The position numbers were made by a program, and so were the translations under genes. Source: Methylophilus sp. 5 (GTDB lineage Bacteria; Pseudomonadota; Gammaproteobacteria; Burkholderiales; Methylophilaceae). From it: a stretch of 64,000 nt of DNA. The notes under the pieces are model-generated. The model was not told the DNA's origin. It searched no databases and saw only the letters and a program-made list of their open reading frames with translations. Where the stretch lies: assembly GCF_000515275.1 (NCBI RefSeq), contig NZ_KI911560.1, positions 744,001-808,000 on the forward strand. Direction: 5' to 3'. Shown here piece by piece: positions 1 through 64,000 of the stretch. The first letter of the stretch is position 1. Each line of letters starts with the position of its first letter.

Positions 1-96
1 ATGCGCAGCCCGCAAGTATTGTTGTGTGTGCAGGACTACCTCGCAGGCAAGCGTTATTCTTTAGACATTTTGAAGCATTTAGGCCAAGCACTATGA
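1..96 (+). CDS. C-terminal end of a probable NUDIX hydrolase (partial)
   Basis: The first 96 bases are open in frame 1 and end with TGA, giving about 31 residues containing [10 protein letters not shown]. The gene starts before the window, so the ATG at base 1 is probably internal. The tail resembles the end of the NUDIX hydrolase that often precedes mnmA in Betaproteobacteria, but no NUDIX box is visible here. The stop overlaps the mnmA start in an ATGA arrangement, which suggests translational coupling. Confidence 0.5.
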
Positions 97-1187
97 GTAA
101 GCCACATGTGATCGTCGGGTTGTCCGGCGGTGTTGATTCTTCTGTTACTGCCTTGCTGTTAAAGCAACAAGGGTATCAGGTCACCGGTTTGTTTATGAAA
201 AACTGGGAAGACGATGATAATGATGAATACTGTTCTTCGCGCCAGGACTTAATCGACGCCGTTTCTGCTGCCGATAGAATTGGCATCGACATCGAAACCG
301 TGAATTTTAGCGCTGAGTATAAAGAGCGAGTGTTCGCTAACTTCTTGCAGGAGTATCAGGCTGGCCGCACGCCTAACCCGGATATTTTGTGCAATGCCGA
401 GATCAAGTTTAAAGCGTTTTTGGACCATGCCATGGGCATGGGTGCAGACTTAATCGCCACCGGCCATTATGCGCAAGTACGTGAAAACCCGATTCAACCT
501 GGCAACTTTCAACTGCTCAAAGCCGATGACGGCAGCAAAGACCAGAGCTACTTTTTGTCACGCCTGAACCAGGCACAATTGTCAAAAACATTGTTTCCGC
601 TGGGCAAGCATTTAAAGCGTGAAGTGCGTGAAATTGCACGTGAGCATGGCCTTGCCAATGCTGAGAAAAAGGATTCCACCGGCATTTGCTTTATCGGCGA
701 GCGCCCGTTCCAGGAGTTTTTGCAACGCTATCTGCCACGTCACCCTGGCGTGATGCGCACGCCGGAAGGCAAAGTGGTGGGTGAACACGAAGGCCTGATG
801 TATTACACCATTGGTCAGCGCCAAGGGCTTAAAATTGGTGGCAGCCGCGAGAGTAATGGCGAGCCTTGGTTTGTTGCGGCCAAGCATATGGCTGATAACG
901 AGCTAATTGTGGTGCAAGGGCACGACCACCCGTTACTGCAAAGCGATGGTTTAACAGCGGGCCAACTACACTGGATTAGCGGTGAAGAGCCTCAAACCAA
1001 CTGGGTCTATGCCGCCAAAACCCGTTATCGCCAACCAGACGCGCCGTGTGAAGTCGATGCCGTGAATGCCGAAGAAGCAACCATACGCTTTGGGCAACAT
1101 CAGTGGGCAATCACACCCGGGCAAAGCGTGGTGGTGTATGAAAGCAATGTCTGCCTGGGCGGCGGCATTATTACCGGTGCCATTTAA
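93..1187 (+). CDS. mnmA: tRNA-specific 2-thiouridylase MnmA
   Basis: MnmA makes the 2-thio group of the wobble uridine in tRNA-Lys, -Glu and -Gln, using ATP and sulfur relayed from IscS/Tus proteins in the cytoplasm. The 364-aa product has the usual length. The PP-loop SGGVDSS is close to the N terminus, the first catalytic cysteine lies in NPDILCN and the second in [13 protein letters not shown] start at ATG 93 because it gives the normal [14 protein letters not shown] terminus and overlaps the preceding stop by ATGA. A longer in-frame reading from base 24 would run through the preceding gene and is not likely. Confidence 0.97.
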
Positions 1188-1267
1188 TCCACTTGCAAGG
1201 CATGGTTATTGCTTCTGCTTGCATAATATAATCATAATCAACACCAAGTGACGAGGAATGACACCTG

Positions 1268-1597
1268 ATGGCCTACGTATTAAAAAATCAAGAAGGTGCA
1301 ATTATTGCAACAAGCCCAGACACGCAAGTGGCCGCGGACTGGGTTGAAATTGATAATGCAGATACTGAATACCTGTGTTTTCTGGATGATGAACTGAAAA
1401 AGCACCACACCTTTCGTGAAAGCGATATTCAGCTGGCACGCGTGCTGGAGGACTTAATCAGTATTTTGATCGATCGCAGCCTGATCAGTTTTACCGACTT
1501 TCCTAGCCCGGCACAAAAACGCTTGAACGAACGCCAAACCTTGCGTCATAAAAACAACCTTCAGCTGCTGGCTGATGATGACATGCCGCCACTATAA
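1268..1597 (+). CDS. Small conserved protein, 'tryptophan synthase subunit beta-like' family
   Basis: A 109-aa soluble acidic protein with no signal peptide or membrane segment. The central part, with ARVLEDLISILIDRSLISFTD and a following PAQKRLNERQ, matches a small family found next to housekeeping genes in many Proteobacteria and carried in databases under the unhelpful name 'tryptophan synthase subunit beta like protein'. It has no PLP lysine or catalytic motif of tryptophan synthase, so the name should not be read as a function. A GAGGAA ribosome binding sequence lies about 12 bases before the ATG. Confidence 0.7.
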   Translation: MAYVLKNQEGAIIATSPDTQVAADWVEIDNADTEYLCFLDDELKKHHTFRESDIQLARVLEDLISILIDRSLISFTDFPSPAQKRLNERQTLRHKNNLQLLADDDMPPL

Positions 1598-1844
1598 TAC
1601 AGTGCGCAGAAATCTCCGCTTAAGGTAAATGATTTCTGCGTGTCACACGCTTTACCCTCTGCCCCACTCCCACCACCTTTAGCTTCACCTCACTAATATG
1701 TGCTGGCTAGCCCTAGCCACAAGCAAAAGTGCTCACTCACTTAGCTTGCTGCTTTAACCATCAAGCCCAGTTTTACACGTAATGGCGTTGGCCATGAAGA
1801 CAACGACAACCCTAATGCTTGAAGCTTCAACTTAAGATGAAATT
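1598..1844. other. Intergenic stretch with one hairpin
   Basis: No gene is seen between 1598 and the Fur box at 1850. A 9-bp inverted repeat (CGCAGAAAT at 1605-1613 and its complement at 1632-1640) follows the preceding gene. It has no T-run, so it is at best a weak terminator or a processing site. Confidence 0.5.
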
Positions 1845-1849
1845 GACAA

Positions 1850-1864
1850 TCATTCTCATTATCA
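1850..1864. promoter_or_regulatory. Fur box upstream of the PEP-CTERM metalloprotease operon
   Basis: TCATTCTCATTATCA matches 11 of 14 positions of the 7-1-7 Fur consensus. The overlapping 19-mer at 1845-1863 matches 15 of 19 bases of the classical E. coli Fur box. It lies about 50 bases before the first start codon of the following operon, so repression by Fe-Fur is the natural inference. Confidence 0.75.
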
Positions 1865-1912
1865 ATTAGCATATAAACTCCCAAACAATTAATAAAAAGA
1901 GGAGAGGTTCAT

Positions 1913-1987
1913 ATGACATGCGCAAGCAGCGTCTTAATCACACGGGCATACAGATTGACTACCCAGCAAACCGAGGTGGCGCCATGA
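1913..1987 (+). CDS. 24-residue leader peptide, translationally coupled to the metalloprotease
   Basis: ATG at 1913 follows a strong AGGAGAGG sequence at ideal distance, better than that of most genes in this window. The frame encodes 24 residues beginning MTCASSVLI and ends with TGA at 1985-1987, which overlaps the ATG of the next gene (ATGA). It lies directly below a Fur box. Such an arrangement fits a leader or uORF that couples translation of the first metalloprotease. No database family is recognised and the peptide itself may have no function. The frame could also be a by-product of a strong ribosome binding site for the alternative start at 1918. Confidence 0.5.
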   Translation: MTCASSVLITRAYRLTTQQTEVAP

Positions 1988-2730
1988 CACCTTTGTTTAA
2001 AAGAGTAAGAAATATCACACTCTTGGCATGCCTGTTTTCAAACGCGGCGTGGGCTGGTTACTACCCCATGTATGCCAGTTGGGACCAACCCAATGGCCCA
2101 GGCTCAGACATCACGCTGACGTACAGCTTTAGCAACCTGTTTGATGGCGACGTGGTCGATGCTAACGGACATCCATTCTCGGTAGACATTATGCGCAGCG
2201 CTTTTGAGCAAGCCTTTACCGACTACGCCACAGTGCTGCCGATACACTTTATAGAAGTTGCCGACGCTGGTCCGCTACCGGAAACCGGCGAATATGACCC
2301 CACAGGCCTGGCAGATATTCGTATTGGTGTGGTGCCATTTATAGACGATGCCAACGCCTATGCTTACTTTCCGCAAGATACTGCAACCAGCGGTCTGGCA
2401 GGCGATGTGGTATTTAACGGTGAGCGCTTTGGGCTAGGCTGGTCGCCCATATTTTTCTACGCGGTCGCGCAACACGAACTAGGGCATTCACTGGGCATGG
2501 GGCACTACATCAACGATGACGCCCCCACCGAGACAACGTTTGCCAACGCTGCCTACAACGGCCCGATTTTACCCTTGAACAGCCTGACGATCTCCGCCCT
2601 GCAAGCGGTCTATGGCGCAGGCACGGGGTCTGTGACTCCACTGTCTGCCGTGCCGGAACCTGGCAGCAGCGCATTATGGCTCGCAGGCTTATCCCTGCTC
2701 TTTTTTAGCAGAGAAAGAAAATACAAATGA
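1984..2730 (+). CDS. PEP-CTERM-anchored matrixin-like zinc metalloprotease
   Basis: The 248-aa product starts with a signal peptide cleaved near AWA-GYY, carries the metzincin zinc motif HELGHSLGMGH at residues 164-174, and ends with a PEP-CTERM sorting signal (VPEP at about 223, hydrophobic stretch, RERK tail). It is therefore a predicted exported matrixin-type protease handled by an exosortase, which is not in this window. I choose ATG 1984 because a GAGGTGG sequence precedes it and the signal peptide begins exactly here; the upstream in-frame start at 1918 would put 22 charged residues in front. The stop overlaps the start of the next metalloprotease. The Fur box at 1850 implies expression under iron limitation. 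The substrate is unknown. Confidence 0.8.
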   Translation: MTPLFKRVRNITLLACLFSNAAWAGYYPMYASWDQPNGPGSDITLTYSFSNLFDGDVVDANGHPFSVDIMRSAFEQAFTDYATVLPIHFIEVADAGPLPETGEYDPTGLADIRIGVVPFIDDANAYAYFPQDTATSGLAGDVVFNGERFGLGWSPIFFYAVAQHELGHSLGMGHYINDDAPTETTFANAAYNGPILPLNSLTISALQAVYGAGTGSVTPLSAVPEPGSSALWLAGLSLLFFSRERKYK

Positions 2731-3662
2731 AGCGATTACATCATGCATTAGTGCTAGCTGGTCTGATGCTCACGCAGCCAGCACAAGCATTAACCATTGA
2801 GTTTGACTACACCTATGACACCAAAGGTTTTTTTACCGACTTGCTAACAGGTGCGCCCATCATTGAACGCCGTGCAATACTCACACAGGCAGCTTCATTT
2901 TATAGTGGATTCACCGACAGCCTCAGCGCCATTACGCCACAAACTGGCGATCAGTGGTCGGTACAAATCACCCACCCCAGCTTGGGCGGCGGCGCCATCA
3001 CTCTTAACAACCTCGACATTGCTGCAGACACCTTGCGCATTTATGTTGGCGGCTCAAACTCGGCCCCAGGCGTACTCGGTTTTGCTGATAGCGGATACAA
3101 CCTCATCGCCAGCGGCTCAGAGGCATTTACTGATGCAGTCGCCACCCGTGGGCAGGAGAATGCCATTGGGGCTAGCGCGACTGACTATGGCGTTTGGGGC
3201 GGCATGATCTGGTTTAACGCCAACAACAGCTGGCACTTTGGCAGCGATGCGGCAGGCCTGATGCCAGGAACACCAGACTTTCTAACCACGGCCACGCATG
3301 AGATCGGCCATATCCTTGGTTTTGGCTCGGCAGACTCCTGGTGGGCACAGACTGACAATGGCTACTTCACTGGCACAAATTCCGTCACGGCTTATGGTGA
3401 TGCCATTCCACTGGATCGCTTTGGCGCGCATTGGGCCACTGGCACCATGAGTACGGTCGAAGGTGTGCCACAAGCCACCATGATGGACCCCAGCACACCG
3501 GCAGGTAACCGTGAGCTACCCACACTGCTAGACTACGCAGCCTTTGCAGACATCGGCTGGCAAGTGACGGCAACTGCCGTGCCTGAGCCAGAAACCTACG
3601 CCCTACTCATGGCGGGGCTCATGCTGGTTGCACGTGCATCCCGCCGCAAACAGGTTGCCTAA
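2727..3662 (+). CDS. PEP-CTERM-anchored metalloprotease (NF038122-like)
   Basis: A 311-aa exported protein: signal peptide ending near AQA-LTI, zinc motif HEIGHILGFG at residue 191 onwards, and a PEP-CTERM tail (VPEPE at about 285, then a membrane stretch and ASRRK). The motif lacks the third histidine at the usual metzincin spacing (HEIGHILGFGS), as in the NF038122 family of PEP-CTERM proteases, where the third ligand lies elsewhere. The start overlaps the preceding stop (ATGA), so both proteases form one translationally coupled operon under the Fur box at 1850. A bidirectional terminator follows. The product probably stays at the cell surface or in extracellular polymer; its substrate is not known. 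Confidence 0.75.
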   Translation: MKRLHHALVLAGLMLTQPAQALTIEFDYTYDTKGFFTDLLTGAPIIERRAILTQAASFYSGFTDSLSAITPQTGDQWSVQITHPSLGGGAITLNNLDIAADTLRIYVGGSNSAPGVLGFADSGYNLIASGSEAFTDAVATRGQENAIGASATDYGVWGGMIWFNANNSWHFGSDAAGLMPGTPDFLTTATHEIGHILGFGSADSWWAQTDNGYFTGTNSVTAYGDAIPLDRFGAHWATGTMSTVEGVPQATMMDPSTPAGNRELPTLLDYAAFADIGWQVTATAVPEPETYALLMAGLMLVARASRRKQVA

Positions 3663-3678
3663 ACCACAGCTTGAATGT

Positions 3679-3711
3679 AAAAACGCCCCGCTTAACAACG
3701 GGGCGTTTTTT
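3679..3711. terminator. Bidirectional rho-independent terminator
   Basis: AACGCCCCG and CGGGGCGTT pair around a short loop, flanked by A-run and T-run, so it can end both the metalloprotease operon on the plus strand and the receptor gene on the minus strand. Confidence 0.9.
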
Positions 3712-3749
3712 ATGCTCAAAAGAAAAGCTAGTGAGCGGTGCCGGGCGTA

Positions 3750-6101
3750 TTAATAAGTTAACTCCACCAAAAACTTTACGTTTCTGCCGGGCCCGTAGAT
3801 ACCAATGCCGCCCATAGAACCATCAAGACGATAGATCTCATTTTTAAGGTTCTCACCAATTAAACGCAACGTGAGCTGCTCATTCACTTTAAAGCGCGCC
3901 CCCGCATTCCATAGCTCAAATGCATCCTGCACACCAAACTGATAAGGGCTATTGTTCGTACCATCCCCACTCAGCAGAATATTTCTTTCCGACACTTTAC
4001 GGTAGGTCAGATTAACATCCAGGTTCTTAGTCAGTTCGGCGCCAAGGTTAACATTCAATGCATTGCCTGGCGCAGTATATAAAGGCGCATAAGTTAAGCC
4101 GGTGAACATCTCGCCTCTTAATCTCGAATAACCCGTGCGTAAATACAATCCGTGATATTGCATAAAACTTTCCACCTCTACACCGTTGCGGCGCTCCCAG
4201 CCATTTTGGGTGATATTGCCATCCGTATCTCCTCGCAGCGAGATCAACAGATGTGAAGTATAGGTATGGTAAAAGTTAAGCTTTCCAGAAAACCAGACAT
4301 CGGTATTCAGTAGATGTGGCGTTTGATAGCTCACCCCGGCTTCTGTCGTTTCGGATCGTTGCGGCTGGTACAAGTCACCGCAAATGAACGATGCAGGTCC
4401 ATTGACAGGCATCAACCCACTACGGCAGCGGCTAAAAGCGCCTTGAGTAAAGTACTCATCAATCAACGGCGGACGAAAACCCTGGCCATAGTTGCTATAA
4501 AAGGTCAGCTTGTCCGGGTTAGTTTTAGCAAAAGCATCATAAGCCAGCCCCAAGCTCCAGGTCTCTTCTTTAAATCTGATCGTGCTTTTCTGATCATACG
4601 GCTCCAGTAAATCAAGTGTCCCACCAGCAGCCTCTACTTTATAACGGTCTTGCCGATAGCCAGGAGTAACTGTGAATTGGCCGATCTCCAGCTTTGGCTG
4701 AACATACATTGCCTCAAACGACTTGCGCCCGGGCGGTGCTGAGGCATTGAATCCATTGGGATATAAGGATTGCATGAACGTATTGAGGTTATCATAAAAC
4801 CTTGAAATTTCCCGTTCACTCGAGTTGTATTGATAACCCGCCAGCAATGAAGCGGTCAATGAATCCGACTCAAAAAGCACTGCGCGGTTACTAATATCTA
4901 CCGTCTTGGTCCTATACTCGTAAGTATCATTCAGATTACCGCGACAAGTCGTTGTATCAGCAGGATTCGAGGTATTAACAACTCCATTACACTGAGATTG
5001 CCGCGGATTAAATGTAGAACCAAACGAAGGCCCCTGCCCGATTAAATCATGCAGATTCGTATGTCCGGCACCTACTGTCGCTTTTAAATTAATCAACGGA
5101 CTTTCTGGGTCATAATTCACGGTTTCAGACCAGGTCAGGTCGTCTACCGTGCGAATCACGTTACCAAAAAAACCAGGCTGGCCACCGGTCGCATCATATG
5201 GCTGCAAACCAGTATCATCGAATTTGACGATAGAGGTGACTAATTGCAGGTCTTCAGTGGGAAACAAACTTACCTTAAGCAAATGCGAAACGGATTCAAT
5301 GGCCGAGCTATCCAGCTTGGTGCCATCTCCCAAAGTCATGTTATTCGCCTGGCGATTGGAGTAGTTATACAAAATATCCACCCGCTCATCTGGCCGCGCG
5401 TACAACATGTAAGAGCGCGAATATTCATCACTGTTATTACCATAGCCAAACTTAACTTTGCCGCCATATTTCTGGCCGGGCTTCAAAAAGTCTTCTGCAT
5501 TTTTCGTGGTGGCATTAATGGTGCCACCTAATGAACCTGAACCACTGGTGATTTGCGGGCCACGCTGCACCTCAATACTTTTCAATAACTCTGGTTCAAT
5601 AAATGTGCCGCCCATGCGGTACTTTTCAAACCCTTTAGGTACGCCATCCACTTTCACCATGACATCTTCATTGTCGCCGTAACCGCGAATATTGAATGTC
5701 ATGCCGCTAGGTCGTGGACCACCAGAAATAGACACACCAGGCACAGATCGCACCGCATCAAAAATATTGCTGGGCTGGGCACGTTGCAGTTGCTCACTGG
5801 TGATGGTGGTAATCGGCAACGTCCTATTGATACCCGTCTCAGGTTCTTTTACTTTAGTATCTGTCACCGACACTTCAGGCAAGGTATCTACCTGCTCAGA
5901 ATCGGCTTTTTTCTGCGGCTTGCTTGCTTGGGCAGGCACTTCTTCACTCACAGTCTCTGCAACCATTTGCTCATCTGCCTGTGCCAGCAAACTCCATGAA
6001 GCCATGGCTAGCCAATACACAATAACGATGATACCGACAGGTCGGCGCGATAAATCAGGCTTTTTAAAACGTTGTTGCCAGGAGTGGTCAGAGCTTGCCA
6101 T
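3750..6101 (-). CDS. TonB-dependent receptor, hemoglobin/transferrin/lactoferrin type
   Basis: A 783-aa outer-membrane receptor. After a long N region and hydrophobic signal segment (WLAMASWSLLAQA) there is a TonB-box-like region (TLPEVSVTD), a plug domain with NIRGYGDNEDVMVKVDG and the RGPQITSGSGSLGGTIN segment typical of heme/hemoglobin receptors, and a beta-barrel ending in an aromatic residue (FLVELTY). It should import heme or another iron carrier with energy from TonB-ExbBD encoded at 35.8-37.9 kb. It is the last gene after a PEP-CTERM protein and a 62-aa protein that follow a strong Fur box at 7219. The ligand cannot be fixed from the sequence. No clear ribosome binding sequence is seen before the chosen ATG. 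Confidence 0.85.
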   Translation of the reverse strand: MASSDHSWQQRFKKPDLSRRPVGIIVIVYWLAMASWSLLAQADEQMVAETVSEEVPAQASKPQKKADSEQVDTLPEVSVTDTKVKEPETGINRTLPITTITSEQLQRAQPSNIFDAVRSVPGVSISGGPRPSGMTFNIRGYGDNEDVMVKVDGVPKGFEKYRMGGTFIEPELLKSIEVQRGPQITSGSGSLGGTINATTKNAEDFLKPGQKYGGKVKFGYGNNSDEYSRSYMLYARPDERVDILYNYSNRQANNMTLGDGTKLDSSAIESVSHLLKVSLFPTEDLQLVTSIVKFDDTGLQPYDATGGQPGFFGNVIRTVDDLTWSETVNYDPESPLINLKATVGAGHTNLHDLIGQGPSFGSTFNPRQSQCNGVVNTSNPADTTTCRGNLNDTYEYRTKTVDISNRAVLFESDSLTASLLAGYQYNSSEREISRFYDNLNTFMQSLYPNGFNASAPPGRKSFEAMYVQPKLEIGQFTVTPGYRQDRYKVEAAGGTLDLLEPYDQKSTIRFKEETWSLGLAYDAFAKTNPDKLTFYSNYGQGFRPPLIDEYFTQGAFSRCRSGLMPVNGPASFICGDLYQPQRSETTEAGVSYQTPHLLNTDVWFSGKLNFYHTYTSHLLISLRGDTDGNITQNGWERRNGVEVESFMQYHGLYLRTGYSRLRGEMFTGLTYAPLYTAPGNALNVNLGAELTKNLDVNLTYRKVSERNILLSGDGTNNSPYQFGVQDAFELWNAGARFKVNEQLTLRLIGENLKNEIYRLDGSMGGIGIYGPGRNVKFLVELTY

Positions 6102-6179
6102 AAGGGAGCACTTTTATTCTAGGGTTGGATAGAAACAAAGGGGCCGAACGCCCCTTTGTAGTCGCCGCACTAATTAAAA

Positions 6180-6836
6180 TTAGGCGTTGTTTTTAGCAGA
6201 ACGACGTGCAGCGAAAGCCATCAAGCCCAGGCCCAATGCCATCATGCTGTAAGCTTCTGGTTCTGGTACTGGTGTCACTGTTGGTACAGAAACAGCAGCC
6301 AGTGCCAATTGATCCAGGCTCATGCTTGATGAAGTAGAGTTGAATTTAAAGGTATACAGGCTGGCTGCGCTAACGCTGGTCCATTTCCAGAACAGCTCTT
6401 GCTCAGCAGTGGCGCCGCCCATGACAGTGCCTTGATCTTCATTGAATTGCAGCACAGAAGTGGCAGAAACACCGTTCAATGTCGCAGTCGCGCTGGCCAA
6501 TGTGCCCAGCGTACCAATACGCAGGTAAACATCAAACAAACCACTGGTTGCACCGCTCAATGTTGCTGTGAAAGAAGTTGCGCCAGAAAAACTGTAAATA
6601 TTGCCGCCGCCAGTAATGAAAGAACCACCTGATGTTTCTTTTACGGAAGCCGTGGTGCCAGCAGTCAAAGCAACTTCTGGTGATGTATCGGTCGTGCCGT
6701 TAAAAAGATTCCACTCAGCGTAGCTGGTTGGTGTCGCTGTGCCCCATGGGGTAGCTGAATCCCATACCGCTTGTGTTGCAAAAGCAGAGCTGCTAAATGC
6801 CATGCCCAAAGTAAGTGCTAATACTGAAACTTTCAT
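6180..6836 (-). CDS. PEP-CTERM sorting domain protein, function unknown
   Basis: A 218-aa exported protein rich in Thr, Ser, Ala and Gly. It has a clean signal peptide (MKVSVLALTLGMAFSSSAFA) and a PEP-CTERM tail (VPEPEAYSMMALGLGLMAFAARR). The body is predicted beta-rich and has no catalytic motif that I recognise. GAGGAG lies 10 bases before ATG 6836. An alternative start at 6887, also with AGAGGT in front, would add 17 residues, seven of them basic. It lies 78 bases upstream of the TonB receptor gene and downstream of a Fur-controlled 62-aa gene, so a role as surface iron or heme binding partner of the receptor is possible but unproven. Confidence 0.75.
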   Translation of the reverse strand: MKVSVLALTLGMAFSSSAFATQAVWDSATPWGTATPTSYAEWNLFNGTTDTSPEVALTAGTTASVKETSGGSFITGGGNIYSFSGATSFTATLSGATSGLFDVYLRIGTLGTLASATATLNGVSATSVLQFNEDQGTVMGGATAEQELFWKWTSVSAASLYTFKFNSTSSSMSLDQLALAAVSVPTVTPVPEPEAYSMMALGLGLMAFAARRSAKNNA

Positions 6837-6852
6837 GATTTTAAATCTCCTC

Positions 6853-6866
6853 AACAAGCGCTTGTT
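6853..6866. promoter_or_regulatory. 14-bp perfect palindrome before the PEP-CTERM gene
   Basis: AACAAGCGCTTGTT lies next to the ribosome binding sequence of the gene ending at 6180. It could form an RNA hairpin that affects translation, or be an operator. No assignment is possible. It lies within the coding part of the longer alternative start at 6887. Confidence 0.35.
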
Positions 6867-6993
6867 CCCCTTCCTCTCGAAGGCCATTGCGCTACCTCTA
6901 AAATAAGTCTCACGGACCCACACCGTTGAGTATTTCAATCTCCATGCTGGATACGCATGGTTGTAAAACTGAAATTGAGAGAATAAATGAAGC

Positions 6994-7182
6994 TTATTTT
7001 TCTATCGCAGCGTCAAAGTCAACCACAAAGCGGTATTGTTTGCCGCAATCAATAATGACTTCTTTTTGTCCGCGCTTTAGCAAACGAATATCGACCTTGA
7101 TGCTGCCAAAACCATCATGCGCAATCAGCTCATCCAGTAAGTCGAGCAATCTTTTTTTAACGGGCATATTTATCGCTTGCAT
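6994..7182 (-). CDS. Conserved small protein of unknown function, Fur-box controlled
   Basis: A 62-aa cytoplasmic protein with an alpha segment (KKRLLDLLDELIAHDGFG) followed by a beta-like part (IKVDIRLLKRGQKEVIIDCGKQYRFVVD). It has no signal peptide. The coding quality and the perfectly placed Fur box (7219-7233, about 37 bases before the ATG) support a real gene. I do not know its family by function. It probably heads the minus-strand operon with the PEP-CTERM protein and the TonB receptor, although the 157-base gap to the next gene could hold another promoter. The ribosome binding sequence is poor. Confidence 0.65.
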   Translation of the reverse strand: MQAINMPVKKRLLDLLDELIAHDGFGSIKVDIRLLKRGQKEVIIDCGKQYRFVVDFDAAIEK

Positions 7183-7218
7183 AGAGTTTATTCATCATTG
7201 CTTTGTTTATTTTTTAAA

Positions 7219-7233
7219 TGATAACAATTATCA
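7219..7233. promoter_or_regulatory. Fur box, near-perfect
   Basis: TGATAACAATTATCA matches 13 of 14 defined positions of the Fur 7-1-7 consensus and is extended by AAA/TTT on both sides. The same 15-mer recurs at 29707. It lies upstream of the 62-aa gene at 6994-7182 on the minus strand. Confidence 0.9.
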
Positions 7234-7443
7234 TTTAGTTTTTCAATAAAAAATCAGTAAAAACAACAGGGTAAAGAAATATTTACACTTGGAAAAAAAA
7301 GATAACAAGAAATGTAAGATGCACGATGCCCGCCCCAGACAATGATTGGCGGGGAAAAACGCAGTAAAAGCAGGAGAGAATTAGAGAGGAAACAACATCA
7401 GGCCGACGCAGAAATGTTTATCTGCGCCGGCAAAGCCTAACAG

Positions 7444-8067
7444 CTATGGCTGCGGCATGGTTTGTTTAAAACTGGGGCGTTTAACCAGTACGCCATAGTG
7501 TTTGGCCAGGTTGGGAAACTTTTCTTGCCAGTATTTACCTTCCCATTGGATATTCTTAAAGCGTAAGTCCAGATAGCCCAGCGCCGTGCCCAAGGCAATA
7601 TCTGCCAAACTAAAGGTTTCGTTCACACACCACTTCTTTTTGAGCAGGTCATCATCCAGCGCAGTCAGCCCGGCAGTCACTTTGGCAAACTGTTTTTCAA
7701 TCCAGGCGGCAGACTGTTGCGCGTCTGGCTTGCGCTGTTCCAGCATGGCAGCCACCGCCGCATCACACACGCCATCTGCCAGGGCTTCCCAGCGGCGCAC
7801 TTTAATTTTGGCTGAATGATCTTGCGGAATCAGGTGTGCGACCGGCGTACGGTGATCCAGATACTCGACAATCACGCGCGAGTCATACAGGGCATCGCCA
7901 TCGTCGAGCACCAGCACAGGCACCTTACCTAAAGGGTTATGTTGGCTGACCGGGCAATCCGGGGCTGACAACACCACCTCGGTTAACGTCAGATCAACAT
8001 GTTTTTCGATGGCCACAATACGCACCTTGCGTGCGTAGGGACTGTTTACCGTATATAAAAGCTGCAT
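7444..8067 (-). CDS. Glutathione S-transferase family protein
   Basis: A 207-aa cytoplasmic protein with the N-terminal thioredoxin-like domain (LLYTVNSPYARKVRIVAIEK, where the SPYARKVR segment supplies the active-site serine region) and the PLGKVPVLVLDDG and DSRVIVEYLD glutathione-binding motifs. The C-terminal helical domain carries SLADIALGTALGYLD. This fits bacterial GSTs of the YibF/beta-like group that conjugate or reduce glutathione adducts; the substrate cannot be predicted. It stands alone, divergent from nadC. Confidence 0.9.
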   Translation of the reverse strand: MQLLYTVNSPYARKVRIVAIEKHVDLTLTEVVLSAPDCPVSQHNPLGKVPVLVLDDGDALYDSRVIVEYLDHRTPVAHLIPQDHSAKIKVRRWEALADGVCDAAVAAMLEQRKPDAQQSAAWIEKQFAKVTAGLTALDDDLLKKKWCVNETFSLADIALGTALGYLDLRFKNIQWEGKYWQEKFPNLAKHYGVLVKRPSFKQTMPQP

Positions 8068-8178
8068 AGTGTGATGTGAGCCAGAAGATTGAGACTTTTA
8101 CCCGAAAAAAATACCCCATGACGAAAAGCTAATGACTAAAAATCGCTGATCTTATCGCTTGTTTTGGGGCGCTTTTAT

Positions 8179-8184
8179 TATAAT
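8179..8184 (+). promoter_or_regulatory. Possible -10 box for nadC
   Basis: A perfect TATAAT lies 61 bases upstream of the chosen nadC start. The -35 region (CTTGTT at 8158-8163, spacing 15) is weak, so the call is tentative. Confidence 0.4.
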
Positions 8185-8244
8185 AGCTTTTGGCATGGGC
8201 TTAGAATGGTCACATGCATATTTTTTAACCTTGCTGGCAACCAA

Positions 8245-9117
8245 ATGCGCACATTCCCGCTTTACCAACACTTACCCGACTATTTGACGCCAGCCATCAT
8301 CGCTGAACAGGTCACCGCTGCGCTCACAGAAGACATGGGCAATGGCGACCTGACTGCGGCCCTGATTCCGGCAGGCACACAAGCCACCGCCACTATCATT
8401 AGCCGCGAACAAGCTGTAATTTGTGGTTGTGGCTGGCTAGAGCAATGCTTTACTCAGCTAGACCCAGCGATACAGTTAACATGGCTAGTCAACGATGGCG
8501 ACCGCGTGCAGCCTGACCAAGCACTAGTCAAGATTCAAGGCGATGCGCGTGCCATGCTGAGCGCTGAGCGCCCGGCGCTTAACTTTCTGCAAACACTCTC
8601 TGCAGTGGCGACGCATACGCGCCGCTATGTCGATGCGATTGCTGGATTACCCGCACAGATTCTTGACACCCGTAAAACCCTGCCAGGGCTGCGTTTAGCG
8701 CAAAAATACGCCGTACTCACCGGTGGAGGCGCCAACCAGAGACTCGCCTTATACGACGGCATATTAATCAAAGAAAACCATATCGCCGCAGCAGGCTCTA
8801 TCGCTGCCGTACTTGCGGCCGCATTCGCCTTAAAGCAGACTAATAATATCCAGATTGAAGTGGAAAACCTGGATGAACTACAGCAAGCATTAGCGGCTGG
8901 CGCGACCAGTATTTTGCTGGATAACTTTGCGCTGGCAGACCTGCGTAAAGCTGTGACGATTAACCAGAAGCGCGCTTTACTTGAAGCCTCAGGCAATGTG
9001 GATTTAACGACGGTACGGGCAATTGCCGAAACTGGGGTGGATAGAATTTCGATTGGGGCACTGACTAAGAATATTCAGGCGGTGGATTTGAGTATGCGGA
9101 TTCAGATGAAATTGTAG
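8245..9117 (+). CDS. nadC: Nicotinate-nucleotide pyrophosphorylase (quinolinate phosphoribosyltransferase)
   Basis: NadC converts quinolinate and PRPP to nicotinate mononucleotide in NAD synthesis. The 290-aa product has the family order: N-terminal alpha/beta part with TEDMGNGDLTAALIP, the ERPALNFLQTLSAVAT helix, DTRKTLPGLR with substrate-binding residues, KENH, and the barrel end DRISIGALTK. Starts further upstream (8164 or 8206) add residues not expected in the family; ATG 8245 gives a normal N terminus though no good ribosome binding sequence is seen. It stands alone; the other nad genes are not in this window. Confidence 0.93.
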   Translation: MRTFPLYQHLPDYLTPAIIAEQVTAALTEDMGNGDLTAALIPAGTQATATIISREQAVICGCGWLEQCFTQLDPAIQLTWLVNDGDRVQPDQALVKIQGDARAMLSAERPALNFLQTLSAVATHTRRYVDAIAGLPAQILDTRKTLPGLRLAQKYAVLTGGGANQRLALYDGILIKENHIAAAGSIAAVLAAAFALKQTNNIQIEVENLDELQQALAAGATSILLDNFALADLRKAVTINQKRALLEASGNVDLTTVRAIAETGVDRISIGALTKNIQAVDLSMRIQMKL

Positions 9118-9179
9118 ATGATTGGGAAAGTAATTCTTTGGCGAGTAGTTTCACATTAGCTGATTATTACAGAGTTCTT

Positions 9180-9724
9180 TCGCCTTGTTGGCGAGTTACT
9201 TTTTTTGCTTGCCCCAAAAAAGTAACCAAAAAGAGGGCACCCAGCCATCACGGCCTTCGGCTCCCTTGCGTTGCTCAACAAAGTGGGCGTCCATCGAAAC
9301 TCGCCCTAGCGGCTTGCAAAAAGCGCAAGCCGCCGCGGAACTCGAACAGCCGATGGCCGAAAACTCCCACTTCGTCTCCGCTACTCAGCGTGATGGGATG
9401 GGATTTATCTCACTTAAGTAGCCGCGCCTCAATTTGGACGGTTTAAAAACAAGATTCATTTGTTTAAACCCATCGAGTGATGGCAGTCGCATGGTGTTCG
9501 GGGTCCCCATCTGCCGCGCCGAGCAACGCAGGATTGGCGGGAGTTGTCGGCCATCGGCTGTCCGAATCCCGCAGTAGCTCACGCTTTGTGTGAGCTACCA
9601 GGTTGAGTTTCGATAGCCGCCCGGCAAGCCGAGTAGCGCAAGGAACAAGCGGAAGCTGGGGTGCACTTTCTTTTGGTTACTTGTTCTTTGTGCAAGCAAA
9701 GAAAAGTAACTCGCTAAAAAAGCG
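9180..9724. repeat. 545-bp nested palindromic element (giant imperfect inverted repeat)
   Basis: The two halves are imperfect reverse complements about an axis at 9455. Outer ends pair as GCGAGTTAC (9191-9199) with GTAACTCGC (9706-9714), followed inward by matching GCTTGC, AAGTAACCAAAA and GCACCC blocks, then CCTTGCG-GCTC, ATCGAAACTC, then ACAGCCGATGGCCGA-AACTCCC, and finally the central hairpin GGTTTAAA-TTTAAACC (9440-9470). Each arm also carries its own small hairpin (GGCTTGC-GCAAGCC near 9312-9332, TAGCTCAC-GTGAGCTA near 9576-9598). Reading frames across it are short and not gene-like. I recognise the AGTAACCAAAAAG border from recurring intergenic repeats in proteobacterial genomes, but know of no function. 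Confidence 0.75.
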
Positions 9725-9915
9725 AAAAACAACACAACAAACAACCACAAACGCGTGGCCATCAATGCTTTCCCTACGACGACCAATCTAAAAAATAACT
9801 TTTTATTGCAATCCCGCCACGCCTTGATACCAGCCGACGCCAGAATGACGAAAACATCAGCGCAGTATAGGCACTTAAATCACAAGAGAAAGTGACCATT
9901 TCTGCCACTTTTCCA

Positions 9916-9931
9916 TGGCATGATTTTTGCA
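9916..9931 (+). promoter_or_regulatory. Sigma-54 (-24/-12) promoter
   Basis: TGGCATGATTTTTGCA fits the RpoN consensus TGGCAYR-N4-TTGCW, with exactly 10 bases between GG and GC. Transcription would start near 9942, about 20 bases before ATG 9963. This excludes upstream starts for the ATPase gene and implies an enhancer-binding activator. Confidence 0.75.
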
Positions 9932-9962
9932 CCATATGCTGGTACTCCTGCCCAAATATGAC

Positions 9963-11753
9963 ATGAATAGTCCAATCCCATTTTCACTGCCTAAAACCAT
10001 AGAAAGCCTGCGTCTGGGCGATTTATTGCGTATGCTGGTTTCAGATGGCCGCATCGAAAAAGCATGGGCAGAAAAATTGCATCAGGATCGCAAGCGCGAT
10101 AGCTCCAAGATCCACCCGGTGGTGATTGTGGCCGAACAAAAATGGCCCGACCAGCGCCAGCCATCACAATTGCTGACGATTGACAGCCTGAGCCGCTATG
10201 TAGCGGACAAGGCCGACGTTCCTTACTTTTTAATTGATCCGCTCAAGCTAGATTTTAGCGCCGCCGCCCAAATCATGTCGCAAGCCTATGCTGAGCGTTT
10301 GCGCATTATGCCGATTACGGTCAAAGACGGGATTGCGACAATTGCGACGGCTGACCCATTCCACCAGGAATGGCTGCACGATCTGGAGCGGCTGCTCAAG
10401 CTGCGAATACAAGTGGTGATGGTGAATCCGCTGGATTTACAGCGTTACTTGCCTGAGGTTTACCAGCTATCTGCCGCGATTCAATCGGCCAATGCGGCCA
10501 AAGCCGGGCAAATTGTTGGCGTACAAAACTTTGAACAATTGATCGAGCTGGGCAAAGACCGTCAGCTCGACGCCAATGAGCAGCACGTGGTGAATATTGT
10601 CGACTGGCTGTTTAAATATGCGTTTGAGCAACGTGCCAGTGATATTCATCTGGAACCACGCCGCAATATGGGGCTGATGCGTTTTCGTATTGATGGTGTG
10701 CTGCACCAGGTTTATCAGCTGCCTAGCAACATTATGAACGCAATTACCAGCCGCATTAAGTTGCTGGGCCGGATGGACATGGTGGAAAAACGCCGCCCGC
10801 AAGATGGTCGTGTCAAAACGGTGAGTGCTGACGGTAAAGAAATTGAGCTGCGTTTATCCACCATGCCGACCGCCTTTGGCGAAAAGCTGGTGATGCGAAT
10901 TTTTAAACCGGATATTCTGGTGCAGGACTTTCAACTGCTAGGGTTCTCGAAACGCCAGAGCGAGCAATGGGCGCAATGGACGCACCAACCGAATGGCATT
11001 ATTTTAGTGACCGGCCCAACTGGCTCGGGCAAAACCACCACGCTGTACACCACACTTAAACAACTGGCAACCAGCGAGGTGAATGTGTGCACGGTGGAAG
11101 ACCCGATTGAGATGATAGAACCGGCGTTTAACCAGATGCAGGTGACGCAGAATATCGGCCTGGGCTTTGCCGAAGGCATACGCACCCTGATGCGGCAAGA
11201 CCCGGACATTATCATGGTGGGCGAAATTCGCGACCAGGAAACCGCCGACATGGCGATTCAGGCAGCGCTGACTGGCCACTTGGTGCTCTCTACGCTGCAT
11301 ACCAACGATGCACCGTCGGCTGTGACACGTTTACTGGATTTAGGCGTGCCTGCCTACCTGATTCACTCCAGCCTGCTTGGTATTATGGCGCAACGCCTGG
11401 TGCGCACACTATGCTCGCATTGCAAAACCGAGGCAGAGATTTCAGACCAGGAATGGGCCAGTGTGACGCGCCCATTTAAAGCAAAAAAACCAGCCAAAGT
11501 GATGAAAGCGGTAGGCTGCCAGGAGTGCCGTCAAACGGGCTATCGCGGCCGCACCGGCATTTATGAAATGCTGACGCTGACCCCCGCGCTACGTAAACTA
11601 ATTACGCCAGAAACTGATTTATTGCAGTTGAAACAAGCCACCACCCAAGCGGGCATGCAACCACTGATGCTGAATGGCGCAGAAAAAGTGGCCGCTGGCC
11701 TGACCACGGTAGAAGAAGTACTCAAAGTAGCGCCGCCGATTGAAATAGACTAG
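9963..11753 (+). CDS. GspE/PulE/PilB-family secretion or pilus ATPase
   Basis: A 596-aa cytoplasmic hexameric ATPase that powers type II secretion or type IV pilus assembly. The N-terminal MshEN-like domain is followed by the catalytic domain with Walker A GPTGSGKTTTLY at about residue 351, Asp box and TVEDPIE, Walker B RQDPDIIMVGEIRD, His box LSTLHTNDAPSA, and a four-cysteine zinc site (CSHC and CQEC). No gsp or pil genes are next to it, so it is an orphan here. The start at 9963 is chosen because the sigma-54 promoter at 9916-9931 places the transcript start after the earlier TTG; ATG 9958 runs into a stop at once. Confidence 0.88.
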   Translation: MNSPIPFSLPKTIESLRLGDLLRMLVSDGRIEKAWAEKLHQDRKRDSSKIHPVVIVAEQKWPDQRQPSQLLTIDSLSRYVADKADVPYFLIDPLKLDFSAAAQIMSQAYAERLRIMPITVKDGIATIATADPFHQEWLHDLERLLKLRIQVVMVNPLDLQRYLPEVYQLSAAIQSANAAKAGQIVGVQNFEQLIELGKDRQLDANEQHVVNIVDWLFKYAFEQRASDIHLEPRRNMGLMRFRIDGVLHQVYQLPSNIMNAITSRIKLLGRMDMVEKRRPQDGRVKTVSADGKEIELRLSTMPTAFGEKLVMRIFKPDILVQDFQLLGFSKRQSEQWAQWTHQPNGIILVTGPTGSGKTTTLYTTLKQLATSEVNVCTVEDPIEMIEPAFNQMQVTQNIGLGFAEGIRTLMRQDPDIIMVGEIRDQETADMAIQAALTGHLVLSTLHTNDAPSAVTRLLDLGVPAYLIHSSLLGIMAQRLVRTLCSHCKTEAEISDQEWASVTRPFKAKKPAKVMKAVGCQECRQTGYRGRTGIYEMLTLTPALRKLITPETDLLQLKQATTQAGMQPLMLNGAEKVAAGLTTVEEVLKVAPPIEID

Positions 11754-11780
11754 CGGCCAACGACTTACTTGGGCGCACGC

Positions 11781-13007
11781 TTATTGATAACGTAGCGCTT
11801 CTATCGGGTTTAAACGTGCGGCCTTTCTGGCGGGATAAAAACCGAAAAAGACACCGATACTGGCAGCGACACTAAATGCAATCAATACAGACGCGCTTGA
11901 AACAATCACTTCTGCCTGCGTAAACATACTCACCAGCACCGCGCCAGTCACACCTATCACGATGCCGATCAGGCACCCGACGATAGAGATCATGATGGCT
12001 TCGAGCAAAAACTGCATCAAAATATCCTGCTCGCGCGCGCCGATCGCCATGCGAATGCCGATTTCGCGTGTACGCTCGGTCACCGATACCAGCATGATAT
12101 TCATAATGCCAATGCCACCCACCAGCAATGAGACTGAAGCAATCGCCCCTAGCAGTAGCGACATCGTGCGCGCAGTTTCTGCCGCCGAGTTAGCAATTGC
12201 CGTCAGGTTACGCACCGAAAAGTCACTGTCTGCGCCCTCGCGAATATTATGCCGCTGATTGAGCAGACTATTGAGCGCTTCTTCTACCATAGTCATGGCG
12301 TTATCTGACTCTGCTTGCACCATGATTTGCCGCACGGTGCCTGGTAACTGGTTACCAAACAGTTTGCGCTGGGCGGTGGTCAGCGGCACCACAATGGTGT
12401 CATCCTGATCGCGCCCATCCAGCGTTTGCCCTTTGCTATCGAGCACACCCAGCACAACAAAAGGACGCTGGTTAATGCGTATGGTTTTACCAATAGGATC
12501 AACATCCTCTTCACCAAACAGGTTTTGTACTACCGTTTTACCGAGTAAGGCAACGCGCGTGGCAGAGCGTGTATCCGAGGCAGAAAACGGGTAGCCCGCA
12601 GACAAGCCCCAGCCACGGATATCCATGTAATCTGCGGTAGTGCCAATCACATCGGTATTCCAGTTATTGCTGGCATAAACAACCTGCCCTTTGCCCATGG
12701 TGACGGGGGCGACGCCGACCACTCCGTACAGTTCGCTGATGGCATTGGCATCGCGCACATTCAGTGAGGGCGCATTGCCGGTTGCCGTACGCGCGCCGCC
12801 CATTCTGGGTGGGCCGGAAAGCACGACAAACAAATGACTGCCCATGGCACTGATAGAGCGCTTGACTGAGGCTTCTGCGCCTTGGCCGATGGCCATCATC
12901 AGCACCACTGCACTCACGCCTATCACCATGCCCAGCATGGTTAAAAAGGTGCGCAAGCGGTTGGCGCCCATGGCATGCCAGGCCTCCCCCAGCATGGCGC
13001 TAAACAT
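11781..13007 (-). CDS. macB: MacB-type ABC transporter permease
   Basis: A 408-aa inner-membrane protein with one N-terminal membrane helix (LTMLGMVIGVSAVVLMMAIG), a large periplasmic MacB_PCD domain, and three C-terminal helices of the FtsX fold (SLLVGGIGIMNIMLVSVTERTREIGIRMA is partly conserved). It ends with GFYPARKAARLNPIEALRYQ, the standard tail of MacB permeases. It is the last gene of tolC-macA-ATPase-permease on the minus strand. MacB proteins export peptides, macrolides, lipoproteins or siderophores by a mechanotransmission mechanism; the cargo here is unknown, but the setting among iron genes makes a siderophore-like cargo conceivable. Confidence 0.9.
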   Translation of the reverse strand: MFSAMLGEAWHAMGANRLRTFLTMLGMVIGVSAVVLMMAIGQGAEASVKRSISAMGSHLFVVLSGPPRMGGARTATGNAPSLNVRDANAISELYGVVGVAPVTMGKGQVVYASNNWNTDVIGTTADYMDIRGWGLSAGYPFSASDTRSATRVALLGKTVVQNLFGEEDVDPIGKTIRINQRPFVVLGVLDSKGQTLDGRDQDDTIVVPLTTAQRKLFGNQLPGTVRQIMVQAESDNAMTMVEEALNSLLNQRHNIREGADSDFSVRNLTAIANSAAETARTMSLLLGAIASVSLLVGGIGIMNIMLVSVTERTREIGIRMAIGAREQDILMQFLLEAIMISIVGCLIGIVIGVTGAVLVSMFTQAEVIVSSASVLIAFSVAASIGVFFGFYPARKAARLNPIEALRYQ

Positions 13008-13043
13008 GGCGGCTCCTTGAGATCACAAAACTAGCAGGCATCG

Positions 13044-13748
13044 TCATACACCAGCCTCGTGTAACTGCCTGCTGTCCTGCACAATGCGCCCATCCAAAAA
13101 ACGCACCTGTCGCTTGGCATGCTCGGCAATATCGGTTTCATGCGTCACCAGCACAATAGTGATGCCTTCCTGATTGAGACCATCAAAAATAGCCATAATT
13201 TCTTCACTGGTAGTGCTGTCCAGGTTGCCAGTAGGTTCATCGGCTAAAATCAGCCGCGGCTGGTTCACCAGCGCACGTGCAATCGCCACCCGCTGTTGCT
13301 GGCCACCAGAAATCTGGTTGGGGTGAGAGTGCATATGCTTGCTCAACCCGACCTTTTCCAGCAACACGCTAGCCCGTGCATGACGCTCGGCTTTACTAAC
13401 ACCTGCATACACCAGCGGCAACGCCACGTTATCCAGTAAGCTGGCGCGCGCCAGCAAGTTAAACCCCTGAAACACAAAGCCTATAGTCTGGTTACGCACT
13501 TTTGCCACTTGATCCACCGTCATGGTGGCGACCGCATAGCCATCGAGCACATAACTGCCTGCGCTTGGCATATCCAGGCAACCCAATATATTCATAAAGG
13601 TCGACTTACCAGAGCCGGAGGGCCCCATGATGGCGACATAATCACCGGGCAACACCTGCAAATTGACTTCCTTTAATACCGGAAAGTCGCCTGCGGCGGT
13701 CTGATAAGCCTTGTAAAGATGACTCACCTCAATGACTGACTTTTGCAT
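13044..13748 (-). CDS. MacB-type ABC transporter ATP-binding protein
   Basis: A 234-aa ATPase of the LolD/MacB group. It has Walker [10 protein letters not shown], signature [15 protein letters not shown], Walker [14 protein letters not shown] and switch histidine in LVTHE. The ATPase is encoded separately from the permease, whereas E. coli MacB is a fusion. The gene lies 15 bases after the adaptor and 36 bases before the permease, so the four proteins form one exporter. Confidence 0.93.
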
Positions 13749-13763
13749 GGCGCTCTACCCAGC

Positions 13764-14999
13764 CTAGAACATTCTGGGGCCACGTGGGCCATTATTATTG
13801 CCCTGGCCTTTGTTGGGCGCATTATCGGCTTGCAACTCGCTGACAATCACTTTATCTCCGGCCACCAAACCCTCACCAGACACTGCCGTTGAGCGGCCAT
13901 CGGTGATGCCGGTGTGTACACGCACCATGACAGGTTGACCAGCTCTTAACACATAAATCTTGCCCATAGTGCTGCTGGCAGAGGCACCCCGCCCTTCGCC
14001 TTTTGCGCCATGTTTGCGCCCACCGCGTTTGCCCTCACCACCAGCGTCTTGCGATGAAGCCGGGTTCGCAGAAGCACTCAACTTTGGTTTATAGCGTAAA
14101 GCGGCATTCGGCACCAGCAAGGCGTGTCGCGCACGGTCGACAATAATATTCACGTAGGCCGTCATGCCCGGCAGCAAGGTTAAATCCTGGTTATTCACCG
14201 ATACCACCACGTTATAGGTCACCACATTAGAGGTGTTGGTCGAGTTCAGGCGCAGCTGTTTCACCACGCCCTCAAAACTGCGGTCGGGGAAGGCATCCAC
14301 ATTAAAATTGACCTTTTGCCCCTCTTTAATTTTGCCAATATCCGCTTCGGCAAAACTGGTATCAATCTGCATATTGGCCAGGTCTTGCGCAATCTGAATC
14401 AGCGTTGGCGTCTGAAAACTGGCGGCCACGGTCTGGCCGACATCCACCACCCGATTGACCACCACGCCAGACACTGGCGAGCGGATAATACTCAGGTTGA
14501 GATTGGTCACATCGCGCGCCAGCAAGCCACGCGCAGTCTCCAGTTGCGCCCTGGCCGACTTCAACACTTGCACCGCAGTATCCAGCTCCTGCTTGGAAAC
14601 ATACTCCTGCGCATAGAGTTGGCGCATACGCTTTTCATTGGCAATGGCGAGCTCCACCGCCGCTTCGTTATTTCTAACACTGCCTTGTGACTGCGCAATT
14701 TGCGCATTAAACAACCGGCTATCGAGCTCTAGCAGTATCTGGTCTTGCTTAACCACGTCATTAAAGTCGACATACATTTTTCGCACAATGCCTGACACTT
14801 GCGTACCAACACTGATCAGGCTAACCGGATTGAGTGTGCCGTTGGCAGACACCGTTTGCTCAACATGCCCCTGCGTCACTTCATCCAGCCGATACAGGTC
14901 TTCTGGTTTGGGTTGATGGCTCTGTTTGTAATACCAATAGCCTGCCGCGGCTATCGCAACCAACAGCAACAACACCAGTATTTTTTTGATGCGCTTCAT
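13764..14999 (-). CDS. macA: MacA-type periplasmic adaptor subunit
   Basis: A 411-aa membrane-fusion protein: N-terminal anchor (LVLLLLVAIAAAGYWYY), a lipoyl half (VSANGTLNPVSLISVGTQVSG), a coiled-coil hairpin, the second lipoyl half (LSIIRSPVSGVVVNRVVDVGQTV) and beta-barrel with LLPGMTAYVNI. It joins the MacB permease to the TolC-like channel. Odd features are a Gly/Arg/Lys-rich insertion at about residues 313-340 and an Asn/Gly/Pro-rich C terminus, both likely disordered. It lies 14 bases after the tolC-like gene. Confidence 0.92.
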   Translation of the reverse strand: MKRIKKILVLLLLVAIAAAGYWYYKQSHQPKPEDLYRLDEVTQGHVEQTVSANGTLNPVSLISVGTQVSGIVRKMYVDFNDVVKQDQILLELDSRLFNAQIAQSQGSVRNNEAAVELAIANEKRMRQLYAQEYVSKQELDTAVQVLKSARAQLETARGLLARDVTNLNLSIIRSPVSGVVVNRVVDVGQTVAASFQTPTLIQIAQDLANMQIDTSFAEADIGKIKEGQKVNFNVDAFPDRSFEGVVKQLRLNSTNTSNVVTYNVVVSVNNQDLTLLPGMTAYVNIIVDRARHALLVPNAALRYKPKLSASANPASSQDAGGEGKRGGRKHGAKGEGRGASASSTMGKIYVLRAGQPVMVRVHTGITDGRSTAVSGEGLVAGDKVIVSELQADNAPNKGQGNNNGPRGPRMF

Positions 15000-15013
15000 A
15001 AATGTGTGTCCGT

Positions 15014-16441
15014 TTATTGACCCGGTGCTTTCGCACCGGGTAACGATTGAATCATGGCATGGTCGAGCACGCCAATCGCCTGCGCCAAAGTCGCGCGCGT
15101 GATATTCGCATTAAGCCCGGCCTGTATATTTTGCTGGCGGGCCGTCGCCAGTGCGCTTTGTGCATTAAGCGTATCAATGATATTGCCCACGCCTGCCGTA
15201 TACCGGCCAAAAGCCACCCGATAAGACTGTTCTGCACTTTCGAGCAAGGTTTTACTGGCAGTCACCGATTGCAATGCAGTACGCAGGTTTTGATAGGCGC
15301 TCCACACATCCAGTGAAATTTGCAAACGCAATCGGTCACGTTGAGCGAGCCGCAAGTCAGCCGTCGCCTCGGCTGCACGAATCCGGTAAGTAGGCGCATA
15401 GCCTGCAAATAAAGGAATAGAAACGGTGACGCCCAAGGTAGTGGCACTGTTGGCTGCATATTGCGAGCCATCTTGCAGGTTGTTGGCAAGGCCTACATTA
15501 ATAGTTGGTTTACTGGCTGCTTTGCTGGCGGCGATACTGGCCTCGGCCGCACGCACTTGTGCCTCACTGGCCAGTAAATCCGGCCTGCGTTGCCCGGCTT
15601 GCTCAATCAGCGTAGCCACATCGTCTAAAATACCAGGCGGCACATCGTTGGTGCTGCTGGCTAAAATAACACTGCGGTTGGCTGGCCAGCCCATCAAGTT
15701 GACCAAGTTACCATAAGCCACCCTGAGGGCGCCCTCAATCGTAATGCGTTGCAGCGTCAGCTGGGCAAATGCGGTTTGCGCCTGCAATTTGTCTGCAGGG
15801 GTTGCCACGCCGGCCTGATAGCGCGCATTGGCCGCTTTAAAACTCTCTTCTGCCGCGCGCTCGGCCTGTTGGGCAGCGGTGAGCGCCGCCATATTGGCTT
15901 GCACCTGGTAATAAGCAACAATGGTATTGAGCAACACCGTTTGCACCGTGCTGCTTTGCGTCGCTCCTGCTGCCAGCAATAACTGGCGCGCACTCTCTAC
16001 ATTGGCTTTGCGGTTGCCAAAGTCGTATAACAAATAACTCGCGACCAGGCTGTTAGAAAGATTCAGGTTGGGATTTCCACGCGTGGCAGACTCGGGATTC
16101 AACACGCCCATATTGCTGGAAACGCTATTGGTGACACTGGGTAAATAAGCAGATTTAGCCACGCCTAATTGCGCCGCCTGCACGCGGGCACTGGCCCAAA
16201 CTTCGCTGGTTTGCGGGTTATGGCATAAGCTGATCTCAGCCACATCCGCCAGTGTTAACGCTTGCTGCCAGTTCACCTCTGCGCAACCAGCGCCCGTGCC
16301 CCAATACTCACCCGGGATTTTGGGCAAGGTTTGTACTTGCGTGTCTAACGGATCACCATCGTTGTAAAACAGTGACTCCTGCGCTTGCACCTGGGCACAA
16401 GCAACAGACAACAGCATGATTAACCAACACAATGTGCGCAT
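15014..16441 (-). CDS. TolC-family outer-membrane channel protein
   Basis: A 475-aa outer-membrane factor with a signal peptide (LIMLLSVACAQVQA-QES) and two repeated OEP halves of long alpha-helical hairpins, each with the typical Gln/Ala-rich heptads (LNTIVAYYQVQANMAALTAAQ, and TLNAQSALATARQQNIQAG). It should form the trimeric exit duct for the MacAB-type pump encoded directly downstream. It begins the operon; 196 bases separate it from the preceding cytochrome gene, and no Fur box is seen there. Confidence 0.9.
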   Translation of the reverse strand: MRTLCWLIMLLSVACAQVQAQESLFYNDGDPLDTQVQTLPKIPGEYWGTGAGCAEVNWQQALTLADVAEISLCHNPQTSEVWASARVQAAQLGVAKSAYLPSVTNSVSSNMGVLNPESATRGNPNLNLSNSLVASYLLYDFGNRKANVESARQLLLAAGATQSSTVQTVLLNTIVAYYQVQANMAALTAAQQAERAAEESFKAANARYQAGVATPADKLQAQTAFAQLTLQRITIEGALRVAYGNLVNLMGWPANRSVILASSTNDVPPGILDDVATLIEQAGQRRPDLLASEAQVRAAEASIAASKAASKPTINVGLANNLQDGSQYAANSATTLGVTVSIPLFAGYAPTYRIRAAEATADLRLAQRDRLRLQISLDVWSAYQNLRTALQSVTASKTLLESAEQSYRVAFGRYTAGVGNIIDTLNAQSALATARQQNIQAGLNANITRATLAQAIGVLDHAMIQSLPGAKAPGQ

Positions 16442-16566
16442 GCTATTTCACACTTAACGCACAAAACAGCACAGCAAAACAATCGTCATAAAACGTCACT
16501 TAGGTAAGCAGATGCGCCATCTTAAATGAACAATGGCCGCGACTAAAGAGAGTGATACATTTTGAT

Positions 16567-16587
16567 ACTTTTGCACGGGGCAAAAGT
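16567..16587. other. Hairpin in the gap upstream of tolC
   Basis: ACTTTTGC and GCAAAAGT form a perfect 8-bp stem with a 5-base loop in the 196-base gap between the cytochrome b gene and the tolC-like gene. There is no T-run, so it could be an operator or a processed 3' end rather than a standard terminator. Confidence 0.35.
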
Positions 16588-16637
16588 CATGCAGAATTTG
16601 ACGATGAATGGCACGTGCATAGCCGCATGCACCCGCT

Positions 16638-17183
16638 TCAATTTGATTTGCTTTTAAGGCGCGCAACCCGCCCATGTATCATTTGTGATAACAAATTCTG
16701 GCCAGACAGCCGCGACACCAGTATCACCGCCAACACATGCACAACGATCACGCCGAACAAGGCCAGACTAAATGCAGCATGTAGTGCTACTGGCCAATCC
16801 TCACCCCAAAACGCATCGGTGCGACAGAGCCAGCCGGTCAGCGCAAGCGCTGCGATGAGTAGCCAAATCAGGTAAACCGACCACTGCCCTAGCGGATTAT
16901 GGCCCCGATGTGGAGCAATACTGCCCTGCCGCATCTCAGCCATATGCGTGCGCATCGCTTGCCAACCAGGTAGATAAAAACGCGCACTGCTGACTTGCGT
17001 CAGGCAGCCAAACACAATGCGTGTACCAACAATCGCCAGCACGCTATAGCCAACCGTACGATGTAGCCAGTCGGTTTCATACCAAACATAACTCATGAGC
17101 CACAAACCAATCACGCCCGCCGCGACCAGCCAGTGGCTCAACCTTACCCACCAAGGCCACAGCATGTCAGCCCCTGCGTGCAT
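16638..17183 (-). CDS. Cytochrome b/b561-type membrane protein
   Basis: A 181-aa inner-membrane protein with four predicted helices and paired histidines suited to b-heme ligation (WVRLSHWLVA, DWLHRTVGY, ALHAAFSLALFGVIVVHVLAV). This is the small cytochrome b/b6-domain family that passes electrons across the membrane, often to a c-type cytochrome or a periplasmic partner. The start codon follows the stop of the PepSY gene with no base between. It is the last gene of a five-gene operon that begins with a TonB receptor under the Fur box at 21469. Confidence 0.85.
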   Translation of the reverse strand: MHAGADMLWPWWVRLSHWLVAAGVIGLWLMSYVWYETDWLHRTVGYSVLAIVGTRIVFGCLTQVSSARFYLPGWQAMRTHMAEMRQGSIAPHRGHNPLGQWSVYLIWLLIAALALTGWLCRTDAFWGEDWPVALHAAFSLALFGVIVVHVLAVILVSRLSGQNLLSQMIHGRVARLKSKSN

Positions 17184-17462
17184 TTAGTCTTTCAAACCAA
17201 TGGCTTTAACGATAGCCAGCGTTTTCATATCAAAATAAATTTCGACCTTTTTACCTTCTTTGCTACGGCCATAAATCTCGTAACAATTACCGTCTACTTT
17301 AAACTTTTTAATGGTATAGCCTTCGGCTTCCATTGCTTCTTTGAGCGTTTCTTCCGAGGCCCACTCTTCTTTAGGATAAGACTTGCAATCGGCCGCAGCC
17401 ACCGCAACGTGAGAGCCCAACAGGCCAACGGCCAATAAGATTGAAAAACCAATTCTTTTCAT
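17184..17462 (-). CDS. Periplasmic PepSY-domain protein
   Basis: A 92-aa exported protein with signal peptide MKRIGFSILLAVGLLGSHVAVAAA and one PepSY domain (LKEAMEAEGYTIKKFKVDGNCYEIYG, KVEIYFDMKTLAIVK). Such single-domain PepSY proteins commonly accompany small cytochrome b genes in redox or metal-linked operons, as here. A GGAAG-like sequence precedes ATG 17462; an earlier in-frame start would break the signal peptide. Its partner and role are unknown. Confidence 0.8.
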   Translation of the reverse strand: MKRIGFSILLAVGLLGSHVAVAAADCKSYPKEEWASEETLKEAMEAEGYTIKKFKVDGNCYEIYGRSKEGKKVEIYFDMKTLAIVKAIGLKD

Positions 17463-17478
17463 GTTTACTTCCTTTATG

Positions 17479-18522
17479 TTACACATACAATTTGACCTGA
17501 CGCATCTCTGCCAGGCTAGACACGCCGGTGAGTGCCATGGTCATTTCCAGTTCATCACGCAAGGTGCGGATGACTTTAGCCACCCCCATTGCGCCTTCAG
17601 CGGCCAGTCCCCACACATAAGGGCGGCCGATACACACGGCATCCGCGCCCATGGCCAATGCTTTAAATACATCCTGACCCGAGCGAATACCACTATCAAC
17701 CAAAATCTTACATTGCCCAGCCACGGCAGCCACCATCTCCGGCAACACCGCAGCCACGGTTGGCGTGCCATCTAGCACACGCCCGCCATGATTAGAGACG
17801 ACAATGCCGTCGCAACCCAATGCCACAACACGCCTGGCATCATCCTCATGCATCAGGCCTTTAATCAGCAATGGGATAGTCACTTGTTGCCGCAACCAGG
17901 CCACATCCTCCCAGGTTGGTGCCTGCGTCATCCAGCCATCAAATACCTGACTTTGCCCGGCCTGCAACGCCTGCATAGCCAGTGGCTGGGCTAAATTCAC
18001 AGCCGAAATACCCTTGGGCAAATCAATCAACGCCTGCTTCACTGGCGCATCCACCGTAAACACAATTGCACTCACACCCGCCGCCAACGCTTTGCGTAAC
18101 AAGACCTCTGTGCGCGCTCTGTCGCCTTGCCAGTAAAGCTGAAACCACAATGGCTGTTGTGCCTGCTTCACGATCTCGTTGACCGACTGGCTGGCGAGAC
18201 TGCTCACCATCATCTGCCCTTGCTGGGCATTACAGGCCACCGCTGTGCCAATTTCACCATCGGCATGAAACAATCGTTGATATGCCACTGGTGCCAGCAT
18301 AATCGGGTGCGCCCACTGCTCAGCAAACATCGTGCATTGAGTATTGGGGTGGTGTAAGGCAGTCAACGGGCGTGGGATAAGCTTTTTTATCTGCCAACCC
18401 GCTTCGTTAGATTGCAATTGCGCGCCGCAACCTGCATCGGACTGCAAATAATGCCAGATATCGACAGGCAATTTGGCTTGCGCTTGCTGCGCCAAATACG
18501 GTAACAACGGCAGGGCTTGCAT
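17479..18522 (-). CDS. FMN-dependent alpha-hydroxy-acid oxidizing protein (LldD/glycolate oxidase family)
   Basis: A 347-aa TIM-barrel flavoprotein. Family landmarks are APVAYQRLFHADGE, FQLYW, VFTVDAP, the active-site segment GIVVSNHGGRVLDG with catalytic histidine and arginine, VDSGIRSGQDVFKALAMGADAVCIGRPYVWG, and the LTG tail. It oxidises an L-2-hydroxy acid such as lactate, but the substrate is uncertain. I start at ATG 18522, six bases after the piuC stop; a GTG at 18540 lies inside piuC. Its place between PiuC and a PepSY/cytochrome b pair in a Fur-controlled operon is unusual. Confidence 0.87.
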   Translation of the reverse strand: MQALPLLPYLAQQAQAKLPVDIWHYLQSDAGCGAQLQSNEAGWQIKKLIPRPLTALHHPNTQCTMFAEQWAHPIMLAPVAYQRLFHADGEIGTAVACNAQQGQMMVSSLASQSVNEIVKQAQQPLWFQLYWQGDRARTEVLLRKALAAGVSAIVFTVDAPVKQALIDLPKGISAVNLAQPLAMQALQAGQSQVFDGWMTQAPTWEDVAWLRQQVTIPLLIKGLMHEDDARRVVALGCDGIVVSNHGGRVLDGTPTVAAVLPEMVAAVAGQCKILVDSGIRSGQDVFKALAMGADAVCIGRPYVWGLAAEGAMGVAKVIRTLRDELEMTMALTGVSSLAEMRQVKLYV

Positions 18523-18527
18523 GTGTA

Positions 18528-19208
18528 TTACAGCGCCCACTGACGCAACAGATTATGATAAATACCGGTGAGCTGCACTACCTCGGCAGTTTCACCATGC
18601 TGCTGGCGCAGCCTGACCAAGGCCATATCCATATCAAACAGCATGCGTCTATGCGCGGCATCGCGCACCATGCTCTGGATAAACATAAAACTGGCCAAGC
18701 GTTCGCCACGTGTGACTGGTGTCACGGCATGCACCGAGCTGGAAGGGTAAATGACAATTGAGCCAGCTTTAAGCTTGATACGCTGGTCGCCGAACACGTC
18801 CTGCACCACCAGCTCACCGCCTTCGTACTCGTCAGGGTCATTCAAAAACAATGTGGCCGATACATCTGCCCGCACCCGTGCACTGCCATCCGGCATGCTG
18901 CGCATGGCGCTATCCACATGAAAGCCGTAATGGTTGGTGTCGCCCACGTAGCGATTCACAAACGGCGGCAGAATTTTATCTGGCAGCGCTGCAGAAAAAA
19001 ATAAAGGATCGCGATGCAATGCCTGCAACACGATCCTGCGAATTTGTGCCAGCAACGGGTCCTGTTCGGCCAGTTGCTGGTTATTTTTAACTTGTGCTGC
19101 CTGTGTGCCGGCTGTTGTGCGTCCATCCACCCATTGTGCTTTTTTTAACAAAGCACGAATGGATTTCAGTTCATCATCAAGCAAAACACCCGGCAAACTT
19201 AACAGCAA
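18528..19208 (-). CDS. piuC: PKHD-type Fe(II)/2-oxoglutarate dioxygenase PiuC
   Basis: A 226-aa member of the PiuC/YbiX family. The iron ligands are H97 and D99 (YGFHVDS) and H160 (SSSVHAV), with an arginine a few residues later (TRGER) for 2-oxoglutarate. PiuC genes usually sit beside catecholate-siderophore receptors and are iron-repressed, exactly as here (8 bases after the receptor gene). The biochemical substrate is not established. The gene continues into the alpha-hydroxy-acid oxidase with 5 bases spacing. Confidence 0.93.
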   Translation of the reverse strand: MLLSLPGVLLDDELKSIRALLKKAQWVDGRTTAGTQAAQVKNNQQLAEQDPLLAQIRRIVLQALHRDPLFFSAALPDKILPPFVNRYVGDTNHYGFHVDSAMRSMPDGSARVRADVSATLFLNDPDEYEGGELVVQDVFGDQRIKLKAGSIVIYPSSSVHAVTPVTRGERLASFMFIQSMVRDAAHRRMLFDMDMALVRLRQQHGETAEVVQLTGIYHNLLRQWAL

Positions 19209-19216
19209 ATTAACTC

Positions 19217-21436
19217 CTAGAACTTATACTCGGTAGTGATGATGGCCTGGCGACGGTTACCCGGCGTTGTGAATCCACCATTATCATAAACCGCATCATA
19301 ATACGTTTTATCCATCAAGTTTTTAATATTCAAACGTACAGCCCACTTAGGTTGTTCGTAAGCAGCCATCAAGTCAACACGCACATAGCCTGGTGCAACG
19401 TTCGGTTTAAATTGTCCGTTAACGAATGGGTTGTTTGCAGCGACGGCAGTGACGGTTGGATTATAGCCATAACGTTCAGCTTTGGCTTCAAAGCCGCCAC
19501 CAATTTTCCAACCATTGCTCCAATCATAAGTTGTCCAAAGGTTAGCAGTGGTGCGCGGCGTATTTCTTGCATTTTCCCCAGCTAATCTTGCATCTGGCGG
19601 TACTGTAGGCAGGCCAGTGTTAGCGTTAATATTTTCTGCAACGTTGATAATATACGCATCCATGAAAGCCAAGCCAGCAAACATATCCCAGTGCTCAGTC
19701 ACTTTACCAGTCAGCTCAAACTCAACCCCATTAGTACGGCGACGCTTGCTCAGAATCGGGTTATTACCAAAGGCGGCCAAGTCAGTATTTCGCTCCCAAT
19801 CTTTAGTGGTAGTAAACACTGCTGTTCTAAAGGCTAAGTCGCCATCCATAAATAACCATTTTGCGCCAACCTCTAACGTACGACTACGTTCTGGAGGTTG
19901 CTTCACCGTCGTTAGTTGGTAAAGGTCGGCTGTCGGGCTAAACGAGTTGCTATACGTAATGTAATAGTGCTCATCTGCATTCGGCTGCCATGACAATCCA
20001 CTGCGATAACTGTTTTGACCATAATCAAGATGTGGCGCTCTCGCAGCAGTGTAGTCCGCTTTCATTTCATCGCGGCGCATCCCGGCTAGGACAGTCCAAT
20101 GAGGAATAAATTCGATACTATCTTGCAGATAGACGGCATAGTTATCTGCATTAAATTTTGCAAACTGAGTATTTGCCGGGGTTATCGGTGTTTCTACACC
20201 AGCCGTGTAAATAGGTGCAGCTGTAGTACCTTGGTTGAACAATGAGTTACGATAAGATTTCTCATGCAAATATTCAGCGCCAGCCAACGCGGAGTGCTTC
20301 ATTCCCGCCAAGTCAAATTTGGTACTAAAGTCTGATTGCAAATTATCAGTTTCGTAATGCATCGTACGTGTTTGGTTACCGCCCACGCCTGCTGTTGCTG
20401 TAGGAACAGCAGCTGCGTTTGGCGTTTTTGCCCAATAAGCGCGCTCATAATCAGCATGTCTTAATTGCGTTCTGAGCTGTGTATCATCAGAAAACTTATG
20501 TGTAAAAATACCTGTCGTGATGCGTGTATCACTGTCATCAAAGTTTTTGTTACTACCATAAAAGGTATTGTCATCAATCTTACCAGTCGCGACGGTAGTA
20601 TTAATTGGGCGTTTATTGAGGAAAGAAATACCAAAATCAGGTACATCACGTGTCTGAATATAAACGTGATTTAAAAAGAATTCGTTTTCAGTCCCGATGC
20701 CTGCACCAAAGCTAACAGCGATGCCGGAGCGATCCGTTTCAGGATGATCGCCATTGGCAGAGTTCTTACGATAACTTTCTTCGTGTCTGTCCATGACATT
20801 CACGCGAATTGCCGCCGTGTCAGTCAGCTTCTTATTAAAGTCGCCCGTCACTTGATGGTAATCATAGTTACCCAGGCTGCCTGTGACAGTATTCTTGTCC
20901 TTCAACTCAGCCATTTTTGTGACTTGGTTAATCACACCACCAGCTTGTCCGCGACCAAATAACATGGCAGCTGAACCGCGCAATACATCAACCTGCTCCA
21001 GGTTAAATGTTTCTCGATAATATTGCGCTGTATCACGCATGTTATCCAAATAGATATCGCCGAAGGTATAAAAACCACGCAAGTTAAAGTTATCGCCACC
21101 GCGACCACCTTCAGCCGCGTTAACAGACAAACCAACCACGTTACGCAATGCTTCACGCAATGATCCAATCTGCTGATCATGCAGTAGCTCTTTGGTTAAT
21201 GTCGTCACGGCTTGTGGCACATCTTGTGGATCCTGGTAGGTTTTACCTACACGGGTTTTTGTCGCTTGATAGCCTTTGTTCGGCGCATCTTGAACACGTT
21301 TTGATTTAACATTCACTTCTGGCAGTGTTTGGCTTTGGTCATTGCCTTCAGCATATGCCATTTGCCCACCCAGGCTAAGCAAGCTCACCATCACGGCGAT
21401 TGGCCGCATGCGTAGCGCATTATTTTTTGTCATCAT
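19217..21436 (-). CDS. TonB-dependent siderophore receptor, Fiu/PiuA-like
   Basis: A 739-aa outer-membrane receptor: signal peptide ending AYA, TonB-box-like LPEVNVKS, plug with DPQDVPQAVTTLT, NLRGFYTFGDIYLDN and VDVLRGSAAMLFGRGQAGGVIN, and barrel ending in KF. These plug motifs and the adjoining piuC point to the Fiu/PiuA group, which imports monomeric catecholate-iron. Transcription probably begins just after the Fur box at 21469-21483. The gene leads the operon receptor, piuC, hydroxy-acid oxidase, PepSY protein, cytochrome b. Confidence 0.92.
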   Translation of the reverse strand: MMTKNNALRMRPIAVMVSLLSLGGQMAYAEGNDQSQTLPEVNVKSKRVQDAPNKGYQATKTRVGKTYQDPQDVPQAVTTLTKELLHDQQIGSLREALRNVVGLSVNAAEGGRGGDNFNLRGFYTFGDIYLDNMRDTAQYYRETFNLEQVDVLRGSAAMLFGRGQAGGVINQVTKMAELKDKNTVTGSLGNYDYHQVTGDFNKKLTDTAAIRVNVMDRHEESYRKNSANGDHPETDRSGIAVSFGAGIGTENEFFLNHVYIQTRDVPDFGISFLNKRPINTTVATGKIDDNTFYGSNKNFDDSDTRITTGIFTHKFSDDTQLRTQLRHADYERAYWAKTPNAAAVPTATAGVGGNQTRTMHYETDNLQSDFSTKFDLAGMKHSALAGAEYLHEKSYRNSLFNQGTTAAPIYTAGVETPITPANTQFAKFNADNYAVYLQDSIEFIPHWTVLAGMRRDEMKADYTAARAPHLDYGQNSYRSGLSWQPNADEHYYITYSNSFSPTADLYQLTTVKQPPERSRTLEVGAKWLFMDGDLAFRTAVFTTTKDWERNTDLAAFGNNPILSKRRRTNGVEFELTGKVTEHWDMFAGLAFMDAYIINVAENINANTGLPTVPPDARLAGENARNTPRTTANLWTTYDWSNGWKIGGGFEAKAERYGYNPTVTAVAANNPFVNGQFKPNVAPGYVRVDLMAAYEQPKWAVRLNIKNLMDKTYYDAVYDNGGFTTPGNRRQAIITTEYKF

Positions 21437-21468
21437 ATCTCTCTTCTGGTAGTGCTAATTATTGTGAA

Positions 21469-21483
21469 TGAGAATACTTCTCA
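21469..21483. promoter_or_regulatory. Fur box before the Fiu/PiuA-like receptor
   Basis: TGAGAATACTTCTCA has 6-bp perfect arms around TAC and matches 11 of 14 positions of the Fur consensus. It lies 33 bases upstream of the receptor start. Confidence 0.75.
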
Positions 21484-21551
21484 TAACCAGACATAATAAA
21501 TAAATGCGCGTTGGGATTCCGTGGGTATTTTGTGATTTTTTTGTGAATACT

Positions 21552-22817
21552 TTACAAATTAATGGTAAATGTTGAGCCGCGCCTGGGCTCGGAGAGTAGA
21601 CTCAGTTGCCAGCCCTGATTTTCACAGATGCGCTGAATTAAAGACAGCCCCAGACCCAAGCCATCTAACGGGAGCTGGTTACCACGAATAAAGGGCTTGA
21701 GCACCTGGCTCTGCTGATCAATTTCAATGCCAACACCGGTATCAACAACCGACACAGACGCACTGCAAATGATCAATTCAACTTTGCCACTGTGGGTGTA
21801 ATTAAGCGCGTTTTTAAGCAGGTTTGATAATGCCGTTAAGAGTAAATCAGCATTGAATAATCGCGACTCAAGCGTGTCTTTACTAATCAGATTAAATACA
21901 ATGTTCTTTTCCAGAAACGCAGGTTGCCAGCGATTAAAGGCTTCTTGCGCAATTTGCGCCAGTGTTTGCGTTTTTGCCGGGTTGATAGCCGTGTATTCTG
22001 CACGGGCAACTATCAGTAATGACTCGATTAATTGTTGCAGCTCCACACTCGCCCGTGCAATGCGTTGAATTCTTTCGCAATCAGGATCATCCTTGGCTCT
22101 GGTCTGCATCAACACTTCGCAGCTAGAAGAAATAATCATTAATCCACTACGAAACTCATGACTGACATCACTGGTGAACAGTCTTTCGCGCCACAGCGCG
22201 TCTTTGATCTTGGCATAAGCCTCCTCAAATGCCTGGGCGAGATCGCCAATTTCATCATTGGAAAAATGGTTGGCAATCGGCGCCTCGTCCAGCGCGCCTA
22301 ACTTTCGTTGAGAGAATACTGCTGAGAGTTTAATAATCGGCGAGATAATTTGCCTGGCCAACAACCAGCCAACCAGCACCCCTACCAACATGGTGAGGAG
22401 AAAACCCGACTTGAGGGCGATGAATAAATTCCGCTCGAAGCCATCTTCGTACATGCTCTGGTCTTGCACCAGAATGTAATCCTGCCCACGAATCGTTTGT
22501 CGATAAATGTAGTAGCTGGATGGCGAGGCTTCTACCTCGGTAAAGCCAGGCTTAAGATTGATAAGATATTTAGAAATTTTAGGATCGGCAGGCGTGGTCG
22601 AGGTGAATAAATGCAAACCAAGACTTTTCAGGGTCTCACTAGGGCGCACAGGGCTCGCAACAATCAATTCGAGTTTTTCGTGCATCTCTTGCGAGAGCAG
22701 CTCATCCTCCATGGCATGCACAATGGTATAAATACCCAAGGTAAAGGCACCTGCTACAAACAGTGTAATCAGGGTAAAGGCGATCACAATCCGCCATCTG
22801 ATCGAAACTTTATTCAT
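21552..22817 (-). CDS. Sensor histidine kinase
   Basis: A 421-aa inner-membrane kinase with two membrane helices (about residues 9-34 and 133-154) enclosing a sensor domain, a HAMP region (IISPIIKLSAVFSQ to LAQAFEEAYAKIKDAL), a dimerisation box with H220 in DVSHEFRSGLMII and an ATPase domain with NLLKNALNY, DTGVGIE and LGLGLSLIQRI. The H box has FRSGL in place of the usual LRTPL, which is a noticeable variation. The start overlaps the response-regulator gene by 8 bases. The stimulus is unknown; its position between two TonB receptor operons suggests an iron- or envelope-related signal. Confidence 0.92.
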   Translation of the reverse strand: MNKVSIRWRIVIAFTLITLFVAGAFTLGIYTIVHAMEDELLSQEMHEKLELIVASPVRPSETLKSLGLHLFTSTTPADPKISKYLINLKPGFTEVEASPSSYYIYRQTIRGQDYILVQDQSMYEDGFERNLFIALKSGFLLTMLVGVLVGWLLARQIISPIIKLSAVFSQRKLGALDEAPIANHFSNDEIGDLAQAFEEAYAKIKDALWRERLFTSDVSHEFRSGLMIISSSCEVLMQTRAKDDPDCERIQRIARASVELQQLIESLLIVARAEYTAINPAKTQTLAQIAQEAFNRWQPAFLEKNIVFNLISKDTLESRLFNADLLLTALSNLLKNALNYTHSGKVELIICSASVSVVDTGVGIEIDQQSQVLKPFIRGNQLPLDGLGLGLSLIQRICENQGWQLSLLSEPRRGSTFTINL

Positions 22818-23484
22818 TCTCTATCCCAATGCGATAACCAATGCCGTGTATCGTATGGACCAATGGCACCTCAAAAGGCTTGTCTATTTCAGTCCGTAGT
22901 TGGTGAATGTGCGCACGCAAATTGTCACCGCGAGTGACTGCATCACCCCAAAACTGCTCCTCCAGGTCACCGCGCTTAACTGTGTTAGGGCTTTGCTGCA
23001 TCAGGGCCTCCAGCAGCTTTAAGCCAAACGGCGGGATCTTCAAAATAACCCCAGCACGCCGCACCACCAGGCTTTTCATATCAAAGCTGAGGTCATGCAC
23101 CATTAATATACTACTGTTGATGCCTTTACTGCGCCTGTAGATCGCCAAGGCGCGGGCTTCTAATTCAGCCAGGGAAAACGGCTTGACTAAGTAATCATCA
23201 GAGCCAGATTCAAAGCCTTTTAAGCGATCGGCTAAGGTATCACGGGCAGTCAGCATGATTATGGGCGTAAAGACATTGCCATCGTTTCTTAATCGGCTAG
23301 CCAATTGCAAACCATCAATGCCTGGCAACATCACATCCAGAATGATGAGGTCAAACTCTTGCGTCACTGCTAAATGCAGCCCGGACAAGCCATCTTGTGC
23401 GCAATCGACCTTATGCTCTTTTGAAAAGTAATCAAGAATATTCGCTAAAATATCCTTGTTGTCTTCAATGACCAAAATACGCAT
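22810..23484 (-). CDS. OmpR-family response regulator
   Basis: A 224-aa regulator with a receiver domain (acidic pair ED at 7-8, phosphoacceptor D50 in DLIILDVMLPGIDG, lysine in YLVKPF) and a C-terminal winged-helix DNA-binding domain (RGDLEEQFWGD to HTIHGIGYRIG). It is co-transcribed with the kinase gene that follows and overlaps it by 8 bases. A perfect 7-3-7 inverted repeat at 23526-23542, 42 bases upstream, could be its own binding site. Confidence 0.93.
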   Translation of the reverse strand: MRILVIEDNKDILANILDYFSKEHKVDCAQDGLSGLHLAVTQEFDLIILDVMLPGIDGLQLASRLRNDGNVFTPIIMLTARDTLADRLKGFESGSDDYLVKPFSLAELEARALAIYRRSKGINSSILMVHDLSFDMKSLVVRRAGVILKIPPFGLKLLEALMQQSPNTVKRGDLEEQFWGDAVTRGDNLRAHIHQLRTEIDKPFEVPLVHTIHGIGYRIGIENE

Positions 23485-23525
23485 GTTAGCTTTCCTTCAC
23501 TGGCCGCCTATTTGGTAACAGCTGA

Positions 23526-23542
23526 CTTTCAATATTTGAAAG
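23526..23542. promoter_or_regulatory. Perfect inverted repeat upstream of the response regulator
   Basis: CTTTCAA-TAT-TTGAAAG is a perfect 7-3-7 palindrome located 42-58 bases before the response-regulator ATG. It is a candidate operator, for example for autoregulation. Confidence 0.4.
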
Positions 23543-23626
23543 AATACTAAGGCGGGATCAAAGGTTAAATTATTGCATACCCGCTTAAGAAATAACTACT
23601 GTATGTGTTGTTATTGAAAGCGCAAA

Positions 23627-24925
23627 TCAGCGTGTGCTGGAGCGCATGCGCCTGGGGGCAAGCACCTGCTCTTGCACGATGATGGCAGACACTCTTCTGG
23701 CTTTGCGCTTTTTTAACCATAAATACACACCCGTGACTGACAGCATGGCAACAACCAGCCCCATCACCGAGATCAGCACCCGACCAGGCAAGCCTAGAAT
23801 ACGGCCAGAATGTAATGGAAACTGAGCCTGCACGATCACATCGCCCACGGTGCCTTCCCATGGAATACGCTTACCTACAAAATGCCCGTCTACGCCGTCG
23901 TAATACAATCGTTTATGCCCAGCGCCAGCCACGCCGTGATCCGCCTCAGGGTAATAAAAATCGACATTAAACAGCTGAAAAGCCGCGCTATATGAAACGC
24001 GCCCCACAGGCTCTTGCCAACGTTGAACACGCGCCTCCTCTGCAGCCAATGCCAATACCTGTTCATAACTCACTTTTGGTGGCAATTGCTGTGCGACGGG
24101 TAAGCGCGGACGTAAATCAGAAGGGGCTGGCGTCAACGTAAAAGCGGACTTCATCACCGGCATAAACACTTCCCGCCGCAGATTAAGTGCCAAGGCTGAA
24201 AACGCCAGAATAATCAGCAATAGCCATGTCCACAAACCGAATGCTCTATGCATGTCAAAGTAACGCTTGTGTGTACTGCTGTTCCAGCGCATTTTCCAGG
24301 CAGGCCACCAGCGCTGCCAGAATGTTGCTTGATGAGGATGACGTTGTGCTTTGTGCAGCTTGGTCTTGGGTTTGTTGGCAGACTTGGGCAAGGTGAGGTA
24401 AAAACCCACAAAACTATCAATCAGCCAAATAATCGCCACGCCACCTAACAACCAGATGCCCCAGCGGTCTATGCCCCACATCTCAGGCAAGTGCAGGCTG
24501 TAGTGCAATTTATACAGGAACGAGACAGCATTGGTACGATCTACAGGCCACACCGCACCCCATTCGCGCTTACCCAACTCTTCGCCACTCACAGGATCGA
24601 CAAACACCTGGTTAAACGTGACAGGCTCCAGGCCATTGGGTGGGGTGGGCAGCGGCCTGACACCAATCGCAAGTGTGTGACCTGGCTCTACTGTTAACGG
24701 GATTGAACTGACTTGTACTTGCGGATAGCGCTCGGCAACTTGCCTGGCGAGCGCCAGCGTAGATTGGTGCATTCCCGTTGACTCACTATGCATCAGTTGC
24801 GGGTTAAGCAACGCATCCAGCTCGTGATCCCACGAGATGATGGCGCCAGTCAGGCCGGTTAATAACAAAAACAAGGCACTGAACAAACCTAACCAGCGGT
24901 GAATCAACAGCAAGTAAGAACGCAA
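23627..24925 (-). CDS. PepSY-associated TM protein (PiuB-like iron-uptake membrane protein)
   Basis: A 432-aa inner-membrane protein with four main helices: HRWLGLFSALFLLLTGLTGAII near the N terminus, a second after residue 150, a third in FGLWTWLLLIILAFSALAL and a fourth in GLVVAMLSVTGVYLWLKKRK. PepSY_TM regions lie between them. Family members such as PiuB and FpvG/FsrB-like reductases assist siderophore-iron release or transport at the inner membrane. It follows the receptor gene by 16 bases, so it is part of the operon under the Fur box at 27327. Confidence 0.87.
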   Translation of the reverse strand: MRSYLLLIHRWLGLFSALFLLLTGLTGAIISWDHELDALLNPQLMHSESTGMHQSTLALARQVAERYPQVQVSSIPLTVEPGHTLAIGVRPLPTPPNGLEPVTFNQVFVDPVSGEELGKREWGAVWPVDRTNAVSFLYKLHYSLHLPEMWGIDRWGIWLLGGVAIIWLIDSFVGFYLTLPKSANKPKTKLHKAQRHPHQATFWQRWWPAWKMRWNSSTHKRYFDMHRAFGLWTWLLLIILAFSALALNLRREVFMPVMKSAFTLTPAPSDLRPRLPVAQQLPPKVSYEQVLALAAEEARVQRWQEPVGRVSYSAAFQLFNVDFYYPEADHGVAGAGHKRLYYDGVDGHFVGKRIPWEGTVGDVIVQAQFPLHSGRILGLPGRVLISVMGLVVAMLSVTGVYLWLKKRKARRVSAIIVQEQVLAPRRMRSSTR

Positions 24926-24941
24926 ATCACATTACCTCAAA

Positions 24942-27140
24942 CTAAAAGTCCAGTTGCGCACTAATCGTCACAGTGCGTGGCGCACCTAACACAAGGTATC
25001 CAGAATTAGAGGTAGTACCCGCATAACCACCTGCAGAAGCCCAGTAATCTCTGTCTGTTATGTTATCAATACGACTGCGTACAGTAAATAAATGCCCTTT
25101 AATTTCTGTGGCATATCTAGCGCCGATATCTAACCGGGTCCAACCTGGAGCACGTTGCGTATTATCACTATCGACATATACATTGCCAGTAGCAATAACG
25201 CGCGCATCAAAAGTTAAGCCTGGTACCATAAACGCGTCCCACTCTACCCCCAAGTTCGCTTGTCTATCAGGCACACCAATGGTTTGCTTACCCTCAGAGG
25301 CAGCATCACCAGTATTCTTCTGCTTGGCATCTAACCAAGTAACACCGCCCAATACACGCAGGCCTGGTAGCATCTGACCATACGCCATCAACTCAACCCC
25401 TTGATGCTCCTCTTTACCTTGTGAGGTAAATACATCCGCCGCATTCACAAAACCACGTGGTTTCTCCGTTGTAAAGTAGGCAGTAGTCACACGGATCTTA
25501 CCAAAGTCAAACTTAGCACCCACTTCTTTTTGTTTAGAGACGTAGGGGGCAAGCGTCTGGCCTGGGTTAGTAATTGGTTGAGAAAGCGTTGATTGCGGAG
25601 CAGTAGCACCTTGCGATAAACCTTCAATATAGTTGGCATACAAAGAGACGCCATCCCAAGGTTTTACCACGGCACCCAATACCGGACTTAACTTACTCTT
25701 ATCATAAGCATCGTCAAACACGCCATCGTAGGTATAAGTTGTACCTACTATTTGCTGATGTCTCACCCCTAACGTCAACAACAACTGATCATCCAGCATA
25801 GTCAATGTGTCACCCAGTGCCACACTTCGCAATATCGTTCTACCTGTGGTCTTCGGATTATTTAACACACCGCCTGAGCCAGCCGTTGCAGTAAAGGCTG
25901 GCAGTGAAGAGTAAACTGGCGCATACAAATTGGTATTTACTGAAGTGCCACTAAAATCAAATGTATACGCTGCTTTTTTTTCAAAATGATATAAGTTCGC
26001 ATTCAAAACCACATCGTGCCCAATCGAGCCTGTCTCAAACTTACCTTTTAAACCCACTTCACCCGTGCGCACCGAGTCTTCTCTGGTATTGTCAAATCTA
26101 TACAGGCTACCAGCGCCAGTTGCAGAATTACTCACTGTCAGGTTCGCCAAAGAGTTCGCTTCATGTGACTCGCGGAACCCGCCAGCAAAGTAAGCCGTCA
26201 CTTTGCTTGTCAAATCATACTCACCACGCAGACTACCAAATGTATCTCTCTCATTAGAATACGACCATGGCTGTGCCCAGTTCGTATCACTCTTGGGTGC
26301 ACGAGGTACATCTATACCTGCAGCCAGAGAGACATTGGTGCGCGTTTGCTTCAAGTGGTTATCCTGATAGCCAATATCTCCAGACAAGCGCAACTTCTCA
26401 CCGCGCCAATCTAACGCAAGTGACACCAGATCCACATCAGCATGTTCTTTATTCACTGCTGTACCACCATCACGTTTGGATACATTCAGCCGAACACCAG
26501 CACGATCATCCGGCCCAAAACGTCTAGCAACATCGGCAGAAATTAATTGCTGGTTACCAGAGCTCCAACCTGCATTCACCACGCTTAATGGCTCATTGGG
26601 TGCGCGTTTTGGCAACAATGAAATAGAGCCGCCGATACCGTCGCCATTCGGGCTAGACCCGTTTAAGAAGGCAGAGGCACCACGTAACACTTCTACACGC
26701 TCAAACAGTTCTGCTGCAATATATTGCCTGGGTAACAAGCCATACAAGCCGTTATAGGCAACACTGTCTGAATACAGTTGAAAACCGCGAATAAAATACG
26801 ATTCCTGAAAGTTACCAAAGCCACGTGCAACGCGCACAGAGGGGTCGTTCAAAAGTACGTCACCCACACTTTTAGCTTGCTGGTTCTGAATGAGCTCATT
26901 GGTGTAGGCATTGATTGAAAATGGCGTATCCATCGCATCTTGGTTACCCATCACACCGACACGGCCACCTTTAGCAACCTGACCACCCGCATACGGCTTC
27001 ATCAGCCCTTTGGCATTGGCATCTGCCGACGCTTTTACCTTTACCTCTTCCAACGTGTCTACTTCAGACTCTTCAGCAGAAGCGTCCATAAAAACCATTG
27101 CAGATATCACTGCAAGCAAGATTTTTTTATACGAGTTCAT
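24942..27140 (-). CDS. TonB-dependent siderophore receptor (ferrichrome/FcuA-like)
   Basis: A 732-aa outer-membrane receptor with signal peptide (ILLAVISAMVFMDASA), TonB-box-like DTLEEVKVKA, plug with DTPFSINAYTNELI, YFIRGFQLYSDSVAYNG and VEVLRGASAFLNG, and a 22-strand barrel ending in AQLDF. The GSSPNGDGIGGSI segment is characteristic of the FcuA/ferrichrome-type branch, although ligand assignment remains uncertain. It is first in a two-gene operon with a PepSY membrane protein and follows a Fur box. Confidence 0.9.
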   Translation of the reverse strand: MNSYKKILLAVISAMVFMDASAEESEVDTLEEVKVKASADANAKGLMKPYAGGQVAKGGRVGVMGNQDAMDTPFSINAYTNELIQNQQAKSVGDVLLNDPSVRVARGFGNFQESYFIRGFQLYSDSVAYNGLYGLLPRQYIAAELFERVEVLRGASAFLNGSSPNGDGIGGSISLLPKRAPNEPLSVVNAGWSSGNQQLISADVARRFGPDDRAGVRLNVSKRDGGTAVNKEHADVDLVSLALDWRGEKLRLSGDIGYQDNHLKQTRTNVSLAAGIDVPRAPKSDTNWAQPWSYSNERDTFGSLRGEYDLTSKVTAYFAGGFRESHEANSLANLTVSNSATGAGSLYRFDNTREDSVRTGEVGLKGKFETGSIGHDVVLNANLYHFEKKAAYTFDFSGTSVNTNLYAPVYSSLPAFTATAGSGGVLNNPKTTGRTILRSVALGDTLTMLDDQLLLTLGVRHQQIVGTTYTYDGVFDDAYDKSKLSPVLGAVVKPWDGVSLYANYIEGLSQGATAPQSTLSQPITNPGQTLAPYVSKQKEVGAKFDFGKIRVTTAYFTTEKPRGFVNAADVFTSQGKEEHQGVELMAYGQMLPGLRVLGGVTWLDAKQKNTGDAASEGKQTIGVPDRQANLGVEWDAFMVPGLTFDARVIATGNVYVDSDNTQRAPGWTRLDIGARYATEIKGHLFTVRSRIDNITDRDYWASAGGYAGTTSNSGYLVLGAPRTVTISAQLDF

Positions 27141-27326
27141 GTCAAGATAACCTCAAAAAGTTAAAAACCAAGCACTTAAGAATATGCTTGGTTATCAATA
27201 TAAAATTCAGCGTTAGCGCGATAGCTCGCCGACAAAAGTGTGCTGACGCCCGCTAATTGTAGAAATACTACGAACAACTGCTGGCGATTGGGAGATGTGT
27301 TTACGCGCAACCCAATCAATATTAAA

Positions 27327-27341
27327 TGATAACAATTCTCA
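27327..27341. promoter_or_regulatory. Fur box before the FcuA-like receptor
   Basis: TGATAACAATTCTCA matches 12 of 14 Fur consensus positions; a second overlapping half (CTATCA) follows. It lies 187 bases upstream of the receptor start, farther than the other Fur sites, so the transcript probably has a long leader. Confidence 0.75.
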
Positions 27342-27400
27342 CTATCAAAATCAATTAAAAGCTCAGCCATAAGCCGGTTGATAACAGTAGAGCAACCATA

Positions 27401-27438
27401 AAAAACAACGCCCTACCGATTGGCAGGGCGTTGTTTTT
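27401..27438 (-). terminator. Rho-independent terminator after the FhuE/FpvA-like receptor
   Basis: CAACGCCCT and AGGGCGTTG pair around a 10-base loop, flanked by A5 and T5. It can end transcription of the receptor gene at 27491-29638 on the minus strand and insulate the next operon. Confidence 0.88.
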
Positions 27439-27490
27439 AGCTTCGAATCAGTCGTTCAAAGTAACCGAAAGCTTGCTCGTAGGCTCAACA

Positions 27491-29638
27491 CTAATATTTC
27501 CATGTAAGCGTCGCCATGCCATTAAACGGTGCTGCGTAAAAGGCTTGGCCATATGCGGAATATCTAAAACTCGACAAGTACTTTTCATCTGTCACGTTAT
27601 ATAAATTGAGGGCCACATCCCACTGCTTGTCAATTTTATAATTAGCCATCAAATTTAAAACAGCGTAACTATCCTGCTCGTAGCGCACAGTGCCAATATC
27701 CACATAGATGTCACTCTGCCAATTGACGCTTGCACCGACTTTTAGATTCTGGACAAATGGCACCTTGTACACAACGCTCAAATGCGCCATATGCTTGGGC
27801 GTGAAGGTGTTCGCACTTGCACCGCTTTGCCCTTTGATGCTGGTTAAGCGGGTATAGCCAGCACTCATACTCAAATGGTCACTCACTTCACCTGACACAT
27901 CGAACTCATAACCTTTGCTCGTCGCCTCTATGCCCTCGTACAACTGGTTAGTTGGCGACGATGGAATAGGCACTGGTTGGTTCTCCTGTTCGGTTTTAAA
28001 TAATGCAAACGAACTATTAAGTGCCTTATTAAACCATTCACTTTTAACACCAAGCTCATAGTTTTTGCCCTCTAATGGGGCTAGTACTGTCCCGCTAGCC
28101 CCCCGCTCCACTTGTGGCCTGTAAATACCCGCATAACTGGCATACAACGAGTTCGCATCGTTCAAATCGTATATTGCACCGACGTAAGGAATAAACTTAT
28201 TATCTTCATTGGCCTTTTGGGCCACGGCATAAGCCTCGCCATCCAATTTATAACTTAACAAGCTACCACCCATCGTAACCTTGAGTCCATCTATTGGATT
28301 TAACTTGGCAGCCGTGTAAAGATTAGTGGTTCTGGTTGAGTAATCAGAGCTTTTACTTTCAGGGCTAAACGAAGGATAAGGAACATCCCCGGCGGCATCA
28401 AAGCTGTCAAGTGGTACGCCCGCCACACTGCGAGAAAACTCCCTCATATTACTGCGACTTAAAGTGGCACCGACGACCAACTCATGCTTGCGCCCCCCCA
28501 ACTCAAATGGCCCATTGGCATAAATATCCGCTACATAGTCCTGTGTCTTAAAGGTATAAAAGAAAGGATTGGTACTTAAGCCCAGGCCCGTGGCACGATC
28601 TTCACTACCAGAGACATAATCATGAGGCCCGGCAGAGGTAACGGCTTTTTGTGTGAGCTGACCTTTAACTTTCCACTCATTATTAAAGTAATGCGTTAAC
28701 TCGGCAAAGCTGATATTGGTATCTACATTGCGGTAACTCCAACTCGGCGCGGTCGAATCAGATACTTTGTAAGGACGCTTGCTGCCATCGGAATACAGCA
28801 AACTCAAACCACCAAACATATTGCCGCTGGCGTCGTTTCTTTGATAGGTATGGCCAATAGCGAAACTGGTGTTATCTGTGAGGTCGGCCTCAATAATGCC
28901 GTAGACAACATCTCGCGTACTACTGTAACGGTCAAGATAAGAGTTCTTCTCCTGGTGTGCTGCGACCAGGCGTGCACGTACACTACCATCACCATTCAAA
29001 GCGCCTGAAATATCGGCATCCAGACGTCTGTTATCCCAAGAACCCAGGGAGGCGTTGGCTTTGGCTTGAAAATCTTTTGTTGTACGTTTACGAATAAAAT
29101 TGATGGTGGCAGAAGGATTGCCAGGACCCGTTACCAATCCATTGGCACCACGCAGCACTTCTATGCGGTCATACAAGGCAATATCCAGATCGCCGTAGTT
29201 CGTCCCGCTAAAACTAATCGGCATGCTAAGGCCATCTACCTGAAAGTTGGTAATATTAAAGCCACGTGAGGTGTATTCGGTACGGTCTGTTTCAAACTGC
29301 TCCACTTTAATACCGGTTGCGTAAGACAACGCGTCATTGACTGTCAAGACACGAAAATCATCCAACTGCTCACGTGTAACTACTGAGATAGATTGTGGCG
29401 TTTCGCGAATGCTTGTATTTAGACGTGTAGCTGTTGCGGTAGATTTAACGGTATATGACTTTGTTTTTTCTGAAGGCTGATCTTTTGCCGCCTGGGAGGT
29501 GACCTTGACCTCCGGCAGAGATTCAACCTCTTCTTTGCGCGCTGAATCTTCAGCATATCCAAGATAAGGAATAGCAAGCAGTAGCGCGGCTACCAGGCTA
29601 CGGTGGCGGAATGAATATGATAATTGTGAATTGCGCAC
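27491..29638 (-). CDS. TonB-dependent siderophore receptor (FhuE/FpvA-like)
   Basis: A 715-aa receptor with signal peptide (LVAALLLAIPYLGYA), TonB-box-like SLPEVKVTSQ, plug with RETPQSISVVTREQLDD, YTSRGFNITNFQVDG and IEVLRGANGLVTGPGNPSATINFIRK, and barrel ending in LTWKY. The LRGANGL-GNPSATINFIRKR pattern is that of hydroxamate and pyoverdine receptors such as FhuE and FpvA. It has no signalling extension of the FpvA type. It is a single-gene unit between a Fur box at 29707 and the terminator at 27401. Confidence 0.92.
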   Translation of the reverse strand: MRNSQLSYSFRHRSLVAALLLAIPYLGYAEDSARKEEVESLPEVKVTSQAAKDQPSEKTKSYTVKSTATATRLNTSIRETPQSISVVTREQLDDFRVLTVNDALSYATGIKVEQFETDRTEYTSRGFNITNFQVDGLSMPISFSGTNYGDLDIALYDRIEVLRGANGLVTGPGNPSATINFIRKRTTKDFQAKANASLGSWDNRRLDADISGALNGDGSVRARLVAAHQEKNSYLDRYSSTRDVVYGIIEADLTDNTSFAIGHTYQRNDASGNMFGGLSLLYSDGSKRPYKVSDSTAPSWSYRNVDTNISFAELTHYFNNEWKVKGQLTQKAVTSAGPHDYVSGSEDRATGLGLSTNPFFYTFKTQDYVADIYANGPFELGGRKHELVVGATLSRSNMREFSRSVAGVPLDSFDAAGDVPYPSFSPESKSSDYSTRTTNLYTAAKLNPIDGLKVTMGGSLLSYKLDGEAYAVAQKANEDNKFIPYVGAIYDLNDANSLYASYAGIYRPQVERGASGTVLAPLEGKNYELGVKSEWFNKALNSSFALFKTEQENQPVPIPSSPTNQLYEGIEATSKGYEFDVSGEVSDHLSMSAGYTRLTSIKGQSGASANTFTPKHMAHLSVVYKVPFVQNLKVGASVNWQSDIYVDIGTVRYEQDSYAVLNLMANYKIDKQWDVALNLYNVTDEKYLSSFRYSAYGQAFYAAPFNGMATLTWKY

Positions 29639-29706
29639 GAGGCTCCCCTGTCAATAAACTGCTGGCTACAGGAGGCTTTTCTCGTTGGCTTGCACTAAGC
29701 CATAAA

Positions 29707-29721
29707 TGATAACAATTATCA
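29707..29721. promoter_or_regulatory. Fur box, near-perfect
   Basis: TGATAACAATTATCA is identical to the site at 7219 and matches 13 of 14 Fur consensus positions. It lies 69 bases before the FhuE/FpvA-like receptor start. Confidence 0.9.
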
Positions 29722-29783
29722 TTCAATACATCAAGAGGACGAGCCAAGCTAGCTGGCTCTCACCATGTAAAATGGTGCTAACC

Positions 29784-30587
29784 TTAAGCCACAGCCCGTG
29801 GCTTCAAGCTTGGGGCGACAATCATTTCGCCGTCCTCGGTAACGGCAGAGGCCAGGCTGACGTTGTATAGCGCTTCGAGCAATGGCAGGGTGACATGCGG
29901 TGTGCGGTAGTCGCCCACCAATGCGCCATGCTTGATAAAGATCAATCGCTCAAAGCCTTGCAGGGCCTGATTAATGTCGTGCAAAATGGCCAGAATGGCG
30001 TGACCGCGTTTGGCGGCAAACGTATAAATCGCCTCCATCAAACTAAACTGCAAGCCCGGGTCCAGCGCGGCCAACGGCTCATCTACCAGCAGCAAGCCCT
30101 GCTCCACATCCCACAGCTGTGCAAACACGCGCGCCATTTGTACACGCGCTTTTTCGCCACCAGACAAGGTGTCAAAACGGCGGCCCAGTAGATGTGCCGC
30201 GCACGCCTGTTCAGCTGCTTGCTGCACAATAGAGTCAAGCGATGGGTCGTGCATGCGTGCCACGCGCCCCAGGCCGATGACCAAGTCAACCGGCAGCCCA
30301 AACGCGACTTCATGCGACTGCGGCAAAATAGCGCGACGGCGGCTTAAATCCGACAGTGACCAATCTTTGAGTGGGCTCTGGCAAAAGTCTGCGCGACCAC
30401 TCGCGGGGGCTAACTCTCGTGCCAGCAATTTAAGCAGAGTCGATTTACCAGCCCCGCTAGGGCCCAATACAGCAACGCGCTCACCGGGTTGAATGGCAAG
30501 TGAAAAGGGGCCAAACGTACGTTGGCCGAGATTCACCGTGACACGATCGAGTGACAACATACTGATGTTTTTTACTGCGTCGGTCAT
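29784..30587 (-). CDS. hmuV: Heme ABC transporter ATP-binding protein HmuV
   Basis: A 267-aa ATPase with Walker A GPSGAGKSTLLK, signature LSGGEKARVQMARV, Walker B GLLLVDEPLAALD and switch LHDINQAL. It belongs to the FecE/BtuD-like importers and is next to HmuU (2 bases) and HmuT, so it energises heme import across the inner membrane. It is the last gene of hutZ-hmuSTUV. A short hairpin (AAGCCAC-GTGGCTT) overlaps the stop but has no T-run. Confidence 0.93.
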   Translation of the reverse strand: MTDAVKNISMLSLDRVTVNLGQRTFGPFSLAIQPGERVAVLGPSGAGKSTLLKLLARELAPASGRADFCQSPLKDWSLSDLSRRRAILPQSHEVAFGLPVDLVIGLGRVARMHDPSLDSIVQQAAEQACAAHLLGRRFDTLSGGEKARVQMARVFAQLWDVEQGLLLVDEPLAALDPGLQFSLMEAIYTFAAKRGHAILAILHDINQALQGFERLIFIKHGALVGDYRTPHVTLPLLEALYNVSLASAVTEDGEMIVAPSLKPRAVA

Positions 30588-30589
30588 GC

Positions 30590-31651
30590 TTAGTTACCCT
30601 TCCTGACACTGGTGAGCAGGACAAGAAAGAAAGGCGCGCCTAACAGGGCCGTAAAGATACCCACCGGGATTTCTGCCGGAATAGCCACGCTTCTGGCGGT
30701 AGTATCCGCCACCAGTAAAATAATAGCGCCGACCAGCATGGCCAATGGCGCAAGGCGGCGCTGGTCAGGGCCGACTACCAAGCGCACAATATGCGGCGCA
30801 ACCAGGCCGATAAAGCCGATGACACCACACCAGGCTACCGAGAATCCGCACAACAGCGCGACCAGAATGATCACGCGGCGGCGCAGATGCCGGACATTGA
30901 TGCCTACATGCGCGGCCGCAGCTTCGCCCAGCGCTAACGCATTCATGGCACTCACCAGCCGCCGCACATACCAGAGAGCAGCCACTAGCAATAATGATAG
31001 TGTCGCCACTAACGGCCAGCTGCCGCCTGCCAGAGAGCCTAGCGTCCAAAAAGTCAGGCTACGTAATTGCTCGTCGGTCGCCAGGTAAGTACACAAGCCA
31101 ATAATGGCAGCAGCCAATGCATTCAACGCAATACCGGTCAGCAATAATCCGGCAATCGAATCTGCGGTCAGCCAGCGTGCAACAGTATCCAGCAATAAAC
31201 ACACCCCAACCGCACCCGCAAACGCAGCCACTGGTAGCACCCAAAAACGCCAGGCAACCGGAATATCAATGCCGCTGCCCGCCAGCACCACAATGGTCAA
31301 GGCCGCTGCACAAGCTGCGCCACTGGTGACCCCTAGCAAGCCTGGGTCAGCCAGCGGGTTACGAAACAGGCCTTGTGTCAGCGCGCCAGACAAGCCAAGC
31401 ACTGCACCCACCAAGGCTGCGAAAAACATACGCGGCAAGCGCAGGTTCCACAGCACATATGCGCCACTGGTCAGCGGCTCTTCGTGGCGCCATAACACCA
31501 TCCAGTCATTTGTGGTCACAGGCACTGCGCCTGCCCATGCGGCCACCCAAAAACACAACAGCAGCACTAACGATAAAAACCAGACCGGCCTGTTGAGCAG
31601 GCCGGTGGTAAAACGCGAAGTCAAGGAGATCGCACCTGCAATCGCATTCAT
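30590..31651 (-). CDS. hmuU: Heme ABC transporter permease HmuU
   Basis: A 353-aa FecCD-family permease with about ten predicted helices. Typical features are NLRLPRMFFAALVGAVLGLSGALTQGLFRNPLADPGLLGV near the N terminus and FIGLVAPHIVRL with the final EIPVGIFTALLGAPFFLVLL. It forms the inner-membrane channel for heme with HmuV and HmuT. The gene overlaps hmuT by 4 bases. Confidence 0.94.
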   Translation of the reverse strand: MNAIAGAISLTSRFTTGLLNRPVWFLSLVLLLCFWVAAWAGAVPVTTNDWMVLWRHEEPLTSGAYVLWNLRLPRMFFAALVGAVLGLSGALTQGLFRNPLADPGLLGVTSGAACAAALTIVVLAGSGIDIPVAWRFWVLPVAAFAGAVGVCLLLDTVARWLTADSIAGLLLTGIALNALAAAIIGLCTYLATDEQLRSLTFWTLGSLAGGSWPLVATLSLLLVAALWYVRRLVSAMNALALGEAAAAHVGINVRHLRRRVIILVALLCGFSVAWCGVIGFIGLVAPHIVRLVVGPDQRRLAPLAMLVGAIILLVADTTARSVAIPAEIPVGIFTALLGAPFFLVLLTSVRKGN

Positions 31652-32568
31652 GTACTCATCACCTTCAATAATGCGTTATCTAATGCGGTCACTGCTTGCG
31701 GCATGCGCGGGCCAAAGCCCAGCATAAACATCGCCTCCAGTGAGGCCACACGGCGCTTTTGCCCTGCTGGCGTTTGTGCCACACCCGGCAGCCTTAACAC
31801 ACCATCAATCCCGCCCACGATATTTAAACCCTGGTCAGTAAACAACACCACATCCGGCTGGGCCGCAATCACAGCTTCCGGCGTTAATGGTTTAAAACCA
31901 TCAAACCCCTGCACTGCATTATGCGCACCGACATAATGTAGCATAGCCTCAGCACTGCTGCCCTTGCCGCCAACCATGACCTGGCCCGGGCTATGCGAGA
32001 GGATAAAAAGCACTCGTGGCGCGGGTGATTTACGGGCCAAAATAGGCTCACGCGCACGCTGCCAGTCAGTTTTCATTTTTTCAACTAATTGCGCCGCCTG
32101 CGTTGGGCGATCAATCAAGCCACCTAGTCGAGTCACGCGATCCAGCACGCCTTCAAACTTGTCATTGGCAGCCAACACGGTCACCGGCACACCTGCCGCA
32201 CTGATTTGACGCAGCACCGCGGGCGGGCCAGCATCCTCAGTCGCAATCACATGGTTAGGCGCCAATGCCAAAATACCCTCGCTGGATAAAGTGCGTGCAT
32301 AGCCCACACTTGGCAGCTTGGTTGCCGCCTCTGGAAACAGTGAAGTGGTATCCACACCAGCCAGCTCATGGCTGGCACCCAAGGCATAAATAATCTCAGT
32401 CAGCGCACCACCGATACTGACAATACGGCGGGCAGATTTTTTATCTGCTGCCCAGGCCATCGTGTGCGGCAGGCAAACGCTGGCAGCGAGCGCACTCGCC
32501 TGCAACAAAAAATGACGGCGGGCTGGTGTTGTTTCCAAATCGTTTTTCGGCATATTTACAAATGACAT
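31648..32568 (-). CDS. hmuT: Hemin-binding periplasmic protein HmuT
   Basis: A 306-aa periplasmic binding protein of the BtuF/FhuD class: signal sequence with an RRHFLL motif and AMAWA cleavage region, which resembles a Tat signal, then RIVSIGGALTEIIYALGASHELAGVDTTS and the long central helix. It passes heme from the outer-membrane receptor to HmuUV. It is one base from hmuS and overlaps hmuU by ATGA-like coupling. A start five codons later is equally possible. Confidence 0.92.
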   Translation of the reverse strand: MSFVNMPKNDLETTPARRHFLLQASALAASVCLPHTMAWAADKKSARRIVSIGGALTEIIYALGASHELAGVDTTSLFPEAATKLPSVGYARTLSSEGILALAPNHVIATEDAGPPAVLRQISAAGVPVTVLAANDKFEGVLDRVTRLGGLIDRPTQAAQLVEKMKTDWQRAREPILARKSPAPRVLFILSHSPGQVMVGGKGSSAEAMLHYVGAHNAVQGFDGFKPLTPEAVIAAQPDVVLFTDQGLNIVGGIDGVLRLPGVAQTPAGQKRRVASLEAMFMLGFGPRMPQAVTALDNALLKVMST

Positions 32569-32569
32569 A

Positions 32570-33658
32570 TTAACTCAGACATAACGCATTATTGTTAAGC
32601 AGGCCTTCAACCAATGCCCGCCATGCAGCAAGCTCTGGCTTGCCGGGTTTGCGCTCACCAAAGAACATTGCAATCACCTCGCCATGCTGGTCGAACAGCT
32701 CCAGCGAAGTCACCACGCCATCCACCGTCGGCTTGCGCACGACCCATGCACTGGCAATATGGTCTTCACGCAAATGCAGGTTAAAGCCTGGGTCTAACAC
32801 ATTAAGCCACGGGCCCATCACCGCAATTTTTTTCACCGGGCCAGAGTGAATCTGAATCATGCCCGGATTACCCACAAACACCATGATGGCGACATTGTCG
32901 TTGGCAGCTGTTTCTAGCAACTGACGTGCACTGGCAGGGTTAACCGGCTGCACAAACTGCTCTTCACCCAGCCGCATGCTTTGCAGGCGTGACACGCCAA
33001 ATTGTTTAAGCAATGCAAAAAAATCATGCGTATCTTGCAGCGCTGCCCAAGCCGCCTGAAAACTTGCTACATCAATGCTGCTATCAGGCTTTTCGGCTGC
33101 CTGCGGAGCAGCTGGCAGCGGCACTAACCCAGGCTGCTGGTTGGCATCGGCAAATTGCACCACCAACGCCTCATAGGCGGCAACATTGCTTTGCGGCTTG
33201 ATAAACACCTTATGAATAGCAGTGCCAGTGGCATCAAAAAACTGCAAACTCTGTTGAGTACTGTTTTCGCCAGGTTCTGACACGGCAAAACCATGCGCCC
33301 ATTGCCCATAAAACGCGCGCAAATCAATGTCAGCACCCAGCACCAGCCCAACGTGATTGGTATCACTCACGTTGGTATAGACACCAGTTTTTTCATGCAC
33401 ACAGGAGAGATTACGCGTCAGAGCCATCACTTCGCCCAAGGGTTCCAGCGCTTTGATCAGCGCGGGCCAAACTGGCTGCAGGCGCGTCGCACGCATCAAA
33501 GCGCCCTCATTGCTCACACCCACATGCGCAGCAATCAGCTCGCCCTCAGAAATTTGCAGTTTTTCTGCAATATCGCGATGGCGCGCCTTACCCGACTGGC
33601 GCTCAATCAAAAATTGCTGACGGATAAACTCAATAGTGTGACTCATGACTGCATCCAT
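32570..33658 (-). CDS. hmuS: Hemin-degrading factor HmuS
   Basis: A 362-aa cytoplasmic protein with two HemS/ChuX-like repeats. The first carries GVSNEGALMRATRL and HEKTGVYTNV; the second carries PGMIQIHSGPVKKIAVMGPWLNVLDPGFNLHLRED. HemS/ChuS/HmuS proteins bind imported heme and hand it to degradation or degrade it themselves. It follows hutZ by 5 bases. A start at the fifth codon (33646) has a slightly better ribosome binding sequence. Confidence 0.93.
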   Translation of the reverse strand: MDAVMSHTIEFIRQQFLIERQSGKARHRDIAEKLQISEGELIAAHVGVSNEGALMRATRLQPVWPALIKALEPLGEVMALTRNLSCVHEKTGVYTNVSDTNHVGLVLGADIDLRAFYGQWAHGFAVSEPGENSTQQSLQFFDATGTAIHKVFIKPQSNVAAYEALVVQFADANQQPGLVPLPAAPQAAEKPDSSIDVASFQAAWAALQDTHDFFALLKQFGVSRLQSMRLGEEQFVQPVNPASARQLLETAANDNVAIMVFVGNPGMIQIHSGPVKKIAVMGPWLNVLDPGFNLHLREDHIASAWVVRKPTVDGVVTSLELFDQHGEVIAMFFGERKPGKPELAAWRALVEGLLNNNALCLS

Positions 33659-33663
33659 TAAAC

Positions 33664-34212
33664 TTAAGCCAGTTCGTCCAGTTTTTGCTGGCTGGCATGG
33701 TCTGGTGCAGCATGGCCTTGATCATTACGGTGTGTGATTTGCAGTAAATCCTGGCCGTTCAAATGATAAGCCTTAGCAAAACCAGCCACATAACTCGCAT
33801 GCGACGGGGTTAATTCCACCATATGAAAGTCTGTCAGTTTGCCAATCGCATCCATGAACTTGCCAAACTTTTCATAAAACAAGGCCATCACCTCATCAAA
33901 TTTGGTGTCCGTTCTAGCGACTTCTTGCGTGTCACATTTGAACACCAGACGTTTTCTGGCAAACAAATGACCAGCATCTTTTTCGCTCTCAATGAACATG
34001 GCTGAACAACGCCCGGTTTCACGCAAGTTGGCGCAATGGGTAGCCAACTCACTCACATAAATATAAAACTTGTTATCGCGTTCGACAAAAGCGGCATAAC
34101 TTGCCTCGGGGATCCCTTGTGCATTAGTCGTTGCTAACTGCACAGATTTAAACAACCCTTTAAAAGCAATGGCTTCTTCGCCGACTGACTGCAACTTCTC
34201 GTTCTCGTTCAC
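33664..34212 (-). CDS. hutZ: Heme utilisation protein HutZ/HugZ family
   Basis: A 182-aa split-beta-barrel protein related to pyridoxamine-phosphate oxidase (KSVQLATTNAQGIPEASYAAFVERDNKFYIYVSELATHCANL). HutZ/HugZ proteins bind heme and can open its ring to free iron. I start at GTG 34212 because AGGAG lies 7 bases in front and the preceding in-frame codons are not family-like. It is the first gene of the heme operon and lies about 109 bases downstream of the Fur box at 34321. Confidence 0.88.
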   Translation of the reverse strand: MNENEKLQSVGEEAIAFKGLFKSVQLATTNAQGIPEASYAAFVERDNKFYIYVSELATHCANLRETGRCSAMFIESEKDAGHLFARKRLVFKCDTQEVARTDTKFDEVMALFYEKFGKFMDAIGKLTDFHMVELTPSHASYVAGFAKAYHLNGQDLLQITHRNDQGHAAPDHASQQKLDELA

Positions 34213-34320
34213 GTCACTTCTCCTAAGTTCATGATGCAAGCCACTGCGCATTGTTTTTTTGTTTACACAGCGCTTGCTGAAACCGTGACTATTCATCACG
34301 GCAATTAATGATATTCTATA

Positions 34321-34335
34321 TGATAATCATTCTTA
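34321..34335. promoter_or_regulatory. Fur box before hutZ-hmuSTUV
   Basis: TGATAATCATTCTTA matches 12 of 14 Fur consensus positions. It lies about 109 bases upstream of the hutZ GTG, consistent with iron-controlled transcription of the heme operon. Confidence 0.8.
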
Positions 34336-34436
34336 TTTACATAAAAAGATTTGATCTATCTGGTGTTGTAAGCAAAAAACAGGGGTGTAAAAAAGAAAAT
34401 TGCGCGATGAACCTAGGCGTTTATCGCCCGGCACGA

Positions 34437-34646
34437 TCACTTACGACGTGAAAACAGCGGCTGTATCCAATAGAAAAATACTGCGACCAACACCGGGATG
34501 GCGATGGCAGCATTCGCGAGATACTCGCGCGCATCGTCAAAAACCAGCGCGAAAATCAAGCCAGCCATAGACACCAGGGCGATGAGCAACGGCCAGAAAA
34601 AAATTTGGGAGAGTTGTTTATTTGGCATAAATAGATGTGTCACCAT
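34437..34646 (-). CDS. Small inner-membrane protein of unknown function
   Basis: A 69-aa protein with two predicted membrane helices (IFFWPLLIALVSMAGLIFALVF and ANAAIAIPVLVAVFFYWI) and a basic tail FSRRK. GAGGTG lies before ATG 34646. It follows the PepSY membrane protein by 39 bases and is the last gene of the tonB-exbBD operon. Similar two-helix proteins accompany PepSY_TM genes in iron operons, but no function is known to me. Confidence 0.65.
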   Translation of the reverse strand: MVTHLFMPNKQLSQIFFWPLLIALVSMAGLIFALVFDDAREYLANAAIAIPVLVAVFFYWIQPLFSRRK

Positions 34647-34685
34647 TATTCACCTCACATGGGCGTACCCATCGTAATCTTGCGT

Positions 34686-35822
34686 TTAATAGGCCTCACT
34701 AAGCGTAATTCTTGAACGGATATCCGGCACATACTGATGCCGCTTTTTCCACCACAGCATCAAGCCGGTCCACAAGACAATAATGGTGATGACATCGAGC
34801 AAAGCCCATAGCCACTTTAAAGTCATGCCGCCATAGTCGCCAAAATGCAGCGGCTGTGAAACCAGCAACGCCACTAAATACCACGGCAAATCGCGGCTAT
34901 CGGTCAGGGTTGCCGTCCGCGCATCCACCAGCACTGGCTTAAACAGCCGCTTGGTCAGTGGTGAGTCGCCACGCATAAAAATACCGTAATGGTGCGGGCT
35001 GGCGTAGTCGGTGCCCGGAAAAGCAATAAAGCCTAATTGCATGTCCGGTTCGGTTTTTTGCGCGACTTGCAACGATGCTTGCAGTGACGCAAATTGCGTC
35101 GGCGGTGGCAGGTTTTTATAAGGCGCAATCATTTGCGACATCTGATCAAACTGCCAGTATTTAATCAACAAATCTGACCAGGCATTGATGACGCCAGTGG
35201 CAGCCACCACCAATGCCCAGCTGAGAATGACAATGCCCAGAAAGTTATGCACATCCAGGCGCTTAAGCTTCTGGCCGCGTTGGCGACGAATTTCGCCAAA
35301 GGCCAATTTGCGCATAAACGGCGCATACAACACCACGCCGGAGATAATAGCCACCAGCAACAAAAAGCCCATCAAGCCTAAAAATAGCATGCCCGGCAAG
35401 CCAGCAAACAAATCAACATGCAGCTTGAACATGACATACATAAAGCCTTCTTCTACCGGCGGCTCACCTAGCACTTGTGCGGTGCGCGCATCTAGCACCA
35501 CCTGCTTAAAGCCACTCTCGGCGGTGGTGGTTTTTGCCATGCTGATGACCCATTGCAGCGGCTCGTCCTCTTCGCGGTACATATACAAAGGCACCATGCC
35601 GGGCTGCTTTGCTTTGGCAGCGGCTAGCATCGCGTCCATGCTGGCCATCGGGCCTTGATGCGTTATTTGCGGCGTCGCAATATGATCGCCCAGCCAATCC
35701 CCAATTTCATGGTGAAAGATCAGCGGCAGGCCGGTCAGGCACAGCAATAGCATAAACACCGTGCACACCAGGCTGGACCATTTATGCACCCATGCCCAGG
35801 TACGGATAGAGGACTGCGTCAT
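34686..35822 (-). CDS. PepSY-associated TM helix protein
   Basis: A 378-aa inner-membrane protein. The N-terminal helix (WSSLVCTVFMLLLCLTGLPLIF) is followed by a periplasmic PepSY part, then GMLFLGLMGFLLLVAIISGVVLYAPFM, a third helix in FLGIVILSWALVVAATGVINAW and a C-terminal helix with WLWALLDVITIIVLWTGLMLWWKKR. It lies 24 bases after exbD, so it belongs to the TonB operon and probably assists iron reduction or release, as other members do by association. Confidence 0.87.
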   Translation of the reverse strand: MTQSSIRTWAWVHKWSSLVCTVFMLLLCLTGLPLIFHHEIGDWLGDHIATPQITHQGPMASMDAMLAAAKAKQPGMVPLYMYREEDEPLQWVISMAKTTTAESGFKQVVLDARTAQVLGEPPVEEGFMYVMFKLHVDLFAGLPGMLFLGLMGFLLLVAIISGVVLYAPFMRKLAFGEIRRQRGQKLKRLDVHNFLGIVILSWALVVAATGVINAWSDLLIKYWQFDQMSQMIAPYKNLPPPTQFASLQASLQVAQKTEPDMQLGFIAFPGTDYASPHHYGIFMRGDSPLTKRLFKPVLVDARTATLTDSRDLPWYLVALLVSQPLHFGDYGGMTLKWLWALLDVITIIVLWTGLMLWWKKRHQYVPDIRSRITLSEAY

Positions 35823-35846
35823 AGAAAAAAGCTCTAGTCGTGTGAT

Positions 35847-36266
35847 TTACGGTTGCGGCTGGCTAACAAAACCCACTTTTTTCATGCCCGCGGTCTGCGC
35901 CTTTGCCAGCACCTCGGCCAACACCTGATAACGCGTGTTTTTGTCGGCACGAATCTGCAACTCAGGCTGCTGCTGCTTGGCCGCCTCATCTGCCATGCGC
36001 GCAGACAAATCAGTCACTTGAATTTCGCTATCGTTCCAGAAGATTTTGCCATCCACATCGACCGCCAGGTCGATCACTTCCGGCTTTTCTTCCAGCGGTT
36101 GCGACGTCGCCTGCGGCAAATCAATTTTGACTGCGTGCGTCAGCAATGGCGCCGTGATAATAAAAATCACCAATAGCACCAGCATCACATCCACCAACGG
36201 CGTGGTGTTGATTTCACTCATGGGCTGAGTGTGCTCACCCGCACTGAATGGATTTTGCCCCATCAT
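35847..36266 (-). CDS. exbD: Biopolymer transport protein ExbD
   Basis: A 139-aa protein with one N-terminal membrane helix. The functional aspartate is in NTTPLVDVMLVLLVIFIITAP; the periplasmic domain ends with AGMKKVGFVSQP. It converts the proton gradient into motion of TonB with ExbB. The gene overlaps exbB by 4 bases. Confidence 0.95.
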   Translation of the reverse strand: MMGQNPFSAGEHTQPMSEINTTPLVDVMLVLLVIFIITAPLLTHAVKIDLPQATSQPLEEKPEVIDLAVDVDGKIFWNDSEIQVTDLSARMADEAAKQQQPELQIRADKNTRYQVLAEVLAKAQTAGMKKVGFVSQPQP

Positions 36267-37006
36267 ACATTGCCACCTTTATTGGCTACTTTCACATGCA
36301 GCTCGGTCACATTGGCTGGCTTGCCGTTGGTTTTTATCACCAATGGCGCACCGGTGGTGAGCAGGGTATGCAAATCTTGCGCAAAACTTTCCAACTCGGC
36401 CATGATGCCGCGATTGGCTTTAATAAAAGCGTTATAAGCCAGCACGGCAGGAATCGCTACCGCCAGACCAATCGCCGTCATAATTAACGCCTCACCCACC
36501 GGGCCGGCCACTTTATCAATAGTGGCAACGCCAGATTGGCTAATGGCGCTCAATGCGTGGTAAATACCCCACACCGTACCGAACAAACCAACAAAAGGCG
36601 CCACGCTACCCACAGAAGCCAGCACAGATAAACCGCTCTCTAATGCGGCTTGCTCTTGCGACAAGGTACGACGCAACTGGCGCGCAATAAACTCATCCTG
36701 GCTGCAAGCCGCGCCTAATGACTGGCTGGCATATTGCTGGTGATGCTGGGTCGACTCGGCTGCCGTCACTGCCAGGCGAAACGCCGGCGATTGCAACTGC
36801 GGCTCTTGCAGCGCTTCTTGCAACGTGGCCTTACGCCAGAACTGACGCACATAAGAAGACACATCACGCTTGCGTTTAAATACTTGCCAGGTTTTAACCA
36901 GAATAAAATACCAGCTCAACACTGACATCGTTAGTAAAATCAGCGCCACCAAAACCGACACCACACCGCCTTCGGTGATAAAAGCCAAACCACTTGTTGA
37001 TTGCAT
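36263..37006 (-). CDS. exbB: Biopolymer transport protein ExbB (MotA/TolQ/ExbB family)
   Basis: A 247-aa inner-membrane proton-channel protein with three helices: VVSVLVALILLTMSVLSWYFILVKTW, GSVAPFVGLFGTVWGIYHAL and EALIMTAIGLAVAIPAVLAYNAF, each with the conserved family features. It forms the motor with ExbD and TonB for all TonB-dependent receptors in the window. Confidence 0.95.
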   Translation of the reverse strand: MQSTSGLAFITEGGVVSVLVALILLTMSVLSWYFILVKTWQVFKRKRDVSSYVRQFWRKATLQEALQEPQLQSPAFRLAVTAAESTQHHQQYASQSLGAACSQDEFIARQLRRTLSQEQAALESGLSVLASVGSVAPFVGLFGTVWGIYHALSAISQSGVATIDKVAGPVGEALIMTAIGLAVAIPAVLAYNAFIKANRGIMAELESFAQDLHTLLTTGAPLVIKTNGKPANVTELHVKVANKGGNV

Positions 37007-37051
37007 TAAAAATTTCCCTTCACTGATAACTTGCTAACTATCGACACTTGC

Positions 37052-37918
37052 TTAATTTTGCGTGAGCGAGAATGACAAAGGCACATTGACATAAGCACTC
37101 AATGCCTTGCCACCTTTGCGCGCAGGCTCAAAACGCCATTGCTTCACCGCCGTCACCGCAGCTTTGTCCAATCGCTCAAAGCCACTACTTTTGATCACAT
37201 CCACTGACTCTGGCAGCCCTTCAACAGACACCAGCACCTTCATCAGCACCTTGCCCTCTTCACCGGCACGGTGCGAGAGTCTCGGGTATTCAGGCCGCGG
37301 ATTATTCAGGTAAGCTACACCAAATTTTGGCGGCTCTTCTTTTTCTTCAACCACCTCTTGCTTGGGTGGCGCTGAGACCACTGGCGCAGGCTTGCTGGCG
37401 GCAGCTGCAGGCGCCTCTAACGGCGGCGCAGAGGCCTGTGTACTGGCTTCAAACCGCGGCTGGTCTGGCGCAGCTTCTACAATGCGCTCAACCACAGGCA
37501 CCGGGCGCTCTATCGGCTTCACCGGTGTGTCTTTAGGCTTGATCACTGGTTTAACCACGGGTTGTTTTTTGATGATAGGCACCACTTCAGGCGCAAGTGC
37601 CTCTTCTTTTTTGGCTGGCAAAGTGATTAACGAAACCGTCATCGGCTCAGGCTTGGGCAATTCAATGACCGGCGCCTGATGCAGCACCAGCCAGGCAATG
37701 ACGGCCGCATGCAAGGCAACCACCAGCAACATACCCAAACCATGCCAATCCTGGCGCTTATCACGCTGCAACCAATCTTCAGTGGCCAGGACAGACCAGC
37801 GAAAAATACCCGCCAACTCACCCAGCTGGCGACGATGCAGGCTCAGCTCAGGCAGTTGTGGCGCTGACGCGCGCGCGGGCTTTAATGACAACCCTTGCAA
37901 AGACTCACGTTGCACCAT
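37052..37918 (-). CDS. tonB: Energy transducer TonB
   Basis: A 288-aa protein with a cytoplasmic N-terminal extension of about 70 residues, one membrane helix (LGMLLVVALHAAVIAWLVL), a Pro/Lys/Glu-rich spacer (VVKPVIKPKDTPVKPIERPVP) and a C-terminal TonB domain (PEYPRLSHRAGEEGKVLMKVLV to AVKQWRFEPARKGGK). AGAGGAG lies 7 bases before ATG 37918, so I prefer it to a start 27 bases upstream. The long cytoplasmic N terminus is larger than in E. coli TonB. Confidence 0.93.
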   Translation of the reverse strand: MVQRESLQGLSLKPARASAPQLPELSLHRRQLGELAGIFRWSVLATEDWLQRDKRQDWHGLGMLLVVALHAAVIAWLVLHQAPVIELPKPEPMTVSLITLPAKKEEALAPEVVPIIKKQPVVKPVIKPKDTPVKPIERPVPVVERIVEAAPDQPRFEASTQASAPPLEAPAAAASKPAPVVSAPPKQEVVEEKEEPPKFGVAYLNNPRPEYPRLSHRAGEEGKVLMKVLVSVEGLPESVDVIKSSGFERLDKAAVTAVKQWRFEPARKGGKALSAYVNVPLSFSLTQN

Positions 37919-37998
37919 GTGCAGACTCCTCTGGTAAAACCACAAAAGGCAACCCTAGGTTGCCAGCATTACACACACATTTCACGCAAAAACCTCGA

Positions 37999-38223
37999 TT
38001 AATCTTGTTGCACCAATGCTGCTGCCATGATCGCATGGCACTTGGTCAACAGTAATTTATTTTGCTTGGTACGGGTCAACTGATACGTGTCGCCGCCATG
38101 CACAATCGCCAATATTCCAGCGTCACCCAGCAATTGCTTCGCCTCAATCGTCGGCATGCGTCCCAATGAAACACTGGCCGCATTTTGCGCCTCACCTAAT
38201 GATGATGGCAAGCGATTAGTCAT
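37999..38223 (-). CDS. hemP: Hemin uptake protein HemP
   Basis: A 74-aa protein whose second half (EAKQLLGDAGILAIVHGGDTYQLTRTKQNKLLLTK) is the HemP domain. HemP/HmuP is a small cytoplasmic protein needed for expression or use of heme uptake genes in several Proteobacteria, where it acts as a heme-linked activator. It lies between the S4 paralogue and tonB on the same strand. Confidence 0.92.
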   Translation of the reverse strand: MTNRLPSSLGEAQNAASVSLGRMPTIEAKQLLGDAGILAIVHGGDTYQLTRTKQNKLLLTKCHAIMAAALVQQD

Positions 38224-38336
38224 GCTTTAACATCCAGTCTAAAAAAAGGCCGACTTATATGCAAAAGCATTGCGGCAATAGGATTTCAAGGAACACCCTT
38301 ACCAGGGATAGGTTGGCGCATAAACATCACGCCGAA

Positions 38337-38376
38337 TTTGAGCAATGACATGTTGGGGTTAGGAGCATTGCTCAAA
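38337..38376. other. 11-bp perfect stem-loop between the S4 paralogue and hemP
   Basis: TTTGAGCAATG (38337-38347) pairs exactly with CATTGCTCAAA (38366-38376) across an 18-base loop. There is no T-run on the minus strand, so it is more likely a processing or regulatory RNA structure in the 194-base gap of the operon than a terminator. Confidence 0.5.
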
Positions 38377-38417
38377 TGCTTTAGCGACCCGACACCAGCG
38401 GCGCCTGGCCAGCGAAA

Positions 38418-39035
38418 TTAAACGCGGTTAGAGTAATACTCAACCACTTGTTGCACATCAACCGGAAACGGCACATCTTCAATTGAAGGCAAGTGTCCGA
38501 CTTTTACTGAAGCAGAGGTTTTTTCAACCGCCAACCACTCCGGTACAGTCAGGCTAGGGGTTGCAATCGCATCAACCACCATCGGAATCTTGCGGCTTTT
38601 TTCTTTCACCGCCACCACATCACCCACTTGCAAACGAATAGATGCAATGTTGGCTGATTTGCCGTTAAGCAATACATGGCCATGACTCACCAGTTGACGT
38701 GCAGCAATGCCAGTCGGCGCAAAACCGGCTCTGAACACCACGTTATCCAAACGGCGCTCCAGCAAAGACATCAATTTTTCACCCGTCGGCTCGCTGCCTT
38801 TACGCGCTTCGAGGATCAAACGACGCATCTGCTTTTCGCTCACACCGTAGTTAAAACGAATCTTTTGTTTTTCTACCAGCTTGACTGCAAAGTCAGAGCG
38901 ACGGCGACGTGATGCCTGCTGCCCATGCTGACCTGGTGGGTTAGGACGATTTTCAATCGACTTACGTGACAATCCGGGCAGTTCAACGCCCAATGCGCGC
39001 ATAATCTTCAGTCTGGGTCCTGTGGTTCTTGCCAT
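38418..39035 (-). CDS. rpsD: Stand-alone 30S ribosomal protein S4 paralogue
   Basis: A 205-aa S4-family protein: N-terminal part MARTTGPRLKIMRALG, the conserved PPGQHG, and the S4 RNA-binding domain (LLERRLDNVVFRAGFAPTGIAARQLVSHGHVLLNGK). It contains no cysteine. It is not in the alpha ribosomal-protein operon (no rpsK or rpoA nearby) but among iron genes, 62 bases after a Fur-controlled 107-aa gene. The normal rpsD is expected elsewhere in the genome. This looks like an alternative S4 used in iron starvation, or one adapted to another RNA, but that is inference. Confidence 0.88.
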   Translation of the reverse strand: MARTTGPRLKIMRALGVELPGLSRKSIENRPNPPGQHGQQASRRRRSDFAVKLVEKQKIRFNYGVSEKQMRRLILEARKGSEPTGEKLMSLLERRLDNVVFRAGFAPTGIAARQLVSHGHVLLNGKSANIASIRLQVGDVVAVKEKSRKIPMVVDAIATPSLTVPEWLAVEKTSASVKVGHLPSIEDVPFPVDVQQVVEYYSNRV

Positions 39036-39097
39036 GAATCTATAGCCTTTCTTGGTTTATCTTTATTACTACTTTTTAATATGTTGCCGCGAGCGCA

Positions 39098-39421
39098 TTA
39101 CTGTAACGTAGTCGAATGCGGCACAAAATCGGTCACTGCCTGCTGCAGTGCAAACTCCTGATGCGCCTGCAACAAGGCCTGCCAATCCTGCAACAACTGC
39201 TTCGCAGCAGATTCAATCAAGCCACTTTCTGCATACTCGGGTGCGGTCAGCGTTTGCGCCAGACTGCACCCTAATAAAGCCAGATCCTCAGAAGGATTCA
39301 CCGCATAACGAGTGGCCACACAACTGAGCGACACCAACACCGCACTCGCTGTTGGCAAGTCGGGATCAAACAAATTGCTGGCTGGCGCGGCGTAATCAAC
39401 TTGCATTGCAATGACTTTCAT
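39098..39421 (-). CDS. Unknown 107-aa protein heading the S4/hemP/tonB operon
   Basis: A cytoplasmic protein with an alanine/leucine-rich helical second half (AAKQLLQDWQALLQAHQEFALQQAVTDF) and no signal peptide. I do not recognise the family. The Fur box at 39438-39452, only 17 bases before the ATG, and the direct continuation into the S4 paralogue gene indicate iron-repressed expression. The ribosome binding sequence is weak for both the ATG at 39421 and that at 39406. Confidence 0.65.
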   Translation of the reverse strand: MKVIAMQVDYAAPASNLFDPDLPTASAVLVSLSCVATRYAVNPSEDLALLGCSLAQTLTAPEYAESGLIESAAKQLLQDWQALLQAHQEFALQQAVTDFVPHSTTLQ

Positions 39422-39437
39422 TTAATCGTTATGCAAA

Positions 39438-39452
39438 TGATAATGTTTCTCA
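39438..39452. promoter_or_regulatory. Fur box before the 107-aa gene/S4 paralogue operon
   Basis: TGATAATGTTTCTCA matches 12 of 14 Fur consensus positions, with further AAA/TTT extension on both sides. It is 17 bases from the start codon of the gene ending at 39098. Confidence 0.82.
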
Positions 39453-39571
39453 TTTATGATGTCAACTATTGTTTGCAATTGCCCTCAACACAGCGCCACC
39501 AATGCTGCGCACCCCCTGTGGCAAACACCCAACATCACGGACAGATAGCCGCGCCAGATTGATCGACAATC

Positions 39572-39600
39572 TTGACCAAATTAGTAAAGCAAGCTAATGT
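39572..39600 (+). promoter_or_regulatory. Sigma-70-like promoter of the ilv operon
   Basis: TTGACC and TAATGT are separated by 17 bases. They lie 40-68 bases before the ilvB ATG. No leader peptide rich in Ile, Val or Leu codons is seen, so attenuation is not supported. Confidence 0.5.
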
Positions 39601-39639
39601 ATAGGGTTCAACATTTATTAGCCGAAAAATCAAGGTTTT

Positions 39640-41403
39640 ATGGACGCTTCAGCCCACTCTGCGACAGACACCCACGCCAAATCCATGACAGGTGCGGACA
39701 TCGTTGTCTCCTGCCTGAATGAAGAGAAAGTCAAATTTGTATTTGGCTATCCAGGCGGTGCGGTCTTGCACATTTACGACGCACTCTATAAACAGAATGG
39801 TTTTAAACACATCCTGGTGCGCCACGAGCAGGCAGCCGTCCATGCGGCTGACGCCTACTCACGTGCCACGGGCGATGTTGGGGTTGCGCTGGTCACCAGC
39901 GGCCCAGGCGCGACCAATGCCGTGACCGGTATTGCAACGGCGTATATGGATTCGATTCCACTGGTGGTGATCAGTGGTCAGGTGCCTGTGCCCGCCATCG
40001 GCATGGATGCCTTCCAGGAAGTAGACATGGTGGGTGCGACGCGCCCCTGTGTAAAACACAACTTTTTGGTTAAGCACGTAAAAGATATTGCGCCAACCAT
40101 TAAAAAAGCGTTTTACATTGCAAAAACGGGGCGTCCTGGCCCGGTAGTGGTGGATATTCCTAAAGATATCACTGCGCACGTGGCCGACTTTATCTACCCA
40201 AAAACGGTAGAAATGCGCTCCTACAACCCGATTTTAAAAGGCCACAGCGGCCAGATTAAAAAAGCGGTGAAATTACTGCTGGGTGCGAAACGTCCGATGA
40301 TTTATACCGGCGGCGGCCTGGTATTGGGTAACGGTGCGGCCGAACTGGTCAAACTGGCCAAAGCGCTCAATTTTCCGGTGACTAACACACTGATGGGCCT
40401 GGGCGGTTACCCCGCCACTGACAGGCAATTTGTTGGCATGCTGGGCATGCACGGCACCTATGAAGCCAATATGTCCATGCAACACTGTGATGTGTTGCTG
40501 GCGGTTGGCGCGCGCTTTGATGATCGCGTGATCGGCAATCCCAAACATTTCACCAGCCAAAAACGCACCATCATTCATATTGACGTTGACCCTTCAAGCA
40601 TCTCCAAACGCGTGAAGGTTGATGTGCCGATTGTAGGCGATGTGCAGTCTGTATTGACCGACATGCTGGAAATTCTGGCACAGGAAGAAAACCAGACCAC
40701 AGATACCGCTGACTGGTGGACGCAAATTAACGAATGGCGCGGCGTGCAATCGCTCGACTACGCTTACTCTGACACCGTCATCAAACCACAATACGTGGTG
40801 CAAAAACTGTGGGAAGTTACCAAGGGCGACGCTTATGTAACGTCTGACGTCGGTCAGCACCAGATGTGGGCGGCGCAATATTACAAATTTGACAAGCCAC
40901 GTCGCTGGATTAACTCCGGCGGCCTTGGCACTATGGGCGTAGGCTTACCTTACGCCATGGGCTGTCAATTTGCCGACAAAAATGCACAGGTTGCCTGTAT
41001 CACTGGTGAGGGCAGTATCCAAATGAATATTCAGGAACTCTCTACCTGTGCCCAATACGGCCTGCCGATCAAGGTCATCCTGCTCAATAACCGCTATCTG
41101 GGCATGGTGCGCCAGTGGCAAGAGTTTTTCTACGAGAACCGCTACTCCGAGTCTTATATGGATAGCCTGCCTGACTTTGTCAAACTGGCTGAATCTTATG
41201 GCCATGTTGGCATGAACATCACCAACCCGGCTGACGTAGAAGGCGCGCTCAAAGAAGCGTTTGATAAAAAAGACAAGTTTGTATTTATGAACTTTTTAAC
41301 CGACCAAACTGAAAATGTCTTCCCGATGGTTGAAAACGGCAAAGGCTTGTCCGAAATGGTGTTAAGCCCGCTCACCGCCAGCCGCCTGAAAGGGGAAGAA
41401 TAA
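39640..41403 (+). CDS. ilvB: Acetolactate synthase, large catalytic subunit
   Basis: A 587-aa ThDP-dependent enzyme that joins two pyruvates, or pyruvate and 2-oxobutyrate, in Val/Leu/Ile synthesis. Family points are FGYPGGAVLHIYDAL, the catalytic glutamate in RHEQAAVHAADAYSR, SGPGATNAVTGIATA, the FAD part PMIYTGGGL, and the ThDP motif GEGSIQMNIQELST to LLNNRYLGMVRQWQEFFY. An AAGG sequence precedes the ATG. It is translationally coupled with ilvH (TAATG overlap). Confidence 0.96.
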   Translation: MDASAHSATDTHAKSMTGADIVVSCLNEEKVKFVFGYPGGAVLHIYDALYKQNGFKHILVRHEQAAVHAADAYSRATGDVGVALVTSGPGATNAVTGIATAYMDSIPLVVISGQVPVPAIGMDAFQEVDMVGATRPCVKHNFLVKHVKDIAPTIKKAFYIAKTGRPGPVVVDIPKDITAHVADFIYPKTVEMRSYNPILKGHSGQIKKAVKLLLGAKRPMIYTGGGLVLGNGAAELVKLAKALNFPVTNTLMGLGGYPATDRQFVGMLGMHGTYEANMSMQHCDVLLAVGARFDDRVIGNPKHFTSQKRTIIHIDVDPSSISKRVKVDVPIVGDVQSVLTDMLEILAQEENQTTDTADWWTQINEWRGVQSLDYAYSDTVIKPQYVVQKLWEVTKGDAYVTSDVGQHQMWAAQYYKFDKPRRWINSGGLGTMGVGLPYAMGCQFADKNAQVACITGEGSIQMNIQELSTCAQYGLPIKVILLNNRYLGMVRQWQEFFYENRYSESYMDSLPDFVKLAESYGHVGMNITNPADVEGALKEAFDKKDKFVFMNFLTDQTENVFPMVENGKGLSEMVLSPLTASRLKGEE

Positions 41404-41894
41404 TGCGCCATATTATTTCACTGCTGATGGAAAACGAAGCAGGCGCCCTGTCACGTGTGGCAGGCCTGTTTTCTGCCCGCGGTTACAACATTGAATCACT
41501 CACCGTTGCAGTGACTGAAGACCCTACCCTGTCACGCATGACCATCGTGACCACGGGCTCCGATGACGTGATTGAACAAATTATCAAGCAACTCAACAAG
41601 TTGATTGACGTGGTCAAAGTGCTGGACCTCAACGATGGCAAGCACATTGAGCGCGAACTGATGCTGGTCAAGGTCAAAGCCACCGGCGTCCATAAAGACG
41701 AAATGAAGCGCATGTGCGACATTTTCCGCGGCCGCATTATCGATGTGGCCGACAATAGCTACACCATTGAGCTTACCGGCTCTTGCAGCAAACTGGATGC
41801 GTTTATTGAAGCCATAGACCGCAGCGCGATTCTGGAAACCGTGCGTACCGGCGCGTCCGGCATCGGTCGCGGCGACCGCATCCTTAAAGTTTAA
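41403..41894 (+). CDS. ilvH: Acetolactate synthase, small regulatory subunit
   Basis: A 163-aa regulatory subunit. The N-terminal ACT domain (HIISLLMENEAGALSRVAGLFSARGYNIESLTV) binds valine for feedback inhibition; the C-terminal domain contains the conserved RTGASGIGRGDRIL end. Its ATG overlaps the ilvB stop by one base. Confidence 0.97.
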   Translation: MRHIISLLMENEAGALSRVAGLFSARGYNIESLTVAVTEDPTLSRMTIVTTGSDDVIEQIIKQLNKLIDVVKVLDLNDGKHIERELMLVKVKATGVHKDEMKRMCDIFRGRIIDVADNSYTIELTGSCSKLDAFIEAIDRSAILETVRTGASGIGRGDRILKV

Positions 41895-41935
41895 TCGACA
41901 GTATTTCTACCCTATTACCTACGCATTTGTATTGA

Positions 41936-42967
<1,032 letters not shown>

Positions 42968-43027
42968 TTTTAGATACTGAATCAGTACCTAACGTTGGGT
43001 TGATGCCTAATTAATCCAACCATAGGT

Positions 43028-43063
43028 AAAAAGCACAGGCTGATATATCGCCTGTGCTTTTTT
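43028..43063 (+). terminator. Rho-independent terminator of ilvBHC
   Basis: AAAAGCACAGGC pairs with GCCTGTGCTTTT and is followed by more T residues. Confidence 0.88.
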
Positions 43064-43139
43064 ATTTGTAAAATCACGAACAAATACATGATAAAACAAG
43101 TTCCTGCACCAAACTGGAACTGCTTAAAAAGGGATAGAA

Positions 43140-43988
43140 GTGAAACTCGCCATTCTGCTGCAATACATCGCCCCCAAACAATTACTCACCGCTGCTGCCG
43201 GCAAGCTGGCGCACTGGCAAGCAGGCCGCCTGACCACGGCGTTTATCGGCTGGTTTGTGAACAAATACCACGTCAATATGGAAGAAGCGCTCAACGGCGA
43301 TATTGGCAGCTACGCAACATTTAACCTGTTCTTTACCCGCCCACTGCAGGCCGGTGCCAGACCTTTGGCAAATAATGCCTTTGTATGCCCGGTCGATGGC
43401 GCCATCAGCCAATTTGGCCAGATCGAAAACGGCCAGATCTTCCAGGCCAAAGGCCATCATTACACCGCTCAGACCTTAGTCGGCGGTGATGCCACCCTGG
43501 CCGCCAACTTTAATAGCGGCAGTTTTGCCTGCCTTTATTTAAGCCCCAAAGACTACCATCGCATTCATATGCCGTGTGACGGCAAACTGCTGCACATGAC
43601 CTATGTACCAGGTGATTTATTTTCAGTGAATCCACTCACCGCTGCGAATGTGCCTGGCCTGTTTGCGCGCAACGAGCGTGTGGTGTGTACCTTTGAATCT
43701 GCACAACATGGCAAGTTTGTATTGGTGCTGGTTGGTGCCACGATTGTGGGCAGCATGGCCACCGTTTGGCACGATGCTAAAGACCGCATTATCAACCCAC
43801 CACGCCCGGGCAAAGTGATCGATTGGGATTACAGCGACCGTAACATCAGCTTAAAACAAGGTGAAGAAATGGGTCGCTTCCTGCTCGGCTCTACGGTGGT
43901 GATGCTGTTTGAAAAAGACGTACTCGCGTTTAATGATAGCTGGCATGCAGGCAAACCGATCCGCTTGGGTGAGGCGATGGGGAAATAA
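43140..43988 (+). CDS. psd: Phosphatidylserine decarboxylase proenzyme
   Basis: A 282-aa inner-membrane-associated enzyme that makes phosphatidylethanolamine. It is processed at an internal serine to form the pyruvoyl cofactor. The protease triad is visible as D86 (PVDGAISQ), H143 (YHRIHMPC) and S251 (LLGST). The start is GTG 43140, with AAGGG a short distance before. In betaproteobacterial annotation the same gene is often called asd (archaetidylserine decarboxylase), but the PE role is expected. Confidence 0.95.
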   Translation: MKLAILLQYIAPKQLLTAAAGKLAHWQAGRLTTAFIGWFVNKYHVNMEEALNGDIGSYATFNLFFTRPLQAGARPLANNAFVCPVDGAISQFGQIENGQIFQAKGHHYTAQTLVGGDATLAANFNSGSFACLYLSPKDYHRIHMPCDGKLLHMTYVPGDLFSVNPLTAANVPGLFARNERVVCTFESAQHGKFVLVLVGATIVGSMATVWHDAKDRIINPPRPGKVIDWDYSDRNISLKQGEEMGRFLLGSTVVMLFEKDVLAFNDSWHAGKPIRLGEAMGK

Positions 43989-44009
43989 CTTTCGCCTGAT
44001 TGGAGATAC

Positions 44010-44042
44010 AAAAAAAGCGGAGCCAGATGGCTCCGCTTTTTT
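44010..44042. terminator. Bidirectional terminator between psd and pepN
   Basis: AAAAGCGGAGCC and GGCTCCGCTTTT form a strong stem with A and T runs on either side, serving both convergent genes. Confidence 0.92.
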
Positions 44043-44043
44043 A

Positions 44044-46650
44044 CTAGGCGTTCAAACTTTTACTGACAATCTCGAACACATCACCGGATAAGTTCGGCGT
44101 TGCCTGTATTGCTTCCAGCGCGGCTTTCATCATTGCCTGTAGCTCAGGTGTGTAACGCTTCCATTCACGTAATGGCGTGACCATGCGCGCGGCAATTTGC
44201 GGGTTAATCGTATTCAGTTCAATAATCACATCCCGCAAGAACGCATACCCTTTACCACTAGGGTCGTGGAACTTCACCGGATTATTAATGGCAAAAGCCG
44301 AGTACAGTGAGCGCACGCGGTTAGGATTCTTGATATTAAAATCCGCATGGCTGCGCAACGTGGCGAGGTCATCAAAAATCTGGTCACGGTTGGCAATCGC
44401 CTGCAACGAGAACCATTTATCCACCACCAATGGGTAATTTTTAAAGTGCGCATAAAAGTCAGCGAATACCTCGGCACGCTGCGGCTGGCTGCTATCTGCC
44501 AGGCAAGCCAACGCGGTGACGCGGTCTGTCATATTGTCTGCTGCATCGTAATGCGCTTTTGCGCGCGCGGCGCAACCAGTGCCATTGGTCACAGTGAGAA
44601 TATCCAGCACGGCATGTTGCAAGGCACGGCGGCCCATGGCCTCTGGCGTAATTGAGAAGTCGCCTGTGTTTCCATTGGCATCATATAAAGCTGCCAACGC
44701 TTCTTTGTGCACACTCTTGATTTGCTTGAGTACAAACGTACGCGCTGCATCAATCGCAGCAGGGTCAATCACTGGCAAATGCTGACCAATCACACCTATC
44801 ATCGGCAGACTTAATGCACGTGACAGCAGCGCTTTATCGCCCTTACCTTTTAAACCTTGCTCAATCAATACGCCAACATCAGCCACAAATTGTGAAATAT
44901 CCACAGCCGGATCAGCCATTACGCGTTGGATAGTGCGCAGCGCCAATGTCTGGCCCGCCTCCCATTTGTTAAAGCCATCAGTGTCGTGCACTTGCAGCAA
45001 GCGCAAATCATCGTCGCTTAAATCGGTTTCGAGTTTCACCGGTGCCGAGAAACCACGCAAAATCGAAGGCACAGGTTTTGCGCTGATGCCATTGAAAGTG
45101 AATGTTTGCTCACGCGCGGTTACTTCCAGCACGCGGGTTGGCAGAATTTCTTTACCTTGCGCGTCCAGCAAACCAATGGCCACCGGAATATGCAACGGCT
45201 GCTTGTCGGTTTGCCCTGGCGTATCTGGTTGTGACTGCTTAAAGGTCAGCGTATAGCTTTGCTGTACAGGGTCATACTGGCTGCTCACTTGCAGCGTCGG
45301 TGTGCCGGCCTGTTTGTACCATCTAAAGAACTGCGACATATCGCGACCAGAGGCATCGGCCATACACTGCACAAAATCATCACAGGTCACGGCATGGCCG
45401 TCATAGCGGTCAAAATACAAATCGGTGGCTTTACGGAAAGTCTCTGCACCCAACAAAGTATGCTGCATGCGGATCAGCTCAGCGCCTTTGTCGTAAATAG
45501 TCTTGGTGTAAAAGTTGCTGATCTCGATAAACTGGTCAGGCTGTACCGAGTGCGCCAGCGGGCTGCCGTCTTCGGGGAACTGCAAGCGGCGCAGGCCGTT
45601 CACATCATCAATCCGCAACACCGCACGTGAGTTCAAATCGGCACTGAATTCCTGATCGCGGAATACGGTAAAGCCTTCTTTGAGTGACAACTGGAACCAG
45701 TCACGGCAAGTCACGCGGTTACCGGTCCAGTTATGAAAATACTCGTGACCAATCACGCCTTCCACACTCATAAAGTCGCTATCGGTCGCGGTTTCCTGAT
45801 GCGCCAGTACCAGCGCAGTGTTAAACACATTGAGCGAGGTGTTTTCCATCGCGCCCATATTAAAATCGCTCACCGCGACAATATTGAATAGCTCCAACTG
45901 GTATTCGCGGCCATATACCTCTTCATCCCATTTCATGGATTTTTTCAGCGATTCCATCGCATGGCTGCACTGGCTTTCGTCGCCTGAACGCACATAAATA
46001 TGCAAATCCACTTTGCGGCCCGTCATAGTCGTAAACGTATCCGCCACGAGCTCCAAATCACCGGCCACCAGCGCAAACAAATAACATGGTTTTGGAAAAG
46101 GGTCATGCCAAACGGTGTAATGACGGCCATCGGCCAATTCGCCAGCATCCTGCAAATTACCGTTGGAAAGCAACACCGGAAACGCCTTGGCATCCGCCTC
46201 AATACGCACGGTAAACACGCTCAACACATCCGGGCGGTCCTGGTAATACGTAATGCGCCTGAAACCTTCGGCCTCGCACTGCGTGCAATACGTGCCTTGC
46301 GATTGATACAACCCTTCCAGAGCCGTGTTCGCTGCCGGGTCAATCTCGCTGACGATGGTGAGCGTGAATGCATCACCCGGATTCGCGATGGTCATTTGCC
46401 CATCAGCCACCGTGTAATCGCTCAATGGCTGGCCATTTTTGGAGACCGATACAATCGTCTGACCTTCACCATCCAGCACCAAGTCATGAGTCGCACTCGC
46501 CGGGTTTTTCACATACTTAACGATAGACGTGACAATGGTTTTGCCTGGCAACAGGTTAAAACTCAAATTCACCTGCTCGGCCAGATAAGGCGCTGGGGTG
46601 TAATCTTTGAGATAAATGGTTTTTGGTGCAACAGCGTTTTCGGTTCGCAT
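44044..46650 (-). CDS. pepN: Aminopeptidase N
   Basis: An 868-aa M1-family zinc metallopeptidase of the cytoplasm that removes N-terminal residues from peptides. It has the exopeptidase motif GAMEN (in NMGAMENTSLNVF), the zinc motif HEYFHNW with the third ligand E about 18 residues later (LKEGFTVFRDQEF), and the gammaproteobacterial/betaproteobacterial C-terminal domain. Its length is that of E. coli PepN. Confidence 0.96.
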   Translation of the reverse strand: MRTENAVAPKTIYLKDYTPAPYLAEQVNLSFNLLPGKTIVTSIVKYVKNPASATHDLVLDGEGQTIVSVSKNGQPLSDYTVADGQMTIANPGDAFTLTIVSEIDPAANTALEGLYQSQGTYCTQCEAEGFRRITYYQDRPDVLSVFTVRIEADAKAFPVLLSNGNLQDAGELADGRHYTVWHDPFPKPCYLFALVAGDLELVADTFTTMTGRKVDLHIYVRSGDESQCSHAMESLKKSMKWDEEVYGREYQLELFNIVAVSDFNMGAMENTSLNVFNTALVLAHQETATDSDFMSVEGVIGHEYFHNWTGNRVTCRDWFQLSLKEGFTVFRDQEFSADLNSRAVLRIDDVNGLRRLQFPEDGSPLAHSVQPDQFIEISNFYTKTIYDKGAELIRMQHTLLGAETFRKATDLYFDRYDGHAVTCDDFVQCMADASGRDMSQFFRWYKQAGTPTLQVSSQYDPVQQSYTLTFKQSQPDTPGQTDKQPLHIPVAIGLLDAQGKEILPTRVLEVTAREQTFTFNGISAKPVPSILRGFSAPVKLETDLSDDDLRLLQVHDTDGFNKWEAGQTLALRTIQRVMADPAVDISQFVADVGVLIEQGLKGKGDKALLSRALSLPMIGVIGQHLPVIDPAAIDAARTFVLKQIKSVHKEALAALYDANGNTGDFSITPEAMGRRALQHAVLDILTVTNGTGCAARAKAHYDAADNMTDRVTALACLADSSQPQRAEVFADFYAHFKNYPLVVDKWFSLQAIANRDQIFDDLATLRSHADFNIKNPNRVRSLYSAFAINNPVKFHDPSGKGYAFLRDVIIELNTINPQIAARMVTPLREWKRYTPELQAMMKAALEAIQATPNLSGDVFEIVSKSLNA

Positions 46651-46713
46651 GGAAAAATGACCTGAATAAGTATTAGCTTGATTATATTTGAGAGTTAAAA
46701 CTGAGGAATAGGT

Positions 46714-47118
46714 TTAATCATTAAACCAGTCAACAACAACCAAATTAGGGATGCGATTAAACTCCCTGACATTATTAGTAACTACAGTAAGGTTTTGACT
46801 TAGCGCATGCGCACCAATCATCAAATCCATCGCCCCGATGGGCGTGCCTTTTCTTTCGAGGCTTGCGCGTAAAACACCATAATAGTTTGCCGCAGACTCA
46901 TCAAATACCGCAATTTCTAAAGGTAAAATAAAGTCATCCAAAGCAGCCTGATTTCTTTCCTGAAACTGACTTTTAGCAACACCATAGCGTAACTCGGCCA
47001 AGGTGACACTCGAAATACAAATATCACCAACTTGAAAATCATTAAATTTTTTAATTACTCCGGCAGGTTTTTGCTTAATCAAAGCAATGCAGATATTGGT
47101 ATCCAGCATGAGCCTCAT
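46714..47118 (-). CDS. vapC: VapC toxin (PIN-domain ribonuclease)
   Basis: A 134-aa PIN-domain protein with the acidic residues D6 (MLDTNI), E in TLAELRYG and D in AMDLMIGAHAL. VapC toxins cleave tRNA or rRNA and are neutralised by VapB. The gene's ATG overlaps the last base of vapB. Confidence 0.92.
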   Translation of the reverse strand: MRLMLDTNICIALIKQKPAGVIKKFNDFQVGDICISSVTLAELRYGVAKSQFQERNQAALDDFILPLEIAVFDESAANYYGVLRASLERKGTPIGAMDLMIGAHALSQNLTVVTNNVREFNRIPNLVVVDWFND

Positions 47119-47348
47119 TAAAACAGGTCCTCACGCGCTTGTGGCACTGGTTGCGCACGATCGTCCATAAAGTCGTCACTAAACTTATCCAGGCTGTTCA
47201 ATAACACATCCCACGACTGGTTAGCAGGTAACAAAATCACGGCATTCCCTGAACGCTTGATAATGACTTCATCACCCTCAAAACGAAACTCTTTGGGCAA
47301 TCGAACCGCTTGGCTTTGACCGTTTTGAAATAACTTGGCAGTTTTCAT
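47118..47348 (-). CDS. vapB: VapB antitoxin (AbrB/SpoVT type)
   Basis: A 76-aa antitoxin with a SpoVT/AbrB DNA-binding part (AKLFQNGQSQAVRLPKEFRFEGDEVIIKR) and a C-terminal toxin-binding tail. It represses its own promoter with VapC; a perfect 7-3-7 palindrome lies 20 bases upstream of its ATG. Confidence 0.92.
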   Translation of the reverse strand: MKTAKLFQNGQSQAVRLPKEFRFEGDEVIIKRSGNAVILLPANQSWDVLLNSLDKFSDDFMDDRAQPVPQAREDLF

Positions 47349-47367
47349 GGGCGCCCCATATTTAAAT

Positions 47368-47384
47368 ATATACTAAAAGTATAT
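47368..47384. promoter_or_regulatory. Perfect 7-3-7 palindrome upstream of vapBC
   Basis: ATATACT-AAA-AGTATAT is probably the VapBC operator. Its 15-base core TATACTAAAAGTATA recurs exactly at 54577-54591 in another promoter. Confidence 0.55.
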
Positions 47385-47764
47385 TCTTTAAAACATTAGT
47401 GTCAATAACTACTTTTTCAAATGTAGCCATTGCACGCTCATAAAATAGTTAGGCGTTGAAAAAGGCCGCTGGGCTGATATTTGGTTGGCCGAGCAGACCG
47501 CCTATGAACTTGTCGTAGACGAGGGAAAGGGTGGATGGTCTAATGACACCATTGAGTAGTAGCATGTTACTAGAATAGTCGAAGCTAAAATGCCACATTG
47601 CAAGAGCCGACCCCGATGAATATGGGTGCGGAGCGGCAAACACGTATTAATGAAGCATTGAAGAAAATAAATACAATTTAATTTACTCCAACTCTACAAA
47701 ACTTGACTAACAGCCCTCTTTTATTCCACACTCCACCGAATAACTAACGACCAATAAACTGCCG
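47385..47764. other. Gene-poor stretch in the accessory islet
   Basis: No intact gene is supported between the vapBC promoter and 47765. A 64-codon minus-strand frame at 47449-47643 has no recognisable family. A short BrnA-like remnant is described separately. Confidence 0.5.
47584..47681 (+). pseudogene. Possible remnant of a BrnA/DUF4415-type antitoxin
   Basis: The plus strand encodes IARADPDE in one frame and, after a frame change, ERQTRINEALKK followed by a stop at 47681. The QTRINEALKK end is typical of BrnA-type antitoxins. No start, body or toxin gene is preserved. The match is short and could be chance. Confidence 0.3.
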
Positions 47765-48571
47765 ATGTATCGATCTGAACTACACTCTATCTTAGTGCAA
47801 GCACTTGAAGAGGCTAAATGGACTCGCTCCACTCGCGACGAAGATAACTTTCGACAGGTAATTTGCTCTCATTTGTACAAAAACATTTCACCAAATAATA
47901 CTGAAATTCCATCGACACGCTCAGGATCTGGTGATATTCGAATTTTTGGTAGAAAAATTGAACTGAAGTATGTTAATGCAGAAAAAAGAGACAAACTAGA
48001 CACACTATTGGCCGATATCGATAATTTGATAGATTCAAAGGTAGAGTTTTGTATAGTTGCAATTCGTTTCACAGGTGATCACAAAGATAACCATCTAGCC
48101 CGCGCTGTAGATCTCCCGCTACTGACCTCTAACTGTGCGATTATGCCAATCGCTGATCATCCTCCACACAACTATTATGGACCAGGTATTTTTCTACCAG
48201 CTTGCTATCTTCATGCCATCCATCGCATTTCTATTACTGAAAATGGAAAAAGCAAAAAAACCAACTCTTACATTTCCGTTGAGCGTGTTCATAATATTGA
48301 AAGGTCTTGCTTTTTGAAAGTAGGTAATAACACTTTACATGTTGACGTTATAGGATCAAAGGAAGACGGGTTACTGACTTTTCTGTACAAGAGGGCTGAC
48401 AATATAAAAATCGATTCTTTACAAACCCCACAAGACATTACTGTTCCCTACAAACCAACTCCACTTAAGGTGGCATCAATTGAACGCGTAAACATCTCTA
48501 CAGAACCTGAGCTACCAGGTCGTAAGGTTACGCTAATCGAACAGAATATGGCCTTATTTAAAATCACATAA
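47765..48571 (+). CDS. AT-rich gene with PD-(D/E)XK-like nuclease motif, function unknown
   Basis: A 268-aa soluble protein, visibly more AT-rich than its neighbours. Residues 53-70 read SGSGDIRIFGRKIELKYV, which fits the nuclease core D-X(7-9)-E-L-K of restriction-like PD-(D/E)XK enzymes; an upstream helix (HSILVQALEEAK, RDEDNFRQVICSHLYKNI) would supply the N-terminal acidic residue. The second half (IERVNISTEPELPGRKVTLIEQ) is not recognised. It stands alone between vapBC and yefM-yoeB, so a defence or mobile-element role is plausible. No partner methylase is present. Confidence 0.6.
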   Translation: MYRSELHSILVQALEEAKWTRSTRDEDNFRQVICSHLYKNISPNNTEIPSTRSGSGDIRIFGRKIELKYVNAEKRDKLDTLLADIDNLIDSKVEFCIVAIRFTGDHKDNHLARAVDLPLLTSNCAIMPIADHPPHNYYGPGIFLPACYLHAIHRISITENGKSKKTNSYISVERVHNIERSCFLKVGNNTLHVDVIGSKEDGLLTFLYKRADNIKIDSLQTPQDITVPYKPTPLKVASIERVNISTEPELPGRKVTLIEQNMALFKIT

Positions 48572-48621
48572 CAAATTTCACTCAATAGCAAAAACGGGGG
48601 CAGGTCTTGCAAAGCAACATT

Positions 48622-48885
48622 TCAAACATAGTGATACCGACACGCCACAATCTGCAACTCTGATTCAGTCACCCGATATACCAATCGATTCACATCATCA
48701 ATCCGGCGTGACCAAAAGCCAGTTAAATCGCCCTTAAGCGGCTCTGGCTTGGCGATACCAGTAAATGGCTCGCGGGCGGATGCTTCAATCAGCATATTGA
48801 TTCGTTTGAGTGTTTTTTTATCCTGCGTTTGCCAGTAGAGATAATCCTCCCAGGCTTTTGGTGTGAAAACGATCAACCTTGCCAT
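48622..48885 (-). CDS. yoeB: YoeB/Txe-family toxin
   Basis: An 87-aa mRNA interferase of the RelE superfamily. It has the family's FTPKAWEDYLYWQTQDKKTLKRIN start, GKPEPLKG-type segment (AKPEPLKGDLTGFWSRRID) and the catalytic YHY end (CRYHYV). It cuts mRNA on the ribosome and is held in check by the YefM-like protein encoded 8 bases upstream. Confidence 0.95.
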   Translation of the reverse strand: MARLIVFTPKAWEDYLYWQTQDKKTLKRINMLIEASAREPFTGIAKPEPLKGDLTGFWSRRIDDVNRLVYRVTESELQIVACRYHYV

Positions 48886-48893
48886 GATGAGGA

Positions 48894-49148
48894 TTATTCT
48901 TGTATGAGCGTTTTTGGCTCGACTTTGCCTGCTTTTAGCTGCGCAATAGACTCTGCCAAATGCGCGGCGTTAGCTGGGCTTTGCAGCAGGTGCAACGTTT
49001 CCATCAGGCTGTTGTAATGGTCTAGCGACATCACCACTGCGTTGGCAGCGTCACGGCGGTTGATGATGGTGACATCCACATCGTTGACGACTTGATCGAG
49101 CACGGTTTTGAGGGAGTTGCGAGCTTCTGAATAACTGATGACGTGCAT
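48894..49148 (-). CDS. yefM: YefM/Axe-family antitoxin
   Basis: An 84-aa Phd/YefM-fold antitoxin (MHVISYSEARNSLKTVLDQV, then RRDAANAVVMSLDHYNSLMETLHLL). GGAGG lies 4 bases before ATG 49148, which fixes the start; a longer frame from 49208 lacks such a signal. It binds YoeB and represses the operon. Confidence 0.95.
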   Translation of the reverse strand: MHVISYSEARNSLKTVLDQVVNDVDVTIINRRDAANAVVMSLDHYNSLMETLHLLQSPANAAHLAESIAQLKAGKVEPKTLIQE

Positions 49149-49226
49149 AGCGCCTCCAACTTGTTCAATTAATTGTGCAAGTATATGCCGATTTGATCTG
49201 ATTTTCAAACAACGAAGCCAAGAATG

Positions 49227-49254
49227 AAAAAAGCCGCCTTGTTTAAGCGGCTTT
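49227..49254 (-). terminator. Rho-independent terminator after yjdM
   Basis: AAGCCGCTTAAACAAGGCGGCTT on the minus strand is followed by a T run. Confidence 0.85.
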
Positions 49255-49276
49255 AAATTAAATGTAGTCTAGCGAA

Positions 49277-49615
49277 TCAGGCTTTCTTCACAAACTCCGA
49301 CTTCAACTTCATCGCGCCAAAACCATCAATCTTGCAGTCGATATCATGATCGCCATCGACTAAGCGGATGTTTTTCACTTTAGTACCGACCTTGACCACT
49401 GACGAAGAGCCTTTCACTTTAAGGTCTTTAATCACGGTAATCGTATCGCCATCTTGCAGTACATTGCCATTGGCGTCGCGCACAACTTTAGCTTCATCAG
49501 AATCTGCTGCGGCAACTTTACTCCACTCATGTGCGCACTCCGGGCAAACGTAATTGTCACCGTCTTCGTAGGTGTATTCGGATTGGCATTGTGGGCAGGC
49601 GGGTAATGTAGACAT
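49277..49615 (-). CDS. yjdM: YjdM/PhnA-type zinc-ribbon protein
   Basis: A 112-aa protein with an N-terminal zinc ribbon ([21 protein letters not shown], two CxxC pairs) and a C-terminal SH3-like domain ([30 protein letters not shown]). This is the family historically named PhnA. Despite that name it is not part of a phosphonate pathway, and its role is unknown. Confidence 0.93.
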
Positions 49616-49719
49616 GCGGACTTTCTTGGTGCAAACAATAAAGCCTTATATTTTACAGGGTTATTATTGAATGACCTAGTTAGCTTGTCGCGCAAAGCAA
49701 TTGGCTAAACAGCAGGCGT

Positions 49720-49747
49720 AAAAAAACCGCCTCATTAGGCGGCATTT
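49720..49747 (-). terminator. Rho-independent terminator after the RIO kinase gene
   Basis: GCCGCC and GGCGG-type arms around TAATGA followed by T7 on the minus strand. Confidence 0.8.
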
Positions 49748-49803
49748 AAACTTGATCGTAAATACTTGAACGGTGACCGACCACGCCTCGTAGAGGCTCA
49801 TGT

Positions 49804-50679
49804 TTAAAGCCGTTTGGGCTTGGGCAGTGCTGCTTTCGCTTCTGCCAAACGCATTTGGCGTTTGGCTTCATCATCGCGTACGGCATCAATCACCCGCACC
49901 ACACTCTTTAAATCTACCGGCTTGTTATCTTGTTTAAAACGGCCAGTCAGCACTGTTTCAGGCGTGAGTGCACCATGCGCGTAGAGTGCCCAAATTTCTT
50001 TGCCGTATTGTGTGTTGATTAACTCAGGCGCAAATTGTCCAAAAAAATCTGCCAGGTTGCCAACATCGCGCTCTAGCATGCTCATGGCGTGGTTGTTACC
50101 GGCGGCATCAACGGCTTGGGGTAAGTCGATGATGACTGGGCCATGGGCGCTGAGCAGGATATTAAATTCTGAAAGATCACCATGCACGATACCTGCGCAC
50201 AGCATGCGCACTACTTCTTTGATAAGTACTTGATGGTAGCGGCGGGCTTCTTCAGCTGTAAACACGATATCGTTGAGCCTGGGCGCGGCGTTACCTTCTG
50301 CGTCGGCCACTAAGTCCATAATCAATACGCCTTCGTAGAATTGATGCGGGGTGGGCACGCTAACACCGGCAGCCGCAAGTCTATACAAGGCGTCCACCTC
50401 TGCACTTTGCCAGGCTTCTTCTTGCGCTTGTTTGCCGTATTTTGAACCTTTTGCCATGGCACGCGCCTGGCGGCTGCTTTTGACTTTGCGGCCTTCGGTG
50501 TAATCCACACTTTGGCGAAAACTGCGTTTATTGGCTTCTTTGTATACTTTGGCGCAGCGGGTCTCTTCACCACAGCGCACGACATATACCGTGGCTTCTT
50601 TGCCGCTCATTAGCTGGCGGACAACATCATCTACAATGCCGTCTTCAAGCAGAGGTTCTAATCTTTTTGGAGTTTTCAT
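49804..50679 (-). CDS. RIO1-family serine protein kinase
   Basis: A 291-aa cytoplasmic kinase of the RIO family. It shows the nucleotide loop MSGKEATVYVV, the lysine in CAKVYKE, the catalytic loop IVHGDLSEFNIL and the metal-binding loop VIIDLPQAVD. Bacterial RIO proteins of this length are common in Proteobacteria; RIO1 enzymes assist ribosome maturation in archaea and eukaryotes, but the bacterial role is unknown. Confidence 0.9.
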   Translation of the reverse strand: MKTPKRLEPLLEDGIVDDVVRQLMSGKEATVYVVRCGEETRCAKVYKEANKRSFRQSVDYTEGRKVKSSRQARAMAKGSKYGKQAQEEAWQSAEVDALYRLAAAGVSVPTPHQFYEGVLIMDLVADAEGNAAPRLNDIVFTAEEARRYHQVLIKEVVRMLCAGIVHGDLSEFNILLSAHGPVIIDLPQAVDAAGNNHAMSMLERDVGNLADFFGQFAPELINTQYGKEIWALYAHGALTPETVLTGRFKQDNKPVDLKSVVRVIDAVRDDEAKRQMRLAEAKAALPKPKRL

Positions 50680-50775
50680 AACGCTGGCTAATAATAATTG
50701 TGCTCAGGGTAACATTAAACTGGTGACATATCCGTGATTGAACCTTGGGTTGCCCACATATCGCACAATCACCAT

Positions 50776-50807
50776 AAAAAAACCGCCCCACAAGGAGGCG
50801 GTTTTTT
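50776..50807 (-). terminator. Rho-independent terminator after tkt
   Basis: AAACCGCC and GGCGGTTT form the stem around CCACAAGGA-like loop bases, and on the minus strand a T7 run follows. Confidence 0.85.
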
Positions 50808-50827
50808 ATACTGCGAATCTGTTTAAA

Positions 50828-52813
50828 TTACAGAACAGATTTAACAGTAGCAACGACATTCTCAACTGTGAAACCGAAGTGTTTCAACAGTACGCCGCCT
50901 GGTGCGGATTCGCCGAAGGTATCAATACCAACCACTGCACCTTCCAGACCAACATACTTACGCCAGAAGTCTGGGTGAGCCGCTTCAACAGCCACGCGTT
51001 TAACGCCTGGTGTCAACACGCTGTCTTTGTAAGCTTGGTCTTGACGGTCGAATACGTTGGTGGATGGCATTGAAACCACGCGCACTTTAGTACCAGCAGC
51101 GTTCAATTCTGCAGCCGCTTGAATCGCCAAATCTAACTCAGAACCGTTAGCAATGATGATCACATCAGCCTTGCCAGCGACGTCAGAGAATACATAGCCA
51201 CCCTTGCGGATCAGCTCGAAGTCTTTGCTGTCGTGCTTGATGCCTGGCACTGCTTGACGGCTTAATACCAAGCTGGTTGGGCCTTCAGTGCGCTCTACTG
51301 CAGCAACCCATGCAACGGTTGTTTCTGTAGAGTCAGCTGGACGCCATACATCCATACGAGGAATCAAACGCAGACCAGAAGTGTTTTCTACTGGTTGGTG
51401 GGTAGGACCATCTTCACCTTGACCGATAGAGTCATGGGTCAGCACGTAAACCACACGTTGATGCATCAACGCAGACATACGCATACCATTTTTCATGTAG
51501 TCAGAGAACATGTGGAAAGTACCGCCGTATGGCAACAAGCCACCGTGCAATGCCATACCGTTCATGATCGCAGCCATACCGAACTCACGTACACCGTAAG
51601 AGATGTAGTTGCCTGGCTCTTTACCGCTCACGTGTTTGAACTCTTTAGCGGCTGTCAGGTTAGAACCTGTCAAGTCAGCTGAACCGCCCAAGAACTCTGG
51701 CAAGATTGGCGCCAACGCAGTAATGGCTTTTTGTGAAGCTTGACGAGTCGCCAATTTCTCAGCTTTTTCGTTCGTTTCAGCAATGATTGCGTCAGTCAGT
51801 GCTTTCCAGTTAGCTGGCAATTCGCCTGCCATACGGCGTTTGAATTCTGCAGCTTCTGCTGGGAACGCAGCTGCGTAAGCAGCAAATTTAGCGTCCCAAG
51901 CAGATTCGCGCTCAGCGCCTTTAGCTTTTTGATCCCAACCAGCGTATACATCAGCAGGAATCACGAATGGCTCATGTGCCCAGCCGATTTCAGCACGGGT
52001 AGCAGCAACTTCTGCGTCGCCCAGTGCGGAACCGTGACAGTCGTGTGAACCAGACTTGTTTGGAGAACCTTTACCAATGATGGTTTTGCAGCAGATCAGT
52101 GATGGTTTGTCAGTCACTGATTTAGCTTCGTCAACCGCTTTTTGGATCGCAGCCTGGTCGTGGCCATCTACTGAAACAACGTGCCAGCCGTAAGCTTTAA
52201 AGCGACCAGCGGTGTCGTCTGTGTACCAGCCTTCAATGTGGCCGTCGATAGAAATACCGTTGTCATCCCAGAAAGCAACCAGTTTGCCCAGGCCCCATGT
52301 ACCAGCCAAAGCACAAGCTTCGTGAGAAACGCCTTCCATCATACAACCGTCGCCCAAGAACACGTATGTGTAGTGGTCAACGATGTCGTGGCCTGGCTTG
52401 TTGAACTGGCTAGCCAGCAATTTTTCTGCCATGGCAAAACCAACGCCATTAGCGATACCTTGGCCCAATGGACCAGTAGTGGTTTCTACGCCTGGGGCAT
52501 AGCTGTACTCAGGGTGACCAGCACACTTGGAGTGCAGTTGACGGAAAGTTTTGATGTCGTCGATAGACACATCGTAACCGGTCAGGTGCAGCAAGGAGTA
52601 AATCAGCATAGAGCCGTGGCCGTTAGACAACACGAAGCGGTCACGGTTAGCCCATTGTGGGTTAGTTGGGTTGTGGCTCAGATTGTGGTTCCATACCACT
52701 TCAGCAATTTCAGCCATGCCCATAGGTGCGCCTGGGTGACCGGAGTTTGCTTTTTGTACAGCGTCCATGCTCAGAGCACGGATGGCGTTGCACAAGTCGA
52801 CACGAGTTGCCAT
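50828..52813 (-). CDS. tkt: Transketolase
   Basis: A 661-aa ThDP enzyme for carbon rearrangement in the pentose-phosphate pathway and, in these methylotrophs, in the ribulose monophosphate cycle. Visible points are [12 protein letters not shown] near residue 23, [12 protein letters not shown], the ThDP motif [18 protein letters not shown] to [10 protein letters not shown], and [18 protein letters not shown] in the Pyr domain. AGGGAG precedes ATG 52813; the longer in-frame start at 52852 is not family-like. Confidence 0.97.
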
Positions 52814-53083
52814 TGTTTTCTCCCTAGAGTGAAAGTGAGCGGTCTTACACAAAATGCTGCAAAACCTTGATTGAATTCTTTAAAAAGGCCAGAAAACCCG
52901 CCTTTTACGGAAAGGCTAGATTATTCACTAGAACCCGTTTTTCTTCAAGCGTTAATCACCTTTTTCTCATGATGGTTTTGCTATGGTTGGCCCATGAAAA
53001 AGGACGTTCTGCTGCCTGCAAGGGTAGCTTTCAGCAAGCGTTTCCCCTACCATGGCAAAACATTGATAGCAAAGGAAGTAATC

Positions 53084-53635
53084 ATGTCTGACGAACGAAT
53101 TATCATGCGCGTGGGTGAAGCACTGGTCGCAGGTGGCCCACCGGGCACGGCGGCTGAGCCGGAAGTAGCGATTGGCGAAATGAACGGCCCGATGGGCACC
53201 GCATTTGCCAACCTGCTGGGCGACCAGGTGAAAGGCCACACCCGCGTGCTGGCGATTATGAATACCGACATTATGGTGCGCCCAGCAACACTGATGGTGA
53301 GCAAAGTCACCGTGAAAGACCCGCGTTATACCAATATATTGATGGGCACCGTACAAGGCGCGATTGCCAACGGCGTGCTCGATGCGGTGCGTAGTGGTGA
53401 TATCCCAAAAGAAAAAGCCAACGACTTAGGCATTATTGTCTCGGTGTGGTTAAGCCCGGCGATTTTGGAACAAGAGAAAATTGACCATAAAGCCCTGTTT
53501 GATATTCACCGCGAAGCGACTTTTAAGGCGATTCAAAAAGCGTTGCGTAATGAGCCCAGCATTGACTGGCTGTTAGAGAATCAAGAGAAGATTGTGCATA
53601 AGTATTACCAGATGGGCCTCGACGGCAAAATCTAA
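53084..53635 (+). CDS. Formaldehyde-activating enzyme (Fae) paralogue
   Basis: A 183-aa protein clearly related to Fae (VGEALV near the N terminus, GTAFANLL, RPATLMVSKVT, then IPKEKANDLGIIVSVWL). True Fae joins formaldehyde to tetrahydromethanopterin. The segment that in canonical Fae contains the active-site histidine (AHIDLIIG) reads AEPEVAIG here, so the histidine is missing. It therefore fits the Fae-like paralogues (Fae2/Fae3) of Methylophilaceae, whose function is unsettled. AAGGAAG before ATG 53084 fixes the start. A terminator follows. Confidence 0.88.
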   Translation: MSDERIIMRVGEALVAGGPPGTAAEPEVAIGEMNGPMGTAFANLLGDQVKGHTRVLAIMNTDIMVRPATLMVSKVTVKDPRYTNILMGTVQGAIANGVLDAVRSGDIPKEKANDLGIIVSVWLSPAILEQEKIDHKALFDIHREATFKAIQKALRNEPSIDWLLENQEKIVHKYYQMGLDGKI

Positions 53636-53640
53636 ATAAT

Positions 53641-53669
53641 AAAAAAGGATGCCTGAGCATCCTTTTTTA
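53641..53669. terminator. Bidirectional terminator between the fae paralogue and the SDR gene
   Basis: AAAGGATGC and GCATCCTTT pair around CTGA, with A and T runs. Confidence 0.9.
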
Positions 53670-53686
53670 TTTAAACACACCAACAC

Positions 53687-54478
53687 TTAAGCTCTGTTGA
53701 TAGACAAGCCACCATCAACAAGATGCGCGGTGCCCGTCACAAACGAAGCGTCATCTGAGGCAAGGTACAACACAGATTGCGCGATCTCTTCTGGCTTGCC
53801 GACACGTTTCAGCGCGTGCATGCCAGTAAGAAACGCCTGTGCTTCTGCGGTATTGTTTTTTTCACGGTACATATCGGTATCAACCGCGCCTGGCAACACT
53901 GCATTCACACGCACACCTTTAGCGCCGTATTCAGTCGCCAATGCCTGAGTTAAACCAATCAGGCCAGACTTGCTTGCCGCGTAAGCTGCAAACTCAGGGA
54001 ATGCCGCGCTATAGCCAACAAAGGTAGAAGTAAAAATCACTGAACCGCTCCCTTGTTTAACCATTTCAGGAATCTGGTATTTCGCGCCCAAAAATGCGCT
54101 GGTTAAATTAATGGCCAGGGTATCGTTCCAGCCTTGTTGCGACACCTTGTCAGTTGCGCCAGTTTCGCCCAAGGTGCCAGCGTTATTAAACGCAATATCC
54201 AGCTTGCCAAAGCTCTTCACTGCCAGCTCGACCAGGGATTGATTAAATGCCTCTGACTGCACGTCACCTGCAAAAGCAATCGCCTCGCCACCATCGGCAG
54301 CAATTTCTGCCACCAGCGTAGCCAACTCGGATTCGCGGCGCGCAGCGACGACCACTTTAGCGCCATGTTGGGCAAATAGCTTGGCAGTGGTACGGCCAAT
54401 GCCAGAGCTGGCACCAGTGACGATAGCCACTTTACCGGCCAGACGTTGATAAGTTGTTTTGTTTGTAGCGTTTGTCAT
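53687..54478 (-). CDS. Short-chain dehydrogenase/reductase family oxidoreductase
   Basis: A 263-aa classical SDR with cofactor motif TGASSGIG, NNAG, catalytic Ser region in SVIFTSTF and YAASK, and the end GTAHLVDGGLSINR. It should use NAD(P)(H) on an alcohol/ketone of unknown nature. AAGGAG lies before ATG 54478. It is divergent from a LysR regulator gene, which is probably its controller. Confidence 0.93.
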   Translation of the reverse strand: MTNATNKTTYQRLAGKVAIVTGASSGIGRTTAKLFAQHGAKVVVAARRESELATLVAEIAADGGEAIAFAGDVQSEAFNQSLVELAVKSFGKLDIAFNNAGTLGETGATDKVSQQGWNDTLAINLTSAFLGAKYQIPEMVKQGSGSVIFTSTFVGYSAAFPEFAAYAASKSGLIGLTQALATEYGAKGVRVNAVLPGAVDTDMYREKNNTAEAQAFLTGMHALKRVGKPEEIAQSVLYLASDDASFVTGTAHLVDGGLSINRA

Positions 54479-54575
54479 GATGAACTCCTTAATTAAATGA
54501 AAGATGTCTTGCAACCACGAGTGCAGTATGCGCGTTCTATTTAATTAAAATTAGCCATCAATAAACACAAATACT

Positions 54576-54592
54576 TTATACTAAAAGTATAA
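54576..54592. promoter_or_regulatory. Perfect palindrome between the SDR and lysR genes
   Basis: TTATACT-AAA-AGTATAA is a perfect 7-3-7 repeat 19 bases before the LysR start. Its 15-base core is identical to the one before vapBC at 47369-47383. It is a candidate binding site of the LysR protein (T-N11-A type) or of another repressor. Confidence 0.55.
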
Positions 54593-54611
54593 GATAAACA
54601 GGTTAATCACG

Positions 54612-55535
54612 ATGGAAACGCTGAGTAGTATTGAGTCTTTTGTACGCAGCGCCGAGCTTGGCAGTTTTTCCGCTGCCGCACGCAGGTTGAGCCTAACGCC
54701 GGGTGGGGTGAGTAAAAATGTAGCGAAGCTGGAGGCAGACTTAGGTGTGCGATTATTTCATCGCAGTACACGCAGCCTAACGCTAACTGAGGCTGGCGAA
54801 CAATTTCTTGCGCAGGTGACGGGCGGCTTAGACGCTATACAATCTGCAATTGCCAATACCAGCACTGTCGCCGGCCAACCCGCTGGCACCTTAAAAGTCG
54901 GCATGGCAATGGCGTTTGGCCGTGACCATATTTTGCCGTTGCTCGGGCAGTTTTTAGAAGATTACCCCGCCATTAAACCAGACTGGCGCTTTGATAACCG
55001 GCAGGTGGATTTAATTGGCGAAGGCTTTGATGTGGCCATTGGCGGCGGCATTGATATTGCGCCTGGCGTAGTGGTACGGGAGTTGGCTAAAGTCCACTTG
55101 GTATTAGTGGCTTCCCCTATTTATCTTGCCAGCAAGTTTATCCCGCAAACACCCGTTGATTTATCGCGACTGGATGCCCTGATCCGTTACTCGCAAACCA
55201 CCAATCGCACCACGCCATGGCATCTCAAAACAACTGCTGGTGAACAAGCAACCATAGAGCTTACCGCTCGAGTGACGTTGAATGACCCTGAAATGCTATG
55301 CAATGCGGCGATTGCTGGCCTAGGCGTTGCGCATGTGCCCATGCCACATGCGTTACGGCATTTGCAAAGTGGCGCCTTGGTGAGGGTATTGCCTGAATGG
55401 TATACCGAGGCAGGCGTGATTTCTTTATATTTTGCGGCTAAAAAACTGATGCCAGCCAAAACCAGGGCATTCGTGGATTTTATTGTCGAGAAATTTCGGG
55501 CTGAACGCTACGCTGAAAAATGGTCGGCCATTTAA
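54612..55535 (+). CDS. LysR-family transcriptional regulator
   Basis: A 307-aa regulator with N-terminal winged helix (IESFVRSAELGSFSAAARRLSLTPGGVSKNVAKLEADLGVRLFHRSTRSLTLTEAGEQFL) and periplasmic-binding-like effector domain. It belongs to the DhcR/YafC-like branch often divergent from an SDR or alcohol dehydrogenase, as here. The effector is unknown. Confidence 0.94.
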   Translation: METLSSIESFVRSAELGSFSAAARRLSLTPGGVSKNVAKLEADLGVRLFHRSTRSLTLTEAGEQFLAQVTGGLDAIQSAIANTSTVAGQPAGTLKVGMAMAFGRDHILPLLGQFLEDYPAIKPDWRFDNRQVDLIGEGFDVAIGGGIDIAPGVVVRELAKVHLVLVASPIYLASKFIPQTPVDLSRLDALIRYSQTTNRTTPWHLKTTAGEQATIELTARVTLNDPEMLCNAAIAGLGVAHVPMPHALRHLQSGALVRVLPEWYTEAGVISLYFAAKKLMPAKTRAFVDFIVEKFRAERYAEKWSAI

Positions 55536-55570
55536 GCAGACAAACCAATCATGCAATAGGCCAAAATAAT

Positions 55571-55597
55571 CACGGGGCTAGCTGCCCCGTTTTTTTT
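55571..55597 (+). terminator. Rho-independent terminator after the LysR gene
   Basis: ACGGGGC and GCCCCGT stem with a TAGCT loop followed by a T8 run. Confidence 0.9.
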
Positions 55598-56609
55598 ATT
55601 TTTTGAGTGCCGTAATCACGGCTTCAATCGCCTTGCAATTACCACGCGCATCGTCAAAAGTGAGCAATGGCGCTTTGCCGTAGCGCACGCAATCAGCAAA
55701 GTGTTCGATCTCTAAATTGAAGTGGTTAGCTTTGGGCAATACGATGGTTTCTGACTTGCCACCGGCCTCCCAGCTAATCACTGGGTCATCGCCCGGGTAA
55801 GCCCACATATTGTGGCATTTGATCCAGCCCTTATCGCCGATGATTTCATACTCGGCCTTGCGGCCACGCTCAAAGCTCACATCAAAATTGCCAAAACGCG
55901 CGCGGCCTTGTGCGTCTGGCCCAAAGTCGAGCACACCGCTGGCGACGACATCTGCCCCATGCTCATTGAGTTTGCCGTAAGCGACGACATTGACTGGCTC
56001 AGCGGGCGCATCACCGCCACCAAAACACCAGCGCAAAGCGTGAATCGCATAAGGGCCAATATCCCACATGGCACCGCCACCGTTAGCCATATCGCGGTTG
56101 ATACGATACATGCGCGCAGGTGCCATCAGGAAAGAAAAGCTGGCGCGGCAGGACAGCACATCGCCGATCAGGCCGCTGTCGACCAGCGCTTTCACTTTGG
56201 CATGCTGCGGATGAAAGCGGTACATAAAGCCTTCCATCACCGTCACACCTTTGGCTTTTGCAGCTGATTCAATGGTGTCGATATCGGCCAGGTGCGTGGT
56301 CATTGGTTTTTCAATCAGCACATGCTTGCCGGCGGCAATCGCCTTGAGTGCCCACTCGGCGTGCTCCTCGTTGGCCATCGGGCAATACACGGCTTCCACA
56401 TTGTTATCCGCCAGCAGACTATCCATGTCGTCATAACAGGTGACACCGCCAAGGTTGGGCGCATATTTATCCAGCGCCGCCTGGGCAGCACCCGCGCGGC
56501 GGCTGGCAATCGCCACCAATTGCGCGTTGCGGGCCTCAACAATGGCGGGTAACAAGCGTTCATTGACCCGCGCAGCCCCGAGAATGCCCCATTTGAGTTT
56601 TTTTTGCAT
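55596..56609 (-). CDS. Gfo/Idh/MocA-family oxidoreductase
   Basis: A 337-aa protein with N-terminal Rossmann fold (KWGILGAARVNERLLPAI, VAIASRRAGAAQAALDKY) and the conserved EKP (VLIEKPMTTHLAD) followed by the GFMYRFHPQH segment. The C-terminal alpha/beta domain carries WDIGPYAIHALRWCFGG. Members oxidise or reduce sugars and related compounds with NAD(P); the substrate is unknown. AGGAAG before ATG 56609 sets the start. Confidence 0.92.
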   Translation of the reverse strand: MQKKLKWGILGAARVNERLLPAIVEARNAQLVAIASRRAGAAQAALDKYAPNLGGVTCYDDMDSLLADNNVEAVYCPMANEEHAEWALKAIAAGKHVLIEKPMTTHLADIDTIESAAKAKGVTVMEGFMYRFHPQHAKVKALVDSGLIGDVLSCRASFSFLMAPARMYRINRDMANGGGAMWDIGPYAIHALRWCFGGGDAPAEPVNVVAYGKLNEHGADVVASGVLDFGPDAQGRARFGNFDVSFERGRKAEYEIIGDKGWIKCHNMWAYPGDDPVISWEAGGKSETIVLPKANHFNLEIEHFADCVRYGKAPLLTFDDARGNCKAIEAVITALKK

Positions 56610-56686
56610 GCTAGCTTCCTTTATCTGCGCGACTCTAAAGAACGACATTCTAACGCCAGTTTATGAATGATGCTGCCTTTAACATG

Positions 56687-57886
56687 CTAGGCAGCCTGAT
56701 TCAAACTCTCCGGGCCAAACACTTCGCGATGAATATGTTGCGGCGGCACGCCCAGCGCCAACAAAGCCTGCCATTGCTCGACCATAAATGGCAGCGGTCC
56801 GCACAAATAATACTCAGCATTTAATGCCGCATTGAACGGCCACTCGGCCACACGCATGCGCCCCTCATGCACCAATCGCTCGGATGCAAAACCAGGTTTT
56901 CCTTCAACATATAACGCCAGTTGCAAGGAGGCTAATTGCTCGGTGCATGCAATGAGTTCATCGAGGTGCGGCACATGCTGCATGGTACGACCAGCATGCA
57001 AAAACCAGACATCACGTTTAGACGCGCCTTGTACCAGCGTTTTCAACATGGATAGCATAGGCGTGATGCCAACCCCGGCCGAAATGAGCACCAGTGGTGT
57101 ATTGGCTTGCAGGTCTGGCGTGAATTCACCATAAGGATGGCTGATCAGTAATTGTTCGCCCACCTTGGCATATTGATGCAACCAGTTGGATACAGTGCCT
57201 TGTGGCGCCTCTTCATTGCCAGCTTCGCGCTTGACACTGATGCGGTAGGTAGACTTTTGCTCTGCATCTGACAAACTGTATTGGCGGATCTGGCGCGAGC
57301 CATCCGGCAAGGTGACGGCGACACTGATATATTGCCCAGCTTTGAAAGCAGGTAAGGCCTGATCCTCTGCCGTCAGCACAATCGACAGGATACCCTCTGC
57401 CGTTGGCGTCACCTCAGCGATACGCGCCGCAATCCATTGATCCGCCGCATAACCAGTGCTTTGATAAAGCCGGGCCTCAGCGGCGATAAACTCCCCCGCG
57501 AGCAACCAGTAGGCTTCATCCCAGGCGGCAATCAGTGGCGGTGTGGCCGCGTCGCCCAATACTTCAGCAATCGCGCCCAACAAATGGCGGCCCACAATCG
57601 GGTAATGCGCAGGCTTGATGCCAACTGCCGCATGCTTATGTACGATACGGTCAATCACGGGCTGCAACACCTGGGCATTATCAATATTGGCGGCATAGGC
57701 AAACACGGCAGCGGCCAGTGACTGCTGCTGGCTGCCATTGGCCTGGTTGCCCATATTAAACAGGTTTTTCAACTCGGGATGTGCATCAAACATATTGCTG
57801 TAAAACGTGGTGGTAATGGCCAAACCATGTGCCTGCAACACGGGCACGCTGGCTTGAATATAGGGACGGGCAGCATTGGACAACAT
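56687..57886 (-). CDS. hmp: Flavohemoprotein (nitric oxide dioxygenase)
   Basis: A 399-aa cytoplasmic protein that turns NO and O2 into nitrate. The N-terminal globin domain has the family's distal B10/CD1 region and proximal histidine (in VHKHAAVGIKPAHYPIVG); the FAD domain has RQYSLSDA and the NAD domain GVGITPMLSML. AAGGAG precedes ATG 57886. An NsrR-like motif lies immediately upstream (57904-57921), and the NsrR regulator gene is next to it. Confidence 0.95.
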   Translation of the reverse strand: MLSNAARPYIQASVPVLQAHGLAITTTFYSNMFDAHPELKNLFNMGNQANGSQQQSLAAAVFAYAANIDNAQVLQPVIDRIVHKHAAVGIKPAHYPIVGRHLLGAIAEVLGDAATPPLIAAWDEAYWLLAGEFIAAEARLYQSTGYAADQWIAARIAEVTPTAEGILSIVLTAEDQALPAFKAGQYISVAVTLPDGSRQIRQYSLSDAEQKSTYRISVKREAGNEEAPQGTVSNWLHQYAKVGEQLLISHPYGEFTPDLQANTPLVLISAGVGITPMLSMLKTLVQGASKRDVWFLHAGRTMQHVPHLDELIACTEQLASLQLALYVEGKPGFASERLVHEGRMRVAEWPFNAALNAEYYLCGPLPFMVEQWQALLALGVPPQHIHREVFGPESLNQAA

Positions 57887-57903
57887 AAACACTCCTTAAA
57901 CTA

Positions 57904-57921
57904 GCATCTTAAATGAAACAT
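57904..57921 (-). promoter_or_regulatory. NsrR-like box upstream of hmp
   Basis: The minus strand reads ATGTTTCATTTAAGATGC, almost identical to ATGTTTCATTTACAATGC at 58422-58439 in front of nnrS/nsrR. The AAGATGC element resembles known NsrR half-sites. Confidence 0.65.
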
Positions 57922-57928
57922 TTAAACT

Positions 57929-57953
57929 AAAAAAACGGCCTGTGATACAGGCC
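57929..57953 (-). terminator. Rho-independent terminator after nsrR
   Basis: GGCCTGT and ACAGGCC pair around a 3-base loop; the minus strand continues with G-T7 run, so it ends nsrR and insulates hmp. Confidence 0.85.
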
Positions 57954-57963
57954 AACCTTCACC

Positions 57964-58404
57964 TTACGCGGCGTGTGCTCTATGCATAGCAATAATTTTC
58001 TCGCGGGTATTGTTGTTCACAATATCCAGTAAACGATGTTGGTTCATGTGTGCATAAAAAGCGTCGAGACCGCTTTGTAACGCCCCTTTGAGCATGCAAT
58101 TGCCATGAAACTGACACACAGGTTTTTCGCAATTAATCAGCTCAGTCGTATTCTCCAGCTCGCGCAAAATATCACCTATACGCAACTGCAGTGACTCTGG
58201 GTTCAACTCCAAACCACCATTGCGACCACGCGTTGCCTTGATCCAACCCAGTTTATTCAGGCGCGTAATCACTTTAATCAAATGGTTACGCGGCAGGTCA
58301 AACGTGGTCGCGATCTCGTCTATCGTCACTTGCTGGTCAAAGCGCGACTGCGACAAATACATCAAGACGCGCAAACCAATATCGGTAAATTTGTTTAGCT
58401 GCAT
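57964..58404 (-). CDS. nsrR: Nitric-oxide-sensing repressor NsrR (Rrf2 family)
   Basis: A 146-aa Fe-S repressor with an N-terminal winged helix (MQLNKFTDIGLRVLMYLSQ) and three cluster cysteines, C92, C97 and C103 (CEKPVC, GNC), at the positions of E. coli NsrR. NO damages the cluster and releases repression of hmp and, here, probably of nnrS. I take the start at MQLNKF, which is the normal family N terminus; three codons upstream are also open. Confidence 0.94.
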   Translation of the reverse strand: MQLNKFTDIGLRVLMYLSQSRFDQQVTIDEIATTFDLPRNHLIKVITRLNKLGWIKATRGRNGGLELNPESLQLRIGDILRELENTTELINCEKPVCQFHGNCMLKGALQSGLDAFYAHMNQHRLLDIVNNNTREKIIAMHRAHAA

Positions 58405-58421
58405 GATGTGCATTCTAATAT

Positions 58422-58439
58422 ATGTTTCATTTACAATGC
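58422..58439 (+). promoter_or_regulatory. NsrR-like box between nsrR and nnrS
   Basis: ATGTTTCATTTACAATGC shares 16 of 18 bases with the site before hmp on the other strand. It lies in the divergent nsrR/nnrS promoter region. Confidence 0.65.
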
Positions 58440-58491
58440 AACTTTAAATTGCTATGCTGAAATCTATTATCAGATTGACAGGAGCACCCAT

Positions 58492-59476
58492 ATGCAGCCA
58501 CTGATTCAAATTAGCCCGCCCAGCCGCAAATTGCCCGCGCAACGGTTTGCTTTATTCAATCTGGGTTTCAGACCATTTTTTCTGCTGGCGGCGGGCTTTG
58601 CCAGTTTGTCGATGGCGGTCTGGATGGCGACCTATTTCCAGCTTTCTACGCTACCACTCACCAGTATTTCACCGTCGCAATGGCATGCGCATGAAATGCT
58701 GTATGGCTTTGCTTTTGCCGTGATTGCAGGATTTCTGCTCACCGCCGTGAAAAACTGGACCGGCATACAAACACTGCATGGCCGCCCGCTGATGGGCCTG
58801 GTCGCATGCTGGGCCATCGCCCGCGGTGTGATGTTGGTTGCCCCAGCCAATATCATCGTCGCCGCGACCTTTGACCTGCTATTTAACGGCTGGCTGATTG
58901 CCGCTGTCGCCCAACCGATCATCAAGGTCAAACAATGGCGGCAACTTGGCGTGCTCTCAAAAGTGGTATTTCTCACCGTTGGCAACGTAGCTTTTTATAC
59001 GCAAGCACTGGGCTTAAGCAGCCATGGCGTACGTGCTGCTTTATGGATAGGCCTATTACTCAACGTCAGCCTGATTATGGTCATCAGCCGCCGTATCTTG
59101 CCGATGTTTATTGAGCGTGGCGTGAAAGAAGAAGTAACACTAAGAAACAGCGCCTGGATAGACCGCTTGCTGATGATTGGCCTGGCGGCGCTGCTGATCA
59201 ACATACTGACTATCAACATTGAAATAATCAATATAGTGTTAGGACTCACTATCGCCACCAGCGCCGGATTCAGGTTATGGCGCTGGCATACGCCAGGCAT
59301 TTGGCCTGGTGATTTTTGCGACCCTGAGCCGCGTGTTACTGCCTATCGTACTGCCTGAATTTTACCGCTTATCCGTGATGCTGGCCGCCAGCGGCTGGAT
59401 GACCGCATTCGGACTATTTTGCATCACCTACTGGCCGATACTCAGCAAACCACGCATTGATGGCTCACCCGGTTAA
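58492..59476 (+). pseudogene. nnrS: NnrS-family heme/copper membrane protein, broken by internal deletion and frame change
   Basis: From ATG 58492 (AGGAG in front) the frame encodes the N-terminal part of NnrS (NLGFRPFFLLAA, QWHAHEMLYGFAFAVIAGFLLTA, RILPMFIERG). After RLWRWHTPGIWP (about 59298) the frame runs into unrelated residues and stops at 59358. The correct NnrS tail continues in another frame: FGLVIFATLSRVLLP to YWPILSKPRIDGSPG, ending with TAA at 59474-59476. About 70-80 residues between the two parts, including the region near HTGR of intact homologues, are missing. NnrS relieves NO stress; this copy is probably inactive, or a 289-aa truncated protein is made. Confidence 0.75.
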
Positions 59477-59479
59477 TCG

Positions 59480-60031
59480 TTATTCTTTCCACTTAATCGA
59501 GCAACCGATACTCGGTATTTGTTGCTCGGGCCCTTGCCCACTCTCAGCCACCAACTTCATGGCCTTAAACAAATCGCGCGTGCTGTCAGGCGCAGTTTCT
59601 TTACGGCTTTCGTCAAAACGACCACGGTATTGCAACTCAAACTGGTGGTTAAAGCCAAAAAAATCCGGCGTACATACCGCATCATAGGTTTTGGCAATCT
59701 GCTGTGTTTCGTCCAGCAGATAAGGAAAAGGCAACGCCATGTCTGTTGCCAGTTTTTTCATATTTTCCGGGCTGTCTTCAGGATAATCAGACGGGTCGTT
59801 GGACATGATGGCGACGGTATTCACGCCCAGCATTTGCAGTGCTTTCACATCGGCAATCAGGCGCGGCAAAATCGCTTTGACATACGGGCAATGATTACAA
59901 ATAAACATCACCAGCAGGCCATTACGGCCCATGCTGTTTTCCAGATTCACCAGTTTGCCGTCTACATCGGGCAAGTTGAATGCCGGGGCTTTCCAGCCAA
60001 AGTCACATACGGGTGGGCTAATGCTTGCCAT
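59480..60031 (-). CDS. Thioredoxin-family (AhpC/TSA-like) protein
   Basis: A 183-aa cytoplasmic protein with the thioredoxin-like fold (FNLPDVDGKLVNLEN) and a CNHCPYV active-site pair instead of CGPC. The PSDYPEDSPENMKKLA segment is typical of this family, which occurs widely without a defined role and may reduce peroxides or disulfides. AGGAG precedes ATG 60031. Confidence 0.88.
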   Translation of the reverse strand: MASISPPVCDFGWKAPAFNLPDVDGKLVNLENSMGRNGLLVMFICNHCPYVKAILPRLIADVKALQMLGVNTVAIMSNDPSDYPEDSPENMKKLATDMALPFPYLLDETQQIAKTYDAVCTPDFFGFNHQFELQYRGRFDESRKETAPDSTRDLFKAMKLVAESGQGPEQQIPSIGCSIKWKE

Positions 60032-60144
60032 CAGAGTTGCTCCTGCGATTGAATTCAAACCACTATGGTACGTGATTAAGTCGACTAGGTGAATCTTGGC
60101 CAGACGCCGTGTCGCACAGAAGCATTTTGGTTACAATGCCTGTC

Positions 60145-60879
60145 ATGAGTAATTTACGATTTCATAGCCCGACGGCATTAATGGTCGGCCAGCAAACAGC
60201 ACTGAGCGACAATGCCATGGCGCACGCGGTGCGCGTGATGCGCCTCAAAGTTGGCGATACCCTGACCTTGTTTTGTGGCGATGGCTTTGACTACCAGTGC
60301 GCGCTCACCAGCATAGAGAAAAAATCCGCGCAGGTTGAAGTGCTCAGCCGCGTGCAAATCAGCAACGAATCACCACTTGCGATTCGGTTACTGCAAGGTA
60401 TTTCCAGCGGTGACCGCATGGATTACACCATCCAAAAAGCGGTAGAACTCGGCGTGAGTGAGATATTCCCACTCAGCACCGAGCGTTGCGTGACTAAGCT
60501 AAGCGGTGACCGAGCAGAAAAACGTCTGGAACACTGGCAAGGCGTGGCTATTGCAGCGTGTGAACAAAGCGGCCGTGCGGTGGTGCCCACCGTGCATGCG
60601 CCACTCACACTGGCACAATGGCTAAGCCAGCACGCCGCACCAGATGGCCTGAATCTATTACTGAACCCGGTAGGCGCCAAACGGCTGGCCGCTTTAAGCA
60701 AACCAGCGAGTACCATTCAACTGCTGATAGGCCCGGAAGGCGGCCTAAGCCCGGCCGAAATCGATCTCGCCACACAACACCACTTTCAATCTATCGTCCT
60801 CGGCCCCAGAATTTTACGCACCGAAACCGCCGCGCTCACAGCCATCGCCAGCATGCAGTCGCTGTGGGGCGACTTTTAA
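60145..60879 (+). CDS. rsmE: 16S rRNA (uracil(1498)-N(3))-methyltransferase
   Basis: A 244-aa SPOUT methyltransferase. It has an N-terminal PUA-like domain (NAMAHAVRVMRLKVGDTLTLFCGDG) and the trefoil-knot end LLIGPEGGLSPAEIDLA to LGPRILRTETAALTAIA. It methylates U1498 in the 30S decoding centre. Starts at 60109 and 60136 are in frame but less likely. Confidence 0.95.
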   Translation: MSNLRFHSPTALMVGQQTALSDNAMAHAVRVMRLKVGDTLTLFCGDGFDYQCALTSIEKKSAQVEVLSRVQISNESPLAIRLLQGISSGDRMDYTIQKAVELGVSEIFPLSTERCVTKLSGDRAEKRLEHWQGVAIAACEQSGRAVVPTVHAPLTLAQWLSQHAAPDGLNLLLNPVGAKRLAALSKPASTIQLLIGPEGGLSPAEIDLATQHHFQSIVLGPRILRTETAALTAIASMQSLWGDF

Positions 60880-60908
60880 CCCTGCCACCTTAGTCAAGGA
60901 GCTCACTC

Positions 60909-61376
60909 ATGGAAACACGCCCACCGTTACCGCCATTTACTTTAGAAACCGCGATACAGAAAGTGCGCCTGGCAGAAGATGCCTGGAACAGCCGCGACCC
61001 GGACCGGGTGATTCAGGTGTATACCGAAGACACGGTTTGGCGTAACCGCGCCGAGTTTCCGGTTGGTCGCACAGAGGTGCATGGCTTTTTGACCCGCAAA
61101 TGGGTGCGCGAACTGGATTACCGCCTGATTAAGGAAATTTGGGCTTTTCTGGATAACAAAATTGCCGTGCGCTTTGCCTATGAGTGGCATGACGATGGCG
61201 GGCAGTGGTATCGCAGTTATGGCAATGAAAACTGGCTGTTTAATGAAGCCGGGCTCATGGTACACCGCCACGCCAGCATTAATGATTTGCCTATCAAGGC
61301 CACTGATCGCAAGTTTTTCTGGCCACTGGGCAGACGCCCGGATGACCATGCCAGCCTGAGCGAATTAGGATTGTAA
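60909..61376 (+). CDS. SnoaL/NTF2-like protein (DUF1348)
   Basis: A 155-aa protein of the nuclear-transport-factor-2 fold: [32 protein letters not shown] at the start, [33 protein letters not shown] near the middle. DUF1348 proteins are widespread and small; no enzymatic function is established. It lies 29 bases after rsmE and 7 bases before the AEC transporter. Confidence 0.9.
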
Positions 61377-61383
61377 GCTACAC

Positions 61384-62322
61384 ATGCTAGCAGTGATAGT
61401 GATGTTGCAAATGGCGCTGTTAATCGCCACTGGCATGCTTTGGCAGCGGCTGGCGCCTGACCATATGTCGGCGTTGTCGCATCGGCGCGCGCTGACAGAC
61501 CTGGTGTTTTATATATTACTACCTGCGCTAGTGCTCGATATTTTATGGCAAGCGCCGTTTGACGCCAGCACCCTCAGTTTTGCACTCACCGCGCTGAGTC
61601 GCCTGGCGGTGGCGGCATTATGCATGTGGCTGAGCTTGCAACTGCTACAGCGCGTGATGACTATTTCACGTGCACAGCAAGGCGCATTGATGCTGGCCGC
61701 CACTTTCCCTAACGCGACCTATCTGGGCCTGCCTGTCACCAGCGAAGTGCTGGGTGACTGGACGCACGAAATCGTGCTTAAATTTGACCTGTTTGCCTGC
61801 ACACCGGTACTGCTGACACTAGGCATGCTAATGGCACAAACCTATGGCCAGTCTGAACACAAAACGCACCCGCTAAAAGCGTTGCTCAAAGTGCCACCGT
61901 TATGGGCCTTACTACTGGCCACCATACTCAACCTAAGTCATACGCCGCAACCCATCATGGTCGGCCATGCGCTACACACGCTGGCTGGCGGCGTGGTGCC
62001 ACTCATGTTAATTGCGTTGGGCATGAGCATCCGCTGGGATACGTTTAAACTTAAATTGATCCCTTTGCTGCTACCCGTGTGCCTCATCGGCCTCTGTATT
62101 GCACCGCTGGCTGCATTATGGGTCGCCAGAGGGCTAGGCCTGCACGACAGCCAACTCACTGCCTGCGTTTTACTGGCAGCCATGCCCACCATGGTGTTTG
62201 GTATTATCATTTGCGAGCGTTACCGGCTGGATGGTGCCCTATACGCCGCCGCGGTGTTTCTGAGCACCTTGCTCAGCATAGGCAGCTTGTCAGTCTGGTT
62301 TGCCATATTGCAAGATTTTTAA
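61384..62322 (+). CDS. AEC-family transporter
   Basis: A 312-aa inner-membrane protein with about ten predicted helices, of the auxin-efflux-carrier family (FPNATYLGLPVTSEVLGDW, and GGVVPLMLIALGMSIRW). Members export organic acids or similar anions; the substrate is unknown. It is 7 bases after the SnoaL-like gene. Confidence 0.9.
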   Translation: MLAVIVMLQMALLIATGMLWQRLAPDHMSALSHRRALTDLVFYILLPALVLDILWQAPFDASTLSFALTALSRLAVAALCMWLSLQLLQRVMTISRAQQGALMLAATFPNATYLGLPVTSEVLGDWTHEIVLKFDLFACTPVLLTLGMLMAQTYGQSEHKTHPLKALLKVPPLWALLLATILNLSHTPQPIMVGHALHTLAGGVVPLMLIALGMSIRWDTFKLKLIPLLLPVCLIGLCIAPLAALWVARGLGLHDSQLTACVLLAAMPTMVFGIIICERYRLDGALYAAAVFLSTLLSIGSLSVWFAILQDF

Positions 62323-62524
62323 CGCTGCCCCACGCCTGATGCCGCAACATTAGCTTTTCATACTTTTTCTGCCTAAAACCCATGAAATCACGCATATTGT
62401 GTGAATTTTTATGCTGCATGCTGTCATACGTCATATGACGAGTTGCCAGTATGCGCGACTGTTTTTAAGATGCTGTTAAACAGTCACTCTTTCGTTTTGT
62501 GTTATTTGGGATTATCAGACGATC

Positions 62525-63697
62525 ATGCCGAAAACCACGACAAACCATTACACCGCCCCGCCGCCTACGCCGCCCGAGACGCTAACCAGCCTGTTGGCTG
62601 AAGCAGGCATTACTATTAATGGCCATGCGCCGTGGGACATTCAGGTATACGAAGAAAGTGTTTACCGCGACGTGTTAACCCACGGCTCACTGGGGCTAGG
62701 GCAGGCCTTTATTGAAGGCCGTTGGGATTGCACCCGTCTGGACGAGTTTTTTCACCGCGTGATGCGGGCCGATCTGGACGAAAAAATGGGCGGTACAGCA
62801 AAACTAAAACTACTGGGTGAGATTATCCGCCATACCCTGTTTAACTTGCAGGCGCCCAACCGGGCCTATCAGGTAGCGCAGCAACACTATGACATTGGTA
62901 ATGATGTGTTTGAAGCCATGCTCGACAGTAGCATGAGCTACTCGTGCGGCTACTGGCAACATGCGCAAAGCCTGGAAGAAGCGCAGGTTCAAAAACTGGA
63001 CATGATTTGCCAAAAACTGGATTTACAACCGGGCGACCGCGTGCTGGAAATCGGTTGTGGCTGGGGCGGCTTAGCCAAACATATGGCACAACACTATGGC
63101 GCGCAGGTAGTCGGCATTACCGTGTCGGTCGAGCAACAGGCCTTTGCCCGTGCGCGCTGCGCTGGGTTGCCAGTCGATATCCAACTCAAAGACTATCGTG
63201 AGCTACATGGTCAATTCGACAAGATTGTCTCAGTGGGCATGTTTGAGCATGTCGGGCAAAAAAACTACGCCATGTATTTTGAAACGGCGCACAGACTACT
63301 TAAAGACAACGGCCTGTTTTTACTGCACACCATAGGCAACCATAAAACGGCCTTGCATACCGACGCCTGGATTGATCGTCATATTTTCCCCAATGGAAAA
63401 CTGCCCTCTGCCAGCGAAATCAGCCAGGCCATCGAGCAAAAGTTCTTGATTGAAGACTGGCACAACTTTGGCCCCGATTATGACCGCACCCTGATGGCGT
63501 GGTGGGAGAAGTTCAATCGTGCCTGGCCAGAACTGCAATTTAAATACGATGAAAGTTTTTACCGGATGTGGAAATACTACCTGATGTGTTGTGCAGGCTA
63601 TTTTCGCTCCCGGCAAGGGCAACTCTGGCAACTGGTATTGAGCAAGCGGCAGAGCAACCGCGTGTATCGCTCAATGCGCCCGTTGCCAGCAAGTTGA
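62525..63697 (+). CDS. cfa: Cyclopropane-fatty-acyl-phospholipid synthase
   Basis: A 390-aa SAM-dependent enzyme that adds a methylene group to unsaturated fatty acyl chains in membrane phospholipids. It has the SAM motif VLEIGCGWGGLAKHMAQ, GITVSVEQQAFAR and SVGMFEHVGQKNY and the C-terminal FYRMWKYYLMCCAGYFRSRQGQLWQ. A sequence without recognisable elements of about 200 bases separates it from the AEC gene. Confidence 0.95.
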   Translation: MPKTTTNHYTAPPPTPPETLTSLLAEAGITINGHAPWDIQVYEESVYRDVLTHGSLGLGQAFIEGRWDCTRLDEFFHRVMRADLDEKMGGTAKLKLLGEIIRHTLFNLQAPNRAYQVAQQHYDIGNDVFEAMLDSSMSYSCGYWQHAQSLEEAQVQKLDMICQKLDLQPGDRVLEIGCGWGGLAKHMAQHYGAQVVGITVSVEQQAFARARCAGLPVDIQLKDYRELHGQFDKIVSVGMFEHVGQKNYAMYFETAHRLLKDNGLFLLHTIGNHKTALHTDAWIDRHIFPNGKLPSASEISQAIEQKFLIEDWHNFGPDYDRTLMAWWEKFNRAWPELQFKYDESFYRMWKYYLMCCAGYFRSRQGQLWQLVLSKRQSNRVYRSMRPLPAS

Positions 63698-63731
63698 TGT
63701 TGACGTAGTCCTCTGTGTTCTCTGACCTTAT

Positions 63732-63758
63732 ATGACGGCTTTTGCCGTCATTTTTTTG
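63732..63758 (+). terminator. Rho-independent terminator after cfa
   Basis: ATGACGGC and GCCGTCAT stem with a TTTT loop followed by a T7 run. Confidence 0.9.
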
Positions 63759-63798
63759 TCTATGCACACCCTTACAAAAATCATAAAAAACTAATTTA

Positions 63799-63925
63799 GC
63801 CGCCGATGAACGCAGATACACGCAGATAAAATCTTTAAACACAGGCTCTTTGCGAACGGCTTAGCTTGGATTTCATCCAGAGATTGAGATACCAAGATTT
63901 GTTTTTATCTGCGTTCATCGGCGGC
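63799..63925. repeat. Hairpin repeat with GCCGCCGATGAACGCAGATA arms
   Basis: The sequence at 63799-63818 and its complement at 63906-63925 form inverted arms; in the left arm CGCAGATA occurs twice. The motif is one that I know from intergenic repeats of many bacteria ('ATCTGCGTTCATCGGCGGC'). The loop of about 85 bases has no gene. Confidence 0.6.
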
Positions 63926-64000
63926 CAACAAGGCTTTTACCTTCATATTATTTGCAATAAAAACCATTTTTAATTATTATTTTGCAAATTAACCGTGAAT
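63926..64000. other. AT-rich end of the window
   Basis: No gene or clear signal is seen from 63926 to the end of the window. Confidence 0.5.

Follow-up and report, generated by a model that had tools for sequence, protein, structure and literature searches.

Metal-switched ribosomal proteins are known for zinc and its repressor Zur, and the Zur-controlled C- paralogues, which lack the zinc-binding cysteines, include those of L31, L33, S14, S18 and L28. Ribosomal protein S4, universal in all domains of life, also exists in C+ and C- types, as described by Chen, Roberts and Luthey-Schulten in 2009 (PMC3087516). In the sections of that paper available here, the subtype C-(IV) is listed beside a C+ gene in Nitrosomonas europaea and is the only S4 type in Methylobacillus flagellatus, where the C+ gene was lost; the other C- ribosomal paralogues are Zur-controlled, but for the S4 paralogues no Zur site was found and their regulation was left open. 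A second zinc-free S4 is also described there for Clostridia, a different subtype, C-(V), that is not expressed in normal growth and is raised during sporulation. On the side of iron, the HemP/HmuP/ChuP haem-uptake systems place hemP in Fur-controlled uptake operons, of which chuPRSTUV is described, in the part of the source consulted, without a ribosomal protein gene (PMC9131926).

Here we analyse a window of 64,000 nucleotides from Methylophilus sp. 5, part of a complete 3,033,021-bp genome, in which an S4 gene of the C-(IV) type stands, as in the earlier listing, outside the alpha operon (Table 1). Like the Zur-controlled paralogues, this spare S4 is a zinc-free reserve beside a zinc-binding copy, with a site for a metal-sensing repressor of the Fur family; unlike them, it has a Fur box and its partners are genes of iron and haem uptake. 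As in the haem-uptake operons, hemP is here, by the predicted box, in a Fur-controlled operon, which unlike chuPRSTUV includes a ribosomal protein gene. The available text of PMC3087516 contains neither the word iron nor the word TonB, and it names no Fur control, no u107-S4-hemP-tonB operon and no loss of a Fur box accompanying the loss of the C+ gene. Full-text searches of open-access papers turned up none that describes an S4 paralogue regulated by Fur, and the words ribosomal and rpsD are absent from the consulted portion of a paper on Fur in N. europaea (PMC3050691). The locus is a known S4 subtype under a predicted metal control that is not reported for that subtype in the open-access literature searched.

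The initial annotation had claimed a complete S4 without cysteines outside the alpha operon, between a gene it took to be Fur-controlled and hemP-tonB-exbBD, and both the gene and its neighbours are as it described them. The translation is full-length, with 205 residues and zero cysteines; it matches the curated NCBIfam model rpsD_bact (TIGR01017) at 226.8 bits (cut-off 177.2) over residues 3-202 and two Pfam S4 models, both above cut-off, and the best S4 chain in the PDB aligns to residues 1-202. In alignment it carries the C-(IV) signature, defined in the available text as no zinc cysteines, no seven-residue indel, L or F at position 15 and G or P at position 21 (PMC3087516): the spare S4 has neither the cysteines nor the indel, and has L15 and G21. 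This gene is not the only rpsD of the genome. The second copy, which the annotation had proposed to look for and compare, is found at G000:C1:1673468 in an alpha operon of the order rpsM-rpsK-rpsD-rpoA, and it has the full zinc motif CxxC...CxxxxC (C9xxC12...C26xxxxC31 in the numbering style of PMC3087516), the motif of which the spare copy has no trace. The spare gene is shown by substitution rates to be under purifying selection: the five closest comparisons within a genus gave dN/dS of 0.03-0.06, a sixth gave 0.09 with dS saturated, and another was not computable.

Table 1. Features of the spare-S4 locus, in positions of the window.
Feature	Position	Strand	Basis
Fur box AAATGATAATGTTTCTCATTT, on the minus strand AAATGAGAAACATTATCATTT	39435..39455	.	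19/21 to palindrome
sigma-70-like promoter TTGACA-17-TATCAT, 11/12 positions	39437..39465	-	promoter scan
u107, small protein with three predicted helices	39098..39421	-	ORF; likely start 39406
cysteine-free ribosomal protein S4 paralogue, C-(IV) type	38418..39035	-	ORF, model matches, alignment
12-bp perfect inverted repeat between S4 and hemP	38336..38377	-	sequence
hemP, HemP/HmuP family haem/iron uptake regulator	37999..38223	-	Pfam hemP 46.2 bits, cut-off 25
terminator-like hairpin between hemP and tonB	37948..37964	-	hairpin scan
tonB	37052..37945	-	Pfam match
exbB	36263..37006	-	Pfam match
exbD	35847..36266	-	Pfam match

Upstream of u107, a 21-base Fur palindrome overlaps the -10 element of the promoter, which is the better of two promoter-like matches in 4.2 kb. 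Neither kind of scan exceeds chance in this region (2 promoter-like matches against 2.9 in shuffles, 7 terminator-like hits against 5.8), so that the promoter and terminator calls of the operon are both based on location, with the conserved box as a further basis for the promoter. The first terminator-like hairpin on the minus strand comes after hemP, and the region scan places no promoter-like match in the u107-S4 interval; because the hairpin sits between hemP and tonB, the transcript is predicted to hold u107, S4 and hemP, and tonB would perhaps be reached by read-through. The gap between S4 and hemP contains an inverted repeat and as a whole folds no better than shuffles (z -1.08). Beyond exbD the minus strand continues with a PepSY protein, a 69-residue ORF and a HutZ-like gene.

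At the level of the genome the palindrome occurs, within 3 mismatches, at 12 places in 3.03 Mb, and at 0 in the reversed control. Among the other 11 sites, 5 precede FecI/FecR-like pairs, 2 TonB-receptor-like genes, and one each a HutZ-like gene and a second u107-like gene (9/11 assigned, by reading the nearby ORFs rather than by profile scan). Besides the box of the operon, the window itself has three of these matches, at 7216-7236, at 29704-29724 before a TonB-receptor-like gene and at 34318-34338 before the HutZ-like gene.

How general is the association of box and gene? We surveyed 150 Methylophilaceae genomes for spare-type S4 (E below 1e-80) and found 55 copies in 54 of them; the remaining 96 have no close match, and the function is therefore dispensable. 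All 55 copies are free of cysteine in their first 50 residues, and 2 have a cysteine elsewhere. For every copy the upstream 700 bp were scored, a Fur site being counted at 16/21 or better. In genomes with two S4 genes, 45/46 copies have such a site and 45/46 have u107 ahead of S4, whereas in the 8 genomes with a single S4, which hold 9 copies (one genome has two identical ones), both counts are 0/9. The background is 13/680 for control windows of 600 bp read on both strands, a set that includes the iron genes of the window itself and some kinship overlap, and at 24 alpha-operon loci the best Fur-site scores are 12-15. The label of two S4 genes means a second S4 match, with the cysteines read in G000, G102, G017 and G011. 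The last of these is the sole two-S4 exception, without Fur box or u107 and with another small ORF before S4. The annotation had placed the cysteine-free S4 under Fur and not under Zur; this comparison, 45/46 copies against 0/9, lends it support, and Fur control of the spare S4 can be called well supported as a prediction from conserved sites.

Several observations stand beside the survey. That the Fur box serves ilvB and not S4 was considered and rejected, as the box stays with u107-S4 where tblastn finds no ilvB. A Methylotenera MAG from outside the sample (PB2.3.53, locus L134) has a Fur site of 20/21 and u107, and no canonical S4 was found in its assembly, which may be incomplete. In some Methylotenera loci (L023 to L030 and L134) the box is found 615-716 bp upstream of S4 and is separated from u107 by about 200 bp or more. 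In genus g16, four genomes have a different second S4, which we take to be alphaproteobacteria-like and set aside as another acquisition; in the one genome read it adjoins a pseudoazurin-like gene (L051:5505-7125(-)).

The same operon can be asked whether it answers to zinc. The genome encodes a strong Fur-family protein and a separate Zur-like protein. With a Zur-type consensus, no site was found within 3 mismatches in the whole genome, and the operon scores 19/21 with the Fur palindrome and 14 with the Zur-type one; by this consensus the operon has no Zur box of the kind expected of a Zur-controlled C- paralogue, while the feature expected of a member of the Fur regulon, a conserved Fur box at the promoter, is present at u107-S4-hemP. 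These results count against an explanation in which the S4 swap serves zinc economy and iron itself is not the reason, Fur being used as iron and zinc shortage coincide or as TonB-dependent import is shared. The pairing of a zinc-free S4 with a zinc-type one fits that explanation. Four cysteines are present in 9/9 alpha-operon S4 proteins read in the family (4 two-S4 genomes and 5 further ones) and in 8/8 of those found in ten other Burkholderiales genomes. In G120 the canonical S4 appears as a 43-residue fragment. The Zur control of other C- paralogues, as given in the available text, fits it too (PMC3087516). Yet with a Zur-like protein at hand the operon shows no Zur-type site, and we consider zinc economy through Fur unlikely, though not outlandish. 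As a separate matter, a DksA-like gene follows the Zur-like gene (L234:1465-2487(+)); it has fewer zinc cysteines than E. coli DksA and is perhaps a zinc-free DksA2.

The single-S4 genomes allow us to ask what this type of protein can do. No C+ gene turned up when G001, G010, G016, G030, G043, G053, G062 and G071 were searched for canonical S4, and in the 7/7 alpha operons read (all but that of G071) rpsM, rpsK and rpoA are consecutive and rpsD is absent. Sequence gaps were rejected as the cause of the missing rpsD: the eight genomes are 92-100% complete and seven alpha operons were read through. Their sole S4 is 66-69% identical to the spare S4, and its service as the only copy implies that the type is competent in the ribosome. 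The earlier suggestion that such a protein could replace the normal S4 thus gains support from lineages that have no other, and ribosome competence of spare-type S4 is, by this comparison, well supported. The S4 proteins of the eight genomes come together as a single clade (support 99/97) in a midpoint-rooted tree of 89 sequences, nested in a wider group (99/88) in which the remaining Methylophilaceae members have the Fur box. On this tree Fur control and canonical S4 were lost together in one event and not in eight, and the contrast of 45/46 with 0/9 is for that reason not a set of many independent tests.

What stands before S4 in this clade is different. At the sole-S4 loci a TATAAT lies 179-231 bp before the gene with a -35 match of only 3-4/6, and an htpG-like gene, recognised by eye, precedes S4 in 7/8. 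The predicted leader RNA has 176-228 nt, counted to the start codon, and of its four helices three have pairs in which both partners changed (6/25 pairs), with 98.5% of cells paired. Its covariation score was reached by 0/500 shuffles and slid versions pair at most at 44.7%, figures that come from 8 sequences only and from shuffles that do not preserve relatedness. A profile of the leader matched only sole-S4 genomes among the DNA searched. Against Rfam, 11 loci, 8 of them sole-S4, gave no match at gathering score, and a permissive search of 2 loci gave none inside the leader. The leader is present at L033:5805-6003(+), L036:6613-6811(-) and six other sole-S4 loci. We regard the leader of these Methylobacillus-type genomes as a candidate S4 autoregulatory element. 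A Fur site is nevertheless kept between S4 and tonB in 7/8 loci, where it scores 17/21 at a distance of 731-805 bp downstream from the S4 start, and the eighth locus (G001) has a 15/21 site and no tonB match. Codon adaptation was tried as evidence of the takeover and rejected as non-specific. It is 0.62-0.74 for sole S4 (7 genes), 0.53-0.64 for spare S4 (4) and 0.70-0.74 for canonical S4 (4), and exbB, at 0.59-0.70 in six sole-S4 genomes, is about as high in four of them.

Together, these comparisons incline us, with some reservation, to the reading that the spare S4 is an alternative uS4 swapped into the ribosome during iron starvation. With iron sufficient, Fe-Fur would sit on the -10 region and repress u107-S4-hemP, and 30S subunits would contain the alpha-operon S4, which binds zinc. 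On iron shortage Fur would leave, u107, the zinc-free S4 and HemP would be produced with TonB-ExbBD encoded downstream, and the spare S4 would enter new 30S subunits in place of the zinc-type protein. The benefit is the weakest step: the likeliest gain would be an S4 without a metal-binding thiol cluster while iron homeostasis is disturbed, be it through zinc sparing, through avoidance of mis-metallation or thiol damage, or perhaps through altered decoding accuracy. Several findings speak against the reading: the exception G011, the Methylotenera MAG with box and u107 and no canonical S4, the lack of a Fur-like site at 19/34 loci tested outside the family, and the 96/150 family genomes that do without a close match. 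The wider account, in which a Fur-switched change of uS4 remodels the 30S subunit in iron starvation and the Methylobacillus branch lost rpsD, made the spare gene constitutive and replaced the Fur box with a leader, perhaps one for S4 autoregulation, seems to us to have even chances of being right or wrong. If it is true, Fur acts on a core 30S protein with roles in assembly and accuracy, and iron becomes a signal for ribosome composition; in the sole-copy branch a conditional paralogue would have taken an essential role, with a repressor site lost and a structured leader gained. For Methylophilaceae it would also explain how the C- S4 paralogue is regulated, which the 2009 paper had left open. 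Sister genera in this family have both S4 genes, only the spare type or only the canonical one, and form a ready test set.

Outside the family, spare-type S4 is found at E 1e-50 or better in 17/399 genomes of the order, 10 of them outside Methylophilaceae. From a scan of named genomes the best 80 loci were kept. Among 46 named genomes searched for S4 genes, 38 have two and 8 have one, several being MAGs. In 34 beta- and gammaproteobacterial loci outside Methylophilaceae, chosen for group coverage, a Fur-like site at p<=0.01 is present in 15 and absent from 19. Those with the site include three Zoogloea-type loci, two of Methyloversatilis, and loci of Denitromonas, Azoarcus, N. europaea and others; Azonexus hydrophilus has it at one of three loci. 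At the same cut, 0/6 loci of Myxococcota and Poribacteria have a Fur-like site.

The survey for S4 beside hemP that the annotation had called for found the pair in Azonexaceae and Uliginosibacterium besides Methylophilaceae, with hemP after S4 in a Dechloromonas MAG and in Azonexus and before it in Uliginosibacterium. S4 is a known mRNA-binding repressor. The recurrent hemP neighbourhood would fit an idea that the annotation had also raised, that the paralogue is an extraribosomal regulator that binds an mRNA or sRNA of iron metabolism, perhaps with HemP, and does not enter ribosomes; the part of the source consulted proposes a post-transcriptional role for HemP/ChuP (PMC9131926). Such a role is distinctly improbable in our estimate: the sole-S4 genomes depend on proteins 66-69% identical to the spare S4, which marks the protein type as ribosome-competent, and the ribosomal S4 model is matched over nearly the whole of the spare protein. 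Exchange into the ribosome in iron starvation remains the reading we prefer.

The S4 tree, which places N. europaea and two MAGs in a nested position next to genus g15 of Methylophilaceae, suggests transfer between lineages. As u107 is also present in N. europaea and in one of the two MAGs, transfer of the u107-S4 pair is suggested, and for N. europaea horizontal transfer is probable; at its locus (L146:4673-5618(+)), which has u107-S4, neither hemP nor tonB is matched within 5 kb. One could take this further and see in the spare S4 a bystander, a horizontally acquired C-(IV) gene that sits in an iron operon by chance and does little, an idea to which the 96/150 Methylophilaceae genomes without a close match would also lend themselves. 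A gene of that kind would hardly show the low dN/dS of the same-genus comparisons, nor keep the u107-S4 order and the Fur box in 45/46 two-S4 copies, nor take over as sole S4 in one clade, and we give the bystander explanation very little credence.

The first gene of the operon, u107, is a 107-residue ORF whose likely start at 39406 was set by comparison with relatives. It has no family in Pfam or NCBIfam searches; its AlphaFold model (pLDDT 72.8, three predicted helices) has no structural match in the PDB below E 1, and its profile finds it in 3/300 genomes of the order, all three Methylophilaceae. Small proteins also adjoin S4 in Azonexaceae. A profile comparison of u107 with 4 of these was not significant, nor was one with a single sequence from another family. 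With a larger set of 17 sequences, hmmsearch gave a best E of 1.3e-6 (19.2 bits, 18 targets) and 14.8 bits for the u107 of the window, where 900 shuffles reached 8.9 bits at most; the hhalign probability for the same set against u107 is only 5.7%. As the 17 were picked by eye, we hold homology of u107 to the Azonexaceae proteins at likely.

A second u107-like gene is present in the same genome (C1:1844416; L116:1275-2038), between two other small ORFs and behind a near-perfect Fur box with 1 mismatch (C1:1844144, L215). By eye, one of the flanking ORFs resembles the small gene that precedes S4 in G011 (L042) and in a Methylophaga MAG (L158).
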